Source: Rosettibacter firmus (GTDB taxonomy: Bacteria; Bacteroidota; Ignavibacteria; Ignavibacteriales; Melioribacteraceae). From it: 64,000 nt of DNA. Under the pieces are notes generated by a model that was not told the origin of the DNA, did not search any database, and saw only the letters and a list, made by a program, of their open reading frames with translations. This document shows, one piece after another, positions 1 to 64,000 of this stretch. Each line of letters begins with the position of its first letter. The first letter of the stretch is position 1. Both the position numbers and the translations under genes were made by a program. The stretch is from the NCBI RefSeq assembly GCF_036860695.1, contig NZ_JAYKGJ010000003.1:124001-188000 (forward strand), written 5' to 3'.

Positions 1-977
1 TGCAAACCATAGCCGAGTGCTAATTTTGCAGCTACAAATGCCAGTGGATATCCTGTTGCTTTAGAAGCCAGAGCAGAACTTCTTGATAATCTTGCATTAA
101 CTTCTATAACACGATAGTCTGATGAATTTGGATCGAGTGCAAATTGTATATTACATTCTCCAACTATATTAAGATGACGAATTGTTTTTATTGCAACTTC
201 TCTTAGCATGTGATATTCATAATTCGTAAGAGTTTGACTAGGTGCAACAACAATACTTTCTCCAGTATGAATTCCCATTGGGTCAATATTTTCCATATTG
301 CAAACTGTGATACAATTATCATAGCGGTCACGAACTACTTCATATTCAATTTCCTTCCAGCCTTCAAGATATTCTTCTACAAGAATTTGTGAAGAATATG
401 ACAATGCTTTTGTAGCCAGTTTTTTAACTTCTGTTTTATTTCTACAAATTCCAGAGCCCAATCCACCAAGTGCATAAGCAATTCTTATAATAACAGGGAA
501 TCCTATTTTCTTTGCATATTCAATTGCATCTTCAACTGTTGTAACAGCTTTGCTCTGAGGAAATTTTACATTTATCTCAGAAAGTTTATTGCAGAATAAT
601 TGTCTATCTTCTGTATTCTCGATTGCTTCGATTGGAGTTCCCAATACTTTCACTTTATATTTTTCAAGAATTCCTTCACGATAAAGTGCAAGACCACAAT
701 TCAAAGCAGTTTGTCCACCAAAACCAAGAAGAATACCATCAGGTTTTTCTTTTGCAATTACTTTTTCTACGTAGTGTGTATTAATCGGGAGGAGATAAAC
801 TTTATCTGCAAGATAATCTGATGTTTGAATTGTAGCAATATTTGGATTAATCAGGATTGTAAAAATCCCTTCTTCTTTTAATGCTTTTATAGCTTGTGAA
901 CCTGAATAATCAAATTCACCTGCTTCACCAATTTTTAACGCAGAACTTCCTAAGATTAATACTTTTTTGATTTTCAT
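1..977 (-). CDS. carB: Carbamoyl-phosphate synthase large subunit, N-terminal part (cut by left window edge)
   Basis: Reading the minus strand from the ATG at 977 gives an uninterrupted 325-codon frame to the window edge. It makes carbamoyl phosphate from bicarbonate, ATP and ammonia passed from CarA, for arginine and pyrimidine synthesis. The N-terminus reads [20 protein letters not shown], the family's opening motif; then come NPNIATIQT, the ATP-grasp stretch [18 protein letters not shown], and near the edge [20 protein letters not shown]. Only the first (carboxyphosphate) half is present; the full protein should be about 1,070 residues. A GGAG lies just before the ATG. It follows carA by 44 nt, so carAB is an operon. 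The product is clear; completeness cannot be judged here. Confidence 0.95.
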
Positions 978-1021
978 TTCTCCTTTTATTAACCAATTTT
1001 TTTGAAAATTAATGTTGAAAA

Positions 1022-2101
1022 TTAGATGTCTTTTAAAAATTCATCAAAGATAAATGAAGTATCAACTGGACCAGGAGTTGCTTCTGGATGAAATTGAACA
1101 CTTCTGAATGGTAATCTCTCGTGAATCATTCCTTCATTAGAATAATCATTTAGGTTTTCGAACCATGGATACCAACCACGTGGTAATGTTTTTGTATCCA
1201 CAGCAAATGAATGATTTTGAGAAGTTACATAACACTTATTCGAATTAACTTCTTTTACTGGTTGATTTTGACTTCGATGACCATATTTTAGTTTATATGT
1301 TTTGGCACCTGCAGCAAGAGCAAGTATTTGATGTCCCATACAAATTCCAAGTATGGGCACCTGTTTCTGAATTAATTTTTTAGTAGATGCAACTAATTGT
1401 TTATATACTACAGGATTACCAGGCCCATTAGAAATAACTACGCCATCATAATCTTCCTTTTCTACATCATAATCATAAGGGACTCGTATAACTGTTACAT
1501 CTCTTTCTAAAATATTAGTTAAAATACTTTTTTTACATCCACAGTCAATTAATAAGATTCTTTTTTTGCCATTTCCATATTTAGTAACATTTGAAACTGT
1601 AACTTTCGAAATTAGATCATCTTTATCTGGATCGTAGTAGTCTACTTTTTCATTACCAACTTCAATTTTACCAAGCATGGTTCCATGTTCTCTTAAAATT
1701 TTTGTTAACATTCTTGTATCAATACCATATAAACCAGGAACATCAAATCGTTTTAACCAATCATTCAAACTTTCAACTGAATTCCAGTGGTTATAAGCTT
1801 CAGATTCTTCTGAAACTATTAAACCAGAAACCTGAACTCTTGATGATTCAAAATTTTGTGGAATATCATCACTATCCATTTGGGGAATTCCATAGTTCCC
1901 AATTAGAGGATACGTCATGACAAGGATTTGTCCTTTATAAGATGGGTCTGTTAGAGTTTCAGGATATCCAACCATTCCTGTATTAAAAACAACTTCGCCT
2001 GCTACAGATTTATGACTTCCAAAAATGTATCCTTCAAATGTTTTTCCATTTTTTAGTATTAGTTTTCCTTTTTGTTTTGTTACACTTTTTGGAATACTCA
2101 A
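1022..2101 (-). CDS. carA: Carbamoyl-phosphate synthase small (glutaminase) subunit
   Basis: 359 residues, normal for the family. It hydrolyses glutamine and channels ammonia to CarB. The N-terminal CPSase domain (about 12-140) includes GIDTR at 126-130. The C-terminal class I glutamine amidotransferase domain has GICMGHQ with nucleophile Cys254, and FHPEATPGP with His338 and Glu340, so the triad is complete. The start is a TTG at 2101: AGGAG lies 6 nt upstream and no ATG occurs nearby in frame. First gene of the carAB pair, 44 nt before carB. The 120 bp in front separates it from the pabC-like gene. Confidence 0.95.
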
Positions 2102-2221
2102 TTTTTACTCCTAATTCTTTAATAATATGGGAGGATTATCAATGGATGTCAAAACAAATTGTGCAAATATATAAAAATTTTATTTTGTACCAAATTGGTT
2201 ATTATTTTTTCACAGAAGTAT

Positions 2222-2815
2222 TTAAATAATTTTATCAAGAAGAATTTTGTTATTATCTTCCAGATCGAGCATGGCATTAATAAAGAAAATATATTTGAAT
2301 TTTTTCAAGTCTTTTTCTTTTAGTTCATCTTCTTTTATAATTCCTTCATCTAAAAGTTTAGCACGCTTTGTACCTTTTAAAAGAGGGGTTGCAGGTGTTA
2401 GATATGAATTCCCATCACTTAAAACTATATTGGAAAATGAGCCATCTGTAATTAATCTATTTTTGATTATTATAATTTCATCTGCATTTGAATCTATTAA
2501 CATTTTTGTCAATGCAGTTCTGTCTTCATACTTGTGTTCGTATTCAATATCATTGTTTTCCACAACTTTCACTTTATAAATTTCTTTTTTCTTATAAGGA
2601 ATAAATTCTATTGATTCTATTTCTTTCGAATATATAACTCTACATTTATATAATTCGTTGCTTAAGTATGAAGGTATAATAATTTTATCTAATAAATTAA
2701 TTTCATCATCGCAACCAAATAATATCTTTCTTGAATTATTCATTCTTCTGTTATGATATTCAATATTGAATAATTTTTTATCAAATATTTTTATTGTTTC
2801 AATTAATCGGCACAT
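2222..2815 (-). CDS. pabC: Aminotransferase class IV protein, probable aminodeoxychorismate lyase
   Basis: 197 residues of the fold type IV PLP enzyme family. Visible landmarks are the N-terminal ETIKIFDKKLFNIEYHNRRM (substrate-loop region, with YHNRRM) and DSNADEIIIIKNRLITDGSFSNI followed by TPATPLLKGTKR near the C-terminus, typical of PabC and branched-chain aminotransferases. It overlaps the end of pabB by 17 nt, so the two are translated together, and this context favours 4-amino-4-deoxychorismate lyase, giving p-aminobenzoate and pyruvate for folate. It is shorter than typical PabC (about 270) because the N-terminal subdomain is compact. No separate pabA amidotransferase gene is in this window. 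Family certain, substrate inferred from context. Confidence 0.8.
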   Translation of the reverse strand: MCRLIETIKIFDKKLFNIEYHNRRMNNSRKILFGCDDEINLLDKIIIPSYLSNELYKCRVIYSKEIESIEFIPYKKKEIYKVKVVENNDIEYEHKYEDRTALTKMLIDSNADEIIIIKNRLITDGSFSNIVLSDGNSYLTPATPLLKGTKRAKLLDEGIIKEDELKEKDLKKFKYIFFINAMLDLEDNNKILLDKII

Positions 2816-3785
2816 AAACTTTATCTATTAATTCTTGATATTCTAAATATGGATTACTCATAAATGTTATACCACCACCGCTTCTGTAAATAAATTCTCC
2901 ATCTTTATTTTCTATAAAACGGATCATAACTGCACTTTCTAAGTCTATGCCATCAAATACTCCAAAAATTCCAGTGTAGTAACCACGTTCATCAATTTCA
3001 ACATTATGAATTATTTCAACTGTCTTTCTTTTGGGAGCTCCGCTTATTGATCCAGCAGGCAAAAGTGTAAAAATAATTTCACCTATTTTTTCATTATAAT
3101 TTTTTTCGAGTTCACCAACAATTTTTGAACTCACCTGCAGTAATGTTTTATCATTTGTAATTAATTTATCAATATATCTGAATTTTTCTACTCTTACATT
3201 TTTTGAAACCATACTTAAGTCATTCCTAATTAAATCTACTATAGTGTTATGTTCAGCAATTTCTTTTTCATCACTCAATAGAATTTGTTCTGCATCTGGA
3301 ATAGATGCATCTATTGTTCCTTTCATTGGATACGATGAAATTAATCCATCTTTAATTGTTACAAATGTTTCTGGTGAAAAAACTACAAATTTATTTTTAT
3401 ATAACAATTTATACTTTGCATCGCTTAATAAATATATTTCATGGAGAGAAAGATTAGTTTTTATTCTGGTAGGCAAAGTTAGATTTATTAGATAAGTATT
3501 TCCTGCATAAATTTCATCGTAAACTTTTTCAAATATTTTTTTATAATCTGAAAATGAAATGGGATATTTCTCGAATTCTATTTTTTTGTTGAGATGATAC
3601 TTTTTCTTTTTAGTGTTATTAATTTCAAATAGTATTCCTTCTTTCATTAAATCTGATTGTGGCAAGATAATAGGAGAATTCATATCAAAGTCTATAATAA
3701 ATAAAAATGGGATACGATTTCTACCATAGTTATTCATTAATTCAATTGCAGAATATATTTTATTTTTATTAATCATTTCAATCAT
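2799..3785 (-). CDS. pabB: Aminodeoxychorismate synthase component I
   Basis: 328 residues covering only the chorismate-binding domain; the long N-terminal region of E. coli PabB (about 450 residues) is missing, as in many short PabB proteins. Motifs: PMKGT at 153-157, HNTIVDLIRNDL at 179-190, PAGSISGAPK at 243-252 and RSGGGIT at 301-307. The lysine in PMKGT (Lys155) matches the nucleophilic lysine of aminodeoxychorismate synthases, where anthranilate synthases have alanine (PIAGT), so folate rather than tryptophan synthesis is favoured. It works with a glutaminase (PabA/TrpG) not seen here. It overlaps the lyase gene by 17 nt and follows the MauE-like gene by 66 nt. Confidence 0.88.
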   Translation of the reverse strand: MIEMINKNKIYSAIELMNNYGRNRIPFLFIIDFDMNSPIILPQSDLMKEGILFEINNTKKKKYHLNKKIEFEKYPISFSDYKKIFEKVYDEIYAGNTYLINLTLPTRIKTNLSLHEIYLLSDAKYKLLYKNKFVVFSPETFVTIKDGLISSYPMKGTIDASIPDAEQILLSDEKEIAEHNTIVDLIRNDLSMVSKNVRVEKFRYIDKLITNDKTLLQVSSKIVGELEKNYNEKIGEIIFTLLPAGSISGAPKRKTVEIIHNVEIDERGYYTGIFGVFDGIDLESAVMIRFIENKDGEFIYRSGGGITFMSNPYLEYQELIDKVYVPIN

Positions 3786-3851
3786 AACTAAAAATAGAAT
3801 TGAGCTGGATTAAAATAATAAGACTAAAGTTTAATAAGCTTAACAATAAAT

Positions 3852-4754
3852 TTACTTCTGTGAATTTAAAAGCTTATTGACAAAATCACTATCCCAGTAT
3901 TCTTTTACAATACCATCTTTCAACCAGTAAATTCTTGGGGGATTGCTACCTATTAAATCGAAAAATTTATTAATATCAATTTGGTGATAGGGAAAGTCAA
4001 ATCCAGTTAATGTTTTAAATGAATCCACAGAAATTTCACCTTCGGAAAATAAAAGTGCATAAATTTTGGATGAAATTTCTGGATTAGATTTTAGAGACAC
4101 CAATTCTTTTGCTAATTGCTGACAATGATCACATTCGGTATTTAGTATAACAATAAACTTTTCTCCACTTGTTAAATCTACTCTACCTTTTCCTTCGAAA
4201 TATGTAATATCCCCAAATGTAAAATTTTTATATGATTTAAAAGGTAAAACAATAAACATTATAGATGGAATTAAAAGAATGATAAGCAATGTAAGACGAA
4301 AATTATTTTTATTATTCGGATTTAATTTTATTAAAAAAAGTACGAGTGCTACTAAAATTACATTTTTAATTATCGATTCTAATGGCGACATTGGAATCAC
4401 TTCTCCAAAGCAACCACAATTTTGATTATCTTTCAATACATAGCCTGAATAGAATAAATAAATTGTAAAAGCAATTAAAAAAATCATTGCTACTGGAATA
4501 GCTACTCTTTTCAATTCATAATTCAGTATAAACAAAATGCCAATAGAAAACTCAATACCGATTAATATGCGAACAACTATTGCCGCAATTTCTCTTGAAG
4601 GGAAAATTCCATGTTCAACTAATATTATTTCGACAATGCCAGGAGAAATAAATTTTGTGTAAGCAGATAGAATAAAAACAACTCCAATAAAAATTCTCAA
4701 AATATCTTTAATGATTTTCCCTTGATATTTTTTAAGAACGTTCACATTCATCAT
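3852..4754 (-). CDS. MauE/DoxX-type membrane protein with C-terminal thioredoxin-like domain
   Basis: 300 residues. The first 170 carry about five hydrophobic helices of the MauE/DoxX kind, including AYTKFISPG near 31-39 and NCGCFGEVIP at 112-121, the usual cysteine pair of this group. The last 130 residues look like a thioredoxin fold outside the membrane: VILNTECDHC gives a CDHC motif at 208-211, and NPPRIYWLKDG from about 271 fits the cis-proline region. Likely role: thiol-disulfide redox at the cytoplasmic membrane, by passing electrons to or from an exported partner; the partner is unknown. It starts 5 nt after radA and is probably part of the mlaF-radA-pab transcript. Two ATGs are adjacent at the start; either is possible. 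Confidence 0.7.
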   Translation of the reverse strand: MMNVNVLKKYQGKIIKDILRIFIGVVFILSAYTKFISPGIVEIILVEHGIFPSREIAAIVVRILIGIEFSIGILFILNYELKRVAIPVAMIFLIAFTIYLFYSGYVLKDNQNCGCFGEVIPMSPLESIIKNVILVALVLFLIKLNPNNKNNFRLTLLIILLIPSIMFIVLPFKSYKNFTFGDITYFEGKGRVDLTSGEKFIVILNTECDHCQQLAKELVSLKSNPEISSKIYALLFSEGEISVDSFKTLTGFDFPYHQIDINKFFDLIGSNPPRIYWLKDGIVKEYWDSDFVNKLLNSQK

Positions 4755-4759
4755 TTTAC

Positions 4760-6109
4760 CTAAGAAGTTAATACGTTTTTCAATGCAGAAATAATATTTT
4801 CAACAGGAATTATTTCAATAGAATTTTTAAGGTTAATTGATTTATAGTTGTTCTCGGGAATGACAACTCCTTTAAATCCCAGTTTGGCAGCTTCCTGAAT
4901 TCTTTTTTCGATGTTACTAACACTTCGAACTTCGCCACCTAAACCAACTTCGCCAATTACCACCAAATTACTTTTAGCAAGTCGATTTGTATAACTTGAA
5001 GCAATTGCACAGCAAACCGCAAGATCAACTGCAGGTTCATCAATCTTAATTCCGCCTGCTATATTCAAAAAAACATTTTGAGAAGATAGCTTTAAATTGG
5101 CTCTTTTTTCAAGTACTGCCAGTAGAATTGAAAGTCTACGATAATCAAATCCAGTTGCAACTCTTTGTGGATTACCATAAACAGAAGGCGTTATCAATGC
5201 CTGAACTTCGAGTAAAATTGGTCTTGTTCCTTCCATGCTCGAAGTAATAACAGAACCAGAAATTTCTTTTTCTCTTTCACTAAGAAATATTTCACTGGGA
5301 TTTGTTACTTCATATAATCCATCTTCGTGCATTTCAAAAATGCCAATTTCATTTGTGCTACCAAATCTATTTTTATTAGAACGCAATATTCTATATGAAT
5401 AACTTCGTTCACCTTCAAATTGTAAAACAACATCAACGATATGCTCCAATATTTTTGGTCCTGCAATCATTCCATCTTTTGTTATATGTCCTACGATTAC
5501 AATAGCACATTTTTTCTTTTTAGCCAGTTGCATTAATTCTGCAGTACATTCTCTTATTTGTGTAATTGTTCCAGCGGTATTTTCTAAATCTGGTTTATAG
5601 ATAGTTTGAATAGAATCAATTATAACTACTGCAGGTTCGTATTTTTCTATTGAATTAATAATTATATCAAGATCAGTTTCGGTAAGAATAAAAATATTTT
5701 CAGAAGAGATATTTAATCTTTTTGCACGCAAATTAATTTGACTTAATGATTCTTCTCCTGTTACATAAATTATTTTTCTATTAATCTTTGAAGCTGCCTG
5801 AAGCACAAGAGTAGATTTACCTATTCCAGGATCGCCGCCAATTAAAACAACAGAACCAGGCATTAATCCACCACCAAGCACTCTATCAAATTCCTCTATT
5901 CCTGATTTAATCCGATCTTCTTCAATTACTGTTGAATTTAATTTATCGAGTAAAATTTCAGGAATATTTTTGCGTAATCCTTTTTTCTTTTCTTCTACAA
6001 ATTCTTCAATAAAAGTATTCCAGTTTTCACAGGATGGACATTTACCAAGCCATTTAATTGATTCATAGCCGCAATGTGTACAAACATATTTTATACTTGA
6101 TTTACTCAT
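4760..6109 (-). CDS. radA: DNA repair protein RadA
   Basis: 449 residues, family length. It is a RecA-like ATPase that drives branch migration of recombination intermediates. An N-terminal zinc finger uses Cys10, Cys13, Cys24 and Cys27. The ATPase core has Walker A GGDPGIGKST at 91-100 and the RadA signature KNRFG at 246-250. The C-terminal third is the Lon-protease-like domain (from ITSSMEGTRPILLEVQAL to GEVGLGGEVR). It overlaps the MlaF-like ATPase upstream by 8 nt and is followed after 5 nt by the MauE-like gene, so all three are likely cotranscribed. Nothing unusual seen. Confidence 0.96.
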   Translation of the reverse strand: MSKSSIKYVCTHCGYESIKWLGKCPSCENWNTFIEEFVEEKKKGLRKNIPEILLDKLNSTVIEEDRIKSGIEEFDRVLGGGLMPGSVVLIGGDPGIGKSTLVLQAASKINRKIIYVTGEESLSQINLRAKRLNISSENIFILTETDLDIIINSIEKYEPAVVIIDSIQTIYKPDLENTAGTITQIRECTAELMQLAKKKKCAIVIVGHITKDGMIAGPKILEHIVDVVLQFEGERSYSYRILRSNKNRFGSTNEIGIFEMHEDGLYEVTNPSEIFLSEREKEISGSVITSSMEGTRPILLEVQALITPSVYGNPQRVATGFDYRRLSILLAVLEKRANLKLSSQNVFLNIAGGIKIDEPAVDLAVCCAIASSYTNRLAKSNLVVIGEVGLGGEVRSVSNIEKRIQEAAKLGFKGVVIPENNYKSINLKNSIEIIPVENIISALKNVLTS

Positions 6110-6845
6110 TAATCAAAAAGCCTGTCCTTTTAATAAAATTTTCAATTACTTGATCTTTGCTATCAAGAAATTCCTGAGGTGTGCCAGTAAAATAAATTTT
6201 CCCTTCATGAATCATAGCAATTCTATCTGCAGTATTTTTAACACTAAACATATCATGAGTTACAATAATTGATGTAACATTTAATCTTTCGTTAAGTTCT
6301 TTGATTAACTCATCAATTGAATCAGACATAATTGGGTCGAGACCTGTAGTTGGTTCATCGTAAAGAATGTAATCGGGATTTGTAACCAGAGCACGAGCTA
6401 AAGCAACTCGTTTTTTCATTCCCCCAGATAATTCAGATGGTTTTAAATCAAGAATATTTCGTAGACCAACAAGTTCTAATTTTTCTTCAACAATTTTTTT
6501 TATCTCACCAATTGTGTAACCAAAATTATTTTCAATAAGTGGTAAACTAACATTTTCAAAAACTGTCATTGAATCAAATAAAGCAGCTCCCTGAAAGAGG
6601 AATCCAAATTTTTGTCTTATTTTATATAATTCCTTTTTACTTAATTGATATATTGATTTACCATCTATTATCACATCACCTTTTTCAGGGAATAATAATC
6701 CCACAATATGTTTTAGCAAAACACTTTTACCACATCCACTTTTTCCAATTATTGCCAGAGATTCTCCAGTATTAATATTCAAATCAATACCACGTAAAAC
6801 ATAATTATCACCAAAATTTTTGTGAATGTTTTTTATTTCTATCAT
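6102..6845 (-). CDS. ABC transporter ATP-binding protein, MlaF-like
   Basis: 247 residues, a complete ABC ATPase: Walker A GKSGCGKS at 34-41, a Q-loop near FLFQGAALF (82-90), signature LSGGMKK at 139-145, Walker B ILYDEP at 160-165, switch His197. The sequences GGMKKRVALARAL and DEPTTGLDPIMSD are typical of the MlaF/Ttg2A group that powers phospholipid movement between inner and outer membrane. The usual MlaE permease and MlaD partner genes are not next to it: upstream is the GWxTD protein and downstream radA. It may still serve a permease encoded elsewhere. Family assignment is strong; the lipid role is inferred from similarity. Confidence 0.82.
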   Translation of the reverse strand: MIEIKNIHKNFGDNYVLRGIDLNINTGESLAIIGKSGCGKSVLLKHIVGLLFPEKGDVIIDGKSIYQLSKKELYKIRQKFGFLFQGAALFDSMTVFENVSLPLIENNFGYTIGEIKKIVEEKLELVGLRNILDLKPSELSGGMKKRVALARALVTNPDYILYDEPTTGLDPIMSDSIDELIKELNERLNVTSIIVTHDMFSVKNTADRIAMIHEGKIYFTGTPQEFLDSKDQVIENFIKRTGFLINE

Positions 6846-6934
6846 TTGTTAATTAACTTTTATTTTTATTATGAAATATAAAAAAGATTAATCGAATATA
6901 ATTAACAAATAAATTTATTCTGCTGAGTGTATAA

Positions 6935-9043
6935 TTACTCTGATAAGTTAATGAATGTTGATGATGATACTTCTCTTTTACTTATATTATCTTTGATTGT
7001 AATTGTAATTGAATATTTCTCAGGAAGATAATTTTTCATATCAAGTTGTAAAATAATTTGAGGACTATCTTCCAGTGTTTTATAATTTGATGTAACAATT
7101 ATTTCAGAATCATCATTTAATCCAAAAATGTTAGAAACAGCAGATGCAATTTTTTCAAAACCACTTTCAGATTTTTCTTTATACTTTTTAATTGATATTC
7201 TTTGTTCAAAATCGCAAATACCATTCTCATTTCTTCTGAGATTATAAATTTCGTAGTATAAATAAATTGAATCACTTCTTGAAAATTGATTTAATGGATC
7301 AGGAGTGAAATAAATATTTTTTCTTAAAATCCCCTTAATTTTTTCTTTAGATATTTTTTTTGATAGCAAAATGTCACTCAAACAAAGCTCTGTATTACTA
7401 AATCTTTTTATTTCAAAATCTTCACGATTCGAGTAAGTCCCATTATCACCTTCTCTTATAATTTCAAAGGAGATAAAACCTGAGTCAGGATAAGAAGAGA
7501 CTGCCAAAGTATTTACATATTTATCTTTTTCATTTTTATTAATAATAATACTATCTATTTTTTTCAATTGCTCTTCATAATACTTATCAAAAAAGAAAAT
7601 ACCAATTTTATGTTTAATCTTTTCATTTGTATTAAACAGTGAATCAGGAACATCAATTAAATAATTAAAATACATATCCGTTTGATATAATTTCTTTTCA
7701 CTTTTAAATTGAAGAACAGAATAATTTATATCAAAGTTTGGACCTTCGTATTTAGGTTCATAAAACGAATAACGAATCTTTCTTAATGTATTAATGTAAT
7801 CCAATGTATTGCCAGAAAATTGTGAATGCACTTTATCCTTTTCGTTAGAAGGCCAACTAAATAAATAATTACCTGAAGATGCCATATCTGTAAATCCAAA
7901 ACTCATATCTTCATAATCCCATATTTCTGTTTTCATCATAAAACCATTTTCTCCCATTGATGGTCGCAGGCGAATAAAATTTAATGGTTCTCCATATCGA
8001 AGAACAATTTCACCACGATTTGTTTTCCAGCCTATCAATCCTAACTTAGGTACACTAAAATGCAAATTGGAATATACCACTCGTGAATAATGTTCCAGTA
8101 GTCTTTCATTATAATCTGTCATATAAAGCGGATCCATCACTTTCCAGTATACATCAATAAATTTTTTTAATTCTATTTCACTTATCCTGTTAATTACATT
8201 TTGATATAATGGTTCAATCAAGAACTTAACTGTATTAAAAGTAAAATCTTCTTTTTCTTCTCGATTCATAAGAGCAATTGCTTTTCGATATTCATTATAA
8301 CTCAAATTAAACTTTGAAGTTTTATAATAAAGAAGTCCAAGTAATAGATGAATATCTTTATCATCTTTCTTCAAATTTATAAGTCGAATTAGTAATGGAA
8401 TTCCTTTTTCTGGTTTTCCAGCATTTTCATAAAGTAAACTTAATTTAAAGTTTGCTTCGTAATTAGTCGAATCTAACTTTAATGCTTTTAGATAATAATT
8501 TTCTGCTTCATAAAAATCCTTATTAGCATAATCCTGCAAACTTGCATAAAATTCATCACTTAACTTTCTGACTGAATTATTATACTCATTAAATTCCAGA
8601 CTTTTTAATTCAGCCAGACTTAGATAGGTAGGAATATGTGTGCTATCAATTTCAAGAATTTTCTGGAATTCTCTTATAGCACTAATCTTAGCAAAGTCTT
8701 TCATTAATGTAGCATAAGCAAATCGATAATTAATATTATGAGGTTCTAATAATGTAGCTTTCTTAAAATATTCATAAGCTAAATTTCTGAAATTATAAGT
8801 GTTTCTTTTTAGATTAATATTTCCTAATTGATAATAAGAATCTGCATCATTGTATTTTCTGATGGATTCCAAGAAAAACTTTTCTGCTAATAAAGTATCT
8901 TTATTCTCAAGTGCTTTTTTACCTTTAATATTGAGTTCAGTAATATTTTTATAATGTTCTGAATATACATTTTGGATCATTAAACAAAGAATGAACAATA
9001 TAAGATTAAATGTAAAACTTATATTTTTTGTTATTATAATCAT
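6935..9043 (-). CDS. Exported GWxTD-domain protein with TPR repeats
   Basis: 702 residues. An N-terminal hydrophobic stretch (about 8-27) ending in VYS looks like a signal peptide. Residues about 30-260 contain TPR-like helical pairs (for example AENYYLKALKLDSTNYEANF). GWKTNRGEIVLRYGEP at about 338-353 matches the GWxTD motif region found in Bacteroidota, Ignavibacteria and Acidobacteria proteins of unknown function. The C-terminal part (about 430-700) is beta-rich and probably periplasmic. It stands alone: 90 nt before the MlaF-like gene and divergent from archease. Function is unknown; a role in the envelope is inferred from export. Confidence 0.75.
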   Translation of the reverse strand: MIIITKNISFTFNLILFILCLMIQNVYSEHYKNITELNIKGKKALENKDTLLAEKFFLESIRKYNDADSYYQLGNINLKRNTYNFRNLAYEYFKKATLLEPHNINYRFAYATLMKDFAKISAIREFQKILEIDSTHIPTYLSLAELKSLEFNEYNNSVRKLSDEFYASLQDYANKDFYEAENYYLKALKLDSTNYEANFKLSLLYENAGKPEKGIPLLIRLINLKKDDKDIHLLLGLLYYKTSKFNLSYNEYRKAIALMNREEKEDFTFNTVKFLIEPLYQNVINRISEIELKKFIDVYWKVMDPLYMTDYNERLLEHYSRVVYSNLHFSVPKLGLIGWKTNRGEIVLRYGEPLNFIRLRPSMGENGFMMKTEIWDYEDMSFGFTDMASSGNYLFSWPSNEKDKVHSQFSGNTLDYINTLRKIRYSFYEPKYEGPNFDINYSVLQFKSEKKLYQTDMYFNYLIDVPDSLFNTNEKIKHKIGIFFFDKYYEEQLKKIDSIIINKNEKDKYVNTLAVSSYPDSGFISFEIIREGDNGTYSNREDFEIKRFSNTELCLSDILLSKKISKEKIKGILRKNIYFTPDPLNQFSRSDSIYLYYEIYNLRRNENGICDFEQRISIKKYKEKSESGFEKIASAVSNIFGLNDDSEIIVTSNYKTLEDSPQIILQLDMKNYLPEKYSITITIKDNISKREVSSSTFINLSE

Positions 9044-9121
9044 ATGACAAAATAGAGTTCTACAAAAACATAATAACAGAAAAATGTAAAATCAATTGAA
9101 GCTTTTTTCTCTACAGAAAAT

Positions 9122-9150
9122 TTGTCACACAACCTTAAAAAAACTAAATT
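9122..9150 (+). promoter_or_regulatory. Candidate promoter for archease-rtcB
   Basis: TTGTCA at 9122-9127 and TAAATT at 9145-9150 are separated by 17 nt, a good sigma-70 arrangement in the 136-bp gap between two divergent genes. It would give a leader of roughly 25 nt before the ATG at 9180. Found by eye only; in this AT-rich DNA such matches can arise by chance. Confidence 0.4.
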
Positions 9151-9179
9151 AATATCAGAAACAAAAGTAACTTTTTTAT

Positions 9180-9605
9180 ATGCCATACAAATTTATTGAA
9201 CATACAGCCGATGTAGCAGTCGAGGTTGAAGGCTCGACACTCGAAGAACTTTTTATTTCAGCTTTTTCTGCGTGGAAAGAGATTGTTATGGGAACCAATT
9301 CTCAATCCAGAGAACAATCGAAAAAATTTCTCTTCTCATCAAAAACCTTAGAAGAACTCCTGATTGAATTTTTAAGTGAATTAAATTATCAACTTTATAC
9401 CAAGAAATGGATTATAAATTTTATAAATAAAATTTTAATTCATAAGGTTAATGAAAATTATCATCTGGATGTTGAAGTATTTGGAGAATCTATCAAAAAA
9501 AAGGATTATGTAATTAAAGAAGAAATAAAAGCTGTAACTTTTCATAAAATGAAAATTGAAGAAAAAAACGGGAACTTTTCTACGATAATTGTATTTGATA
9601 TTTAA
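9180..9605 (+). CDS. Archease
   Basis: 141 residues, the usual archease size. It begins MPYKFIEHTADVAVEVEG and contains the family's pattern of an N-terminal HTAD motif, a middle helix (TLEELFISAFSAW), and C-terminal EEIKAVTFHKMKIE; acidic residues that bind metal in this family lie in these segments. Archease helps RtcB become guanylylated and turn over. The gene ends 21 nt before rtcB, which confirms the pairing. Its own ribosome site is weak, while rtcB has a very strong one. Confidence 0.93.
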   Translation: MPYKFIEHTADVAVEVEGSTLEELFISAFSAWKEIVMGTNSQSREQSKKFLFSSKTLEELLIEFLSELNYQLYTKKWIINFINKILIHKVNENYHLDVEVFGESIKKKDYVIKEEIKAVTFHKMKIEEKNGNFSTIIVFDI

Positions 9606-9626
9606 AAGGAAAGATAAGGAGGAGCT

Positions 9627-11096
9627 ATGGAAATAAATGGTATTAAATTAGAAAAGATAAGTGATTATCTCTGGGAAATACCAGTACAGGGTGGAATGAT
9701 AGTTCCCGGAAGAATTTATGCTTCAAAAAAAATGCTTGAAGAATCAATAAAAAATGATGAAGCATTAAAGCAGGTAATAAATGTAGCTCATCTACCAGGT
9801 ATTCAAATGTTTAGTTTGGCAATGCCAGATATTCACTGGGGTTATGGTTTTCCTATCGGTGGAGTAGCAGCAACCGATTTAGATGAAGGTGTTATTTCAC
9901 CTGGAGGAGTTGGTTATGATATTAATTGTGGAATTCGTCTTGCTCGTACTTCATTAAATTATGAAACTGTAAAAAATAAATTACAAAAGTTAATAGAAGT
10001 ACTTTTTAATAACATTCCCACTGGAGTTGGAGCAAGCGGTGCAATAAAAAAATTATCACCATCGGAAGTAAAAAGAATTTTAAAGATTGGAGCCGAATGG
10101 GCAATTGAAAATGGTTTTGGTACTCAAGAAGATTTAATCTTTACAGAAGAAAATGGAAAACTCAAAGATGCCAATCCTGAATCTGTAAGTGAAAAAGCAA
10201 TTGAAAGAGGATTAGACCAGGCAGGAACTCTTGGCTCTGGAAATCATTTTCTTGAAGTTGATGTTGTAGAAGAAATTTTCGATGAAGAAGTAGCAAAAGT
10301 ATTTGGATTATTTAAAGGTCAAATAGTTATTCTCATCCATTCTGGTTCTCGTGGTTTGGGTTATCAAATTTGTGATGATTATTTAAAACTGCTTGTTCAA
10401 TCAGAAAAAAAATTTGGCTTTAAACTCCCAGATAAACAGCTTGCTTGTGCTCCTATTAAATCTCAAGAAGGACAGGATTATTTAAGTGCAATGAGATGTG
10501 CAGCAAATTTTGCATGGAATAATAGACAAATTATAATGCACCTGGCTAAAAAAAGTTTTAAAGAAACTTTTTCTATTTCAGATGCCGAACTTGATTTCCA
10601 TTTAATTTATGATGTTAGCCATAACATTGCAAAAATAGAAGAACATAAAATCACCGACTCGAATGGAAAAACAATAACAAAAAAAGTGTGTGTTCATCGA
10701 AAAGGAGCTACAAGAGCATATCCTGCTGGTAGTTTATTAATTCCAGAAAAATATCGAAGTGTTGGTCAACCAGTTTTAATTCCAGGTGATATGGGAAGAT
10801 ATTCTTATATAACAGTTGGAAAAGAAAGATCGATGGATGAGACTTTTGGTAGTTCATGCCATGGAGCTGGCAGAGTTCAAAGTCGTCATCAAGCAATGAA
10901 ATCTGCAAAAGGAAAAGATTTAATTAAAGAATTAGCAGATAGTGGCATTATAATTCAGGCTAAGGGTTATAAAACAATTGCAGAAGAAATGCCACAAGCC
11001 TACAAAGATGTTTCTGATGTTGTAGATGTGATGCACAATGCAGGCATAAGTACTAAAGTTGCTAAACTAAAACCTGTTGGAGTAATTAAAGGTTAA
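9627..11096 (+). CDS. rtcB: RNA-splicing ligase RtcB
   Basis: 489 residues. It joins RNA ends bearing 2',3'-cyclic phosphate or 3'-phosphate to 5'-OH ends using GTP and manganese. Key residues of the family are in place: Asp98 and Cys101 (GYDINCGIR), His207 (GSGNHFLEV), His238 (IHSGSRGLG), His332 (YDVSHN) and the guanylylated histidine in SSCHGAGR (His412). The ribosome site AAGGAGGAG is one of the strongest in the window. Operon with archease; no rtcA cyclase or rtcR regulator is nearby, so control differs from the E. coli rtc operon. In bacteria the substrates are likely damaged tRNA or rRNA, but that is not shown here. Confidence 0.96.
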   Translation: MEINGIKLEKISDYLWEIPVQGGMIVPGRIYASKKMLEESIKNDEALKQVINVAHLPGIQMFSLAMPDIHWGYGFPIGGVAATDLDEGVISPGGVGYDINCGIRLARTSLNYETVKNKLQKLIEVLFNNIPTGVGASGAIKKLSPSEVKRILKIGAEWAIENGFGTQEDLIFTEENGKLKDANPESVSEKAIERGLDQAGTLGSGNHFLEVDVVEEIFDEEVAKVFGLFKGQIVILIHSGSRGLGYQICDDYLKLLVQSEKKFGFKLPDKQLACAPIKSQEGQDYLSAMRCAANFAWNNRQIIMHLAKKSFKETFSISDAELDFHLIYDVSHNIAKIEEHKITDSNGKTITKKVCVHRKGATRAYPAGSLLIPEKYRSVGQPVLIPGDMGRYSYITVGKERSMDETFGSSCHGAGRVQSRHQAMKSAKGKDLIKELADSGIIIQAKGYKTIAEEMPQAYKDVSDVVDVMHNAGISTKVAKLKPVGVIKG

Positions 11097-11099
11097 TAA

Positions 11100-11123
11100 T
11101 TTTCTTATTGATTTATAAGAAAA
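11100..11123. terminator. Weak AT-rich hairpin between convergent rtcB and rdgB
   Basis: TTTTCTTAT (11100-11108) pairs with ATAAGAAAA (11115-11123) around a 6-nt loop, in the 49-bp gap where rtcB and rdgB converge. The stem is almost all A-T pairs and has no clear T-run, so it is only a possible bidirectional terminator. Confidence 0.3.
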
Positions 11124-11145
11124 ATACAACAATAAACATTCGCTT

Positions 11146-11736
11146 TTAGATTTTAAAATATCTTTTTAATTTAGCAAGTAACTTATTAAATGCTTCTGCT
11201 CTGTGACTAATTTTATTTTTTTCTTCTAAACTTAATTCTGCTATAGTTTTATCATAACCATCAGGGACAAAGATTGGATCATAACCAAAACCATTATTGC
11301 CTCTTTGTTCTTTAATAATCTTTCCTTTAAGTTCTCCAACCGTTTCGATTATATTTTTACCATCATAAAAAACAGCTGTACAAACAAACTTAGCTTTGTG
11401 TGGTTCAGGAAATTCTTTTAGTTCATTTATTACTTTTATGTTATTATCTTCAAAAGTACATTTTTCTCCTGCATATCTTGCCGAATAAACACCAGGTCTT
11501 CCATCAAGTTGTTCTACTATAAGTCCTGAATCGTCAGCTATAACAGGTTCTTTATAATAATCATAAATTGTTTTTGCTTTTATAACAGCATTTTCACTAA
11601 ATGTTGAACCTGTTTCATCAATTTCAATATTATTTCCTAAATCGTATAAAGAAATGATTTCGAAGTTAGAATTTTCAAATATTGATTTAACTTCTCGAAC
11701 TTTACCAGTATTTTGACTTGCAAAAATTATTTTCAT
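11146..11736 (-). CDS. rdgB: XTP/dITP diphosphatase (RdgB/HAM1 family)
   Basis: 196 residues, family length. It cleaves non-canonical purine nucleotides (XTP, dITP, ITP) to monophosphates and pyrophosphate, keeping them out of DNA and RNA. The opening IIFASQNTGKVREVKSIF has the SxNxGK substrate loop; then TFSENAVIKAK, the metal-site DDSGL, RPGVYSARYAG, FGYDPIFVP and SHRAEAFNKL. Its ATG overlaps the stop of the upstream gene as ATGA (4 nt), so the two are coupled, and it ends the uvrA-initiated transcript. Confidence 0.95.
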   Translation of the reverse strand: MKIIFASQNTGKVREVKSIFENSNFEIISLYDLGNNIEIDETGSTFSENAVIKAKTIYDYYKEPVIADDSGLIVEQLDGRPGVYSARYAGEKCTFEDNNIKVINELKEFPEPHKAKFVCTAVFYDGKNIIETVGELKGKIIKEQRGNNGFGYDPIFVPDGYDKTIAELSLEEKNKISHRAEAFNKLLAKLKRYFKI

Positions 11737-12095
11737 TTTTTCTCCGCAACTTTCTCTTCAAAAATTTCATCCATCTTTTCAATTGCATATCTTAAATGAG
11801 GAATTACTATTGAACCACCAACAATTAAAGCAATATTAAAAGATTCATAGAGTTCCTCTCGCGTTGCCCCTTCCTCTATAGATCTATCAATATGATAAAG
11901 TATACAATCATTACATCTTAGAACCATTGAAGCTACAAGTCCCATAAGTTCTTTTACTTTTGCAGGTAAAGCTCCATTAATATAGGCTTTTGTATCAAGA
12001 GCAAAAAACTTTTTAAAGTCTTCAAATCCTGAATTTAATATTCTTTCGTTCATTTCTGCTCTATACTTTTTGAATTCTTTTATAGTTGTTTTCAT
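11733..12095 (-). CDS. Carboxymuconolactone decarboxylase family protein
   Basis: 120 residues, AhpD-like fold. RCNDCILYH places Cys61, Cys64 and His68 in the CxxCxxxH arrangement found in the redox-active members of the family, so a peroxidase or thiol role is more likely than decarboxylation. It lies 12 nt after uvrA and overlaps rdgB by 4 nt (ATGA), suggesting one transcript that combines DNA repair, nucleotide cleaning and thiol chemistry. The substrate is unknown. Confidence 0.82.
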   Translation of the reverse strand: MKTTIKEFKKYRAEMNERILNSGFEDFKKFFALDTKAYINGALPAKVKELMGLVASMVLRCNDCILYHIDRSIEEGATREELYESFNIALIVGGSIVIPHLRYAIEKMDEIFEEKVAEKK

Positions 12096-12106
12096 AATTT
12101 TACCTA

Positions 12107-14941
12107 TTATTTATTTCTCATTAATTCTTTTTTTAAAAATTTTCCTGTTATACTTAATTTATTTTCTGCTATTTGTTCTGGTGTTCCTTCGGCAATAATC
12201 TCGCCTCCATGTTCACCACCACCAGGTCCAAGATCAATTATATAATCTGCAACCTTTATTACATCAAGATTATGCTCTATAACAATTACTGTATTCCCTT
12301 TATCGACAAGTTGATTTAAAACCTTTAGTAAAATACTTACATCTTCAAAATGCAAACCAGTAGTAGGTTCATCAAGAACGTATAATGTTTTGCCTGTGCT
12401 TACTTTACTTAGTTCGGTTGCTAATTTTACTCTCTGTGCTTCACCACCAGAAAGTGTTGTAGCCTGTTGACCTAATTTCATATAGCCCAGACCAACATCG
12501 TACAAAGCTTTTATTTTACGATGAAGTACAGGATGATCTTCAAAAAATTTCAATGCTTCTTCGACTGTCATTTCCAAAACATCTGATATTGATTTAGTTT
12601 TGTAAAGTATTTCAAGAGTTTCGCGATTATATCTTTTTCCACCACAAGCTTCGCAGGTAACATATACATCGGGTAAAAAATTCATTTCGATTTTTTTCAA
12701 ACCATCTCCACCACATTCATCACAGCGTCCACCACTTACATTAAAACTAAATCTTCCTGCTGTATATCCTCTCATTTTAGATTCTGGGAGCTGTGCAAAT
12801 AAATCTCTTATGTGTGTAAATACTCCAGTATAAGTTGCAGGATTTGAGCGAGGTGTTCTTCCAATAGGACTCTGATCAATTTCTATAATCTTATCAATAT
12901 TCTCTAATCCCCGTATCTCTTTATATGGGAGAGGAACTACTTGAGAGTTATAAATCTTTTTGAAAAGAATTTTTACCAATGTTTCGTTAATTAATGAAGA
13001 TTTTCCTGAACCACTAACTCCTGTTATAGTAACAAATGTTCCCAGTGGAATTTTAAGATTCACATTCTTCAGGTTATTCCCCGATGCTCCTATTAATTCA
13101 ATAAATTTTCCATTACCTTTTCTTCTTTCTTTAGGAATTTCTATTCGTTTTTGATTCTTAAGATACTGTGCAGTAAGAGAATTTTTTCCATCAGGAGATT
13201 TTAATATTTCTTCTGTTCTTCCGTATAGACACACTTTTCCACCATGTTCACCAGCATACGGACCTAAATCGATGATATAATCAGAGTTTTCAATTGTTTC
13301 TCTATCGTGTTCAACAACTATAACAGTATTACCAAGATCGCGAAGGTTTTTTAATGAATTTATTAACTTAATATTATCCGATTGATGTAAGCCAATACTT
13401 GGCTCATCAAGTACATAAAGAACTCCTGAAAGTTGAGAACCGATTTGAGTAGCCAATCTAATTCGTTGAGCTTCGCCACCAGATAATGTTCTTGCAGAAC
13501 GACCAAGTGTTAAATAGTCAAGTCCTACATTTATTAAAAACTCAAGTCTTGTTTTAATTTCTTTTATAATTTGTTTAGCAATTAGTTCTTCTCTCTCACT
13601 TAATTTAAGTTCTTTGAAAAACTTGAGTGCTTTTTCAATTGAAAGTGAAGTAACTTCAGCTATATTTAATCCATTTATTTTTACAGAAAGAGATTCTTTT
13701 TTTAATCGTCCCCCATTACATGTTGAACATGTCAATGTATTCATATAAGATTCTGCCCATTCTCGTACTTTATTCGAAGTTGTATTTTCGTAATAATGTT
13801 TAATGTAATTTATCACACCACTAAACTTGTGCATATATGTAACTTCTCTTCCACCGCCATAAACATATGTGAATGGGATTTTTTCTTTCGTACCATTAAG
13901 TATAATATTTATCTGTTCTTCTGTTAATTCTGAAAGAGGTGTATTAAAAGAAAATCCATAATAGTTTGCAATACCTTTTAGTTGATCAAAAATCCAGATA
14001 GAGCGTGGTTTGCCAAGAGGTGCAAGAGCTCCTTCATTAATTGATTTATTCCAGTCTGGAACAATTAAATTAACATCAAGTTCTTTCTTTTCTCCCAGAC
14101 CATCACAATCTGGACAAGACCCATATGGTGAATTAAACGAGAAGGAATTTGGTGCTAATTCCTGAAAACTAATTCCACATTGTGGACATGCAAAATTTCT
14201 GCTGAACCAGAAATCTTCTTTACCATCATTAACTATGATGTTACCATTACCATAATTTAATGCAACTTCAACAGATTGCCTGATTCTGTATCTTGAATTT
14301 TGAACTACCTGTAATCTATCAACTACAATTTCAATATCATGAACTTTATATCTCTCAACCTTAAAATCATCTATTAATTCATAAACATTTCCATCAACTC
14401 TTACTCTTAAAAAGCCATCTCTTATAATTTCTTGAAAAAGTTCACGGTAGTGCCCCTTTCTTCCTCTTACAACTGGGGCGAGAATTAAGATTTTCTTTTC
14501 ATTAAAATTATTAAGTATTGTATCTATTATTTGATCGGATGATTGTTTTTCTACTGCTCTACCACAATTATAACAATATACTTTTCCAATTCTTGCATAA
14601 AGTAAACGAAGGTAATCATAAATTTCTGTAACAGTACCAACAGTTGATCTTGGATTTGCTGTAGAAGATTTCTGTTCAATCGAAATTGTAGGACTTAAGC
14701 CTTCAATTAAATCTACATCAGGTTTTTCGAGTACATCAAGAAACTGACGTGCATATAAAGACAATGATTCTATATAACGACGCTGACCTTCGGCATAAAT
14801 TGTATCAAAGGCTAATGATGATTTACCAGAGCCAGAAAGTCCTGTAATAACAACTAAAGAATCCCTTGGTATTTCCAAATCTATATTTTTGAGATTATGT
14901 TCTCTTGCCCCTTTGATTATTATTTTATTCAATGGTTGCAT
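12107..14941 (-). CDS. uvrA: Excinuclease ABC subunit A
   Basis: About 944 residues, the normal UvrA size. It is the damage-sensing ATPase of nucleotide excision repair, working with UvrB and UvrC. Two ABC ATPase halves are visible: the first has Walker [10 protein letters not shown] (about 34-42), a zinc-binding insertion (CYNCGR, CPQCG, CPDCDG) and signature [12 protein letters not shown]; the second has [11 protein letters not shown], zinc motif CDECGGDG...[10 protein letters not shown] and [13 protein letters not shown] chose the ATG at 14941 because the family sequence begins soon after it ([14 protein letters not shown]). A TTG at 14965 would add 8 residues; neither has a clear Shine-Dalgarno. 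Confidence 0.96.
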
Positions 14942-15021
14942 TTGTATAATTTTGTATAAGTTCAACCTGTTATTTTAGATAATAGAAGAACCAAAATCAA
15001 TGCTAATAAATAAATTTAAAA

Positions 15022-15645
15022 ATGAATTATCCTAACCAGATAAAAACAATTTCTTCAGCTACAGAATTTAAATTAAAAGAAAAAAGTTCACTTTTTATTG
15101 GCATGGCTTTTCCAGTTTCAAGCGAACTTGAAGCAACTGAAAAATTAAATGAAGTAAGAAAAAAATATTTCGATGCAACACACAATTGTTATGCGTTTAA
15201 AATTGTTAACGGATTAATAAAATATTCAGACGATGGAGAACCAAATGGAACAGCAGGCATCAGAATCTTAAATGCTATTAATCACTTTGATTTCAATAAT
15301 GTACTTGTAATAGTCACAAGATATTTTGGTGGTATAAAATTAGGAGTTGGTCCCTTAGGGAAAGCTTATTATGATACAGCTTATGAATGTCTAAATAAAT
15401 CGGAGGTAATCCTAAAGAAACTTTATAATAAAATTGTATTGACATATCAATTCGAACTATCAAATTTTGTTCATAGAACAATTTCTAAATACAACGCGCT
15501 AATCGAAAAAAATTTATTTGAAGAGGAACCACAAATTATCTGTATGGTCCCATCAGAAGTAAAAAACAAATTTATTGAAGAATTAACAATTAACTCTCAA
15601 CATCATATAAAAATTCAAGACTGCGATTTATTAATGTATAAATAA
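15022..15645 (+). CDS. YigZ/IMPACT family protein
   Basis: 207 residues. The N-terminal UPF0029 (IMPACT) domain is plain: KSSLFIGMAFPVSS, then ATHNCYAFKI, YSDDGEPNGTAG and VTRYFGGIKLGVGPLGKAY. The last 70 residues are the shorter ferredoxin-like second domain of the YigZ type. Bacterial members are poorly characterised; links to translation or nucleic acid binding are suggested by structure but not settled. It is divergent from uvrA and stands alone before an Rrf2 regulator 104 nt downstream. Confidence 0.85.
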   Translation: MNYPNQIKTISSATEFKLKEKSSLFIGMAFPVSSELEATEKLNEVRKKYFDATHNCYAFKIVNGLIKYSDDGEPNGTAGIRILNAINHFDFNNVLVIVTRYFGGIKLGVGPLGKAYYDTAYECLNKSEVILKKLYNKIVLTYQFELSNFVHRTISKYNALIEKNLFEEEPQIICMVPSEVKNKFIEELTINSQHHIKIQDCDLLMYK

Positions 15646-15665
15646 AGATTCAAACCAATTAAAAA

Positions 15666-15694
15666 TTGACAAAATATATCTATTTAATTAATTT
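15666..15694 (+). promoter_or_regulatory. Candidate promoter for the Rrf2 regulator gene
   Basis: TTGACA at 15666-15671 and TAATTT at 15689-15694 are 17 nt apart; the latter continues as TAATTTGAA, which also resembles the -7 element (TAnnTTTG) of Bacteroidota promoters. The predicted leader is about 50 nt. No obvious palindromic operator for the regulator itself is visible. Confidence 0.45.
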
Positions 15695-15749
15695 GAATAA
15701 AGACATAAAACTCTTTTAATAATTTTACGAAAATAATAAAGGTAACATT

Positions 15750-16178
15750 ATGATTTATACAAAAACTGGAGAATACGCCATTAGAGCAATTTTATATTTA
15801 GCACGTCAACCTAAAGATAAATTAATAATGTCTTCGGAAATTGCAAAAAGCGAAGATATTCCTGCACATTACCTTGCTAAAATTTTACAAAGAATGGCAA
15901 AATATGGCTATGTAGATTCGTTTAAAGGGAGAGGTGGTGGATTTAGAATAACTGAGCTTGCAAAGAAAAGCTCTATACTTGAAATTGTCGAAAGAGTTGA
16001 GGGTCCTGTTATTAATCTTAAATGTGTTACTGGCTTAAAAGAATGTTCTGATGAAAATCCATGTCCACTTCATGATGAATGGGCAGATTTAAGAAACAGA
16101 ATTTATAATTTGATTTCGAGTAAGTCTGTTCAGGAAGTTGCAGAAAAATATGCTGAAACTCTAAGCAAACATAGTTAA
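15750..16178 (+). CDS. Rrf2 family transcriptional regulator with candidate Fe-S cysteines
   Basis: 142 residues, family size. The N-terminal winged helix (about 1-70) has the Rrf2 pattern YTKTGEYAIRAILYLA, IPAHYLAKILQRM and GRGGGFRI. The dimerisation region carries Cys92, Cys99 and Cys105, a CX6CX5C arrangement like the Fe-S ligands of IscR (CX5CX5C) and NsrR, so it probably senses Fe-S status, NO or oxygen. No isc/suf or NO-detoxification genes are adjacent, so targets are unknown. A TTGACA promoter lies 55-84 nt upstream of its start, and a hairpin terminator follows. Confidence 0.85.
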   Translation: MIYTKTGEYAIRAILYLARQPKDKLIMSSEIAKSEDIPAHYLAKILQRMAKYGYVDSFKGRGGGFRITELAKKSSILEIVERVEGPVINLKCVTGLKECSDENPCPLHDEWADLRNRIYNLISSKSVQEVAEKYAETLSKHS

Positions 16179-16188
16179 GAATTTATAC

Positions 16189-16226
16189 GGGTTGTTTAAA
16201 GAAACAGAAATTGCTTTAGACAACCC
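16189..16226. terminator. Bidirectional terminator between the Rrf2 gene and the 16228 gene
   Basis: GGGTTGTTTAAAG (16189-16201) pairs with CTTTAGACAACCC (16214-16226) with one mismatch and a 12-nt loop. On the plus side it is followed by TTTATTTATT. It sits at the meeting point of convergent genes and almost touches the stop codon of the minus-strand gene, so it likely serves both. Confidence 0.75.
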
Positions 16227-16227
16227 T

Positions 16228-16647
16228 TTATTTATTATCATTAAAATAGTACTTCAAATAAACCAGATCGCTACACAAATCATTTAATGCATTCATGCTT
16301 TGAAATGTAAGCTGGAAAAATTTTTCTTTATAAATAGTTTTTAGAAATTGATATGAATCCTCAAGCAGTTCTTCTAATATATTTTTAATTTTACTAATGG
16401 ATACAATGAATTCATTCTGCAATGTTGATAAATATTTATCGTCAATAGTATTATCCCTGCTCCGAATAATCTTTAAAATACCTTGCGAATATTTTGCTTG
16501 AAATGCAAGTTCTTGAAGTTTATCCATTTTACCTGAACTAAATGCAAGCTCAATTATGCGGGTCAAATCTTCTTTATTTTTTAATTTACCTTTAGCTAAA
16601 TCCTCAACCGCATTAGAAATTTTTTCGGCTTCTAATTTATAGTCCAT
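16228..16647 (-). CDS. Hypothetical all-helical protein
   Basis: 139 residues that I do not recognise. The composition (EAEKISNAVEDLAKGK at the start, LQNEFIVSISKIKNILEELL in the middle) predicts long amphipathic helices and no membrane segment or signal peptide; it is likely a cytoplasmic helical bundle. It is translationally coupled to the O-methyltransferase: that gene's stop and this ATG share an A (TAATG). It is the last gene of the transcript and ends at a strong hairpin. Real by coding signal and coupling; function unknown. Confidence 0.6.
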   Translation of the reverse strand: MDYKLEAEKISNAVEDLAKGKLKNKEDLTRIIELAFSSGKMDKLQELAFQAKYSQGILKIIRSRDNTIDDKYLSTLQNEFIVSISKIKNILEELLEDSYQFLKTIYKEKFFQLTFQSMNALNDLCSDLVYLKYYFNDNK

Positions 16648-17288
16648 TAAATTTTTACTCCTAATCCAATCCCATCACCAATTGGCAAAATAGTTTTTTG
16701 TAAAGAAGTTTGACTCATAAATAGCTTATTAAAATCCCTGATAATTTTTGTAGAATTTTTATATTCATCTGGCACTTTTGAAGAAGCAGTATATCCATGC
16801 CATAGTAAATTGTCAATAAAAATAACTCCTCTTTTTTTAAGAAGAATAAGGGAATAATAAAATAATTTTTCGTAGTCCTGTTTATCTGCATCTAAAAATA
16901 TTAAATCATACTTTTTTGTTAAAGTTGGTAAAATATCAAGTGCATTTCCTTCAATTAAATTAATTTTCGATTCGAGTTTTGATCTTCTGATATAATCAGT
17001 TGCAAGTGCAATGTTATCCAGACTTTTTTCTATTGTATCGATCGAAGCTTTCTTTTTCAAATTTTTTGCAATGCGAATTGTTGAATAGCCAATAGCAGTT
17101 CCAATTTCAAGAACTCTTTTAGGCTTTTGAATTAATATCAATTGTTCTAAAAAATCAGCGGCAATTTTATCGAGTATAGGAATTTTATTCTCCTCAGCAA
17201 ATTTTTCCATCTCTTCAATTAATGGATCATTTTCATTTCTTAACGATTCAATATACTTTAATTGATTTTCGTAAATGATTTTATTCAT
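16647..17288 (-). CDS. Class I SAM-dependent O-methyltransferase (catechol-type family)
   Basis: 213 residues. The SAM site is clear: RVLEIGTAIGYSTIRIA (motif I), DTIEKS (acidic end of beta 2) and YDLIFLDADKQDY (metal and acceptor region), with IFIDNLLWHG after it. This places it in the methyltransferase family 3, which methylates small catechol-like hydroxyls using a divalent metal. It follows the subtilisin gene by 4 nt and overlaps the next gene by 1 nt. The acceptor is unknown; the neighbours do not point to a pathway. Confidence 0.87.
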   Translation of the reverse strand: MNKIIYENQLKYIESLRNENDPLIEEMEKFAEENKIPILDKIAADFLEQLILIQKPKRVLEIGTAIGYSTIRIAKNLKKKASIDTIEKSLDNIALATDYIRRSKLESKINLIEGNALDILPTLTKKYDLIFLDADKQDYEKLFYYSLILLKKRGVIFIDNLLWHGYTASSKVPDEYKNSTKIIRDFNKLFMSQTSLQKTILPIGDGIGLGVKI

Positions 17289-17292
17289 AAAA

Positions 17293-19323
17293 TTATTTTA
17301 TTAAAGTCATCTTTTTAGAAAAATATTTCCCATTAATTTTAAGTACATAAAAATAATGTCCACTTGAAACATTCATACCCGAATCATTGTCACCTTTCCA
17401 GTATAAAACATTTCTACCTATTTGAGAATTCCCAGAAAAAATAGTTTTAATTTTTTGTCCCAGCAAATCATATACACTCAATTCAGCATAGGAATTATCT
17501 ACAGAATAGAATTCAATTCTTGTAGAACCATTAAATGGATTGGGATAATTATTGTACAGGTAATAATCAAAAATAATTTCTTTTTTAAAGTCAGTTGTAT
17601 CTTCAACACTATAGACATTATAATGAATCAACATAGAACCATAATAGAATTCGTATAAGCCTGATTGCGGATCTCTTACTTCTCCAGATTCATTTTTATA
17701 GGAAAAGTAAAAAGAAATTTTTTGTCCATACCTAAGATTAGGTATATTAAAACTATATTTTAATTTTCCATCATAATTCAATGTGTATGAATAATAGTTA
17801 CTATTATCAATTTTATAATTAATATAAACTGGTTCTGATTTTATTTGCGTAGAATCAATAAAAATTTTATAAAGAATAAATTGATTATTAATTTTCTCAA
17901 GATTCGGGAATGAAATTGCTCTTCGAGCAGAAATTAAACCATAACCTCTATGATTATCTGGACTATTAGCATTATCTCCACTTTCCAAAATAATCTGACG
18001 TATTTGATAGTTGTTTAAATGCGGATAAGCAGACTTAAGCAAAGCTGCAATACCTGCTGCAATTGGTGTTGCATATGAAGTTCCGCTTCCATAAGCATAT
18101 CCTCCATCAGCAAGTGCAAAATAAACTCTTGAACCCTGAGCAACAATATCGGGTTTAATTCTCCCATCGGCTGTTGGTCCCCTGCTACTAAAAGAAGTTA
18201 CTAAATTATTAGTATCAACTGCACCTACAGCTATCATATTAAAAGCATCGGCAGGAGATACAATTTTACCATATTTATTATCACCGTATTTTGCACCCCA
18301 ATCTGAATTACCTTCATTCCCAGCTGCAGTAAATGTAGAAACTCCTCTTTCAAAAGCAAGATTTGCTGCTTGAGCAACAATTGTTGTTTTACCATTCATA
18401 TCTAAAAATGTATAAGAATTTTCGCCTGCATCAAAAGTGTTATATCCAATAGAACTACTGGTAATATCAACTCCTTGAGCTTCCATCCATTCAAGAGCTG
18501 CTGCATAATTATCTTCTTCTATATGAGTTTCTGTAGGCACATATTCTGTTTTTGCAAGAAGAAAAGATGCACCATATGCTGGACCTATCAAATTACCTTC
18601 GTCATACCCTGCAATTATTGATAAAACCGCTGTACCATGCTTATCTTGATTTGGGGAATCACCTTTTGATGTATCATTTGCTGTAGAATTATCGTTTTGA
18701 ATAAAATCTTTTTCTCCTATTACAGTAATATTCCTAAATGCTGGATGATTTTTCCATCTAAATCCAGTATCAAGTAAACCAATTAACACACCACTTCCAT
18801 TAATCCCTAAATCATGGACAGCAGGTATTTCAGAAAGTAAATTTTGCTTTTGAGAATATCCATATTTCAAAGAATAATCAGTTTTTCTAAGATCAACCAC
18901 TGAATAATTTTCATATAAATCTACTGGTTTAATGCTTACTATTGATTTTACTTTTTCAATACTTTTAACAAATGGTAACTTTTTTATGCTTATTATATGT
19001 TCTTCATTTAAATAACACGATACTGCATTAAACCATTTTAATTTGTGTATAATTTTTACTCCAAGCTTTTCAATCTGTTGAATATATTCTTCGTTGACTG
19101 GAATATCTTCAATTGTTATGTAATTGTTGCCTAAAACTTTTTTTCTTCGTTCAATTGCTTTTGTTGAAAGTTCTTTTTCTGCCTGTATAAATACTTGTGA
19201 ATTTTTTTTAAGAAGTTGTGATTCCGAGAACCCCTTATCCTTAAAATAAATAAAGTACTTATTTTGAGCGGGCACAGAGATAAAAAAAATAATAAAGAAT
19301 ATTATTGAATAAGAAATTTTCAT
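17293..19323 (-). CDS. Secreted S8 family serine peptidase with T9SS sorting tail
   Basis: 676 residues. A signal peptide (hydrophobic 4-18, ending PAQ) is followed by an inhibitor-like propeptide (about 23-125). The subtilisin domain has Asp185 (GLLDTGF), His229 (DKHGTAV), the oxyanion Asn336 (AAGNEGN) and Ser416 (GTSYATP), so it should be active. A beta-rich linker leads to a C-terminal type A T9SS tail beginning YPNPFNGSTRI at 593 and ending KKMTLIK. The protein is therefore exported by Sec, then moved across the outer membrane and probably attached to the surface. Likely a nutrient or processing protease. First gene of a transcript with the methyltransferase. Confidence 0.92.
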   Translation of the reverse strand: MKISYSIIFFIIFFISVPAQNKYFIYFKDKGFSESQLLKKNSQVFIQAEKELSTKAIERRKKVLGNNYITIEDIPVNEEYIQQIEKLGVKIIHKLKWFNAVSCYLNEEHIISIKKLPFVKSIEKVKSIVSIKPVDLYENYSVVDLRKTDYSLKYGYSQKQNLLSEIPAVHDLGINGSGVLIGLLDTGFRWKNHPAFRNITVIGEKDFIQNDNSTANDTSKGDSPNQDKHGTAVLSIIAGYDEGNLIGPAYGASFLLAKTEYVPTETHIEEDNYAAALEWMEAQGVDITSSSIGYNTFDAGENSYTFLDMNGKTTIVAQAANLAFERGVSTFTAAGNEGNSDWGAKYGDNKYGKIVSPADAFNMIAVGAVDTNNLVTSFSSRGPTADGRIKPDIVAQGSRVYFALADGGYAYGSGTSYATPIAAGIAALLKSAYPHLNNYQIRQIILESGDNANSPDNHRGYGLISARRAISFPNLEKINNQFILYKIFIDSTQIKSEPVYINYKIDNSNYYSYTLNYDGKLKYSFNIPNLRYGQKISFYFSYKNESGEVRDPQSGLYEFYYGSMLIHYNVYSVEDTTDFKKEIIFDYYLYNNYPNPFNGSTRIEFYSVDNSYAELSVYDLLGQKIKTIFSGNSQIGRNVLYWKGDNDSGMNVSSGHYFYVLKINGKYFSKKMTLIK

Positions 19324-19375
19324 ATTTAAGTTAATGCATATAAAAAGTATTTTTATTTAATGAACACACAAATAA

Positions 19376-20281
19376 TTAATGAACTAACTTGGCAATTCGA
19401 TTTAAGCGAACAGAACCCAGTAGTTTAAAGAAATCTGAAAATGGAATGCTTGGATCCCATGACCAGTAAATTAAAAATGCCTGTCCAACAATTTTATCGC
19501 GAGGAACAAATCCCCAGAATCTGCTATCTGCACTATCATCACGATTATCACCCATCATGAAATAATAATCTTTTTTTAATGTATAAGATTTAACAGGTTT
19601 CCCTTCAATATAAACTTGATCTCCTTCTACTGTAACAACTCTTCTACCATATTCTCTATCGATAATTGTTCTCCATTGTTCAACAGTTTCTAAGTTCAAA
19701 GGTATAACATCCCCTTTTTTAGGGACAACTATTGGTCCATAATTATCTTCATTGAAATTAGAACCTTTAGGAAAAATTCTTGGATTAGGAACTCCTTTAG
19801 GAGTAACATAAGGATTTAAATATTGAATATGAGGAGGAATCCAGGCTTCTTTGCCATTTACAAAAACAACTTTGTCAATAATTTCAATTGTATCACCAGG
19901 AATTCCGATACATCTTTTTACATAATTATTAACTTCAGCAGGTTCTAATTCATCTCTATCACCAGGATATTCAAACACAACAATGTCTCCGCGTCTTGGT
20001 TCTCTTAAAGCAGGAAGTTGAAAATAAGGGAGTTTAATATTTGTAAAAGGAATTATTCTTGGAGATGTTGAGCCATATATAAATTTATTAACAAATAAAA
20101 AATCGCCAACTAAAATAGTTTTTTCCATCGACCCCGTTGGTACTCGTGAGGTCTCAATTAAAAAAGTTTTTATAAGTAAAGCTGCAATAGCAGCAAAAAA
20201 CAAATTTTTAATAAACTCTAAAAACTTTTGCAAAGGAGTTTTCTGTAATGTTTTTAATTTTTCTTTTTTTTCCGAAGTCAT
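19376..20281 (-). CDS. lepB: Signal peptidase I
   Basis: 301 residues, type I signal peptidase (S26). One membrane helix at about 25-42 precedes the catalytic serine in SRVPTGSM (Ser51); the general-base lysine is Lys122 in YVKRCIGIPGD, and GDNRDDSADSR forms the last conserved box. An insertion of about 60 residues between lysine and the last box is common in Bacteroidota-like enzymes. It removes Sec signal peptides at the cytoplasmic membrane. It lies 27 nt downstream of lepA, the classic lepA-lepB pair. Confidence 0.95.
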   Translation of the reverse strand: MTSEKKEKLKTLQKTPLQKFLEFIKNLFFAAIAALLIKTFLIETSRVPTGSMEKTILVGDFLFVNKFIYGSTSPRIIPFTNIKLPYFQLPALREPRRGDIVVFEYPGDRDELEPAEVNNYVKRCIGIPGDTIEIIDKVVFVNGKEAWIPPHIQYLNPYVTPKGVPNPRIFPKGSNFNEDNYGPIVVPKKGDVIPLNLETVEQWRTIIDREYGRRVVTVEGDQVYIEGKPVKSYTLKKDYYFMMGDNRDDSADSRFWGFVPRDKIVGQAFLIYWSWDPSIPFSDFFKLLGSVRLNRIAKLVH

Positions 20282-20308
20282 AATTATTCACTGTATTGTT
20301 ATAAAATA

Positions 20309-22102
20309 TTAATCTTCTATTTGAAGTACTGCAAGAAATGCTTCTTGTGGAATTTCAACATTACCAACCTGTTTCATTCTTTTCTTTCCTTCTTTTTGTT
20401 TCTCAAGTAATTTTCGTTTACGGGTTACATCACCGCCATAGCATTTTGCAAGTACATTTTTTCTTAAAGGTTTTATATTGGTTCTTGATATAACTTTACT
20501 TCCAATTGCTGCTTGAATGGCAATCTCAAACATTTGACGTGGAATCAGTTCTTTAAGTTTCGAACAAACTTTTAATCCCCAGTTATAAGCTTTTTTTTCA
20601 TGTACAATTATAGAAAGAGCATCAACTTTTTCGCCATTTAGCAAAATATCCAGCTTTACAAGATCAGAAGGTCTATAGCCAATAAATTCATAATCAAAAG
20701 AAGCATAGCCACGTGAAATAGATTTTAATTTATCATAAAAATCAAAAATTATTTCTGAAAGAGGAAATTCAAAAGATAAATCTGCTCTTGTTGGGTCAAT
20801 GTATGTAGTATTTAAATACACACCTCTTTTTTCAATTGCAAGTTGCATTAAGTTCCCAATATATTCACTGGGAGTAACAATCTGTGCTCTTACATAAGGT
20901 TCTTCGATATGATCTATTTCTCCTTGAGGGGGCATATCAGCAGGATTATCAACAATTACTTTTTCACCATTTCTTTTATAAACCCAGTATTCAACATTTG
21001 GCAATGTTGTAACAATTGATTGATTAAATTCTCTCTCCAATCTTTCCTGAACAATTTCCATGTGTAGCATTCCAAGGAAACCACATCTAAATCCAAAACC
21101 AAGTGCAGCAGAATTTTCAGGAGTAAAAACTATTGATGAATCGTTCAAGCGGTACTTTTCAAGTGCATCGCGTAAATTTTCATAATCATCAGAATTTGTA
21201 GGATATAAACCACTAAATACCATTGGTTTAATTTCTTTATAGCCTGGTAAAGGTTTTTCTGCTCCATTTTTTGCATGTGTAACTGTATCACCTACTTTTG
21301 TATCACGTAACTCTTTTACGCCAGCAATTAAATATCCCACATTTCCAGCTACCAGCTCTCCTGTTCTAATTCTATTGAGTCTAAGAATTCCTACTTCTTC
21401 TGCAATATACTTTTTTCCGCTTGCAAAAAAAGTAATTTCATCTCGTTCCTTTATAACTCCATTAAATACTCTTATGTATGCAACTGCTCCACGGTATGAA
21501 TCAAAAACAGAATCAAATATTAATGCCTGTAAAGGAGCATCTTCTGATCCACTTGGTGGAGGAATTCTTTGAACAATCGCTTCCAAAATTTTATCGATGC
21601 CAATTCTTGTTTTCGCACTTGCCAATATAATTTCGTCCTCTTTACAACCAATCAAGTCAATAATTTGCTGTTTTACGGTATCAACCATTGCGCTTGGTAA
21701 ATCAATCTTATTAATCACTGGAATAATTTCCAGACCAGCATCTATAGCCATATAAAGATTAGATATAGTTTGAGCTTCTACTCCCTGTGCGGCATCTACT
21801 ACAAGAATTGCACCTTCGCATGCAGCAAGAGAACGCGATACTTCATAAGAAAAATCAACATGCCCGGGAGTATCTATTAAATTTAAAATGTAAGTCTGAC
21901 CGTCTTTAGCAGAATATTCCATCTGAATTGCGTGGGATTTAATTGTAATGCCACGCTCTCTTTCGAGATCAAGGCTATCAAGAAGTTGCTCTTTTGCTTC
22001 TCTTTCAGATACTGTATGAGTAAATTCTAATAAGCCATCTGCTAAAGTCGATTTGCCGTGATCTATGTGAGCTATAATGCAGAAATTGCGAATGTTTTGC
22101 AT
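20309..22102 (-). CDS. lepA: Elongation factor 4 (LepA), back-translocating GTPase
   Basis: 597 residues, exactly the family size. It binds ribosomes and acts in elongation and in 30S assembly. G1 is HIDHGKST at 12-19, followed by [12 protein letters not shown] (G3) and NKIDLPSA (G4). The C-terminal LepA-specific domain ends [20 protein letters not shown] followed by [12 protein letters not shown], the invariant family ending. First gene of lepA-lepB, divergent from the propeller-protein gene. Confidence 0.97.
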
Positions 22103-22252
22103 ACTCTTAAATAATTTAGTGGCAAATATATAAATAAGGTTAAGGATTTACAATTTACTATAAAATCCATGAAGTTCTCAATAAATCTTTTCTTGAAAAA
22201 TTCATAATCATATTTTGTTTTGCTAATTTTGTATGAAAAATCTAAAGTGGAA

Positions 22253-24061
22253 ATGAAAAAATTATTACTCATAGTTTTATTTATTGGTACAATAATAAAT
22301 GCTCAAAAAATAAATTTTGCTCTAATATCAACCGCTTCAATTGAAAAGACAGGAAATTATTCACAATTAGACTCGACAATTTCCAGAATTAATCAAATAG
22401 ATAATCTTGCCTTTGTTATAATATGCGGTAATTTAACTTCATCTGGTTCAGAAAAAGAATTTGTGATTTTAAAATCTTCATTGAATAAACTTAATAAACC
22501 TTATTTTTTACTTCCCACCACAAATGATTTTTTAGACGCCAATGGATGGGTTTATTTTAATGAATTTTACGATAAAAAATTTTCAATCAGAAATGGAAAT
22601 AAAGTTATAATTGGTTTGAGTCCTTCGATTCCTTTTACAAAAATTAATCACTATACAGTTGAAGATATAAACTGGCTTTATGAAACTCTCGATACATTAA
22701 AATTAAGTGATGAAATATTTTTCATATCACCACTTCAAATTGATTTATACGTAGATAACTGGAAAAGCTTATTATACACTTTATCAACAAAAAATATTAA
22801 GTTAATAATTAATGCAAATAGCAATAAAACAGAATTAAGAACTTTGTCTGGTTATTCAGTATTCGACATTCAATTTAATAATCAACCAAGCAATAAAATT
22901 CTTGATTTAATAATAACAGAAATATCAAACGATTCTGTAAAAATTTACAACAACGATAAAATTCTTGCAGTAAACGACAAAACAATTGACATCTCAAAAG
23001 ATAAATTATCAAAGGATGAACTCAAATCTTTTGAAAGTGATATCCAGTTGAATATAAACTTAAATACTACATTATTAACTTCGTGCAACTGGTGGAATCA
23101 AAAAATTTATACTGCCGATTATTCTGGTTTAATTAGTTGCATAGATACTACAGGAAAAGTTCGATGGGAATTTGATGCAAATGGAAATATTATTGGTAGT
23201 CCCTTAATTGCTGATAGAATGTTTGTTGTATCCACTTTTCAAGGTGATTTAATTACATTAAGTGCAATATCAGGAGAACAAATACAATCCATTGGTTTTG
23301 AAGATTACATAACAACAGATTTGCTTTCAATTGAATATAAAGGTGATAAAGAATTAATGATTCCAAAACTCACATCATCAAACACTGCTATAGTCTTTGG
23401 TACGGCGAGTGGAAAAATTTATTGTTACGATTTAGAAACTCTTCAGGAATACTGGGTAAATGACTATTGCAAAAATATGATAACTTCCAAGCTTCTATAT
23501 GTAGATAATAAAATTTTCTATACAAGTACAGATGGTTATCTTTATTGCATTGATGCAAGAAGTGGAATAACCATCTGGAGATGGAAAGAAAAAGTTAATA
23601 CAGATCTTTCTTACTCACAAATTTTAAGTGATGGGAAACGATTATTTGTTGTTTCAAAAGATGGAATTTTATATGCAATTAACCTTTTACTTGGAAAACT
23701 CGAATGGAAAATCGAAAATTCAAACATTCTGCAGAATATTGGAATATCTGAAAACAAAAAATTTATTTACGCAATAAGTTCAAATAAAGAATTCATCATC
23801 ATTTCTATTCAGAAACAGAAAATTGAAAATAAAATTAAAATTGACTCATCGTTTTTGTATACTTTTTCAACACCATTTCAATCTGGTAACAATATCCTAT
23901 GGTGCGATAGTGGATTTGTAAATTATCTGAATACAAAATATGAAAACAAAAAGATTTTGTTTTTAGGATATGCACCTGTTCATCCAATTATTCAAATATC
24001 GCAAAACAAATTTCTTGCATCTAATATCGATGGAACAATAACAATTTTTAAGTTGAGGTAA
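22253..24061 (+). CDS. Exported protein: decayed calcineurin-like domain fused to PQQ-type beta-propeller
   Basis: 602 residues from the ATG at 22253, which starts a good signal peptide (KKLLLIVLFIGTIINAQ); an earlier in-frame TTG at 22220 would spoil it. Residues about 19-260 follow the layout of a calcineurin-like phosphoesterase, but the metal-binding motifs are altered: FALISTASI where D-x-H is expected, ICGNLTSSGS where GDLT is expected, and LLPTTNDF where GNHD is expected. Residues about 285-602 are repeats such as GLISCIDTTGKVRWEFDANG and GKIYCYDLETLQEYW, typical of PQQ-like propeller blades. So it is probably a binding protein, not an enzyme. It is coupled to the HAD gene (stop and start 1 nt apart). 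Confidence 0.7.
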   Translation: MKKLLLIVLFIGTIINAQKINFALISTASIEKTGNYSQLDSTISRINQIDNLAFVIICGNLTSSGSEKEFVILKSSLNKLNKPYFLLPTTNDFLDANGWVYFNEFYDKKFSIRNGNKVIIGLSPSIPFTKINHYTVEDINWLYETLDTLKLSDEIFFISPLQIDLYVDNWKSLLYTLSTKNIKLIINANSNKTELRTLSGYSVFDIQFNNQPSNKILDLIITEISNDSVKIYNNDKILAVNDKTIDISKDKLSKDELKSFESDIQLNINLNTTLLTSCNWWNQKIYTADYSGLISCIDTTGKVRWEFDANGNIIGSPLIADRMFVVSTFQGDLITLSAISGEQIQSIGFEDYITTDLLSIEYKGDKELMIPKLTSSNTAIVFGTASGKIYCYDLETLQEYWVNDYCKNMITSKLLYVDNKIFYTSTDGYLYCIDARSGITIWRWKEKVNTDLSYSQILSDGKRLFVVSKDGILYAINLLLGKLEWKIENSNILQNIGISENKKFIYAISSNKEFIIISIQKQKIENKIKIDSSFLYTFSTPFQSGNNILWCDSGFVNYLNTKYENKKILFLGYAPVHPIIQISQNKFLASNIDGTITIFKLR

Positions 24062-24062
24062 A

Positions 24063-24710
24063 ATGAAAAATTTTGATGGAATAATTTTCGACATAGATGG
24101 AACTTTAGCATCAACTCACGAATTAGTTTTTGAAAGTTTTAATTATGTCATTAATAAATATTACAATAAAAAATTAACAACTGATGAAATCATAGCACTC
24201 TTTGGTCCAACTGAAGATGTAATTCTTAAAGAATGGATGAAAGAACATTATGAAAATGCCAGAAAAGACTATTACGAATTTTATGAATCTCAGCACAATG
24301 AAATGGCAAATATTTTCCCTGGTCTCGAAGAAGTAATAAAAATTATCAAGTCCAAAAGAATCCCGCTTGGAATTTTCACTGGCAAAGGGAGAGATACATC
24401 TATAATTACACTTAAAGCAATAAAACTTTATGATTACTTCGATTTAATTATTACAGGTGACGATGTTAAAGAACACAAACCATCTCCAGAAGGAATTAAT
24501 AAATTTTTATCTGCATTTAATTTAAAACCTGAAAGAACATTAATGGTAGGAGATACTCCAACTGATATAATTGCATCAAGGGGAGCAGGAGTTAAATGTG
24601 CTCTTGTGCTCTGGGATGATTTCTCAAGAAGTAGATACTCAAATTCAGAAACTGATTTTATATTCTACTCTGTTGAAGAATTTAAAGAATTCATAATTAA
24701 TAACATCTAA
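24063..24710 (+). CDS. HAD family hydrolase (phosphoglycolate-phosphatase-like)
   Basis: 215 residues. Motif I FDIDGTLA gives the nucleophile Asp10 and Asp12; an alpha-helical cap (about 18-85) follows; motif II is GIFTGKGRD; motif III lysine lies in EHKPSPEG; motif IV is MVGDTPTDI. This is the beta-phosphoglucomutase/phosphoglycolate phosphatase subgroup, so a small sugar or acid phosphate is the likely substrate. It starts immediately after the propeller gene with GAGGT 4 nt before its ATG, so the two are coupled. The link between their functions is not evident. Confidence 0.88.
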   Translation: MKNFDGIIFDIDGTLASTHELVFESFNYVINKYYNKKLTTDEIIALFGPTEDVILKEWMKEHYENARKDYYEFYESQHNEMANIFPGLEEVIKIIKSKRIPLGIFTGKGRDTSIITLKAIKLYDYFDLIITGDDVKEHKPSPEGINKFLSAFNLKPERTLMVGDTPTDIIASRGAGVKCALVLWDDFSRSRYSNSETDFIFYSVEEFKEFIINNI

Positions 24711-24715
24711 AAAAC

Positions 24716-26065
24716 TTATTTACTTAAACTCAACGGATATATAAAAGAAATTCTTGGTTCAACCTTTTTTTGAGTTTTATATCCAACTATGTTGTCAGTT
24801 TTATCTCTCACTGGTGTATATGTCCAGTAATAAATCATTGAAAAGAGCAAATATTTATTAATTTTATAGCCAGTCTCAACAAAAAGAAAAGAACGATCAT
24901 CCATTTTGAAAATATCTCTAAAGTTTTTAATACTTACTTTATCGTATCCAGCACGAAACATATATGGAAAATTTTCTGGATTTACAACAGTCCATATATG
25001 CATAATTCCACTGTTTGATTGTCTATCTAATTTTTGAAAACTTCCTATTATATTAAAATTACCTAATAAACTAATCAACATTTCACCGAAATAACCATTT
25101 CCTTCGTTTGCTATTTTCAATTTTTGAATCTTACTTATAACATTATTACTTTTATAATCTATTTTGAATCTTTCAATTTCATACAACGAGTTAAAATAAG
25201 AAGGTAAATATTGTTCGTTATTAAATCTTCTTTCGAATCTAAATTTCATTGTTAGTAAATTAATTCCATTGAAATCTATTATTGTACCTAATGCAGAACC
25301 ACTACCAAATTTTATAATCTTGGCATAATCATAATAAATATCCAGATTAAAAATTTTTGTTCGCAATAGTGGTAATCCAACATCCAAACCAACTATCGTT
25401 ATATTCCCTTCATCCTCTAATGGCAGAAATGTATTGTTTACAGGATTATATTCTCCCGAAATAATTCCACTTTTATCATCTGCATCTGTTGATAAAGTTG
25501 TACCAATTTCTAATTTACCAAGAACTGGAATAGAAGATAAATCAGTAAATTGCATTGGTCTAACATAGCTTCTAATACCTATTAATCCAGACTTACCAAA
25601 ATTACCATAAATGGTTTCAAAACCAAACTTATCGAAATCCATATCGAACTCCATTCCAATTTTTCTGGCATCGAAAGTTGGACTATTGTTATAAAGATAA
25701 ATTATGCTGCCGTGACCTAATGTTGCATAATCGAGTGCACCAATTCTAAAGTATAATGGATCGTGTTTATAACCATATCTCACATAACGAATGATACTCA
25801 AATAATCAGTAAACTCATTAAAATTTTCTGTACGAATTTTTCCTGATGATGTAAATTCAAGATTCAGGTCTAAACCAATTCCAATCTTAGAAAACTGAAA
25901 CTCTGGATAAAAGCGAAAAGCATAGTGTGGTTGTCCATTAATCCAGGTTAATCCAAAGCCTCCACCAAATAATAATTCGTTTTGATTAATCTGTCCATAT
26001 TGTGCAAAAGATATTTTTGTTAATAATATGAAAAGAAATTGTAGAAGTAATTTTTTGTTATTCAT
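24716..26065 (-). CDS. Probable outer-membrane beta-barrel protein
   Basis: 449 residues. The N-terminus has a signal peptide (KKLLLQFLFILLTKISFAQ). The rest lacks hydrophobic helices and shows alternating polar/aromatic strands throughout (for example HYAFRFYPEFQFSKIGIGLD, YFRIGALDYATLGHGS, YLLFSMIYYWTYTP), consistent with a 14-18 strand barrel. I do not recognise the family. It converges with the HAD gene, only 5 nt apart, and lies 19 nt downstream of the EnvC-like gene, so it may be the last gene of that envelope operon. Confidence 0.6.
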   Translation of the reverse strand: MNNKKLLLQFLFILLTKISFAQYGQINQNELLFGGGFGLTWINGQPHYAFRFYPEFQFSKIGIGLDLNLEFTSSGKIRTENFNEFTDYLSIIRYVRYGYKHDPLYFRIGALDYATLGHGSIIYLYNNSPTFDARKIGMEFDMDFDKFGFETIYGNFGKSGLIGIRSYVRPMQFTDLSSIPVLGKLEIGTTLSTDADDKSGIISGEYNPVNNTFLPLEDEGNITIVGLDVGLPLLRTKIFNLDIYYDYAKIIKFGSGSALGTIIDFNGINLLTMKFRFERRFNNEQYLPSYFNSLYEIERFKIDYKSNNVISKIQKLKIANEGNGYFGEMLISLLGNFNIIGSFQKLDRQSNSGIMHIWTVVNPENFPYMFRAGYDKVSIKNFRDIFKMDDRSFLFVETGYKINKYLLFSMIYYWTYTPVRDKTDNIVGYKTQKKVEPRISFIYPLSLSK

Positions 26066-26084
26066 TTTTCTAATTTAATTGTTA

Positions 26085-27293
26085 TTATCTTTTTGCTAAC
26101 CAGGTTTCTGGATTCTGATAATTTCTTTCGTTCCAGATTTCGAAGTGTAAAATATTACCTTCCAAACTTTCGCTTACTTTCCCAATTACTGTACCAGATT
26201 TTACCAGGTCTCCTTCTTTTACTGTTATATTTGTTATATGACCATAAACAGTTCTGAATTCATTATTATGAGAGATAATTACTACAGATCCAAAACCAGG
26301 AATCCATTCAACAGCAGATACAACACCTTCTGCAACTGCATAAATTTCCTTTTGTTGTTTTGTAGAAATATCCACTCCATAATTTATAGTTATAGTATTT
26401 AACCTATCATTTTTATTTTCTCCAAATCGGCGTACTATTTTACCATTTTTAACTGGCCAGATCATTTTCCCTTTTAGTTTTTCAAAATTTTCTAAAGTTG
26501 TATAACTTATAGCTGGCTTTACAGTTTTGTCATTAAGCTTTTTTTCAAGTTGACGAGTTTTTTCAAGTCTTTCTTTTTCTACTAAACTCAAGATCAACTT
26601 TTTTATTTCTACTTCTGCTTTTCTCTTTGAATCAATTTCGGCAGCTAATATTTTTTTATCTTTTCTTAAAGTAGCAATTAATTCATTCCTTTCTGCCTGG
26701 AGTATTTCAAGTTTTTTCTGTTCTTCCATCTTTTTTGCAACAAGTATTTCTTTTTCTTCTTTTTCCTTCTGAAGAAGTGCTTTGTATTTCATCAAATTAA
26801 TTTTACTATCAGAAAGCATTCTCAAATCTTTTTTATTTTGTTTACTAATAAGTTTTAAGTATCTGAATCTTTTAAGCATCTGGTTAAGTGAGCCAGCATT
26901 TAAAATAAATTTGAGTGTTGAATAATTTCTATTTTTATAAATCCAAACTATATATCGAGAATATCTCTCTCTTAGAAGAGAAATTTTATTTTCTATCTCT
27001 CCAATTTTTTCTTCTATTTTCTGAATTTCGAATGTTTTCTGTTTTTCTTCTGCAATAAGATTATTAATTAATTTTTGGATCAATAAACTCTGTCTATTAC
27101 TCCTTTCTAAAAATTCAAGAGTTTCTTTTTCCTTTTTTGTTTTATTACTTAATTCTTTTTCTAACTGTGCAATTTCCTGTTTAATTTGTTGAAGTTCTCT
27201 ATTCTTTGTGGAAATACTATCTTTTCTTTGAGAGTAATATGGGAAGGACAAAATAACTAATAAAATAAATATGTTCGATAAACATTTCACCAT
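26085..27293 (-). CDS. EnvC-like murein hydrolase activator (coiled coil plus degenerate LytM domain)
   Basis: 402 residues. A signal peptide (about 5-21) is followed by a long charged coiled coil (about 30-255) and a LytM/M23 domain at about 278-402. In active M23 enzymes the first zinc ligand is a histidine in HxGxD; here that stretch is NYGVDIS with Asn304 in place of histidine, while Asp308, YGH (His352) and LHFEIW (His383) remain. Loss of the ligand and the coiled coil match EnvC/NlpD, which activate amidases rather than cut peptidoglycan. Its start overlaps the DUF4292 gene by 7 nt. Role in cell separation is inferred. Confidence 0.85.
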   Translation of the reverse strand: MVKCLSNIFILLVILSFPYYSQRKDSISTKNRELQQIKQEIAQLEKELSNKTKKEKETLEFLERSNRQSLLIQKLINNLIAEEKQKTFEIQKIEEKIGEIENKISLLRERYSRYIVWIYKNRNYSTLKFILNAGSLNQMLKRFRYLKLISKQNKKDLRMLSDSKINLMKYKALLQKEKEEKEILVAKKMEEQKKLEILQAERNELIATLRKDKKILAAEIDSKRKAEVEIKKLILSLVEKERLEKTRQLEKKLNDKTVKPAISYTTLENFEKLKGKMIWPVKNGKIVRRFGENKNDRLNTITINYGVDISTKQQKEIYAVAEGVVSAVEWIPGFGSVVIISHNNEFRTVYGHITNITVKEGDLVKSGTVIGKVSESLEGNILHFEIWNERNYQNPETWLAKR

Positions 27294-28072
27294 TCTATTA
27301 CTTTTGCATCTTCTGGTAATTCAATATTTATGTTTTGTGATTCATTGTTAATGTTGACGCTTCTATATTCAATTTTTATTTGTTGCTGATTTCTAAAATC
27401 ACTTACTGTTATTTCCATTGGGATAGGTACATTATTAAAATTTTTAAAACCAGAAAATTTCCCTTCGATTAATTTCTCGCCGTTAAATTTTTTTATTGAA
27501 TTTTCTGTAATTGATAAGTCATCAGCTTTTACTGTGTATACTTTTTCTATTGAATTGGTTGAATCAATGTAAGTTAATCTGTAATAATTTTTTTCATATT
27601 CAAAATTATCTGGTTCTCTTCTTAATTTATCTGAAAGATTTACAGAACCAGTGAATGCATCAATTACATCACTAAGTGGAAGATTAATCTTTAATATTTT
27701 TTGTAAAGCTTCTTCCTTTAAGCTTCCTTTATAGATTTTATTATTAATTACATCATAAAATAAAAATCCATTTGATGTAATTAATGCGTGAGCCAGGTCT
27801 ATGCCAAATGGTCCGAAGAAAGATATTTTAACTGAATCTGGCTTTTTCAAATTAACTTCAAAATTACTTTTAGCATTAAATTCTTTATTCTGTACACTAA
27901 TAACTCCACTACCATTAAAGTTTTTTATTTTTCTTCTATTTGCCTCAAGTTTTATAATCAGTCTATCTGGCGAAATAATTTTTTCTTTTTCAAGTGATGT
28001 AGTTGGAGCACAAGCATTAAAAAGAAATAAAATAGAAACTACAAGTAATAAGTAAGAATAACTTTTTCTCAC
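27287..28072 (-). CDS. DUF4292-type outer-membrane lipoprotein
   Basis: 261 residues. A lipobox (FLFNAC, Cys21) marks it as a lipoprotein. The pattern of paired beta strands (NFNGSGVISVQNKEFNAKSN, KKPDSVKISFFGPFGIDLAH, GFLFYDVINNKIYKG) matches the DUF4292 group, whose fold resembles LolA/LolB lipid carriers. It starts at GTG, overlapping the TPR gene's stop as GTGA, with AAAGG upstream. It sits between a TPR lipoprotein and an EnvC-like protein, an arrangement I associate with Bacteroidota genomes. A lipoprotein-handling role is possible but not established. Confidence 0.78.
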   Translation of the reverse strand: MRKSYSYLLLVVSILFLFNACAPTTSLEKEKIISPDRLIIKLEANRRKIKNFNGSGVISVQNKEFNAKSNFEVNLKKPDSVKISFFGPFGIDLAHALITSNGFLFYDVINNKIYKGSLKEEALQKILKINLPLSDVIDAFTGSVNLSDKLRREPDNFEYEKNYYRLTYIDSTNSIEKVYTVKADDLSITENSIKKFNGEKLIEGKFSGFKNFNNVPIPMEITVSDFRNQQQIKIEYRSVNINNESQNINIELPEDAKVIEW

Positions 28073-29859
28073 AGTTCACCTTTCTCTAATTTTAATTTTA
28101 TTTTTTCATTAGTTGGTTCGAGCTCGAGAGCTTTTTGCCAGTACTTTTTAGCATTCTCTTTATCACCAAGTTTATAATAAATATCACCAAGATGATCTGT
28201 TACAGTAGCACTTTTTGAATCGTGTTTTAAGGATTCTTCAATATATTTTTTTGCAGTCATATAATCACCAAGCTGGTAATAAACCCATCCTATAGTATCA
28301 AGGTAAGAAGCATTCTCAGGTTCTTTTTGAACAGCCTTTTGCGACATCTTTAATGCATCATCTAATCTAATTCCTCTTTCTGCAAGTGAATAAGCATAAT
28401 TATTAAGTATCAAAGAATTTGTCGAATCAATTATTAAAGCCTGATTATAAAGCGAATCTGATTTCTCAAAATTTTTCTGGGAGTCATAAATTAAAGCAGC
28501 CATTCCAATTGCATCAATATTTTTGGGATCTAATAACAAAGCTTTGTTCAATATTTCCAGTGCCTTATTTTCTTCTTTTAGTTGATTCAATGTATAGCCA
28601 TAGGCAATTAATGATGTTATATCATCTGGATTTATTCTAATAGCTCGTTCAAAATAAGTTATAGCTTTTTGATGTTCATTTAGTTGTGAGAGTGAAAGTG
28701 CATACAATAAGTTAATAGGAAAATCATTCGGAAATTTTTCAACTGCATCTTTTAAATAATCAACCAGTTCAGAATATTTTTTTCTATCAAATAATACTCC
28801 ACCTAATCTTGCCCATAGTTGAGAATTCCATTCTGCAAGTTGAACAGCCTTTTTAAAATATTCTGTTGCTATAGAATCATTTTTAAGTTTAAGTTCAATT
28901 TCGCCAAGTGAAGCATTTACCTGCCAGTCGGTTGTATCTTGATTTAATTTTTGAAAAAGGTCTTTAGCAATGAATAGATTTAATGAATCTCTTTCTGATG
29001 CCATTAAAAATAAAGAAGCTATTCTAAACTTTATACTAAAATCACTTTCTTTATTTTCAAAAATATTTTTATATACCGAGGCTGCTTCTTTCCATTTATC
29101 CTGTTGAATAAATATATTTCCTTTTAATTCAAGTAAACCAATATCATCAGGAAAACTAACTAACGATTCTTCGCAAACAGCAAGGGCTTTATCGTACTTT
29201 TTTGTTTTAATGTAAGCATCAATTAATAACTTCTGAAGTTGCAGATCAGATGGATTTAAATTTACTAATTCTTCCAGTGTCTGAATCGTCTCTTCTATAT
29301 TTCCCAATCTTTCATTTAAATCAATCAAATTTAACAACACATTCCATTCTGGACCAATTTTTTCTATCAACTTTTTATACATAGATAACGATTGATTAGG
29401 ACGTTTATTTTCATACAACTGAGCAAGCTGAAAATATGCATTGATATCAGTTGAATCTAATGATAAAATTTTTTCGTAAGCAGCAATCGATGAATCTTCG
29501 AGATGCGAAGCTTTATAAATTGAAGCAAGTAAATACAAGTATTCTTTGTTTTCTGGTTCAAGCGTTACTGCATTTTTTGCATATTGAAGAGCTTGCGATA
29601 ATTTGTTTAATCTATAATAATTTTTAGCAAGAGCATAATAAATGCCCGGTTTTTGAACGAAACTCAATGCTTTTAAATATTCATTTATTGCTTCCTGAAA
29701 ATTTCCTTTCGTCTCCTGAATTGACCCACTTATAAATTTATCTATAGCTAACTTTTCATAATCAATTACACTTTTACTATCAGAAACACTTTCTTTTGTT
29801 ATATTAGAAGAACAACCAATGAAAAACAATATAATAACCAAGCAACTCAGATATTTCAT
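28069..29859 (-). CDS. TPR-repeat lipoprotein
   Basis: 596 residues from the ATG at 29859. I chose this over the GTG at 29865 because AAGGTG just upstream makes a good ribosome site and overlaps that GTG. The signal ends in a lipobox (FFIGC, Cys16). Nearly all of the rest is tandem 34-residue TPR units, about 14-15 by eye (for example ALQYAKNAVTLEPENKEYLY, AKKYWQKALELEPTNEK). It is likely anchored in the outer or inner membrane facing the periplasm, acting as a scaffold. First gene of the TPR-DUF4292-EnvC operon, with 4-nt and 7-nt overlaps downstream. Confidence 0.85.
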   Translation of the reverse strand: MKYLSCLVIILFFIGCSSNITKESVSDSKSVIDYEKLAIDKFISGSIQETKGNFQEAINEYLKALSFVQKPGIYYALAKNYYRLNKLSQALQYAKNAVTLEPENKEYLYLLASIYKASHLEDSSIAAYEKILSLDSTDINAYFQLAQLYENKRPNQSLSMYKKLIEKIGPEWNVLLNLIDLNERLGNIEETIQTLEELVNLNPSDLQLQKLLIDAYIKTKKYDKALAVCEESLVSFPDDIGLLELKGNIFIQQDKWKEAASVYKNIFENKESDFSIKFRIASLFLMASERDSLNLFIAKDLFQKLNQDTTDWQVNASLGEIELKLKNDSIATEYFKKAVQLAEWNSQLWARLGGVLFDRKKYSELVDYLKDAVEKFPNDFPINLLYALSLSQLNEHQKAITYFERAIRINPDDITSLIAYGYTLNQLKEENKALEILNKALLLDPKNIDAIGMAALIYDSQKNFEKSDSLYNQALIIDSTNSLILNNYAYSLAERGIRLDDALKMSQKAVQKEPENASYLDTIGWVYYQLGDYMTAKKYIEESLKHDSKSATVTDHLGDIYYKLGDKENAKKYWQKALELEPTNEKIKLKLEKGEL

Positions 29860-30054
29860 AATCACCTTTTAATTTTATTCAAAATATAGTTTATCAGCTA
29901 TTCATTAACAAGTTTATATAAAATTCCAGTAATTATGATTTTTTACTCAAATAAATATTACAGATTTCAGATGTATGAATAAATTATCTACTAACTCTTA
30001 AGAATTGATTATAAACTTATTATTAAAGTAGCAAAGAAAATTTTTAAATACGCA

Positions 30055-30083
30055 TTGTTTGAGTATAATATAATTTATAATTT
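30055..30083 (+). promoter_or_regulatory. Candidate promoter for the ATP-grasp gene
   Basis: TTGTTT (30055-30060) and TAATTT (30078-30083) are 17 nt apart in the 254-bp gap between two divergent genes, leaving a leader of about 25 nt. The region is over 80% A+T, so chance matches are easy. Confidence 0.3.
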
Positions 30084-30113
30084 ATAACAATTATTAAAAT
30101 ATCAAAAAGATTT

Positions 30114-31019
30114 ATGAACATTTTCGATTTAGCTATATCGTATACCTGGGAATATGATCAAGAATTTGTAGATCTTATTGAATTTATTTTCCAGAAAGAT
30201 GGACTCACAACTTTTGTTATCAGCACATATAATGTTTTTGAAGTAATTAATGCATTACAATCAAAACAACTTCACTTTCATTCATATTTGGATAGAGCAT
30301 CAGATGTAGATTCTGATTTTGAGCCAATTGCTACAATTTTATCAAAACGTAAATCTTACATAATCAATCCACATAAAAAAGTACACAGGTTCATTAATAA
30401 ATCATTCATGCATAAAGTACTATCGAAAAAAAATTTTAATCTACCAAAAACAATAATTCTTCCCCCTTATTATTACAATCATAGTATAAATATAAAACAA
30501 GAAGAACTTGATAAAATTGGTAATCCATTTATCATAAAGCCCGCAATTTATACAGGTGGCGGAGAAGGTGTTAAAATTGATGCAACAACAATCTATCAAA
30601 TACAAAAAGAAAGAATAAAAAATCAAACCGAAGAATATTTAATTCAGGAAAAAATACAACCTAAGATACTTGGTGGAAAAAGAGCATGGTTTAGAGTTTT
30701 CTGGGCATTTAATAAAGTAATTCCAACATGGTGGGATGACCAAACACACATTTATGAAACGATTAGCCATGAACAGATAAAAAAATATAATCTACATCAA
30801 CTTTATCGTATTACTAAAAGACTCTTTAAAATTACAAGAATAGATTATTTTTCTACTGAAATTGCTTTGAGTAAAAAAAACAAATTTGTATTGATTGATT
30901 ACATTAATGACCAATGTGATATGAGATTAAAATCCAATCACATAGATGGTGTGCCTGATGAAGTAGTTATTAATTTCATTGAACAGATGAAAAAGAAAGT
31001 TTTATTATTCAAAAAATAG
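30114..31019 (+). CDS. ATP-grasp-like protein of unknown function
   Basis: 301 residues. The ATP-grasp layout is visible: GNPFIIKPA (Lys142), the flexible glycine loop GGGEG at 148-152, YLIQEKI near 175-181 for adenine contacts, and IDYIND at 261-266 with Asp262 and Asn265 as likely metal ligands. The first 100 residues form a Rossmann-like pre-ATP-grasp domain. Such enzymes ligate a carboxylate to an amine or thiol, but the substrate is not evident, and no other biosynthetic genes adjoin. Its 3' end overlaps the 3' end of rsgA on the other strand by 15 nt. Confidence 0.6.
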   Translation: MNIFDLAISYTWEYDQEFVDLIEFIFQKDGLTTFVISTYNVFEVINALQSKQLHFHSYLDRASDVDSDFEPIATILSKRKSYIINPHKKVHRFINKSFMHKVLSKKNFNLPKTIILPPYYYNHSINIKQEELDKIGNPFIIKPAIYTGGGEGVKIDATTIYQIQKERIKNQTEEYLIQEKIQPKILGGKRAWFRVFWAFNKVIPTWWDDQTHIYETISHEQIKKYNLHQLYRITKRLFKITRIDYFSTEIALSKKNKFVLIDYINDQCDMRLKSNHIDGVPDEVVINFIEQMKKKVLLFKK

Positions 31020-31961
31020 ATCTTCTTCTATAGTACTTAATAAATTAATATAACTTTTATATCTCTCCTCGCTAATTTTTCCCTGATTACAAGCTTCTAC
31101 AACTGCACATCCCGGTTCGTGATTATGTGTACATGTATTAAACTTACAGTTATAAATATATTCCTTAAATTCGATGAAGTAGTGTGATAAATCCTCTTTC
31201 TTAATACCATATGGATCAATTTCTCTTATACCAGGACTATCTATTACAAATGTATTGTCATCAACTTTTTTCATAAGAACTGTAACTGTAGTATGTTTTC
31301 CTTTCAATGTATAATTACTAATTTCACCAACTTTAAGATTCAGTCCTGGATAGAGTTGATTCAGTAAACTTGATTTACCCACACCAGAATGTCCCCAGAA
31401 TAAATTGGAATTCCCCTGTAATCTATTTTTTAAATTTTCCAATCCATCTTTTGTAACCACACTAGTTTCAAAAACTTCATAACCAATTTCCTTGTAAAGA
31501 TTAACCCAGTAACTTCTATTATTTTCTTTATCAAGATCAATTTTATTTATAACAATTAATGGCACAACACCAGAACTTTCAGCAACAACAATCATTCTAT
31601 CGATTAATCTATTATTAAACTTTGGTTCAAGCCAGCTTGAAATTATTACCAGATTATCAACATTGGCAGCAATAATCTGCTCTAATCTTTCTCCTCTGAG
31701 ACTTGCACCCTTTATTCGTGGAGCTTTTCTAGAAATTTTATTTTTTCTTGGAAGTATATCTGTTATTAAACCTGTTCCATCACTATTTAGCTTAAATTCA
31801 ACATTATCTCCAACAGCTACAATATCGAGTGTAAGTAGTTTATCTTTTTTAATAGAAAATTCTTTTTGAAATTTACCTCTTAAAAAACATCTGATTTCTT
31901 TATTGTTTTCATCAAGAACATAATAGTTTTTACTCTCAATTTTGAATACTACTCCTTTAAT
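31005..31961 (-). CDS. rsgA: Ribosome small subunit-dependent GTPase A, apparent AUU start
   Basis: 318 residues when read from ATT at 31961. RsgA is a circularly permuted GTPase that checks late 30S maturation. The N-terminal OB domain begins (M)KGVVFKIESKNYYVLDE and includes RGKF and VAVGD; the GTPase motifs follow in permuted order, NKID at 139-142 (G4), GHSGVGKSS at 190-198 (G1) and DSPG at 241-244 (G3). The C-terminal zinc site uses Cys272, Cys277, His279 and Cys285. There is no ATG, GTG or TTG in frame from the upstream TAA until the ATG at 31595, which would remove the whole OB domain and cut into the GTPase. The ATT aligns with the family's initiator methionine and has AAGGAGGT 3 nt before it. 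Confidence 0.85.
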   Translation of the reverse strand: MKGVVFKIESKNYYVLDENNKEIRCFLRGKFQKEFSIKKDKLLTLDIVAVGDNVEFKLNSDGTGLITDILPRKNKISRKAPRIKGASLRGERLEQIIAANVDNLVIISSWLEPKFNNRLIDRMIVVAESSGVVPLIVINKIDLDKENNRSYWVNLYKEIGYEVFETSVVTKDGLENLKNRLQGNSNLFWGHSGVGKSSLLNQLYPGLNLKVGEISNYTLKGKHTTVTVLMKKVDDNTFVIDSPGIREIDPYGIKKEDLSHYFIEFKEYIYNCKFNTCTHNHEPGCAVVEACNQGKISEERYKSYINLLSTIEEDLFFE

Positions 31962-31964
31962 ATT

Positions 31965-31972
31965 ACCTCCTT
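31965..31972 (-). promoter_or_regulatory. Strong Shine-Dalgarno that fixes the AUU start of rsgA
   Basis: The minus strand reads AAGGAGGT over 31972-31965, a perfect 8-nt match to the anti-Shine-Dalgarno, followed by AAT and then ATT. An in-frame TAA overlaps its 5' edge, so initiation has to occur at or after this site. No ATG, GTG or TTG in any frame sits at the right distance to be the alternative. Confidence 0.8.
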
Positions 31973-32021
31973 AATTAATTTATTTTTATACACAAATCTA
32001 TTCTATCAATTATTTAAAAAC

Positions 32022-32051
32022 AAAAAGCATCTTATTTCTAAGATGCTTTTT
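32022..32051 (-). terminator. Rho-independent terminator after the OmpP1/FadL-like gene
   Basis: AAAAAGCATCTTA (32022-32034) pairs perfectly with TAAGATGCTTTTT (32039-32051) around a TTTC loop. Reading leftward (minus strand) the hairpin is followed by a second T-run, TTTTTGTTTTTAAATA, so it terminates the leftward transcript from 32082 and insulates rsgA from it. Confidence 0.8.
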
Positions 32052-32081
32052 GCGAAGGGGGCTTACCAAGTAGGGGTGTGT

Positions 32082-33527
32082 TTAAAAATTATATCTTACA
32101 CCAAGAATAAAATTACTCCTTTCTATATCCTGATAAGTTCGTGATAGATTTGAACCATAATTATCTCCAATATCTTTCCACCAGCCATAAGCATATGCCA
32201 GATTAATAGATAAATTAGAACCTGGATTTAAACCAAGTCCCGCTGTAATAAATTTTTTATCAAAATCAGAAGGATCATCTTTATAAGGTGAAGGCAAAAG
32301 CATAAATCCACCACGGAATGCTACATTAACAAAAGGAATAATGTATTCAAAACCAGCATGTAAATTAATTACTTTCCTAAATAGCTCTTTAATATCCCGG
32401 TTATTGTTTTCAATATCTCGAATATCGAGACCGCTTTTAAATTCCATCTGGGTATAATCTATAAATTTTGCATCAAAGCTAACATTCAAATTATTTTCAT
32501 TAAAAGCTGCACCTAAAGATAATTCATAAGGTGTATTGATTTTATATTCGAGTTTATTTTCGATTGGTGGATCCAGGTAAAATCGTGTTTGAGCAAAATC
32601 GCTATACGCATCTACAAAATAAGTCTCTTTTATAGTATAAAATCTTGGGGTTTTAATTGAGAATCCAAAATTAAATACTTTATTAATTTTTGTTAATAAA
32701 CCTATATTCAAATTCCAACCACTGACATCCCATTTAATTATATCATTCATATAAAAAGTCTTAAAATCTCGCGAAGAAGGCTCTAAAGGATCAAGGAGCA
32801 AATTAGAACTATAATAATCATTAATATCATCTTCCCAGTATTGTCTATCCCGTCTGAAATCTCCTCCAATTACATTTAATGTTGCACCAACAAAAACATT
32901 CTCCTGAATTTCGAGTGCAGCAGAAAAAGACCAGTTATGCAAACCTCCGTCCTGAACAATTTTACCGCTTTGATTAAGTTTACCGTTAATAAGCGTTGTA
33001 TCATACAAATATTTATTATTTCTATCATAAACTGGATAGCTTAAAACTAATTTATAAGCAATATCATCATTATAATTTGTTAAATCCTGGATTAATGAAT
33101 TATTATTGGGATTGTACCCATTAAACTTCATTGTATAATTAAAATCTTTTTGCTGATTGTATCCAAATGCTAAAACAAAACTTCCTCTTATTGTTGGTAA
33201 TGGTAAAGCAAAACTCAATTCGCTAAGCTTTGTTATGTTATTTGAAAAGTCTTCCTTTCTATTAAAAAAGGTTGTAGAGTTAGAAAATGAATCATAAGAA
33301 AATGAAGCAGAAAATTCTGACTTTTTTATTAATCCTAAACCAGCTGGATTAAAAAGTGTAGCAGAAAAATCGTTACTCAATGCTGTATAAGCATTTCCCA
33401 TTGAAAGTGCTCTTGCACCTGTAATAATTTCTGGTTCTGTTAATCTTAATGCATCATTAAAATTTTGTGATAAGCAAAAATTGTAAGAAACTAAAATCAA
33501 AATTGTTACAAGGAACGTTTTTCTCAT
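32082..33527 (-). CDS. Outer-membrane protein of the OmpP1/FadL type
   Basis: 481 residues from the ATG at 33527, preferred over 33551 because GAGG lies 6 nt upstream and a clean signal peptide follows (RKTFLVTILILVSYNFCLSQ). The mature start GARALSMGNAYTALSNDFSA followed by LFNPAGLG is the hallmark of FadL/OmpP1-type barrels in this phylum, and the protein ends in aromatic strand ILGVRYNF. Such proteins form barrels that move hydrophobic compounds or serve as T9SS-related scaffolds. It lies directly behind the Tyr-rich lipoprotein gene (gap 0-26 nt depending on start), so they are cotranscribed. Confidence 0.8.
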   Translation of the reverse strand: MRKTFLVTILILVSYNFCLSQNFNDALRLTEPEIITGARALSMGNAYTALSNDFSATLFNPAGLGLIKKSEFSASFSYDSFSNSTTFFNRKEDFSNNITKLSELSFALPLPTIRGSFVLAFGYNQQKDFNYTMKFNGYNPNNNSLIQDLTNYNDDIAYKLVLSYPVYDRNNKYLYDTTLINGKLNQSGKIVQDGGLHNWSFSAALEIQENVFVGATLNVIGGDFRRDRQYWEDDINDYYSSNLLLDPLEPSSRDFKTFYMNDIIKWDVSGWNLNIGLLTKINKVFNFGFSIKTPRFYTIKETYFVDAYSDFAQTRFYLDPPIENKLEYKINTPYELSLGAAFNENNLNVSFDAKFIDYTQMEFKSGLDIRDIENNNRDIKELFRKVINLHAGFEYIIPFVNVAFRGGFMLLPSPYKDDPSDFDKKFITAGLGLNPGSNLSINLAYAYGWWKDIGDNYGSNLSRTYQDIERSNFILGVRYNF

Positions 33528-33553
33528 ATTAATCCTCAATAATTTTTTCATTA

Positions 33554-34459
33554 TTATCTTCTTCTGCCATCTCCACCGGATCTACCACCATCTCCTCGTG
33601 TTGATTGACCACCTGAACTTGGTCTTGATGGAGGATTGTATGATGGAGTAGATGCTCTTGATTCACTTGGTGGTGGAGAATATGATGGCTGAGAAGAACT
33701 GCTTGAATTATCTCTGCTTGTATTTGTTCTTTTCCTTTCTGATCCACTATCTCTACTTCTTTCTGAACTATTTGTTCTTTCTCTTGAACTTCTATCACGA
33801 GTTGCATCTACAGGATAATTAATTCTTGTTTCGTTTCTATCTCTTTTACGCTCAACAGTTGTACCAGGAGAACCTTTTAAAAGTGTACCTGAATTATTAT
33901 CTCTATTACGTGATACTCCTGTTCTACTCAAATCAACATCGTCTGGTTTATCACTTGTTCGATTACCAGTAATATTTGTTCTCCCCGATCTATTACTTCT
34001 ATCTCCTATATCAACACTTCTTCCACCATCAGTATTTCTTAAACGAGTGTATGTATTCCTGTATTTATACTTACCCGGTGAATAGTATCCACTATGCCAG
34101 TAGTAAGGATAATACCAATAATCAGTATAAACCCAATAATTATAATGGTAAGGATAGTACCACCAGGGGTAATAATAAGGATAGTAAAAATCCCACCAGA
34201 AAGGATCATAATAATAAGTTCCAATAGTTATACTCCATCCAGGATAGTATCCCCAATAATACCTTCTGTAATAAGGTCCATCATAGTAGTAATTATAAAT
34301 ATTTACATCTCCGCGTTTTTCTGTATATGAAGTATCATCCTGTTCTTCATAGGTATAATCATCATTATATTCATAATCGGTGCGGAGAGCTAATTGAGTA
34401 TAACAACCACCAACCAAAAATAACGGAATCAATGCTAATAATCTTATATACTTTTTCAT
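33554..34459 (-). CDS. Tyrosine/tryptophan-rich lipoprotein with Arg/Ser-rich tail
   Basis: 301 residues. The lipobox is LVGGC (Cys19). Residues 55-126 contain 31 Tyr, 9 Trp and 2 Phe out of 72 (58% aromatic), in patches such as YYDPFWWDFYYPYYYPWWYY. From about residue 140 the composition changes to Arg, Ser, Asn, Asp and Gly, with a low-complexity end (SSSSQPSYSPPPSES, GGRSGGDGRRR). No known domain is evident. Both halves are compatible with a disordered, adhesive or peptidoglycan/saccharide-binding surface protein. It is directly upstream of the OmpP1-like gene. A perfect TATAAT lies 35-40 nt before its ATG. Confidence 0.65.
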   Translation of the reverse strand: MKKYIRLLALIPLFLVGGCYTQLALRTDYEYNDDYTYEEQDDTSYTEKRGDVNIYNYYYDGPYYRRYYWGYYPGWSITIGTYYYDPFWWDFYYPYYYPWWYYPYHYNYWVYTDYWYYPYYWHSGYYSPGKYKYRNTYTRLRNTDGGRSVDIGDRSNRSGRTNITGNRTSDKPDDVDLSRTGVSRNRDNNSGTLLKGSPGTTVERKRDRNETRINYPVDATRDRSSRERTNSSERSRDSGSERKRTNTSRDNSSSSSQPSYSPPPSESRASTPSYNPPSRPSSGGQSTRGDGGRSGGDGRRR

Positions 34460-34589
34460 TTTCTTAAATCCTTTTTCTTTTTCTTGGACAAAAATTATAC
34501 CTAAAAAAGTTTAAAAGAAATGCTAAAATGAATGGATGTCTAAAAAGAATGTATATAATTATAAACTATTGTGTCTTTAATACATTACA

Positions 34590-35363
34590 CTAAAAAATAG
34601 ACTTGACATATTCTACAAAAATTCCACGATCAGCTTTGCTGCTTGTAAACTTTTTATTATCTAGTAAATCTCTTAGATTTATGCCAAGTGTAAAACCATC
34701 GGCAACAGACCATCTTAATCCCATATTTAAATATCCATTTCCACTTCCGAGAGATTGACCGGTATTATCATTAATCGCAAAATCATATTCTCCCACAAAA
34801 GAAATTTTATCACCAATAGTTTTTTCTAAGCCTACAGAAATGTTCAGATCTTTATCTGAGTCATCTCTTTCAAGCGAATAATTTACAGTTCCATGAAGGC
34901 TTAAATAACCAAAGAATTCAAAATTTTTAGCTGCAGAAATAAAAAATCCAGAAGATTTTATTTGAAATCTATTTAATTCTTTATCATAAAAACCCTTGCC
35001 CTGTGAATCAAATCCAATGGTTAATGCTGGTGAAGTAATAGTTTCGTTAATTATTCTCAATCTAACATTAACACCTGGTAATTCGTACCAATCAATTTTT
35101 CCCTGTCCAATAATATTACTTCCACCATATGAAATTCCAAAGCTGAAGTTATCAAAAACTCCAACTTCTATTTTTGAAATTACAACTCCCAGAGGCATAA
35201 CATCTAATGATATTCCAACAACACCTTTATCCAGTACACCAGCGGTAGGAATATCGATTAAGTTTCTATATTCATAATTTGCTTTTGTACCAGATGTTTG
35301 AGGAAAAGCCTCAGTGGATAAAGTAATGATCAGTATAAAAAGAAATTTATAATAAAATTTCAT
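34590..35363 (-). CDS. Small probable outer-membrane beta-barrel protein
   Basis: 257 residues. A signal peptide (FYYKFLFILIITLSTEAFPQ) leads into RNLIDIPTAGVLDKGVVGIS, reminiscent of YjbH-like barrels where a strand pair opens with IPTA. Alternating-strand segments run to the C-terminus (GYLNMGLRWSVADGFTLGIN, ending VEYVKSIF with a terminal Phe, the typical signal for barrel insertion). I do not know the specific family. It is separated from its neighbours by 75 and 130 bp and may be a single-gene unit. Confidence 0.6.
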   Translation of the reverse strand: MKFYYKFLFILIITLSTEAFPQTSGTKANYEYRNLIDIPTAGVLDKGVVGISLDVMPLGVVISKIEVGVFDNFSFGISYGGSNIIGQGKIDWYELPGVNVRLRIINETITSPALTIGFDSQGKGFYDKELNRFQIKSSGFFISAAKNFEFFGYLSLHGTVNYSLERDDSDKDLNISVGLEKTIGDKISFVGEYDFAINDNTGQSLGSGNGYLNMGLRWSVADGFTLGINLRDLLDNKKFTSSKADRGIFVEYVKSIF

Positions 35364-35438
35364 AATTGAATAAACTTTTAATTATTAAAACAAATTATAC
35401 GATAATTTTTTTAATATCTAAAATAAATATTACATAAT

Positions 35439-36857
35439 CTATATTTTTTTTCTTTTATAAGTTGTTCCCTCTTTACTATCTTGAAGTATAATTCCAAGTT
35501 TATTTAATTCATCTCTTATCAAATCAGAAAGTGCATAATTCTTTTCCTTCTTCAATAAAAGTCTAACATTAATAAGAAGTTCAATTAATTTATCCTCAAT
35601 AGATTCTTCTTTTATTCCATTTAATAAAGAATCAAAATGAATTATGCCAAGAACAGCTTCTGCTGTATCCTGCAAAAATTTCTTTACTCTTCTATAAAAA
35701 TCAGTATTAATCTTTTCATGTTCAGATATTATTTTATTTATGCTTTTCACAAACTCAAAAATTACTGCCACTGCTTGTGGAGTATTAATATCATCATCCA
35801 TAACTTTTTCGAATTCTTTATAGTAGAATGAAAAATCAAATTCGGGCATAACTCCTTCGTTACTACCCTTCTTTAATTCTGATTCTATTTTATCAGCAAG
35901 ATTTTTTATTTTTTCTACCCCTTTTTCTGCAGCAGTTAAAAGTTCTTCACTAAAATTTAATGGCCCTCTATAATGAGTTTGAGAAAAGAATAATCTTATT
36001 GCTTCTGCAGAATACTTTGATAAAAGTTCTCTTGCAGTTATAATATTTCCCAATGATTTCGACATTTTTTCATTTTGAATATTAAGGAAACCAAAGTGCA
36101 TCCAGTATTTAACAAATTTCTTTTCATTTGCAGCTTCGCTTTGTGCAATCTCATTTTCATGATGTGGGAATATTAAATCGTTTCCTCCAGCATGAATATC
36201 AATTGATAAGCCAAGATGTTTACAACTCATTGTTGAGCATTCGATATGCCAGCCAGGTCTCCCTTTCCCCCATGGACTATCCCAGCTGGGTTCCCCTTCT
36301 TTTGCTTTTTTCCACAGAACAAAATCAAGCGGATTTTTCTTTGCATCATTTATTTCAATTCTTGCCCCAGCTTCAAGTTCTTCTAAGTTTTTACCACTTA
36401 GTTTCCCATAATTTTCAAATTTTGAAATATCATAGTAAACATTTCCATCTATTTCATAAGCATAACCTTTTTTTACCAGGGTCTTTATCATTTCAATTAT
36501 ATCCTCAATAGAATCAGTAGCTCGTGGATACACATTGGCAGGTTTAATTTTCAATTTTGAGATATCTTCATAAAAAGCATTTGTAAAGAACTTAGCAATT
36601 TCATCTGTTGGTTTTTTATATTCTTTAGATTTATTAATTATTTTATCATCAATATCTGTAATATTCATTACAAATTTCACAACATATCCTTTGTATTCAA
36701 GATATCTACGTACAATATCTGCCATTATAAAAGAACGAGCATTTCCAATATGAAAATAATCATAAACTGTAGGTCCACAGACATAAAAGTTTACTGTGGG
36801 AGGATTAATCGGAATAAATTCTTCTTTAGTTTTAGAAAAGGTATTATAAATTTGCAT
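35439..36857 (-). CDS. cysS: Cysteinyl-tRNA synthetase
   Basis: 472 residues, the usual size. It attaches cysteine to tRNA-Cys. The class I signatures are FHIGNARSF (HIGH equivalent, near 36-44) and KMSKSLGN; zinc-binding residues appear as CGPTVYDY (Cys27), ECSTMS and HHENE. The anticodon-binding C-terminal domain (from about 330) ends ILQDSKEGTTYKRKK, as in other CysRS. It is transcribed away from the cytochrome gene, with a 219-bp gap between them. Confidence 0.96.
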   Translation of the reverse strand: MQIYNTFSKTKEEFIPINPPTVNFYVCGPTVYDYFHIGNARSFIMADIVRRYLEYKGYVVKFVMNITDIDDKIINKSKEYKKPTDEIAKFFTNAFYEDISKLKIKPANVYPRATDSIEDIIEMIKTLVKKGYAYEIDGNVYYDISKFENYGKLSGKNLEELEAGARIEINDAKKNPLDFVLWKKAKEGEPSWDSPWGKGRPGWHIECSTMSCKHLGLSIDIHAGGNDLIFPHHENEIAQSEAANEKKFVKYWMHFGFLNIQNEKMSKSLGNIITARELLSKYSAEAIRLFFSQTHYRGPLNFSEELLTAAEKGVEKIKNLADKIESELKKGSNEGVMPEFDFSFYYKEFEKVMDDDINTPQAVAVIFEFVKSINKIISEHEKINTDFYRRVKKFLQDTAEAVLGIIHFDSLLNGIKEESIEDKLIELLINVRLLLKKEKNYALSDLIRDELNKLGIILQDSKEGTTYKRKKI

Positions 36858-36978
36858 TATAATTCCAAAATTTGGGAAAAAATATACGAATAGTGCTTTG
36901 TTTATACAAATTTAATTATGGAACGAAATTTGACAATAAAAGATAAAAAGATATTTTAACAAAAAATATAATTAGACT

Positions 36979-37008
36979 TTGACATCTTACTTGTTCTTTT
37001 TATATTTT
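36979..37008 (+). promoter_or_regulatory. Candidate promoter for the multiheme cytochrome gene
   Basis: TTGACA at 36979-36984 precedes overlapping -10 candidates TATATT (37001-37006, spacer 16) and TATTTT (37003-37008, spacer 18). A leader of about 60 nt ends in AAGGGAGG (37063-37070), 6 nt before the ATG at 37077. This is one of the best promoter-plus-ribosome-site combinations in the window and predicts high expression. Confidence 0.5.
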
Positions 37009-37076
37009 AATAAGAAAAAAATATCTTATTAACTTAAAAATCCAGTATTACCTTACTCAACTAAGGGAGGACCTAT

Positions 37077-39188
37077 ATGATTCAAAAACTTACAACAATA
37101 ATTTTCATCTGTTTCCTTTCTACTACTCTAAATGGGCAAACCGTTAAATTAGATTTACAACCATTTGGAGTTTCTCCGAGAGATGTAGCGAGATCCACAA
37201 CCGACATCTATACAAATCCTTACTCAGGATTAACTAATGTCGGTGTAGGCACCAAGATGTATTTTAAGGCTTCGATTACGGGAAAAAAGTTTGAAAATAT
37301 TCAGTGGTCAATTACACGCAAACCCGCCGGCTCTACAGCAACAATTGATCCAGATAAAGATATTAAAAATGATTCAACACAAGTTGCTTCTTTTACCCCA
37401 GATAAGTTAGGAGTATATGAAATTACTGTTACTGAAGGTTCATATACAAAATCAGTAGTATTTAATTCAGCTAAATATCTTGGTTACACAAACACCATAG
37501 TTAATGGTGTTGACAAAAAAGTTAACTGTCAAACATGTCACCCCGGTAAAGTTGAAGATTGGTCGAAAACCAATCATGCTACAATGTTTACAAGAGCAAT
37601 GAAAGCAACTCCAGGATTAAGTGGACCAACAGATCATTATGCAAGTTACTGTGTACCATGCCACACAACAGGATATGATGCAAATCCAACAGCAGTTAAT
37701 GATGGCTTTGATGATTTAGGTTTTGTATATCCACAAACAATTACTCCAAATACATACGATACACTTTTAGTAAAATTTCCTGATGCAATGTTAAGAGCAA
37801 ACATTCAATGCGAAAGTTGTCATGGACCAGGTAGTGGACATTTAGGTGTTACTTCAGATTCAAGAATGCAAGCTACATTTTCAGCTGATGTTTGTGCATA
37901 TTGTCACGATTCTGGTACCAAGCATATCTTCCCAGAACAATGGGATGCTTCAGTTCACTCGGGAGTTACATCATATCCAACAGGTCCTGGTAGAGAAGAT
38001 TGCGTCCCCTGCCATACAGGTAAAGGTTTTGCTCAATATGTAAATGGTATAACAAAATCAGATCCTTACTTTGATGCATCATATACTCCAATTACATGTG
38101 TTGGTTGTCATGATCCTCATAGTAATAAAAATACTCGCCAATTAAGAAAAGTAGAAGCAGAATTATTAGCTCCAAATAATACAACAATCAAAATAGATGA
38201 AAGCAATGCAGGTACAGGAGCTCTTTGCTTCAATTGCCATCGCTCAAGAACAGAAGCTAACGCTGCTTTAGCTGGTAATATCACAGTTAGATTTGGCCCA
38301 CATCATGGTCCTCAAGGTGATATTCTTGTTGGAAATAATATGTTAGAGTTAGCAGGAGTTAAATTAGCTAATTCGAATCATTTTGGAGCAACACAAGAAG
38401 CCTGTGTAAGATGTCATATGTATTCAGGGAATGCAGTAACAGGTTCAACAGTAAATCAATGGGGTGGTCACTCATTTAGTATGAGTACCTTTAAAAAAGA
38501 TGAAAATGGAAATTTCATACTTGATGAAAATGGAAGAAAAATACCTGATAAAGATAATATGGAAGCCTGTGCTCAATGTCACGGAAATACATTTGGAACT
38601 TCATTTGAAGATGTAAAATTTTACATAGATAATAAATATGGGGATCATGATAATGATGGTGTTGTCGAGGGTTTACAGGCAGAAGTTAAGGGCATGATAG
38701 AAAAAATTATGGCTGCCCTCCCACATAAAGCAGATGGAACATTAGATGGTCCTAAATCAAGCTGGACAAAAGATCAATTGAGTGCATACTGGAATGCAAT
38801 AACAGCACAAGAAGATAAGAGTGGCGGTATTCACAATCCTCTATATGTAGTTACAGCTTTAAAAGGAGCTATGAATTTACTTGGAATTCCTACAGATGTT
38901 AAATCTGAAGAACAAGTTATACCAAGCGAATATGCTTTATTACAAAATTATCCTAATCCATTTAATCCAACTACAAATATTACTTTCCAATTACCAAAAG
39001 AAACACACGTTAAATTAACTGTTTACGATGCTGTTGGAAGAGAAATTGTTACCCTGGTAAACAATAGATTAGATGCTGGAACTCATACAATTCAATGGAA
39101 TGCTAAAAATATGGCTTCCGGTGTTTATCTCTATAGAATAGAAGCCGGTGATTTTGTTAAGACAAACAAGATGCTGCTACTCAAATAA
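37077..39188 (+). CDS. Secreted nine-heme c-type cytochrome with T9SS sorting tail
   Basis: 703 residues. A signal peptide (about 1-20) is followed by an Ig/PKD-like beta domain (about 40-130). Nine CXXCH heme sites follow at residues 151, 192, 245, 273, 309, 341, 384, 443 and 498 (first Cys of each). After them come a DHDNDG calcium-loop-like stretch and GGIHNPLYVVTAL, a sequence type often found at the end of multiheme cytochromes. The last 80 residues are a type A T9SS tail starting YPNPFNPTTNI and ending NKMLLLK. So it should be loaded with heme in the periplasm and displayed or released outside. Extracellular electron transfer or detoxification is the likely use; the electron acceptor is unknown. 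Confidence 0.9.
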   Translation: MIQKLTTIIFICFLSTTLNGQTVKLDLQPFGVSPRDVARSTTDIYTNPYSGLTNVGVGTKMYFKASITGKKFENIQWSITRKPAGSTATIDPDKDIKNDSTQVASFTPDKLGVYEITVTEGSYTKSVVFNSAKYLGYTNTIVNGVDKKVNCQTCHPGKVEDWSKTNHATMFTRAMKATPGLSGPTDHYASYCVPCHTTGYDANPTAVNDGFDDLGFVYPQTITPNTYDTLLVKFPDAMLRANIQCESCHGPGSGHLGVTSDSRMQATFSADVCAYCHDSGTKHIFPEQWDASVHSGVTSYPTGPGREDCVPCHTGKGFAQYVNGITKSDPYFDASYTPITCVGCHDPHSNKNTRQLRKVEAELLAPNNTTIKIDESNAGTGALCFNCHRSRTEANAALAGNITVRFGPHHGPQGDILVGNNMLELAGVKLANSNHFGATQEACVRCHMYSGNAVTGSTVNQWGGHSFSMSTFKKDENGNFILDENGRKIPDKDNMEACAQCHGNTFGTSFEDVKFYIDNKYGDHDNDGVVEGLQAEVKGMIEKIMAALPHKADGTLDGPKSSWTKDQLSAYWNAITAQEDKSGGIHNPLYVVTALKGAMNLLGIPTDVKSEEQVIPSEYALLQNYPNPFNPTTNITFQLPKETHVKLTVYDAVGREIVTLVNNRLDAGTHTIQWNAKNMASGVYLYRIEAGDFVKTNKMLLLK

Positions 39189-39210
39189 TCTTCATTTTAC
39201 CTCCTTCTTT

Positions 39211-39243
39211 AACCCTCTGCATTTTTTTGCAGAGGGTTTTTTT
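39211..39243 (+). terminator. Rho-independent terminator after the cytochrome gene
   Basis: AACCCTCTGCA (39211-39221) pairs perfectly with TGCAGAGGGTT (39228-39238) around a 6-T loop and is followed by a T-run to 39243. It separates the cytochrome from aspA-hydF. Confidence 0.9.
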
Positions 39244-39283
39244 ATGCTCAGTTTTTATATTTTTGTAAAAGGATTTTCTTACT

Positions 39284-40693
39284 ATGAGAATAGAAAAAGA
39301 TTCATTAGGTGAATTCCAAATACCTGACGATGCATTATATGGAATTCATACACTAAGAAGTATTAATAACTTTCCAAGAAGTGGTGAGAAAATTAATCTT
39401 CATCTAATTAAAGCATATCTTCAGGTTAAACTTGCAGCTGCAGAAACAAATTATAAATGTGGCCTTCTCTTAAAAGAAAAATACGATTTAATTTCTGAAG
39501 CTATTTATGAACTAATTACAGAAACCGATGCATGCATAAAAGGTAATTTATCTACAATTTACGATAAAATTGTTGTTGATCCTTATCAGGGTGGTGCTGG
39601 AACTTCTCTTAATATGAATATAAACGAAGTAATTGCAAATACTGCATTACAAATTGCAGGAAAAAAGTTTGGTGATTATAATTACATTCATCCTATTGAC
39701 GATGTAAATATGAGTCAATCAACAAATGATACTTTTCCTACTGCATTAAAAATTGCGTCTATAAATTTATTAAGAGAATTAACAGATTCTTTTGCCACAT
39801 TACAAAATGCTCTACAAAAAAAAGAAGAAGAATTTAAGCATATCTTAAAACTTGGTAGAACTCAATATCAAGATGCAGTCCCGATTACATTAGGACAGGA
39901 ATTTGGTGCATATGCTCAGGCTATTGCTCGAGATAGATGGAGATTATACAATGCAGAAGAAAGATTACGCTCTGTTAATCTTGGAGGTACTGCCGTTGGA
40001 AATTCTATCTCAACAACAAAAGAATATGTTCTTAATGTAAATAATATCTTAAAAAAAATTACTAAACTTCCAATTGCTAAAAGCGAAGATTTAATTGATG
40101 CAACACAAAATCTCGATGTATTTGTTGAAGTTCATGGTTTAGTAAAAGCTGGTGCAGTTACTGTAATTAAAATTTGTAATGATATAAGATTCTTATCAAG
40201 TGGTCCAACTGGTGGAATCGGAGAAATAAATATACCTCCAAAACAGGCTGGTTCGAGTATTATGCCCGGAAAAGTAAATCCTGTTATACTTGAAAATTCA
40301 ATTCAGATTTGCGAATTAGTTAAAGGTCACGATTTAATTATTTCAAATATAGTTGGTAATGGGAACCTCGAGCTAAATCCATTTGTACCTTTACTTGCTC
40401 ATTTATTTTTGAAATCACTTGAAATGTTGCGGGATTCAAATATTAACTTAGCTAAAAATTGTATTGAAGGAATTACTGCAAACGAAGAAAGATGTAAATT
40501 AAATCTTATAAATAGTTCTGCAATAGCAGCTTCTTTAATTACAACTTTTGGTTATGATGCAATTCAGGAATTAGTAAAATATTCATACGAAAATAAAATT
40601 CCTTTTGTAAAGGCATTAATGAAAAGCAAATTACTTGACGAAAATCAACTTTACCAAATTATTTCCAAAGAATTAGGAATTGACCTTGAGTAA
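39284..40693 (+). CDS. aspA: Aspartate ammonia-lyase
   Basis: 469 residues, matching aspartase length. It converts aspartate to fumarate and ammonium. Family motifs: GAGTSLNMN at 104-112, MSQSTNDTFPTA at 143-154, GRTQYQDAVP at 191-200 and the catalytic-loop GSSIMPGKVNP at 323-333. The GRTQxQDAVP form favours aspartase over fumarase (GRTHxxDA). Its 3' end overlaps hydF, so the two are translationally coupled. Linkage of aspA to [FeFe]-hydrogenase maturation genes recurs in anaerobes; the purpose (possibly ammonium supply) is not settled. Confidence 0.9.
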   Translation: MRIEKDSLGEFQIPDDALYGIHTLRSINNFPRSGEKINLHLIKAYLQVKLAAAETNYKCGLLLKEKYDLISEAIYELITETDACIKGNLSTIYDKIVVDPYQGGAGTSLNMNINEVIANTALQIAGKKFGDYNYIHPIDDVNMSQSTNDTFPTALKIASINLLRELTDSFATLQNALQKKEEEFKHILKLGRTQYQDAVPITLGQEFGAYAQAIARDRWRLYNAEERLRSVNLGGTAVGNSISTTKEYVLNVNNILKKITKLPIAKSEDLIDATQNLDVFVEVHGLVKAGAVTVIKICNDIRFLSSGPTGGIGEINIPPKQAGSSIMPGKVNPVILENSIQICELVKGHDLIISNIVGNGNLELNPFVPLLAHLFLKSLEMLRDSNINLAKNCIEGITANEERCKLNLINSSAIAASLITTFGYDAIQELVKYSYENKIPFVKALMKSKLLDENQLYQIISKELGIDLE

Positions 40694-41918
40694 AACACCA
40701 CAATCAGAAAGAATACACATAGCTTTTGTAGGAAGAAGAAATGTTGGAAAATCTTCGCTTATAAATTGTTTTACTGGACAGGAACTTGCAATTGTAAGTG
40801 ATATTCCTGGTACAACTACAGATCCTGTTAAAAAAGCGATGGAACTTCTTCCTTTCGGTCCTGTTGTTTTAATCGATACAGCAGGAATAGATGATGTAGG
40901 TGAATTAGGACAAAAAAGAATATCTAAAACAATTAAAACAATTTCAGAAGCAGACTTTGCAATTTTAGTTCTGGATTCACAACAAAAATTAAACTCATAC
41001 GAGTATGATTTAATTGAACAACTTAAAAATTTTAATGTCTCATTCCTTGCAGCAATTAATAAATCTGATCTGGGCATCAATTATGAATTAATTGAAGAAT
41101 TAAAAAGTCTTGGCATCAAATATCATCCAGTTTCATGTTTAAAAAATCAAGGAATTTATGATTTAAAAGAAAAAGTATCGCAATTATTACCAAAAGAAGA
41201 TGAAATTCCACTTATTGCTGATTTAGTTAAACAACACGATTTGATAGTACTTGTGGTACCAATTGATTTAGGAGCCCCAAAAGGACGATTGATTATGCCA
41301 CAGGTACAAACAATTCGAGAAGCACTTGACGTCGACACAATTGTTGTTGTTACAAAAGATAAAGAATTAAGAGCAACATTAAGTAAATTAAATCAACAAC
41401 CTAAATTAGTTGTTACTGATAGCCAGGCAATTATGAGAGTTAATGCAGATGTTCCTGATGAAATTCCAATTACTACTTTTTCAATCTTAATGGCAAGATA
41501 TAAAGGCGATTTAGTTGAATACATTCGTGGACTCAAAAAAGTAGAAGAACTACAGAACGGGGATAAAGTTTTAATTGCAGAAGCCTGTACTCATCATGCT
41601 CAGGAAGATGACATTGGAAGAGTTAAAATTCCTCGCTGGTTAAGATTACATACTAAAAAGAATATCGAAATAGATATTGTAAGTGGACACGATTTCCCTG
41701 AAAATTTATCTGAATATAAATTAATTATACACTGTGGTGGATGTACTTTAACAAGAAAGATGATGCAAACAAGAATTAAGCAAGCTCGTTATATGGGAAT
41801 TCCAATTGTTAATTACGGCATAATAATTTCATATTTACATGGAGCAATTCCAAGAGTTTTACAACCTTTTCCAGAAGCATTTAATGAGTGGGAAAAAACT
41901 ACTTCTAAAATAAAGTAA
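40686..41918 (+). CDS. hydF: [FeFe]-hydrogenase maturation GTPase HydF
   Basis: 410 residues from the TTG at 40686, chosen because AGGA lies 7 nt upstream; a TTG at 40680 is the alternative. HydF is the scaffold on which the diiron subcluster of [FeFe] hydrogenase is built. The N-terminal GTPase domain has GRRNVGKSS, a GTTTDP switch, DTAG and NKSD. The C-terminal Fe-S site is intact: CTH, 45 residues, then HCGGC (Cys301, His303, His349, Cys350, Cys353). It overlaps the end of aspA by 8 nt. hydE, hydG and the hydrogenase itself are not in this window and must lie elsewhere if the pathway works. Confidence 0.95.
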   Translation: MSKTPQSERIHIAFVGRRNVGKSSLINCFTGQELAIVSDIPGTTTDPVKKAMELLPFGPVVLIDTAGIDDVGELGQKRISKTIKTISEADFAILVLDSQQKLNSYEYDLIEQLKNFNVSFLAAINKSDLGINYELIEELKSLGIKYHPVSCLKNQGIYDLKEKVSQLLPKEDEIPLIADLVKQHDLIVLVVPIDLGAPKGRLIMPQVQTIREALDVDTIVVVTKDKELRATLSKLNQQPKLVVTDSQAIMRVNADVPDEIPITTFSILMARYKGDLVEYIRGLKKVEELQNGDKVLIAEACTHHAQEDDIGRVKIPRWLRLHTKKNIEIDIVSGHDFPENLSEYKLIIHCGGCTLTRKMMQTRIKQARYMGIPIVNYGIIISYLHGAIPRVLQPFPEAFNEWEKTTSKIK

Positions 41919-41920
41919 AA

Positions 41921-42904
41921 TTATTCTCTTAGTTTATCTAATAACAATTTCATATCATCAGGTAATTCAGAATCAAGAAAAATTTTTTCTTTTGTATGTG
42001 GATGTATAAATCCAAGTGTTTTAGCATGAAGTGCCTGACGGTTCATAATTTGCAATAAATTTTCGACACGACTTTTTATTTTTGCCAGATTTGTACCATA
42101 AACAATTCTTCTACCACCATAAGTTGGATCTCCAAACACAGGATGTTTTATATGCGACATATGAACACGTATTTGATGAGTTCTACCGGTTTTCAATTTC
42201 AATTTAACTAAAGAAGTAAATTCAAATTCCTCGAGAACTTCGTACAAAGTGTGAGCAAATTTACCTTCAGTTTTACTTACAGTAAAAATTTTTCTGTCTT
42301 TAGTAGAACGTGTTATATTACCTATAACTTCACCAGTTTTCTTTTCAAAGTGACCCCAGCAAATAGCCCAGTATTCTCTTTCAATTGTATGTGCAGCAAA
42401 TTGTTTTGCAAGTTGAGCATGAGTCCATTCATCTTTTGCTATGAGAAGTAATCCACTTGTATCTTTATCAATTCGATGAACTATGCCAGGACGAAATTTA
42501 TCCTGATGAAATTCACTGAGTTTATTTGTGTAATGAAGAAGTGCATTTACGAGAGTTCCACTGTAATTACCGAGTGCCGGATGTGCAACCATTCCAGCTG
42601 GTTTGTTTACAACTAACAAATATTCATCTTCATATACAATATCTAAAGGTATTTCTTCAGGTTGTGTTTCTTCTGGTCGTGGTGTTACAGGAATTGTAAC
42701 TTCAATTATATCTCCAGGATTAATCAAATAGTTAGCTTTTACAAATTTATTATTAACAGTAACTAGATTAGATTTAATTAATTTCTGAATTCTTGAACGT
42801 GATGCATGCTCAATTGAGTTGGCTAAAAAAATATCTATCCTTTCTTTCTTTTTGCCCTCGGGGATCTCGATTTTAATTTTCTTTTCTGAAATTATCTTCG
42901 ACAT
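41921..42904 (-). CDS. rluD: RluA-family 23S rRNA pseudouridine synthase (RluD-like)
   Basis: 327 residues. An N-terminal S4 RNA-binding domain (about 20-85) precedes the RluA catalytic domain with HRIDKDTSGL, where Asp146 is the catalytic residue; RTHQIRVHM follows. RluD modifies uridines in helix 69 of 23S rRNA; the domain order and length fit RluD, though RluC-like use cannot be ruled out. It is the last gene of the yggS-divIVA-ileS-lspA run, in the position of Bacillus ylyB, and its start lies inside lspA (32-nt overlap). Its stop is 2 nt from that of hydF. Confidence 0.9.
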   Translation of the reverse strand: MSKIISEKKIKIEIPEGKKKERIDIFLANSIEHASRSRIQKLIKSNLVTVNNKFVKANYLINPGDIIEVTIPVTPRPEETQPEEIPLDIVYEDEYLLVVNKPAGMVAHPALGNYSGTLVNALLHYTNKLSEFHQDKFRPGIVHRIDKDTSGLLLIAKDEWTHAQLAKQFAAHTIEREYWAICWGHFEKKTGEVIGNITRSTKDRKIFTVSKTEGKFAHTLYEVLEEFEFTSLVKLKLKTGRTHQIRVHMSHIKHPVFGDPTYGGRRIVYGTNLAKIKSRVENLLQIMNRQALHAKTLGFIHPHTKEKIFLDSELPDDMKLLLDKLRE

Positions 42905-43541
42905 TTTTTATGGTTGAATTTGTAGCCACAACATCTTCATTGTTATCCGTACTTGTAACTGTTTCTTTTATAATTACCTCTTCTTTATCTTCCTGAGTTT
43001 TTTCTTCTACTGATTTATGAAAAATCATTAATAAAACAACACCAATCGATACCGATGCATCTGCAATATTGAATATAGGCCAGCGATCATATGTTTTTCC
43101 GAAAATAGTAAAATCAAAAAAATCTACATTAAAAAAATCAACAACTTTTCCATAAAATAATGGAGCATAACCATAAAATAGTCCATAAAATGTTCGGTCA
43201 ATTAAATTTCCAATAGCGCCACCTAATATTAATGCCAGAGCAAATTTTACAATAAATTTTTGATTCTTCGATTTATATAAAAAATAAAAAATTCCAATGC
43301 TTGCAATCAATGAAAATATGGAAAGAATCAACTTTGATGAATCATTCACATTTATACCAAAAGCTAAGCCTGGATTTTCTACAAAAGTGATTTTAAAAAA
43401 ATCCCCGATAACATTAATACTTTCTCCATACTCCATCCCCTGAATTTTAATATTCAGTATAGGAATATTAATCCCTTTCACAAGGAACTTAGAGATTTGA
43501 TCGAGAACTACAATTACTAAAGTTGTGTATAGTACTTTCAA
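42873..43541 (-). CDS. lspA: Lipoprotein signal peptidase (signal peptidase II)
   Basis: 222 residues. Four membrane helices; catalytic aspartates Asp115 (GNLIDR) and Asp161 (FNIADAS). It cuts prolipoproteins before the lipidated cysteine, needed for the several lipoproteins seen in this window. The start is TTG at 43541 with AAAGG 6 nt before it; no ATG fits. A C-terminal tail of about 45 acidic, Asn/Thr-rich residues (from about 178) extends beyond the last helix and is longer than in E. coli. It follows the DksA-like gene by 9 nt and overlaps rluD by 32 nt. Confidence 0.94.
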   Translation of the reverse strand: MKVLYTTLVIVVLDQISKFLVKGINIPILNIKIQGMEYGESINVIGDFFKITFVENPGLAFGINVNDSSKLILSIFSLIASIGIFYFLYKSKNQKFIVKFALALILGGAIGNLIDRTFYGLFYGYAPLFYGKVVDFFNVDFFDFTIFGKTYDRWPIFNIADASVSIGVVLLMIFHKSVEEKTQEDKEEVIIKETVTSTDNNEDVVATNSTIKNVEDNFRKEN

Positions 43542-43550
43542 GATTTACCT

Positions 43551-44153
43551 TTAAGTATTTTTCATTTTTTGTTTTACTTGTAAACAATGCTGAGTATGTG
43601 GTACTGCCATTAATCTTTCTTTAGGGATTAATGGACAGGTTGGACATAAATTTTGTGGTTCATCAATACATTCAATACATATTCCATAAGTACCATTTTC
43701 AATTCTTTGAAGAGCATCATCAAGGTAACCAAGAAATTTATTTTCTCTTTGTGCCCAAAGGTATAATTTTTCTCTTTCCATTGCATCGGTCCCTTGTTCT
43801 GCCATATGTAGCGAATAAGGAGAATTTTCATTAACATATTGTCCAGTAGTTGGATCCATCATTTGTTCCTTTAATGCCTGCAATTGTTCAATTATTTCAT
43901 TTCTTCTTTCAATAATTATTTTTTTAAATTCTTCCAGTTCTTTTTTTGAATATCCTTGAATCTTTCTAACCTGTTTGGTTGGAGAAATCACCTCAACAAC
44001 TTTTCCTTTATTTGCACGTTTATTTTGATCTGATGCTTTTGCTTTTGTAGCTGTAGATTTCTTTTTTGTTTCTGTTTTTTTCGTCGTTTTCTTAGTTACT
44101 TTTGCCTTTGATTCAGGCTTCTTATTTGATTTTTTATCTGATTTTTTTGCCAT
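43551..44153 (-). CDS. DksA/TraR-family protein with lysine-rich N-terminus
   Basis: 200 residues. The first 51 contain 20 lysines in a histone-H1-like stretch (KKTTKKTETKKKSTATKAKA). A coiled-coil region (about 68-150) and a C-terminal zinc finger follow. The finger has Cys159 and Cys162, an inserted CPTC (Cys170, Cys173) and then VPHTQHC (His186, His189, Cys190); the last cysteine of the standard CxxC-x17-CxxC is absent, so metal binding must differ. Family members modulate RNA polymerase. Adjacent to ileS and lspA, in the same place as Bacillus ylyA. A basic tail suggests DNA binding too. Confidence 0.82.
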   Translation of the reverse strand: MAKKSDKKSNKKPESKAKVTKKTTKKTETKKKSTATKAKASDQNKRANKGKVVEVISPTKQVRKIQGYSKKELEEFKKIIIERRNEIIEQLQALKEQMMDPTTGQYVNENSPYSLHMAEQGTDAMEREKLYLWAQRENKFLGYLDDALQRIENGTYGICIECIDEPQNLCPTCPLIPKERLMAVPHTQHCLQVKQKMKNT

Positions 44154-44176
44154 AACTCCTCCAATGTGTCAATATT

Positions 44177-47100
44177 TTAATTAATTTTCTTTTCTATAGT
44201 TATCTCACATTCATAATCGCCAATTTGCCATTTTTGTTTATAACCTTCCAATTTACCTCGATAACTAATAGACTCTGCTAATACTTCATTAGAAATATAA
44301 TCAGAAAATTTTTGTATATAGTTTAATAATCTTTCATCTCCTTCTACATCTACCATTATTCTATCAACTACATCAAATCCAGCATCTTTTCTCATATTTT
44401 GAACACGATTAACAAATTCGCGTGCATAACCTTCGGCAATTAAGTCTTCGGTTAACTCGGTATCAACTGCTACTGTTACTCCTTCTTCGCTTTCAACAAA
44501 CCAACCTTCAATTTCGTGACTTACAATTTCTACATCTTCTCTTGTAATTTGAATTGTTTGACCGTCAATTACTAAATCAAGCTTTCCAGTTTTTTCTAAT
44601 TCAGCTATTGAATTTTTATCAAGTTCCTTAATAGCATTTGTCAATGGTTTAACAAGTTTACCAAATTTTGGTCCTACAACTTTAAAATTTGGTTTTGCAG
44701 TTTTATTTACAATCGAAGAATCATCTTCAAGAACAACTAATTCTTTAATATTAACTTCTTCAAGTATTACATCCTGCATTTTCCTGAGAGCATCCTGTTT
44801 TGATTTGTCAACAGCAACCATAATTTTTCTTAAAGGTTGTCTTACTTTCAAATTATGCTTTGCTCTAATTGCACGTGTAAGATAAACTACTCGCTGAGCA
44901 ATATCCATCTTTTCTTCAAGCTCTAATTCGAAATATGATGGCTTCGGAAAATCTGCAAGATGAACAGATTCATAATTTTCTTTTCTGGTAACACGATTTA
45001 AGTTCTGATAAATTTCTTCTGCAATAAAAGGAGCAAATGGAGCAGTTAATTTTGAAATTGTAAGTAAGCATTCATAAAGTGTTTGATATGCAGATAATTT
45101 ATTTTTATTAATTTCAGATTTCCAGAATCTTCTCCTACTTCTTCTCACATACCAGTTTGAAAGCTGATCAATTGTAAAATTAGCAACCTGACGAGCGGCT
45201 TTTGTTACATCATAATTATCCATTAATTCTTCATATTCTTTAACAAGAGAGCTAAGTTTTGAAATAATCCATCTATCTATTTCTGGTCGTTCTTCATAAG
45301 GAATCAAATCTTCACTGAAATTAAATTTATCAATATTAGCATATAATGCAAAGAATGCATAGGTATTAATAAGAGTACCAAAAAATTTTCTTTGTACTTC
45401 AAGAACTCCTTCTTCGTCAAAGAGTGTTGGTTTCCAAGGTGGACTTGTAGTAACAAGATACCATCGTGTAGCATCTGCTCCATACTTTTCAAATAAATCA
45501 AATGGATCGACAGTGTTACCACGAGATTTGGACATTTTTTGTCCTTCTTTGTCAAGTATCAATTCATTAACAATAAGATTTTTAAATGTAACACTATCGA
45601 ATAACATTGTTCCAATTGCGTGAAGAGTATAGAACCAGCCTCTTGTTTGGTCAATTCCTTCGCAAATAAAATCAGCTGGATAATGTTTCTTAAAGACTTC
45701 CTGATTTTCAAATGGATAATGAAATTGAGCAAATGGCATTGCTCCGCTATCGAACCAGACATCAATTAATTCAGGTGTGCGTTTATATATTTTACCATTT
45801 CTTTCAAACTTAACTTCGTCAACAAAAGGTTTATGAAGATCGATTTCTTCTTCTGGCAAATCCTTAACATAAATTCTCTTACCATCTCTTTCGACAAAGC
45901 CTTCTTTAAGTTCTGCAATCGAACCAACAGCAAACATATCTCCATCATCACTAATCCATATTGGAAGTGGTGTTCCCCAATATCTATCTCTTGAAAGTGA
46001 CCAGTCTTTATTTTCTTCAAGCCAATTACCAAAACGTCCAGAACCTACTTCTGGTGGATACCAGTTAATAGTTTTATTTAATTCAATCATTCTTTGAGCA
46101 ACTTGAGTTGTACGAATATACCAGCTATCGCGTGCATAATATATCAAAGGATTATCGCATCGCCAGCAATGTGGATAGGAGTGCATATAATCATTAGTTG
46201 CTCTGTAGATTAATCCACGTTCTTTTAAGTTACGAATGATATCTGGATCAACACCTTTTTCTTCGTGAGTTTCAAATTGAATTGTTTTAATTAATCTTCC
46301 TGCAAAATCAGTTACTTCATCAGTAAATCTTCCACTTTTAGTAACCGGTTGAATAAATGGTAAATCATATTTTTTGGAAACTTCATAGTCGTCTGCACCA
46401 AAAGCTGGAGCTATATGAACCACACCTGAACCATCTTCAGTGCTAACAAAATCACCAGCGACAATATACCAGGCTCGTTTATTGACAGGTATATAATTGA
46501 ATAATGGTTCATATTCTCTATTTAATAATGCACTACCTTTCATTTCTTCTAAGATTGTGTAATCCTCTCTAATAACAGAAAGTCTTGCTTTTGCAAGATA
46601 CATTACTCCATGTTGTTCGGTTTTTATTTTTACATAATCGATATCTGGACCAACAGCAAGAGCAACATTTGAAATCAATGTCCATGGTGTAGTTGTCCAC
46701 ACAAGAATTGAAGCATCTTCATCTTTGAGTTTGAATTTCACATAAACATTTGGATCTTGAACATCTTTATAACCTAATGCTAATTCATGTGATGAGAGCG
46801 GGGTTTCGCAGTGTGGACATTGTGGAACAATTTTAAATCCTTTATAAATCAAGCCCTTCTTAAAATATTCAGCAAGTGCCCACCATACAGATTCAATATA
46901 TTCATTTGTACATGTTATATAAGGATTATCCAGATCAATCCAGTAGCCCATTCTTTCTGTTAGAGTACGCCAGCCTTCTTTCATTTCAATATGATAATAT
47001 ACCAGTTCTTTAGCTTTTTTATTAAAAGCTGCTACTCCATACTTTTCTATATCAGATTTTTGTGTAAATCCAAGTTCTTTTTCTAATGCAATTTCAATAG

Positions 47101-47371
47101 GCAAACCATGAGTATCCCAGCCTGCTTTTCGTTCAACACGATATCCCTTCATTGTTTTATAACGACAGACAAGATCTTTAAGTGTTCTTGCCATAACATG
47201 ATGAATTCCCGGTTTACCATTTACGGTAGGAGGACCTTCATAAAAAGTAAAGTTTTTATTTTCATCTCTTGTAGAAATACTTTTTTCAAAAATTTTATTT
47301 TCCTTCCAGAATTTCAGGATTTGTTCTTCGATTTCAGGGAAATTGATTTTTTCTCCAAATTGCTTAAACAT
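44177..47371 (-). CDS. ileS: Isoleucyl-tRNA synthetase, type 2, with GIHH in place of HIGH
   Basis: 1,064 residues. The catalytic core starts FYEGPPTVNGKPGIHHVMAR; the first ATP-binding signature is therefore Gly55-Ile-His-His58, a swap of the first and third positions of HXGH. WDTHGLPIE, the CP1 editing domain, KMSKSRGN (about residue 610) and a tRNA-binding C-terminal region follow. The overall form is IleRS type 2, known for low mupirocin sensitivity. It is in the same run as divIVA, the DksA-like gene and lspA. Nothing suggests it is a duplicate; it is the only ileS visible here. Confidence 0.95.
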   Translation of the reverse strand: MFKQFGEKINFPEIEEQILKFWKENKIFEKSISTRDENKNFTFYEGPPTVNGKPGIHHVMARTLKDLVCRYKTMKGYRVERKAGWDTHGLPIEIALEKELGFTQKSDIEKYGVAAFNKKAKELVYYHIEMKEGWRTLTERMGYWIDLDNPYITCTNEYIESVWWALAEYFKKGLIYKGFKIVPQCPHCETPLSSHELALGYKDVQDPNVYVKFKLKDEDASILVWTTTPWTLISNVALAVGPDIDYVKIKTEQHGVMYLAKARLSVIREDYTILEEMKGSALLNREYEPLFNYIPVNKRAWYIVAGDFVSTEDGSGVVHIAPAFGADDYEVSKKYDLPFIQPVTKSGRFTDEVTDFAGRLIKTIQFETHEEKGVDPDIIRNLKERGLIYRATNDYMHSYPHCWRCDNPLIYYARDSWYIRTTQVAQRMIELNKTINWYPPEVGSGRFGNWLEENKDWSLSRDRYWGTPLPIWISDDGDMFAVGSIAELKEGFVERDGKRIYVKDLPEEEIDLHKPFVDEVKFERNGKIYKRTPELIDVWFDSGAMPFAQFHYPFENQEVFKKHYPADFICEGIDQTRGWFYTLHAIGTMLFDSVTFKNLIVNELILDKEGQKMSKSRGNTVDPFDLFEKYGADATRWYLVTTSPPWKPTLFDEEGVLEVQRKFFGTLINTYAFFALYANIDKFNFSEDLIPYEERPEIDRWIISKLSSLVKEYEELMDNYDVTKAARQVANFTIDQLSNWYVRRSRRRFWKSEINKNKLSAYQTLYECLLTISKLTAPFAPFIAEEIYQNLNRVTRKENYESVHLADFPKPSYFELELEEKMDIAQRVVYLTRAIRAKHNLKVRQPLRKIMVAVDKSKQDALRKMQDVILEEVNIKELVVLEDDSSIVNKTAKPNFKVVGPKFGKLVKPLTNAIKELDKNSIAELEKTGKLDLVIDGQTIQITREDVEIVSHEIEGWFVESEEGVTVAVDTELTEDLIAEGYAREFVNRVQNMRKDAGFDVVDRIMVDVEGDERLLNYIQKFSDYISNEVLAESISYRGKLEGYKQKWQIGDYECEITIEKKIN

Positions 47372-47396
47372 CTTTCTCTCTAAATTTATTTATAAA

Positions 47397-48014
47397 TTAT
47401 TCTTCTTCTGATTCATATTTTTTAATTAATTCTTTTTCTGCTGCAATAAATTCTTTAAGTTGATTTTCAATATATTTTTTCTTTTCGAGTATATCATCAG
47501 CTGCTTTTTGGGCATCAAAAAGTATTTTATCTGCTTTAATTCTTGCTTCTTCTACAATTAATTGTGCTTCACGTTGGGCAGATGTCATTATTCTTTTAAT
47601 TTCATCTAACTTCTTTTTTCCTGTATCACCTTCCTTTTGTAGTATCAGTAATTCACAAACCACCATACCAAAAAGTCCCATTGCTCCAAGTGTAATATTC
47701 CTGAGAATATACAAAATCATATTCTCTACAAGCAGGTTGTTTAAGCCAAAATATTCACTGAACAAAGAAATTAGAATCACAGTGATAAATGCGGATGAAA
47801 CAATCACTGCAAAAATTACTTTACCACCGTGATTATATCCAAGAGTTTTATTAATAAGCCAACCACAGGCAAAACTAAAAATTGAAAGAACAAACCAGAC
47901 AGCAAAATTTTGATATCCAGCTTGAAATATATCTGTGCTTAAAAAATTAGATGCAAAAATAATTAAAGCAAGTAATACGGCGGTAGCATAATAGATAGTT
48001 TTTTTTTCTTTCAT
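47397..48014 (-). CDS. Four-helix membrane protein with DivIVA-like coiled-coil tail
   Basis: 205 residues that I cannot name. Hydrophobic segments at about 8-24, 38-55, 66-86 and 98-125 predict four membrane helices; the last 75 residues are a charged coiled coil inside the cell. Residues 146-175 resemble residues 85-114 of the DivIVA-domain protein three genes upstream: 11 of 30 positions are identical without gaps, centred on EA-IKA. It overlaps the phosphorylase gene by 4 nt and is 25 nt before ileS. It may act as a membrane partner of DivIVA in division or growth; this is inference. Confidence 0.6.
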   Translation of the reverse strand: MKEKKTIYYATAVLLALIIFASNFLSTDIFQAGYQNFAVWFVLSIFSFACGWLINKTLGYNHGGKVIFAVIVSSAFITVILISLFSEYFGLNNLLVENMILYILRNITLGAMGLFGMVVCELLILQKEGDTGKKKLDEIKRIMTSAQREAQLIVEEARIKADKILFDAQKAADDILEKKKYIENQLKEFIAAEKELIKKYESEEE

Positions 48015-48832
48015 AATCTCTTAATTACCTCTTTCATTATCAATGTCATTTTAGGTTCAGCTTCATTTGCGACTGCAAGTATATCTTCCAGTTTTACTGG
48101 CTTTAAGGCTTCGGGGAAACATTCATCTGTAATTATACTAATTCCCAATACTTTCATTCCCATGTGGTTTGCAACAATATTTTCTGGAACAGTAGACATA
48201 CCAACTACATCGGCACCAATTGCTCTCAGGAATCTATATTCTGCTTTTGTTTCCAGATTTGGACCCGGGACAGCAACATATACACCTTTCTGAACTTTAA
48301 TTTTATTTTCAAGTGCAACTTCTTCTGCTAATTTAATTAATTCTAAATTATAAGGTTCGCTCATATCCGGGAAACGTGGACCAAGTTCATCTTCATTTTT
48401 TCCAATTAATGGATTATCTCCAAGTAAATTTATATGATCTACCATAAGCATTATGTCACCACGACGAAATAGTGGATTCATTCCTCCACAAGCATTTGAC
48501 ACAATTAAAGTTTTTACTCCCAGAAATTTCATAACACGCACTGGATATGTAATTTGTTGCATCGAGTAACCTTCATAATAATGAAATCTTCCCTGCATAG
48601 CAACTACATCTTTACCTGAAATTTTTCCAAAAATTAATTTACCATGATGAGATTCTACTGTCGAAATAGGGAAATGCGGGAGTTCGGCATAATCGATTTG
48701 ATGCTCAATGTCGATTTCTTTTACAAGGCCTCCGAGACCTGTCCCCAGTATAATTCCAATTTCATAATTTTTTGTAGTTCTTTTTCGTATTACTTCGAGA
48801 GTTTCATTAATCATATTGATTAATTGACTCAT
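48011..48832 (-). CDS. punA: Purine nucleoside phosphorylase
   Basis: 273 residues, trimeric PNP type. It splits purine nucleosides (guanosine, inosine) with phosphate in salvage. Motifs: GIILGTGLGGL (phosphate loop, near 26-36), ESHHGKL (His62-63), SNACGGMNP, and GPNLETKAEYRFLRAIGAD with the base-binding glutamate; GISIITDECF near the end. It overlaps the divIVA gene by 4 nt on one side and the 4-TM protein gene by 4 nt on the other, so it is embedded in a cell-division operon where the Bacillus order has no such gene. Confidence 0.93.
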   Translation of the reverse strand: MSQLINMINETLEVIRKRTTKNYEIGIILGTGLGGLVKEIDIEHQIDYAELPHFPISTVESHHGKLIFGKISGKDVVAMQGRFHYYEGYSMQQITYPVRVMKFLGVKTLIVSNACGGMNPLFRRGDIMLMVDHINLLGDNPLIGKNEDELGPRFPDMSEPYNLELIKLAEEVALENKIKVQKGVYVAVPGPNLETKAEYRFLRAIGADVVGMSTVPENIVANHMGMKVLGISIITDECFPEALKPVKLEDILAVANEAEPKMTLIMKEVIKRL

Positions 48833-49368
48833 AGTAATTTCTCCAAAATATCATTTACATTTATTTCTGTTTGTTCTTCTTTGGAATCTGAAGATATTTC
48901 TTTTTGTTTTGGTTCATAAACTGCAGAAGAACTCACTTCGAGCAAATTAGCTTGAGTTTCAATCATTGCTTTTATTTTAGCAACAAGTAATTTTTTTTCT
49001 TCCCGCAATTTTAATACAGAATCTCTTATTGAATTAGCACTTTCTTTTGCTTTCTCAATTATTTGATTAGCTTTAATCTCTGCTTCTTTAATCATCAGTG
49101 CAGTTTGTTTTTTAGCAGAATCGATCGCTTTAGTTGTAGATTCAGTTGCACTTAAAAGAGCATTCTGTAAATTTTTTTCAATCCTTTTAAATTCTTTTAA
49201 TTGTTCTTCTTTTTCTTCAATCTCTTTTAATAATTTTTCATTCTCTTGTTGCAAGCGTTCAAATTCATCTGCAAGTCTTTCAAGAAAAGCTTTAACCTCG
49301 TCGCGATCGTAACCACGGACGGATTTATTAAATTCTTGATTTTTTATTCCAAACGGGGTGAATTTCAT
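48829..49368 (-). CDS. DivIVA-domain protein
   Basis: 179 residues. The N-terminal DivIVA lipid-binding motif is clear: FTPFGIKNQEFNKSVRGYDR then DEVKAFLERLADEFERL. A long coiled coil follows (about 33-140), with a short disordered end. DivIVA proteins sense negative membrane curvature and recruit partners at poles and septa. They are typical of Gram-positive bacteria, but DivIVA-domain proteins also occur in Bacteroidota-related lineages. It overlaps punA by 4 nt and follows yggS by 9 nt, as ylmE and divIVA are linked in Bacillus. Confidence 0.85.
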   Translation of the reverse strand: MKFTPFGIKNQEFNKSVRGYDRDEVKAFLERLADEFERLQQENEKLLKEIEEKEEQLKEFKRIEKNLQNALLSATESTTKAIDSAKKQTALMIKEAEIKANQIIEKAKESANSIRDSVLKLREEKKLLVAKIKAMIETQANLLEVSSSAVYEPKQKEISSDSKEEQTEINVNDILEKLL

Positions 49369-49377
49369 TTTAAACCC

Positions 49378-50061
49378 CTAATTATTTTTTCTTTGACCAA
49401 ATATTGCTGTTCCAATTCTAAGCATTGTCGAGCCTTCTTCAATTGCAATTTCAAAATCATTTGTCATGCCCATTGAAAGCTCGGTAAGATTAAAGCCAGA
49501 ATTGTTCATTTTCTCTTTCAGTTTTCTTAACTGAACAAAAGACTTTCTTATTAATTCAGCATCATCTGTAAATGGAGCCATGGTCATTAATCCAATTAAA
49601 TTAAGATTAGATGAATCTTTACAGTATTCTGCTAATTTAAAAATTTCTTCTTCATCAGATAAGCCATGTTTAGTTGCTTCGTTTGAAGTCTTAATTTCAA
49701 GTAAGATATCCTGTTTTTTCCCTATTTGTAATGCTTTTTTATTTATTTCTTCTGCTAATTTTATTGAGTCAACAGAGTGAATAACTTTTGCTGATTTTAT
49801 AACATATTTTACTTTATTTGTTTGCAAATGTCCAATAAAATGCCAGTTTACATTATCATGCAAAATCTCTGCTTTATCTCGCAATTCCTGAGCTTTATTT
49901 TCTCCTAAATCTTTTAATCCAGTATCGATCACCTGTTTAATAATTTCAATGGGCTGGGTTTTTGTAACTGCAATTAAAGTTATTTCAGTTCTTCTTCTCC
50001 CAGCCAGTTCACATTTCTTTGATATTTGTTCTTCGAGTCTTTTAAGGTTATCAACTATCAT
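49378..50061 (-). CDS. Pyridoxal phosphate homeostasis protein (YggS/PLPBP)
   Basis: 227 residues. The PLP-binding lysine is Lys34 in LIAVTKTQP; further motifs are LGENKAQEL, WHFIGHLQTNKVKY, LLEIKTSNEATKHGL, LSMGMTNDFEIAIEEG and RIGTAIFG. The protein binds PLP without catalysis and keeps vitamin B6 and amino-acid pools balanced. It heads the run to rluD (9 nt before the divIVA gene), in the position of ylmE in Bacillus. Upstream lies the terminator of the ribonucleotide reductase gene. Confidence 0.93.
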   Translation of the reverse strand: MIVDNLKRLEEQISKKCELAGRRRTEITLIAVTKTQPIEIIKQVIDTGLKDLGENKAQELRDKAEILHDNVNWHFIGHLQTNKVKYVIKSAKVIHSVDSIKLAEEINKKALQIGKKQDILLEIKTSNEATKHGLSDEEEIFKLAEYCKDSSNLNLIGLMTMAPFTDDAELIRKSFVQLRKLKEKMNNSGFNLTELSMGMTNDFEIAIEEGSTMLRIGTAIFGQRKNN

Positions 50062-50154
50062 TTAAAATTATCAAAAATCAATTACAAATTTAAGAATAAA
50101 AAAGTATTTGTTTTGATAGTAAATGTCAATGGATATATTTTGGTTATAAAATAA

Positions 50155-50177
50155 AAAAGGGGCATAAAGCCCCTTTT
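50155..50177 (-). terminator. Rho-independent terminator after nrdJ
   Basis: AAAAGGGGC (50155-50163) pairs perfectly with GCCCCTTTT (50169-50177) around ATAAA. Reading leftward it is followed by a T-rich stretch (TTTTTTATTTTATAACC), so it ends the nrdJ transcript. Confidence 0.85.
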
Positions 50178-50197
50178 GGTATCTGAACAAATTTTAA

Positions 50198-53100
50198 TTA
50201 ACTACAACCTGTTGTAGCTCCACAAGTCATACATTTCAGGCATGTTCCATTTCTAACCATAGTCATGCTCTGGCATTCTGGACAAATATCGCCAGTGTAA
50301 CCTCTTTCTCTTGCTTTCAGTACAAGATCGTTTGAAGTAATCATTTTAAATCGTTGATTCACAATTTTGTTTTCATCGGGCTTATCAAGTTCAATCATTC
50401 TTTCACTTACAATTTCTTCACCTTCAACATCACCTTCAATAAGAGAACGATATTCACCACTACTTGAATTACTTTTACTTGTTACTTCTTCTTCGTCAAC
50501 ATGAGCAAGATCATTTCTACCGAGATAAGTTACTGCAAGCTCTCTAAAGATATAATCAATAACAGAGGTTGCCATTTTAATTCTCTTGTGACCTGTTACA
50601 ATTCCACTTGGTTCAAATCGAGTAAATACAAATGCATCAACGAATTCTTCGAGAGGAACGCCATGTTGTAAACCCAGAGAAATTGCAATTGCAAAACAGT
50701 TTAATAAACTTCTAAAAGCAGCTCCTTCTTTGTGCATATCAATAAAAATTTCGCCAAGCTGGCCATTTTCATATTCACCAGTTCTAAGATAAACTGATTG
50801 ACCATTTATTTTAACTTTTTGAGTATAACCTGTTCTTCTATCAGGTAATCTTCTTCTTTTTGCTATATAACGGTGAATAATTCTTTCTGCTACTTTTACA
50901 ATATCATTTTCTTCTTTCTTTTCAAGAATTTCTTCTACTTCTTCTTCGGTTAATGTATTAAGAGGTTGAGATAATTTTGAACCATCACGATAAAGTGCAT
51001 TAGCTTTACAACCAAGTTTCCATGAAAGCATATATGCATTTTTTATATCATCAATATCAGCAGAATTTGGTAAGTTAATAGTTTTAGAAATTGCACCAGA
51101 AATAAAAGGTTGAGCAGCAGCCATCATATAAATATGTGCTTCATAACTAATAAACCGTGTTCCTTTTTTACCGCATTTATTAGCGCAATCAAAAACAGGA
51201 TAGTGTTCATGTTTTAAGAAAGGTGCGCCTTCAATAGTCATTGTTCCACATACATAATCATTAGCAACAGCAATTTCTTCTTTTGTAAAGCCCAGTTCAG
51301 TTAGAAGGTCAAAGCCAAAGTCATTTATCTGTTCGTCTGTAAATCCTAATTTTTCTTTTAAGAACTTCTCACCAATGACATATTTATTAAAAGCAAAACT
51401 AAGATCGAATACTGTAGGAAGTGTAGATTCAATTTTTGCTAAGATTTCATCTGTAAATCCTTTTGCTTTAAGTGATTCATGATTTATGTAAGGACATCCT
51501 ACAAGAGTACCAGCTCCTTTAGCATATTTTACAATTTCACGGATTTGATCTTCGTTATATCCTAATTTTTTAAGTGCAGGTGGAATTGATTGATTAATTA
51601 TTTTAAAATAACCACCACCAGCTAATTTTTTGAATTTAACTAAAGCATAATCTGGTTCAATTCCAGTTGTATCACAATCCATAACAAGACCAATTGTGCC
51701 TGTAGGTGCAATAGCTGTAACCTGAGCATTTCTAAATCCATATTTTTCACCAAGTTCTAAAGCCAAATCTGCATCTTCTCTTGCTGCTTGAAGTAAATCC
51801 GAAGGACAATATTCAGGATTAATTCCCATTGGATAAATAGATAAGCCTTCATATTCTTTATTAGGAACATTATAAGCAGCGCGTCGATGATTTCTAATAA
51901 CACGAAGCATTGGTTCTTTGTTTTCTTCATAGCGTGGGAATGGTCCTAATTCTTTTGCCATTTCTGCTGAAGTTGCATATGCATGCATATGCATAATTGC
52001 AGTTAATGCACCACAGATTGCAAATGCTTCTTTACTATCATATGGAATTCCCTGACGCATCAGTAACGATCCTAAATTTGAATATCCTAAACCAAGGGTT
52101 CTATAATCATAACTATTCTTCGCGATTTCTTTGCTTGGATATTGAGCCATAAGAACACTTATTTCAAGAACTATAGTCCATAATCTTACTGCATGTCGAT
52201 ATGCTTTTATATCAAAGATACCTTTTTCATCATCATAAAACTTAACTAGATTTAAAGATGCTAAATTACAAGCAGTATCATCTAAAAACATATATTCGCT
52301 GCATGGATTAGAAGCACGAATCCTACCACTATTGGGACATGTATGCCATTCATTGATTGTAGTATCAAACTGAAGTCCAGGATCTGCACATGACCAGGCA
52401 GCATATGCAATTTGATCCCATAAATCTTTTGCTTTTAGTACTTTTGATGGTTTTGGTTCTCTCCCTTCTTCTAATGCTTTTTTCTTTTCAGTTCTCCAAT
52501 ATAGTTTCCATTCACCATCATTTAAGACAGCATTCATAAATTCATTACTTACTCGAACAGAATTATTTGAATTTTGTCCGGATACTGTTGCATATGCTTC
52601 TGAATTCCAATCTGTATCATAAATTGGAAATTCAATAGATCTAAAACCAAGTTTTGCAAGTTTTATAACTCTATCAATATAATTCTCCGGTACATGAGCT
52701 TTACGTGCTTCAATTACTGCTTTTCTTAATTTCAGATTAGTCTTTTTATTAAATCTATCATTTTCAGGATGTTCTTCATAACAGGCTTTCATTATATTAT
52801 TAAGATGATAGTTGCATATTTTAGAACCGGCGACCAATGCTGCAACTTTTTGTTCTTCAATTACTTTCCAGTTAATAAATTCTTCAATATCAGGATGATC
52901 AATATCAAGTGTAACCATTTTAGCAGCACGACGCGTAGTTCCACCAGATTTAATTGCACCAGCAGATCTATCACCAATTTTTAAGAATGACATTAAACCA
53001 GAAGACTTACCACCACCACTTAGTGGTTCATTTGCACCTCTAATATCGGAGAAGTTTGTACCTGTCCCCGAACCATATTTAAATAATCTTGCTTCACGAA

Positions 53101-53752
53101 CCCATAAATCCATTATTCCACCTTCGTTCACAAGATCATCTTTAATAGATTGTATAAAGCAAGCATGTGGTTGTGGATGTGTATAAGCATCTTCAGATTT
53201 TTTTAATTCACCAGTTTGAAAATCAACATAATAATGACCTTGAGCTGGACCATTAATACCATATGCCCAGTTCAATCCTGTGTTAAACCATTGAGGAGAG
53301 TTTGGGGCTGCATATTGTTTGGCAAGCATATACATTAATTCATCATAGAAAGCTTTAGCATCTTCTTCGGTATCAAAATATTTTGCTTTCCATCCCCAGT
53401 AAGTCCATGTTCCAGCCATACGATGAAATACCTGGCGTGCATCTGTTTCAGATGTATATCTATCTTTTTCAGGAAGTTCTTCTAATTTACTATCTGCAAC
53501 TGAAGGTTGCAGCCATTTAGGAACCCCTTCTTCTTTTACCTTTTTGAGTAATTTAGGCACGCCAGCTTTTCTAAAATATTTTTGCGCTATTATGTCTGTC
53601 GCAACCTGCGACCACTCTTTAGGGACGACTACTTCGTCCATCCTAAAAACTATAGATCCATCAGGATTCTTTATTTCTGATGTTCTTTTTACAAATTCAA
53701 TTGATTCTAATGGATCTTTACCGGCTGTTGTAAAGAGACGATTAATTTTCAT
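50198..53752 (-). CDS. nrdJ: Adenosylcobalamin-dependent (class II) ribonucleotide reductase
   Basis: 1,184 residues, the long form of class II enzyme. It makes deoxyribonucleotides with a B12-derived radical, independent of oxygen. The redox cysteines are Cys198 (PHACFIQ) and Cys495 ([10 protein letters not shown]); the thiyl cysteine is in NPCSE (Cys484, Glu486); [18 protein letters not shown] forms the loop typical of the class. The last 28 residues ([20 protein letters not shown] then CGATTGCS) are a Cys-rich tail that likely handles re-reduction. It stands alone. GGAG lies 6 nt before the ATG. No B12 riboswitch is evident upstream, and no class I or III reductase occurs here. Confidence 0.95.
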
Positions 53753-54094
53753 CTACAACTCCAATCTTTTATTTATTGTCTGCTTTATGCAGATATGAAA
53801 AAGAATTTTCCCATTAATGAAGTGTGGTACAACTTAAAAAAATTTTATCATTGAAGCAATTGCTTATAAATTTTTTCTTATAATTATTCAATTGTTTTAT
53901 TAAATAAAATATAATAAAAAGAAGTTTTATAAAAAGATTGATTTTTAAAAATTATTTTTTACTAACAATATTTTTTGAATTAAGTTTTACTTTTTATAAA
54001 GTAATAATAATTTTAGATAAAATTAATTCATAATTTTAATTTTTTTATCAAAAGTAATTCTTGCTTTATTATTCTTTACTATTGATAAACATAC
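53753..54094. other. 342-bp gene-free, very AT-rich gap
   Basis: This gap between nrdJ and the ArsP-like permease (both minus strand) has no credible gene. It holds a small hairpin in the nrdJ leader (TCTGC-TTTAT-GCAGA near 53780) and a 12-bp palindrome AAGCAATTGCTT at 53855-53866. A possible nrdJ promoter on the minus strand, TTGCTT-N17-TAAGTT, overlaps that palindrome. I looked for a cobalamin riboswitch and for paired NrdR boxes and saw neither. The left part is simply A/T runs. Confidence 0.5.
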
Positions 54095-55327
54095 TTAAAA
54101 AATAAAATAAGATAAATAATAAATTAGCCCACTAATAATTGAGCCTGCAAGTGTAAAACTCACATATAAAAAGAATACTTTTTTATTAGCAAGATTCCAT
54201 ACAGCAGCCATAGCGGGTATTGTTGTTGTAGGACCAGAAACAAGAAAAGCCAGAGCAGCTGCTGGACTCATACCTTGAATTAATAGACCTCCTACCAAAC
54301 CTAAAGCAGCCATATTATTTGTGTAAATTGGGACACCCAATAATGCTGCATTTATAATTGATAAAAATTGATTTTCCTTCAACAACAATTTTATCAACTC
54401 AGATGGTACATACAATACTATTAATGCTTCAAGCAAATAAGCTAATACCATAAATTTTAAAACCATAATTGTAGCACTGTAAGCTTCTATACCCAATTTA
54501 TTTAAGAATTTTTTTATGTCTAAATTTTTTTTACTACTACCCGAAAAGTATGTTACACAATCATTTTTTAAATCTCCGCAGCAATTCGATTCATATTTTG
54601 TACTTAATGCATTACTATCTTTTTCTGATTTATTGCAGCAGGTTACTTCCAAACTATTATAATTTGCTATAATTCTTACTTCAGATGAGTCATCAGAACA
54701 TTTACAATCGTTATTGCCTATATTCGACAATAAATTATTTGCTTCAAATTTTGTATTGAAGTTACTCATGTTACCTTTAAATGATAAAGGCTTTGTTATC
54801 AAATTTTTACCATAAGAATAAATTTCTTTAATTATTTCTTTTATCGTTGTAAGATTACTTCTACTATTATAAAATCGAGCTTTTAAAGTATCTTCATTTT
54901 TAAGAAAGTTTTTCTTTATTAAATAATGGGTGATAAAACCCGCTAAAAGGCTCATCATAAATGTTGATGCCAATCTCCATATTGCTAAATTCCAGCCAAG
55001 TGTTGAAACACTTAAAAAAAATATTTCTGGATCCATTGAGGGTGAAGCAAGCCAGAAAGACATAACAGGAGCCAGAGGAACTCCGCTAATCAACAAAGAT
55101 GCTATTATCGGTATTACCGAACACGAACAAAATGGACTGAATGCACCAACTAATGTTGCCAAAATGATTGAGATCGACGACCGTTTCTCAAATACTTTAT
55201 TTATATATTTTGATGTACCTGTCATTCGTATTGAAACAGCTAATGGAATTGTAATAAGTAAATAAGGCCAAATTCTAACTATGTGTTCAATTATAAAATT
55301 GATAATTTTAAAAAATTCATTAATCAT
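54095..55327 (-). CDS. ArsP/DUF318-type permease with cysteine-rich cytoplasmic-type loop
   Basis: 410 residues from the ATG at 55327, chosen for AGGAG 8 nt upstream over a GTG at 55357. The first half carries the family motif AFSPFCSCSVIP (Cys67, Cys69) followed by GVPLAPVMSFWLASPSMDPE; matching helices return near the end (GLVGGLLIQGMSPAAALAFL). Between the halves a hydrophilic loop has seven cysteines between residues 208 and 257, as CKC, CC, CC and C. Relatives export organoarsenicals or are linked to metal resistance. It follows the sigZ-like gene by 74 nt, so it is probably that factor's target. The exact substrate is not known. Confidence 0.8.
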   Translation of the reverse strand: MINEFFKIINFIIEHIVRIWPYLLITIPLAVSIRMTGTSKYINKVFEKRSSISIILATLVGAFSPFCSCSVIPIIASLLISGVPLAPVMSFWLASPSMDPEIFFLSVSTLGWNLAIWRLASTFMMSLLAGFITHYLIKKNFLKNEDTLKARFYNSRSNLTTIKEIIKEIYSYGKNLITKPLSFKGNMSNFNTKFEANNLLSNIGNNDCKCSDDSSEVRIIANYNSLEVTCCNKSEKDSNALSTKYESNCCGDLKNDCVTYFSGSSKKNLDIKKFLNKLGIEAYSATIMVLKFMVLAYLLEALIVLYVPSELIKLLLKENQFLSIINAALLGVPIYTNNMAALGLVGGLLIQGMSPAAALAFLVSGPTTTIPAMAAVWNLANKKVFFLYVSFTLAGSIISGLIYYLSYFIF

Positions 55328-55401
55328 TGTAGAATCTCCTAATAATTTAGAATTCACAATCTATAGACGGAGATTTACTTTGAGGGATGCAAATTTTTTT
55401 G

Positions 55402-55977
55402 TTAGAATTTAGGACGGAGATGACAACAACAACACTTAATTTCGTGATAGTCTATAATCGTTCCATACTTATCAAAATTAAAATGGCAGCATTGCATTAA
55501 AAGTTCTTTTAAAATTTTTCTGCCTCTTTGAACACGAGATTTAGCATTAGCTAAAGAGATCCCAAGTTTTTCTGCTATTTGTTTTTGAGTTAATCCTTTA
55601 TATTCTTTTAAAATAATTGCTTGTTTATAAATATCCGGTAATTGCTCAATAAACTCTTTCAAACCTTTTGCTATCTTCGTGTGAGGATTTTCTTCAATAT
55701 ATTTTAATATTGAATCTTCATTAACTTTATTATCATCCTCTTTTAAACTTATAGCTTCTACTTTTTTAGATCTATAAACATCAATTATAGTATTTCTAGC
55801 TATCTGATATACCCAACTTTCTAATCTTTCTGAATCTCTGAGTGTTCCAATATTATTATGAATTTTGATAAATACTTCATGAAGTATATCATCAATATCA
55901 AACCCATTACCAACTCTTTTACTAATAAACAATCTAAGCTTTTTGCTAAATCTTTTGTAAAGTTCTTCTGTAGACAT
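55402..55977 (-). CDS. sigZ: SigZ-type RNA polymerase sigma factor with cysteine-rich tail
   Basis: 191 residues from the ATG at 55977 (a TTG at 55986 would add three). Sigma-70 region 2 is visible as DIDDILHEVFIKIH and SWVYQIARNTIIDVYR; region 4 as LTQKQIAEKLGISLANAKSR. After it comes an extension with QCCHFNFD and HEIKCCCCHL: Cys163, Cys164, His165, then His178, Cys182-185, His186. This ending is typical of SigZ and could bind a metal or form disulfides, so the factor may sense its signal directly. No anti-sigma gene is adjacent; downstream is the Cys-rich permease. Confidence 0.85.
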   Translation of the reverse strand: MSTEELYKRFSKKLRLFISKRVGNGFDIDDILHEVFIKIHNNIGTLRDSERLESWVYQIARNTIIDVYRSKKVEAISLKEDDNKVNEDSILKYIEENPHTKIAKGLKEFIEQLPDIYKQAIILKEYKGLTQKQIAEKLGISLANAKSRVQRGRKILKELLMQCCHFNFDKYGTIIDYHEIKCCCCHLRPKF

Positions 55978-56125
55978 TTCAATCAATTATATTAATCTAT
56001 AATTGAGAAATAAACTTACCACAATTTTCTTGAAACCTGAGTATCCAATTATATAAATATTTAGGTTTATTTAAAAGTTTTATAATTCTATCTTGCTTTT
56101 CAAAAATTTTCTGAATACTTCAATT

Positions 56126-56695
56126 TTATTTATTGAGTAACTTTTCTATTTCATTTGTTAATTCTTTGCTTTCCGGATCAACTTTACTTCTGAACCTCGA
56201 TATGATATTCCCTTCTTTATCGATCAAAAACTTTTCAAAATTCCATTTAACTTCTCCCTTTTCAACATTATCGCTGTTAGTAAGTCTTTTATATAACTCT
56301 GATTTATCGTTACCAAGTATTTTAATTTTATCAAATAATTTGAATGTTACATTATAATTTGTTGAACAAAATTCTTTTATTTCTTCATTAGTTCCCGGTT
56401 CTTGATTACCAAAATCATTACATGGAAATGCAAGTATTTCAAAACCTTTATCCCTATATTTTTCATAAATTTTTTGTAACCCTTCATATTGAGGAGTAAA
56501 ACCACATTTACTTGCAACATTTACAATTAAAAGTACTTTGCCTTTAAATTCAGAAAGACTTACTTCTTTACCATCAATATCTTTAACAACAATATCATAA
56601 ATAGAATTTTTCATTTTTTTATCCTCAGCAGAAATTTTTTCTGTTAATTGAATTATAAACAAAAAGTAAATTAAATAGCAAAAAAATCTTTTCAT
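56126..56695 (-). CDS. Exported glutathione peroxidase family protein
   Basis: 189 residues with a signal peptide (about 3-22), so it works outside the cytoplasm. The thiol-peroxidase core has Cys64 (ASKCGFTP), Gln98 (FGNQEP) and Trp151 (KWNFEKF), the usual catalytic triad; Cys92 in FPCNDFG is the likely resolving cysteine, so thioredoxin-type rather than glutathione reduction is probable. It removes hydrogen or lipid peroxides. It lies 86 bp downstream of the anti-sigma gene, on the same strand, and may belong to the ECF sigma regulon. Confidence 0.92.
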   Translation of the reverse strand: MKRFFCYLIYFLFIIQLTEKISAEDKKMKNSIYDIVVKDIDGKEVSLSEFKGKVLLIVNVASKCGFTPQYEGLQKIYEKYRDKGFEILAFPCNDFGNQEPGTNEEIKEFCSTNYNVTFKLFDKIKILGNDKSELYKRLTNSDNVEKGEVKWNFEKFLIDKEGNIISRFRSKVDPESKELTNEIEKLLNK

Positions 56696-56781
56696 ATTAC
56701 TCCACTTTTACACTAAAACCTGATTTCATTCAGGAAAGTTCATTAAAAATTTCTATTGCTTCGGAAAATAAAAAGTAATTT

Positions 56782-57300
56782 TCACCTTATATTTTTCATT
56801 TTATTCTTAAATATATTATGCGATTCAATTATAAGATAAAAGACAGAAATAAGTGTGAGCAATACAGATGATGATATTAATAAATATAGATTATTATTCT
56901 TATATCTATCTATCAACCACAATATTTTATTAGCAAATTCTTTTGATAATAACTCGGTACTAAATGTTGATAATTCTTTCCCTGCAATACCAATCATTAT
57001 TAAACACAAAGTAATTAATAAAATAATCAGTAAAGATATTGCAGATATCATAAAATTCTTTGTACTCTGTTTTATCTTATGAGTTTTAAGATTGATTAAG
57101 TACATTATTTTTTCTGTAATGTTCTCTGGAGCATTATATACTTCCATCTTTCTTAATACATCATCAACAAAACGAAGTGCTTCCAATTTTTTACGAATAA
57201 GCTCATCTGTTTTTAATCTTTCATTTAGTTCATTTATTTGCTCTGAGTTTAAGGTATTATCAATATATTCATTTAATAATTCATCTATTTTATCATTCAT
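56782..57300 (-). CDS. Probable membrane-bound anti-sigma factor
   Basis: 172 residues. The N-terminus (IDELLNEYIDNTLNSEQINE) resembles the start of anti-sigma factors of this phylum, with a helical cytoplasmic domain to about residue 78. Two hydrophobic helices follow (about 83-106 and 138-158). No zinc-finger (HxxxCxxC) is present. It overlaps the ECF sigma gene by 4 nt, the standard coupling for sigma and anti-sigma pairs. The signal sensed is unknown. Confidence 0.75.
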   Translation of the reverse strand: MNDKIDELLNEYIDNTLNSEQINELNERLKTDELIRKKLEALRFVDDVLRKMEVYNAPENITEKIMYLINLKTHKIKQSTKNFMISAISLLIILLITLCLIMIGIAGKELSTFSTELLSKEFANKILWLIDRYKNNNLYLLISSSVLLTLISVFYLIIESHNIFKNKMKNIR

Positions 57301-57863
57301 AAAATTTCCTCCTGATAATTATGCTTAAGTAATAAATCCCTAAGTGCATTTCTTGCTCTATGAAGTAACACTTTTGTATTTACAATTGAAGTATCTAAAA
57401 CCTTACTAATTTCGCTAATCGATAGTTCATCTACATAAAATAATATAAGAACCAGAGCACTACGAACTGGTAATTTATCAATCATCTTAAGAATATATTC
57501 ACGTGGATTTTCAGTAACAGAATAAATTTCGTTATCATAAATAGCAAGATCAACCGATTCATCAATGGATGTCATTTCCTGTTCAATTTTTCTTTTCTTT
57601 GAACTCAATTTTGTAATTGCTGTGTTGTATACAATTTTATATAGCCATGTTGAAAACTGGGATTCATATCTAAATGTATGAAGTGAGTTATAAACTTTTA
57701 AAAAGCTATCCTGAAGTGCCTCTTCAGCATCCATTTCATTTTTTAATAACCTTTTAAGAAGGTTAAATGCTTTATCTTTATATCTGTTAATAAGTATAGA
57801 AAAATCAGCAACATTTCCCTTCTTAATTGATTCTATAATTTCTATGTCACTTAACTTTATCAT
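57297..57863 (-). CDS. ECF RNA polymerase sigma factor
   Basis: 188 residues from the ATG at 57863 (a GTG precedes it by one codon). Region 2: AFNLLKRLLKNEMDAEEALQ then DSFLKVYNSLHTFRYESQFS and TWLYKIVYNTAI; region 4: LVLILFYVDELSISEISKVL then DTSIVNTKVLLHRARNALRD. It is coupled to its anti-sigma gene by a 4-nt overlap. A TGTAACC-N17-GTC promoter ends 12 nt before its start, identical in pattern to one in front of the divergent gene at 58060, so it probably activates its own gene. Confidence 0.93.
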   Translation of the reverse strand: MIKLSDIEIIESIKKGNVADFSILINRYKDKAFNLLKRLLKNEMDAEEALQDSFLKVYNSLHTFRYESQFSTWLYKIVYNTAITKLSSKKRKIEQEMTSIDESVDLAIYDNEIYSVTENPREYILKMIDKLPVRSALVLILFYVDELSISEISKVLDTSIVNTKVLLHRARNALRDLLLKHNYQEEIL

Positions 57864-57874
57864 CACAAACTTTA

Positions 57875-57901
57875 GACTTATAATCTAACTTAATGGTTAC
57901 A
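57875..57901 (-). promoter_or_regulatory. Candidate ECF promoter of the sigma factor gene
   Basis: On the minus strand TGTAACC (57901-57895) is followed by a 17-nt spacer and GTC (57877-57875). An AAC-containing -35 and a GTC/TC -10 are usual for ECF factors. The start codon lies 11 nt after GTC, so the transcript would be nearly leaderless. The partner element at 57997-58023 has the same two motifs and identical spacing. Confidence 0.6.
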
Positions 57902-57996
57902 TACACATATTATAAATATTATCTCCAAATAATTTTATATTACATTATAAGTTATAATTAAACCTAAGAAATTACTAATAAATGTTCTACAATTAT

Positions 57997-58023
57997 TGTA
58001 ACCATAAAAGGTAATAATAAGTC
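57997..58023 (+). promoter_or_regulatory. Candidate ECF promoter of the divergent DUF6249-type gene
   Basis: TGTAACC (57997-58003), 17-nt spacer, GTC (58021-58023). The spacer ends differ in only a few A/T positions from the minus-strand copy, but the fixed parts are identical. The gene starts at 58060 with AAGGAG upstream, leaving a leader of about 30 nt. Confidence 0.6.
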
Positions 58024-58059
58024 AAAAAGGATAGAGAAAATAATTTTAAGGAGAATAAC

Positions 58060-58416
58060 ATGGGAGAAGGACTTATTGCTTTATTTATACCAATCGTTGC
58101 CATAACAGTAACAGGCATTGTATTGGTTAGCTACTTTTACTTCCATTCTAAAGAAAAGCAATTAATGATAGAAAAAGGACTTTCATTCGAACAAATGATA
58201 GAAATACTAAGATCACGAAAAGATCCTTATGGACTTTTAAAGGTAGGTATTATTATCCTTTTCTTTGGAATTGGTTTAGGTACAGGAATTCTTATTCGAA
58301 GATTTACAGGGATTGACGAATTTGTCCCGCTTTTTATTTTTGCTATGTTTGGATTAGGATTTATAGTCGCTCATTTCGCATCGCAAAAGTTAGCTAATAA
58401 AGAAAAAAGGGAATAA
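58060..58416 (+). CDS. Small membrane protein, DUF6249-like
   Basis: 118 residues. Three hydrophobic segments (about 5-27, 60-80 and 88-108) with a conserved-looking linker KEKQLMIEKGLSFEQMIEIL, a pattern I associate with DUF6249 proteins found near ECF sigma genes in Bacteroidota. Function unknown; an envelope-stress role is inferred from its position, divergent from the sigma gene and sharing its promoter pattern. Its ribosome site is AAGGAG 6 nt before ATG. Confidence 0.75.
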   Translation: MGEGLIALFIPIVAITVTGIVLVSYFYFHSKEKQLMIEKGLSFEQMIEILRSRKDPYGLLKVGIIILFFGIGLGTGILIRRFTGIDEFVPLFIFAMFGLGFIVAHFASQKLANKEKRE

Positions 58417-58431
58417 AAAAAATAGAACACA

Positions 58432-58500
58432 GATAACACAGATTAGACTTGGTTACCACAAGATCTAAGGCGGTGATAATCTTGTCTAATCAGTGTTATC
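58432..58500. repeat. 69-nt inverted-repeat element between convergent genes
   Basis: GATAACACAGATTAGAC (58432-58448) pairs with GTCTAATCAGTGTTATC (58484-58500) with one mismatch over 17 bp; the 35-nt interior can fold further (AAGAT/ATCTT). The left flank AACACAGATAACACAGATT is a sequence style often seen as scattered intergenic repeats in diverse bacteria. G+C is higher than in the neighbouring gaps. It could be a repeat-element remnant, or a terminator without a T-run for the two converging genes. Confidence 0.5.
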
Positions 58501-58516
58501 GGTATGCAAAAATTTA

Positions 58517-59467
58517 TTATGCTAATTCATGTTCTTCGAGCCAGTGTTGTGCATCTAAAGCAGCCATGCAACCAGTACCAGCAGCAGTAATTGCCTGTCT
58601 ATATTTTTTATCGGCAACATCACCTGCAGCAAATACTCCTTCCACACTTGTCCTGGTTGTTCCTGGTTGAACTATTATATAACCAGTCTCATCCATCTCA
58701 AGTTGTCCCTTAAATAAAGAAGTATTTGGTTGGTGACCAATAGCCAGAAAAATACCATCTGCCTGAACTTCCCAAGTTGAATTATCTTTAGTACTCTGGA
58801 GTATTGCACCTGTAACAAATTTTCTTCCATTTTCTTCTTTACCAAGAATTTCTTTGATAACAGCATTTGTAATAAATTTGATTTTGGGATTTTTCTTAGC
58901 TCTTTCAAGCATAATTTTAGAAGCTCTAAATTCATCTCTTCTATGAACAATAGTTACTTCTGAAGCAAACTTGGTAAGATAAGTTGCTTCTTCCATTGCA
59001 GTATCGCCGCCACCAACAACAAGAACTTTTAAGTTTTTAAAGAAAAAGCCATCACAAGTTGCACATGCAGATACTCCATAACCCATATATTTTTTCTCGC
59101 TTTCAAGACCCAAGAATTTTGCAGAAGCACCGGTAGCTATTATGACAGCATTTGCAGTATGAATTTCGTTATCCGCTTTTAATGTGAATGGTCGTTTAGA
59201 AAAATCTACTTCAGTTACACTTTTAAAGTAGCATTTAGCTCCAAACTTACAAGCCTGTTTTCTCATAATCTCCATTAATTCGGGTCCCTGAATTCCATTT
59301 TCAAAACCGGGATAATTTTCTACTTCTGTTGTAATTGTTAATTGTCCACCAGGTTGTAAACCTTCAAATACAACAGGATTCAAATTTGCGCGGGCTGTAT
59401 AAATAGCTGCAGTTAATCCTGCTGGACCTGATCCAATTATAACTACTTTATGATGATTTTCATTCAT
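58517..59467 (-). CDS. trxB: Thioredoxin-disulfide reductase
   Basis: 316 residues, family length. FAD site [17 protein letters not shown], redox-active CATC (Cys135, Cys138), NADPH site [10 protein letters not shown] at 152-161 with HRRDEFR at 175-181, and the C-terminal FAD-contact [20 protein letters not shown]. It keeps thioredoxin reduced with NADPH, and could support the thiol peroxidase and the class II reductase in this window. Single gene by context, convergent with the DUF6249 gene. Confidence 0.96.
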
Positions 59468-59543
59468 AATATTAACTCCGCAATTTACATTAAAGATGAA
59501 ATTAATTTACGGTTAGATGATTATTCAATCAAATCGATTCGTT

Positions 59544-60467
59544 TTAGGAAATTAAAAATTTTGCATTTCTTTTTAATCCATTAAGTTTGGCTCTACTTAT
59601 TGGACTTGACTGAAATTTTACCTTAAACTCTTCTTCAGTCATTTCTAATATCTCATCAATTTTTAATTCTTTATTTTCAACTGAATTAAATTCGTGATTT
59701 TTATTTGGCTTAGAAAATTTTTTATTCCAGGGACATACTTCCTGACAAATATCGCAACCAAAAATCCAGTTATCGAATTTACCTTTAAAATTCTCTGGGA
59801 TTTCGTTTTTGTTTTCTATAGTTAAAAATGAAATACATTTATTTGCATCAACAACATATTCTTCAACAATTGCATCAGTAGGACAAGCATCAATACATGC
59901 TCTACATGTACCGCAATAATCTGTTATAGGTTCATTATAATCAAATTCGTAATTAGTTATCATTTCTGCTAGAAATATCCAGCTACCAATTTCTCTTGTT
60001 ATAACATTTGTATGTTTCCCCATCCAGCCAATACCTGCTTTTACTGCCCACACTTTATCCATAACTGGACCAGTATCGACATACGATTTAGAAATAAATT
60101 CTGGGTCAATATCTTTCAATTCATCTTCAAGCAGTTCTAATTTTTCCCAGATAATTAAATGATAATCTTTTCCCCATGCATAACGAGATATTTTTCCAAA
60201 ACCATTTTTATTAATATGCTGATCTTTTTTATAATAGTTTATTGCCAGCGATATTACACTCTTTGCTTCGGGTAAAATATTTCTAACATCAAATCTTTTC
60301 TCAATATTTTTTTTCATGTAATCCATACTTGCATGATATCCATTCTCGAGCCATTGTTTTAATCTTTCTGTTTCTTTATTTAATTGTTCAACTTTTGCAA
60401 AACCAATCATATCAAAACCAAGTTCCTTTGCTTTTGCTATAACTATTTCATTTGTTAATCTTGCCAT
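59544..60467 (-). CDS. queG: Epoxyqueuosine reductase
   Basis: 307 residues. It catalyses the last step of queuosine synthesis in tRNA wobble positions, using a cobamide and two [4Fe-4S] clusters. Cluster ligands: Cys185, Cys188, Cys191, Cys195 (CGTCRACIDACP) and Cys211, Cys238, Cys241, Cys245 (GCDICQEVCPWN). SYVDTGPVMDK includes the proposed catalytic aspartate (Asp131). It is the shorter QueG form without a HEAT-repeat end. Being B12-linked like NrdJ, it suggests cobalamin is available to this organism. Confidence 0.95.
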   Translation of the reverse strand: MARLTNEIVIAKAKELGFDMIGFAKVEQLNKETERLKQWLENGYHASMDYMKKNIEKRFDVRNILPEAKSVISLAINYYKKDQHINKNGFGKISRYAWGKDYHLIIWEKLELLEDELKDIDPEFISKSYVDTGPVMDKVWAVKAGIGWMGKHTNVITREIGSWIFLAEMITNYEFDYNEPITDYCGTCRACIDACPTDAIVEEYVVDANKCISFLTIENKNEIPENFKGKFDNWIFGCDICQEVCPWNKKFSKPNKNHEFNSVENKELKIDEILEMTEEEFKVKFQSSPISRAKLNGLKRNAKFLIS

Positions 60468-60596
60468 GTTTTAAATAAATTAATTGTTTACCTAACCATT
60501 AAAATAATATGATAAAGAGCTAAACTCTAATCATCAGATTTCAGATATAAGTGATCATCAAAAACAAATTTAATTGTATCGTTCTGTTAATATTAA

Positions 60597-60926
60597 TTAC
60601 CATATGAAATTTTTTTCTCTTACTTTCACATAAACATAATCATCATCAATTTTAACATCATAAACTTCTAAACCTTTCCTGCCCTTTGCAAGATTACCAG
60701 TTTGCAAATCAAATTCCCAACCATGAACTGGACATATAACCTTACCATCTTCAATAATTCCTTCGTGCATTAAGTGAGTTTTTTGATGTGGACATATATT
60801 ACTCAGAGCATAAACTTTTCCATCAACTTTAAATAAGGCAATCTCAATATCTTTAACAAAAAATTGCTTACCTGTTTTTTCTTTTAAATCAGAATACTTA
60901 CAAACTTTTATAAACTCGTTTTCCAT
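60597..60926 (-). CDS. Rieske [2Fe-2S] protein (NirD/ferredoxin type)
   Basis: 109 residues. The Rieske cluster ligands are Cys45 and His47 (CPHQ) and Cys65 and His68 (CPVHGW), and the fold ends in GNLAKGRKGLEVYDVKID. No signal or membrane segment, so it is a soluble cytoplasmic ferredoxin, like those attached to oxygenases or nitrite reductases. The gene starts 9 nt after the metallo-hydrolase gene, suggesting a two-gene unit, but no oxygenase is nearby. The electron partner is unknown. Confidence 0.88.
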   Translation of the reverse strand: MENEFIKVCKYSDLKEKTGKQFFVKDIEIALFKVDGKVYALSNICPHQKTHLMHEGIIEDGKVICPVHGWEFDLQTGNLAKGRKGLEVYDVKIDDDYVYVKVREKNFIW

Positions 60927-60935
60927 AAAATTTAA

Positions 60936-61790
60936 TTATAGTTCGGATAAACTCAAAAATTTTTCTTTTACCGAAAAACCTTTTTCGTTTTTTGTTATGG
61001 TTGCAGCAACAGTGAATGGATCATGCTCAAAAAATATTAACCATTCTTCATCGCAGGCTTTTTTTAAAATTTCTTTTTTTTCTTTTATGGTGACTAATGG
61101 CTGTAAATCATAACCTGTTATATATGGAATTGGTATATGAGAAGTGAAAGGGAACAAATCACCAGCAAATAAGAGTGTTTTTGAAGAATCAGAAATTTTT
61201 ATTAATTGTTGAGAAAAGGTATGTCCATCAGAAATTAAGATTTGTATTTCATCATCAAAATTGTTTTCACCATCAATAAAATTAATCATTCCGTTTTCAT
61301 ATAAAGGAAGAAATCTATTAGTTACAAAACTTGCTTTGTCTTTTTCAGAAGGATTTAATGCCCAATCAAAATGTTTTTTCTGTACATAATATTTAGCATT
61401 GGGAAATGCAGGCATCCATTTTTCATTTTCAAGTATTGTTGAACCACCAGTATGATCAAAATGAAGATGTGTAAAAATTACATCTGTTATTTCTTCTGTT
61501 TTTATACCATTTGTTTGCAAAGATTTTATTAAATCAAATTCAGAATAATCTACATTATAAATTCTCATGAATTTTTCGTCCCAATTATTGCCAAGTCCAG
61601 TATCTATCAAAATTTTTTTGTTATTGCTTTTCAATAAAAGACACCTGGCATGGAGTGTAACCCTATTAAATTCATCTGGTTGATTAGAATTCTGCCATAA
61701 CATTTTAGGTACAACGCCAAACATTGCACCACCATCCAATGCAAACTTACAGGTTTCTATTGGTATTAAATCGTATTTGCCAATTTTCAT
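60936..61790 (-). CDS. Metallo-beta-lactamase-fold hydrolase
   Basis: 284 residues. THLHFDH at 107-113 is the HxHxDH motif with His108, His110, Asp112 and His113; SDGHTFSQQ and LLFAGDLF give the next ligands, and FEHDP a late histidine. The pattern is that of the lactonase/AttM-like subgroup, hydrolysing an ester or lactone, but the true substrate is unknown. It is 9 nt upstream of the Rieske gene. No signal peptide, so cytoplasmic. Confidence 0.85.
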   Translation of the reverse strand: MKIGKYDLIPIETCKFALDGGAMFGVVPKMLWQNSNQPDEFNRVTLHARCLLLKSNNKKILIDTGLGNNWDEKFMRIYNVDYSEFDLIKSLQTNGIKTEEITDVIFTHLHFDHTGGSTILENEKWMPAFPNAKYYVQKKHFDWALNPSEKDKASFVTNRFLPLYENGMINFIDGENNFDDEIQILISDGHTFSQQLIKISDSSKTLLFAGDLFPFTSHIPIPYITGYDLQPLVTIKEKKEILKKACDEEWLIFFEHDPFTVAATITKNEKGFSVKEKFLSLSEL

Positions 61791-61859
61791 TTTTTATTTT
61801 TATGTTTAATTAAGAGTATTTTATGTACAAATAAATTTAATAAAAATACAGGAATTACT

Positions 61860-62753
61860 ATGATTCACAAAAAACTAATAAACAACTTTCTAATATGTAA
61901 AATTTTAGTCTATTTTATTATTACATTTTCATTTCTAAGTTGTAGTTTAATTCAAAAGACAATTAACAACAATACAACAGAAATTAAGGTAATGACGTTC
62001 AACATTCGTTATGGAAGTGCAGATGATGGTGAAAATAGCTGGCAATACAGAAAAAATATTTTATTTGATGTTATACGTGATTACAATGCAGATATAATTG
62101 GAATGCAAGAAGTATTAAAATTCCAACTGGATGAATTATTAATTGAATTACAAAATTACAATTATGTAGGTGTAGGAAGAGATGATGGAAAAACTTCAGG
62201 TGAATATTCACCAATATTATTTTCGAAAGAAAGATTTATAGTAGACACAACAGAAACATTTTGGTTTTCTAACACTCCTAAAATTCCTGGTTCAAAAAGC
62301 TGGGGAAATAATATAACCAGAATCTGTACCTGGGCAAAATTATTTGATAAATTTTCTCGCAGAAATATTTATGTGTTTAATCTCCATCTTGATCATCAAT
62401 CAAAAGAATCAAGAATCAAAAGTGCAAATGCAGTAATTGAAAAAATTAAAGAGTTGAAAATTACTCAACCAGTTATTCTTACAGGTGATTTCAACTGCGG
62501 AGAAGACGAAGAAACAATTAGAACAATTTTAAATTCTGGATTTATTGATTCTTATAGATATTTGCATACCAAAACAGCTAACGAAGGAACATTTAATGGT
62601 TTTAAAGGAGATGACACAGGTGAGAAAATTGATTTCATTTTTGTAACAAATAATTTCGAGATTCTCAATTCAAAAATTATTAAAACAAACATCAATGGAA
62701 GATATCCATCTGATCATTTCCCAGTAACAGCAATAATAAAATATTCAGAATAA
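61860..62753 (+). CDS. Endonuclease/exonuclease/phosphatase family lipoprotein
   Basis: 297 residues. The N-terminus ends in FLSC (Cys28), a lipobox, so it is a membrane-anchored lipoprotein. The EEP fold is complete: MTFNIRYG, MQEV (Glu), NLHLDHQS, TGDFNCGE and SDHFPV, giving the metal Glu, the catalytic His and the Asp-Asn pair. Such surface forms release phosphate from nucleic acids, sugars or inositol phosphates; the substrate is not shown. Divergent from the metallo-hydrolase gene. Confidence 0.88.
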   Translation: MIHKKLINNFLICKILVYFIITFSFLSCSLIQKTINNNTTEIKVMTFNIRYGSADDGENSWQYRKNILFDVIRDYNADIIGMQEVLKFQLDELLIELQNYNYVGVGRDDGKTSGEYSPILFSKERFIVDTTETFWFSNTPKIPGSKSWGNNITRICTWAKLFDKFSRRNIYVFNLHLDHQSKESRIKSANAVIEKIKELKITQPVILTGDFNCGEDEETIRTILNSGFIDSYRYLHTKTANEGTFNGFKGDDTGEKIDFIFVTNNFEILNSKIIKTNINGRYPSDHFPVTAIIKYSE

Positions 62754-62873
62754 TAGATCACTAAAGCTAAATGCAGTAATTAAAAATTCAGTTTTATCTC
62801 AAATGTTTTTTAGTTCTTAAAAAGATAAAAAATCAGGTTTAAATTAAGATAGGTAATAAAATTAGAATTAAAT

Positions 62874-62895
62874 AAGGCTCGATTACTCGAGCCTT
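62874..62895. terminator. Bidirectional terminator between the lipoprotein and ferredoxin genes
   Basis: AAGGCTCG (62874-62881) pairs perfectly with CGAGCCTT (62888-62895) around a 6-nt loop, followed by TTATATT rightward and TTATTTAATT leftward. It sits between convergent genes. Confidence 0.6.
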
Positions 62896-62907
62896 TTATA
62901 TTAAAGT

Positions 62908-63240
62908 TTATCTTCCAATACTATCGAGATATTCCTTCTTTTTTAATAAAGTTTCTTTATCTTCAACATGATTTGGATCAGGAACACAACAATCGACTGG
63001 ACAAACAGCAGCACATTGTGGTTCATCATGGAAGCCTACGCATTCAGTACATTTATCGGGAACAATATAAAAACGATCTGCAGAAAAAAATCCTGTTGCA
63101 CCAGATGGAGCTGGATCATTTTCTCCATAAGTTTTATCACCCAGTTTCCATTCAGCACCACCTTCATAAATTGCAGTATTTGGGCATTCTGGTTCGCAAG
63201 CACCACAATTGATGCATTCATCGGTTATCATTATAGCCAT
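62908..63240 (-). CDS. Ferredoxin with two [4Fe-4S] clusters
   Basis: 110 residues. Cys9, 12, 15 and 19 ([12 protein letters not shown]) and Cys64, 67, 76 and 80 ([18 protein letters not shown]) form two cluster motifs; the 8-residue loop in the second is the Allochromatium-type arrangement. A 45-residue insert with an Ala/Gly/Asp-rich stretch separates them. Such ferredoxins donate low-potential electrons. It is a single gene by context. Confidence 0.93.
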
Positions 63241-63313
63241 AATTTGTTCTCCTTGATTTATGAAAAATTTATTAGTTAACTACCTATAATTCCAAGGGAA
63301 TGTAAAGAACTAA

Positions 63314-63360
63314 AGGCAGGAAGTCTTCGTTTAATGTAATATAACGAAGTAAGCCTGTCT
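63314..63360. other. Imperfect hairpin downstream of the TPM gene
   Basis: In the 203-bp gap, AGGCAGG...CTTCGTT (63314-63331) can pair with AACGAAG...CCTGTCT (63343-63360): two stem blocks of about 7 bp with an internal mismatch loop. No T-run follows on either side. It could be a weak terminator or a small structured RNA; no promoter is evident. Confidence 0.3.
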
Positions 63361-63443
63361 ACCATTAAAAATCATTAAACAAAATAAATCCATCGAAATT
63401 ATAATAAAAGCCTCTTATAACTTCAAGAATAATTATGAAAAAA

Positions 63444-64000
63444 TTACCAGCTACCACTTGCACCTCCGCCGCCAAAAGACCCACCCCCACCACTAAAACC
63501 ACCAAAACCGCCACCACTGAATCCACCACCACCCCAGCCTCTACTTCTACCTCCACCCATTGATCCAATAATTAACCATGGTAATATACCACCGCTTCTT
63601 CTTCCACCACGAGATAGCAACAAAAATAATAATATCATTATTATATAAATAAATGGAAATTTAATATCGTCTTCTTCTTTATCTTTTTTGTCTCCTTTAT
63701 ATTCACCTTTAGTGGCAGAAATTATTGCATCTATACCTGCTTCTATTCCATGGAAATAATCACCTCTTTTAAAATATGGACGCACTTCATTTCTGAGAAT
63801 TGAACTAGCAAGAGCATCGGGAAGTGCACCTTCGAGACCATATCCTACTTCTATTCTCATCTTTCTATCATCTTTTACAACCAAAAAAAGAACTCCATTA
63901 TTATTTTTTGCAGTACCAATTTTATTCCGAGAAGCAACTTCATAAGCATACATTTCTATTGGATATCCATTTAGAGTTGAAATCATTAAAAAAACAATTT
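63444..64000 (-). CDS. TPM-domain (YgcG family) membrane protein, N-terminus cut by right window edge
   Basis: The frame is open to 64000, and the ATG at 63986 lies inside the TPM domain (it precedes STLNGYPIEMYAYEVASR), so the real start is beyond the window. Visible: the last part of the TPM domain (GVLFLVVKDDRKMRIEVGYG, LEGALPDA), a hydrophilic linker, one membrane helix (FIYIIMILLFLLL), and a Gly/Ser/Trp-rich tail (GGGGFSGGGFGGFSGGG and SGSW at the end) typical of the YgcG family. The role may be in envelope assembly or photosystem/complex repair in relatives, but is unknown here. Confidence 0.85.
   Translation of the reverse strand, partial: IVFLMISTLNGYPIEMYAYEVASRNKIGTAKNNNGVLFLVVKDDRKMRIEVGYGLEGALPDALASSILRNEVRPYFKRGDYFHGIEAGIDAIISATKGEYKGDKKDKEEDDIKFPFIYIIMILLFLLLSRGGRRSGGILPWLIIGSMGGGRSRGWGGGGFSGGGFGGFSGGGGSFGGGGASGSW

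Follow-up and report, generated by a model that had tools for sequence, protein, structure and literature searches.

The rsgA locus and its reading frame

The window analyzed here is a 64,000-nucleotide stretch of the Rosettibacter firmus genome. Its minus strand carries a gene (31005..31961) that, by domain and motif tests, encodes RsgA (YjeQ/EngC), the small-subunit GTPase. Read from an ATT codon at 31959..31961, the coding sequence comprises 318 codons followed by a TAA stop (31007-31005). The predicted protein matched RsgA_N (PF16745) at residues 2-66, covering profile positions 1-54 of 54 (E 1.8e-8), so that the N-terminal OB domain is present, and RsgA_GTPase (PF03193) at residues 69-249 (E 2.1e-53). 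It scored 236 bits against TIGR00157, above the cut-off of 100, remained under the cut-offs of the other two RsgA models, NF008931 and NF008932, and aligned with PDB 1u0l (EngC/RsgA) across residues 2-308. On reading the protein, we found NKID, then GHSGVGKSS, then DSPG, and we take the order NKID, GxxxxGKS, DxPG to be the circularly permuted GTPase signature. The C-terminal part contains CKFNTCTHNHEPGC, which fits C-x4-C-x-H-x5-C, presumably the C-terminal zinc motif of RsgA (YjeQ/EngC). The nearest named records belong to Melioribacter, which NCBI places in the Ignavibacteriales. A second, RsgA-like paralogue acting as the real RsgA was considered and rejected, as the R. firmus genome yielded a single RsgA match. 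Many genomes of the order do carry a second RsgA-like protein (L152-L164; 30-38% identity, longer N-terminus, canonical start available), and all 13 of the paralogues examined have a canonical codon available at the aligned start or upstream of it.

An in-frame TAA (31971..31973) precedes the ATT with three intervening codons, GGA GGT AAT, none of them canonical. The original prediction had placed the first ATG, GTG or TTG of the frame at codon 123; the ORF list agrees, since the sole ORF listed in this frame with such a start runs from 31595 to 31005 (196 aa). The ATG at codon 123 (31593..31595) lies within the GTPase region and was rejected as the start. The RsgA_N and RsgA_GTPase matches indicate that the stretch ahead of it is real coding sequence with an OB domain, and a coding-potential scan ranked rsgA first among 1,284 genes for coding sequence ahead of the first canonical start, bearing out the view that everything upstream of 31595 is coding and that the OB domain is whole. 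The ATT lies behind the Shine-Dalgarno (SD) sequence AAGGAGGT (31965..31972), with a gap of 4 nt between GGAGG and the start, the ATT coming 3 nt past the T of GGAGGT.

Upstream of rsgA, on the same strand, lies a gene for an outer-membrane FadL/PorV-like protein (32082..33551), which was a neighbour in 46 of the 52 loci searched. A convergent, weakly ATP-grasp-like gene (PF14397, under cut-off) on the plus strand (30114..31019) was a neighbour in 37 of the 52, a set that includes one place twice, one fragment and some flanks too short to read; it and rsgA overlap by 15 nt at their 3′ ends. Ahead of rsgA on the minus strand, TAGATTTG (31993..32000) is a putative promoter that fits TAnnTTTG, which we take to be the Bacteroidota −7 motif, and 20 nt ahead of it a TTTG found by eye (32021..32024) is a putative −33 element. 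A hairpin, AAAAGCATCTTA-GAAA-TAAGATGCTTTT, followed by a run of T (32023..32050, minus strand, by eye), is the probable terminator of the upstream gene and adjoins the putative rsgA promoter. Visual inspection of 30 genomes showed similar hairpins in several, and in L006, L007 and L009 a −10-like TATTTT appeared, again by eye, inside the hairpin loop. A σ70-like pattern, TTGAC-N16-19-TAnnT, preceded rsgA in 39 of the 114 Ignavibacteriales genomes, compared with a mean of 1.5 and a maximum of 5 genomes in shuffles; in 38 of the 39 it lay 54-68 nt before the start. The window has TAGATTTG instead. As judged from these promoter positions, the rsgA leader would be about 20-30 nt long. Such a length would leave little room for a structured leader, which would make the start codon the obvious control point.

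Start codons of rsgA across the Ignavibacteriales

Matches to RsgA were found in 148 of 164 genomes of the order, some of them to a paralogue or fragment only. The rsgA starts were read in 114 genomes of the order, R. firmus included; left out were G002 (L003 and L056, a C-terminal fragment), L004 (same contig as L002), and L090 and L097 (duplicates of L044 and L054). The aligned start codon was ATT in 42, ATC in 30 and ATA in 29, so that 101 of the 114 have AUU, AUC or AUA (AUH), and ATG in none. The start alignment of relatives upheld the prediction of an AUU start behind a strong SD sequence. A sequencing error at the ATT of the window was rejected, because independent assemblies share the AUH codon. 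The remaining 13 genomes comprise one with ATA one codon earlier (L017), two of a single genus, g47, with GTC and GTT behind AGGTGA (L051 and L315), which are likewise non-canonical, seven with ATG one to four codons earlier (L021, L318, L044, L054, L296, L312 and L313), two with TTG one codon earlier (L110 and L330), and one divergent gene with ATG five codons earlier (L055). Within the 101, three genes (L040, L295 and L297) have an ATG immediately before the AUH codon and were scored as canonical on the RsgA tree. Since 10 of the 114 use ATG or TTG and these three have ATG directly before AUH, the order can evidently live without an AUH start of rsgA. No rsgA match was obtained from the five genomes searched of genus g39 (G041 and G283-G286), of which one is 98% complete; rsgA may have been lost there.

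The original prediction had treated ATG at the same place in related genomes as evidence against it. Within the order no genome has ATG in the start column, with L044 debatable because its ATG occupied that column in an earlier alignment and an alternative alignment is thus possible; the 10 genomes with ATG or TTG have it at shifted places. Outside the order, the nearest outgroup family of the same class (f13) does have ATG in 6 of 6 rsgA genes, only one of which is accompanied by a 4-nt SD match. In 75 of the 101 AUH genes, no in-frame ATG, GTG or TTG is present from the nearest upstream stop as far as codon +10, and in 41 of these 75 the upstream stop lies within 6 codons. An in-frame canonical codon occurs somewhere upstream, in some cases close by, in 25 of the 101. 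From −40 to +6 codons around the aligned start, a canonical codon is present in 45 of 46 loci of Bacteroidota outside the order, as against 25 of 101 within it. Taking frame and alignment together, we regard initiation of rsgA at AUH as almost certain.

To estimate how the start codon has changed, we used a quick RsgA tree built without the first alignment columns. In the AUH codon, the third position underwent about 37 changes among T, C and A and none to G, a count conditional on the exclusion of canonical-start rows. By contrast, 22 fourfold-degenerate columns in these genes showed 784 changes away from A, C or T, of which 202 (26%) went to G, so AUG, the best start codon, seems to be avoided at the rsgA start of this order. 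The probability of 0 in 37 is about 1.6e-5, or 1.7e-4 if the ATG of L044 is counted as one change to G. This pattern makes it a near certainty, as far as sequence comparison can tell, that selection has kept the AUH start of rsgA.

Of 101 AUH or GUY starts of rsgA, 97 were preceded by an SD match of 4 nt or more, compared with 5 of the 19 canonical starts when those of the outgroup are counted (Fisher p 4e-11, ignoring kinship); only four independent, well-supported pairs were available, and across these the association was not significant. The four non-canonical starts lacking such a match are those of L052, L292, L294 and L325. Spacing between SD and start was 4-6 nt in 81 of the 94 AUH genes with a match of at least 4 nt. 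For comparison with the 97 of 101, a match at least this long stands before 51% of the 732 genes predicted in the R. firmus genome. Searches for a 16S rRNA gene that would give the anti-SD 3′ end reported none in this genome or in three relatives; indirect support for the anti-SD in R. firmus comes from matches of at least 6 nt, which precede 11.7% of the 732 genes versus 0.5% of random places.

Start codons of infC, era and genes found by a genome scan

Two observations reject AUH as the ordinary start of this clade. The first is era, encoding another 30S-assembly GTPase, which starts with ATG at 29 and TTG at one of 30 loci read among the 58 genomes with era (a script count of 28 ATG, one GTG and one TTG was corrected at L205, where the GTG is internal and an ATG stands at the usual place). 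The second is a coding-potential scan for coding sequence ahead of the first canonical start, run on contig C1 and the window (together 1.65 Mb, or some 51% of the R. firmus genome, with 1,284 predicted genes). Only three genes clearly lacked a canonical start: rsgA (score 28.6, rank 1), a D-Ala-D-Ala-ligase-like gene (18.4) and infC, which encodes IF3 (16.8); the next score was 7.3. The scan was blind to rsgA and infC, and hence returned both a known AUH gene and rsgA from sequence alone.

The parallel with infC drawn in the original prediction extends to this order. Among 30 infC loci, read from the 55 genomes with infC, 23 have ATT, ATC or ATA with no canonical alternative; of the others, three have an upstream TTG, three were clipped by the search motif and one has neither. 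As would be expected of a gene of the infC type, rsgA combines an AUH codon without canonical alternative, a conserved codon class, avoidance of AUG and a strong SD sequence. In the outgroup family with ATG on rsgA, infC has AUH in 6 of 6; as this family already has AUH on infC, the AUH start of infC probably predates that of rsgA. Outside the class, in other Bacteroidota, the infC start seems to vary, with candidates ATG in L360, TTG GCA in L361 and ATA GCA in L362.

The D-Ala-D-Ala-ligase-like ATP-grasp gene (PF07478) lies on the plus strand of contig C1 at 646752-647834 (L197:6752-7834), with relatives at L333-L351. At 19 of 20 loci, the R. firmus one included, AUH occurs at the same codon behind an SD sequence (ATT 15, ATC 2, ATA 2); 7 of the 20 have no nearby canonical codon and 12 have both. 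This gene, too, seems from the alignment to start at AUH. A related ATP-grasp match begins close to its end.

A proposed role for the AUH start and its relation to known systems

From the reading frame, its conservation, the avoidance of AUG, the association with SD sequences and the codon class common to infC, all of which are read from the sequences, we infer initiation at AUU, dependence on IF3 and feedback from the 30S subunit. We propose that rsgA is translated from AUU by the ordinary initiator tRNA, positioned by the strong SD sequence on a leader that is probably short, and that across the order the start codon drifts among AUU, AUC and AUA while being held back from AUG. IF3 on a well-matured 30S subunit would reject AUH, and little RsgA would be made. 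When IF3 is short, or when a 30S subunit with a poorly folded decoding centre escapes discrimination, AUH would be accepted, more RsgA would be made and 30S maturation would be finished. The published basis, as given in the available text of the two reports concerned, is that IF3 represses starts other than ATG, GTG and TTG and that infC autoregulates through AUU (PMC5472188); that both RsgA and IF3 help to release RbfA from the mature 30S, IF3 freeing RbfA from mature and not from immature 30S; that RsgA and RbfA participate in decoding-centre folding; and that an hfq mutant defective in 30S maturation initiates at alternative start codons (PMC9032327). Together these facts suggest that RsgA output would follow a loss of discrimination, whether through low IF3 or immature 30S. 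We put at roughly 0.58 the probability that the AUH start has been kept in order to make RsgA synthesis depend on start-codon discrimination (IF3 and 30S quality). Control by IF3 and 30S quality, as for infC, would be the likeliest reason for the AUH codon, and the original prediction was reasonable in supposing a tie between rsgA synthesis and the level of IF3 or the state of ribosome assembly.

The main competitor to this sensing scheme is that RsgA must simply be scarce and that a weak AUH start is retained as a fixed brake without sensing, as for E. coli pcnB. It would account equally well for the avoidance of AUG and leave the same sequence traces, and the non-canonical starts of S. aureus ccpN and cvfC1 do lower yield, according to the available part of PMC13009471. 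However, pairing a strong SD sequence with a weak codon (97 of 101) would be an odd route to low output, for which a weak SD with UUG would do, and the codon class is common to infC in the same order, both being points of argument; we consider it a serious possibility, if short of even odds. Fixation of AUH without function, tolerated through a compensating SD sequence, fits the outgroup, where ATG mostly lacks an SD, and the order, where AUH mostly has one, which is the pattern of a compensated change. This account was already disfavoured by the lack of any change to G among the roughly 37 at the third base (P about 1.6e-5, or 1.7e-4 with L044; canonical-start rows excluded), and we judge it improbable.

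Least probable of all, to the point where we give it hardly any weight, is that rsgA truly starts at another place, whether at an upstream codon, at a downstream ATG or through a frameshift from another frame, or that the gene is broken. The 25 AUH genes with an upstream in-frame canonical codon speak for another start. Against it stand the window and 41 genomes with a near upstream stop (within 6 codons in the 41) and no canonical codon, the 4-6-nt distance from SD to AUH in 81 of 94, and the alignment of RsgA to RsgA_N and PDB 1u0l from residue 2 onwards; against a broken gene, the search listings report no stop within the rsgA matches of the order. By eye, no conserved out-of-frame ATG was noticed near the rsgA start in the start listings of the order.

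If the sensing scheme is extended to an AUH regulon of the Ignavibacteriales (IF3, RsgA, the D-Ala-D-Ala-ligase-like enzyme and possibly further genes outside the scanned half of the genome), the regulon would be a translation-quality sensor made of start codons only. We offer this extension tentatively and think it less likely than not; were it true, the output of the regulon would climb jointly when discrimination slackens, and an immature or IF3-free 30S would call for its own maturation factor. As a practical matter, annotation by the ATG/GTG/TTG rule is predicted to lose the OB domain of these rsgA genes or to miss their start.

Non-canonical AUH starts are known for only a handful of bacterial genes. 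E. coli pcnB is, like rsgA, a chromosomal gene with an AUU start, which its study reportedly described as a translational limitation by an inefficient start codon. No report of a non-AUG start of rsgA was found among the open-access papers searched, judged partly by titles and abstract openings. LepA, also a translational GTPase, needs a presumed AUU start for its full length in two species; the available part of that report (PMC1780047) names two genomes and does not mention conservation, compared with 101 of 114 for rsgA. Staphylococcus ccpN (AUA) and cvfC1 (AUU) have conserved non-canonical starts with extended SD sequences; they encode a metabolic regulator and a small protein, respectively, and, unlike rsgA, both were measured by Ribo-Ret and reporters, as the accessible text of PMC13009471 describes. 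The GUC and GUU codons behind AGGTGA in genus g47 recall Streptomyces sigR, whose conserved start (GTC in 32 of 34, GTT in two) stands behind a strong SD and is repressed by IF3; sigR encodes a stress sigma factor for which the IF3 effect was shown by experiment, according to the available text of PMC5472188. Conserved IF3-controlled non-canonical starts are thus already known from infC and sigR, and conserved non-canonical ones from ccpN and cvfC1, as far as the sources consulted describe them.

The closest likeness is to infC itself, which in E. coli, Streptomyces and S. aureus has AUU, AUC or AUA behind an SD sequence, as rsgA does here (available text of PMC5472188 and PMC13009471). The two would differ in their wiring, since infC encodes the discriminating factor and its feedback is direct, whereas that of rsgA would pass through IF3 or 30S maturation. 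Because rsgA shares the start class of infC, ribosome assembly and start-codon checking may be linked in this order, and a kept AUH codon on a 30S-assembly GTPase, next to an AUH infC in the same order, offers a testable case of start-codon discrimination regulating ribosome assembly.
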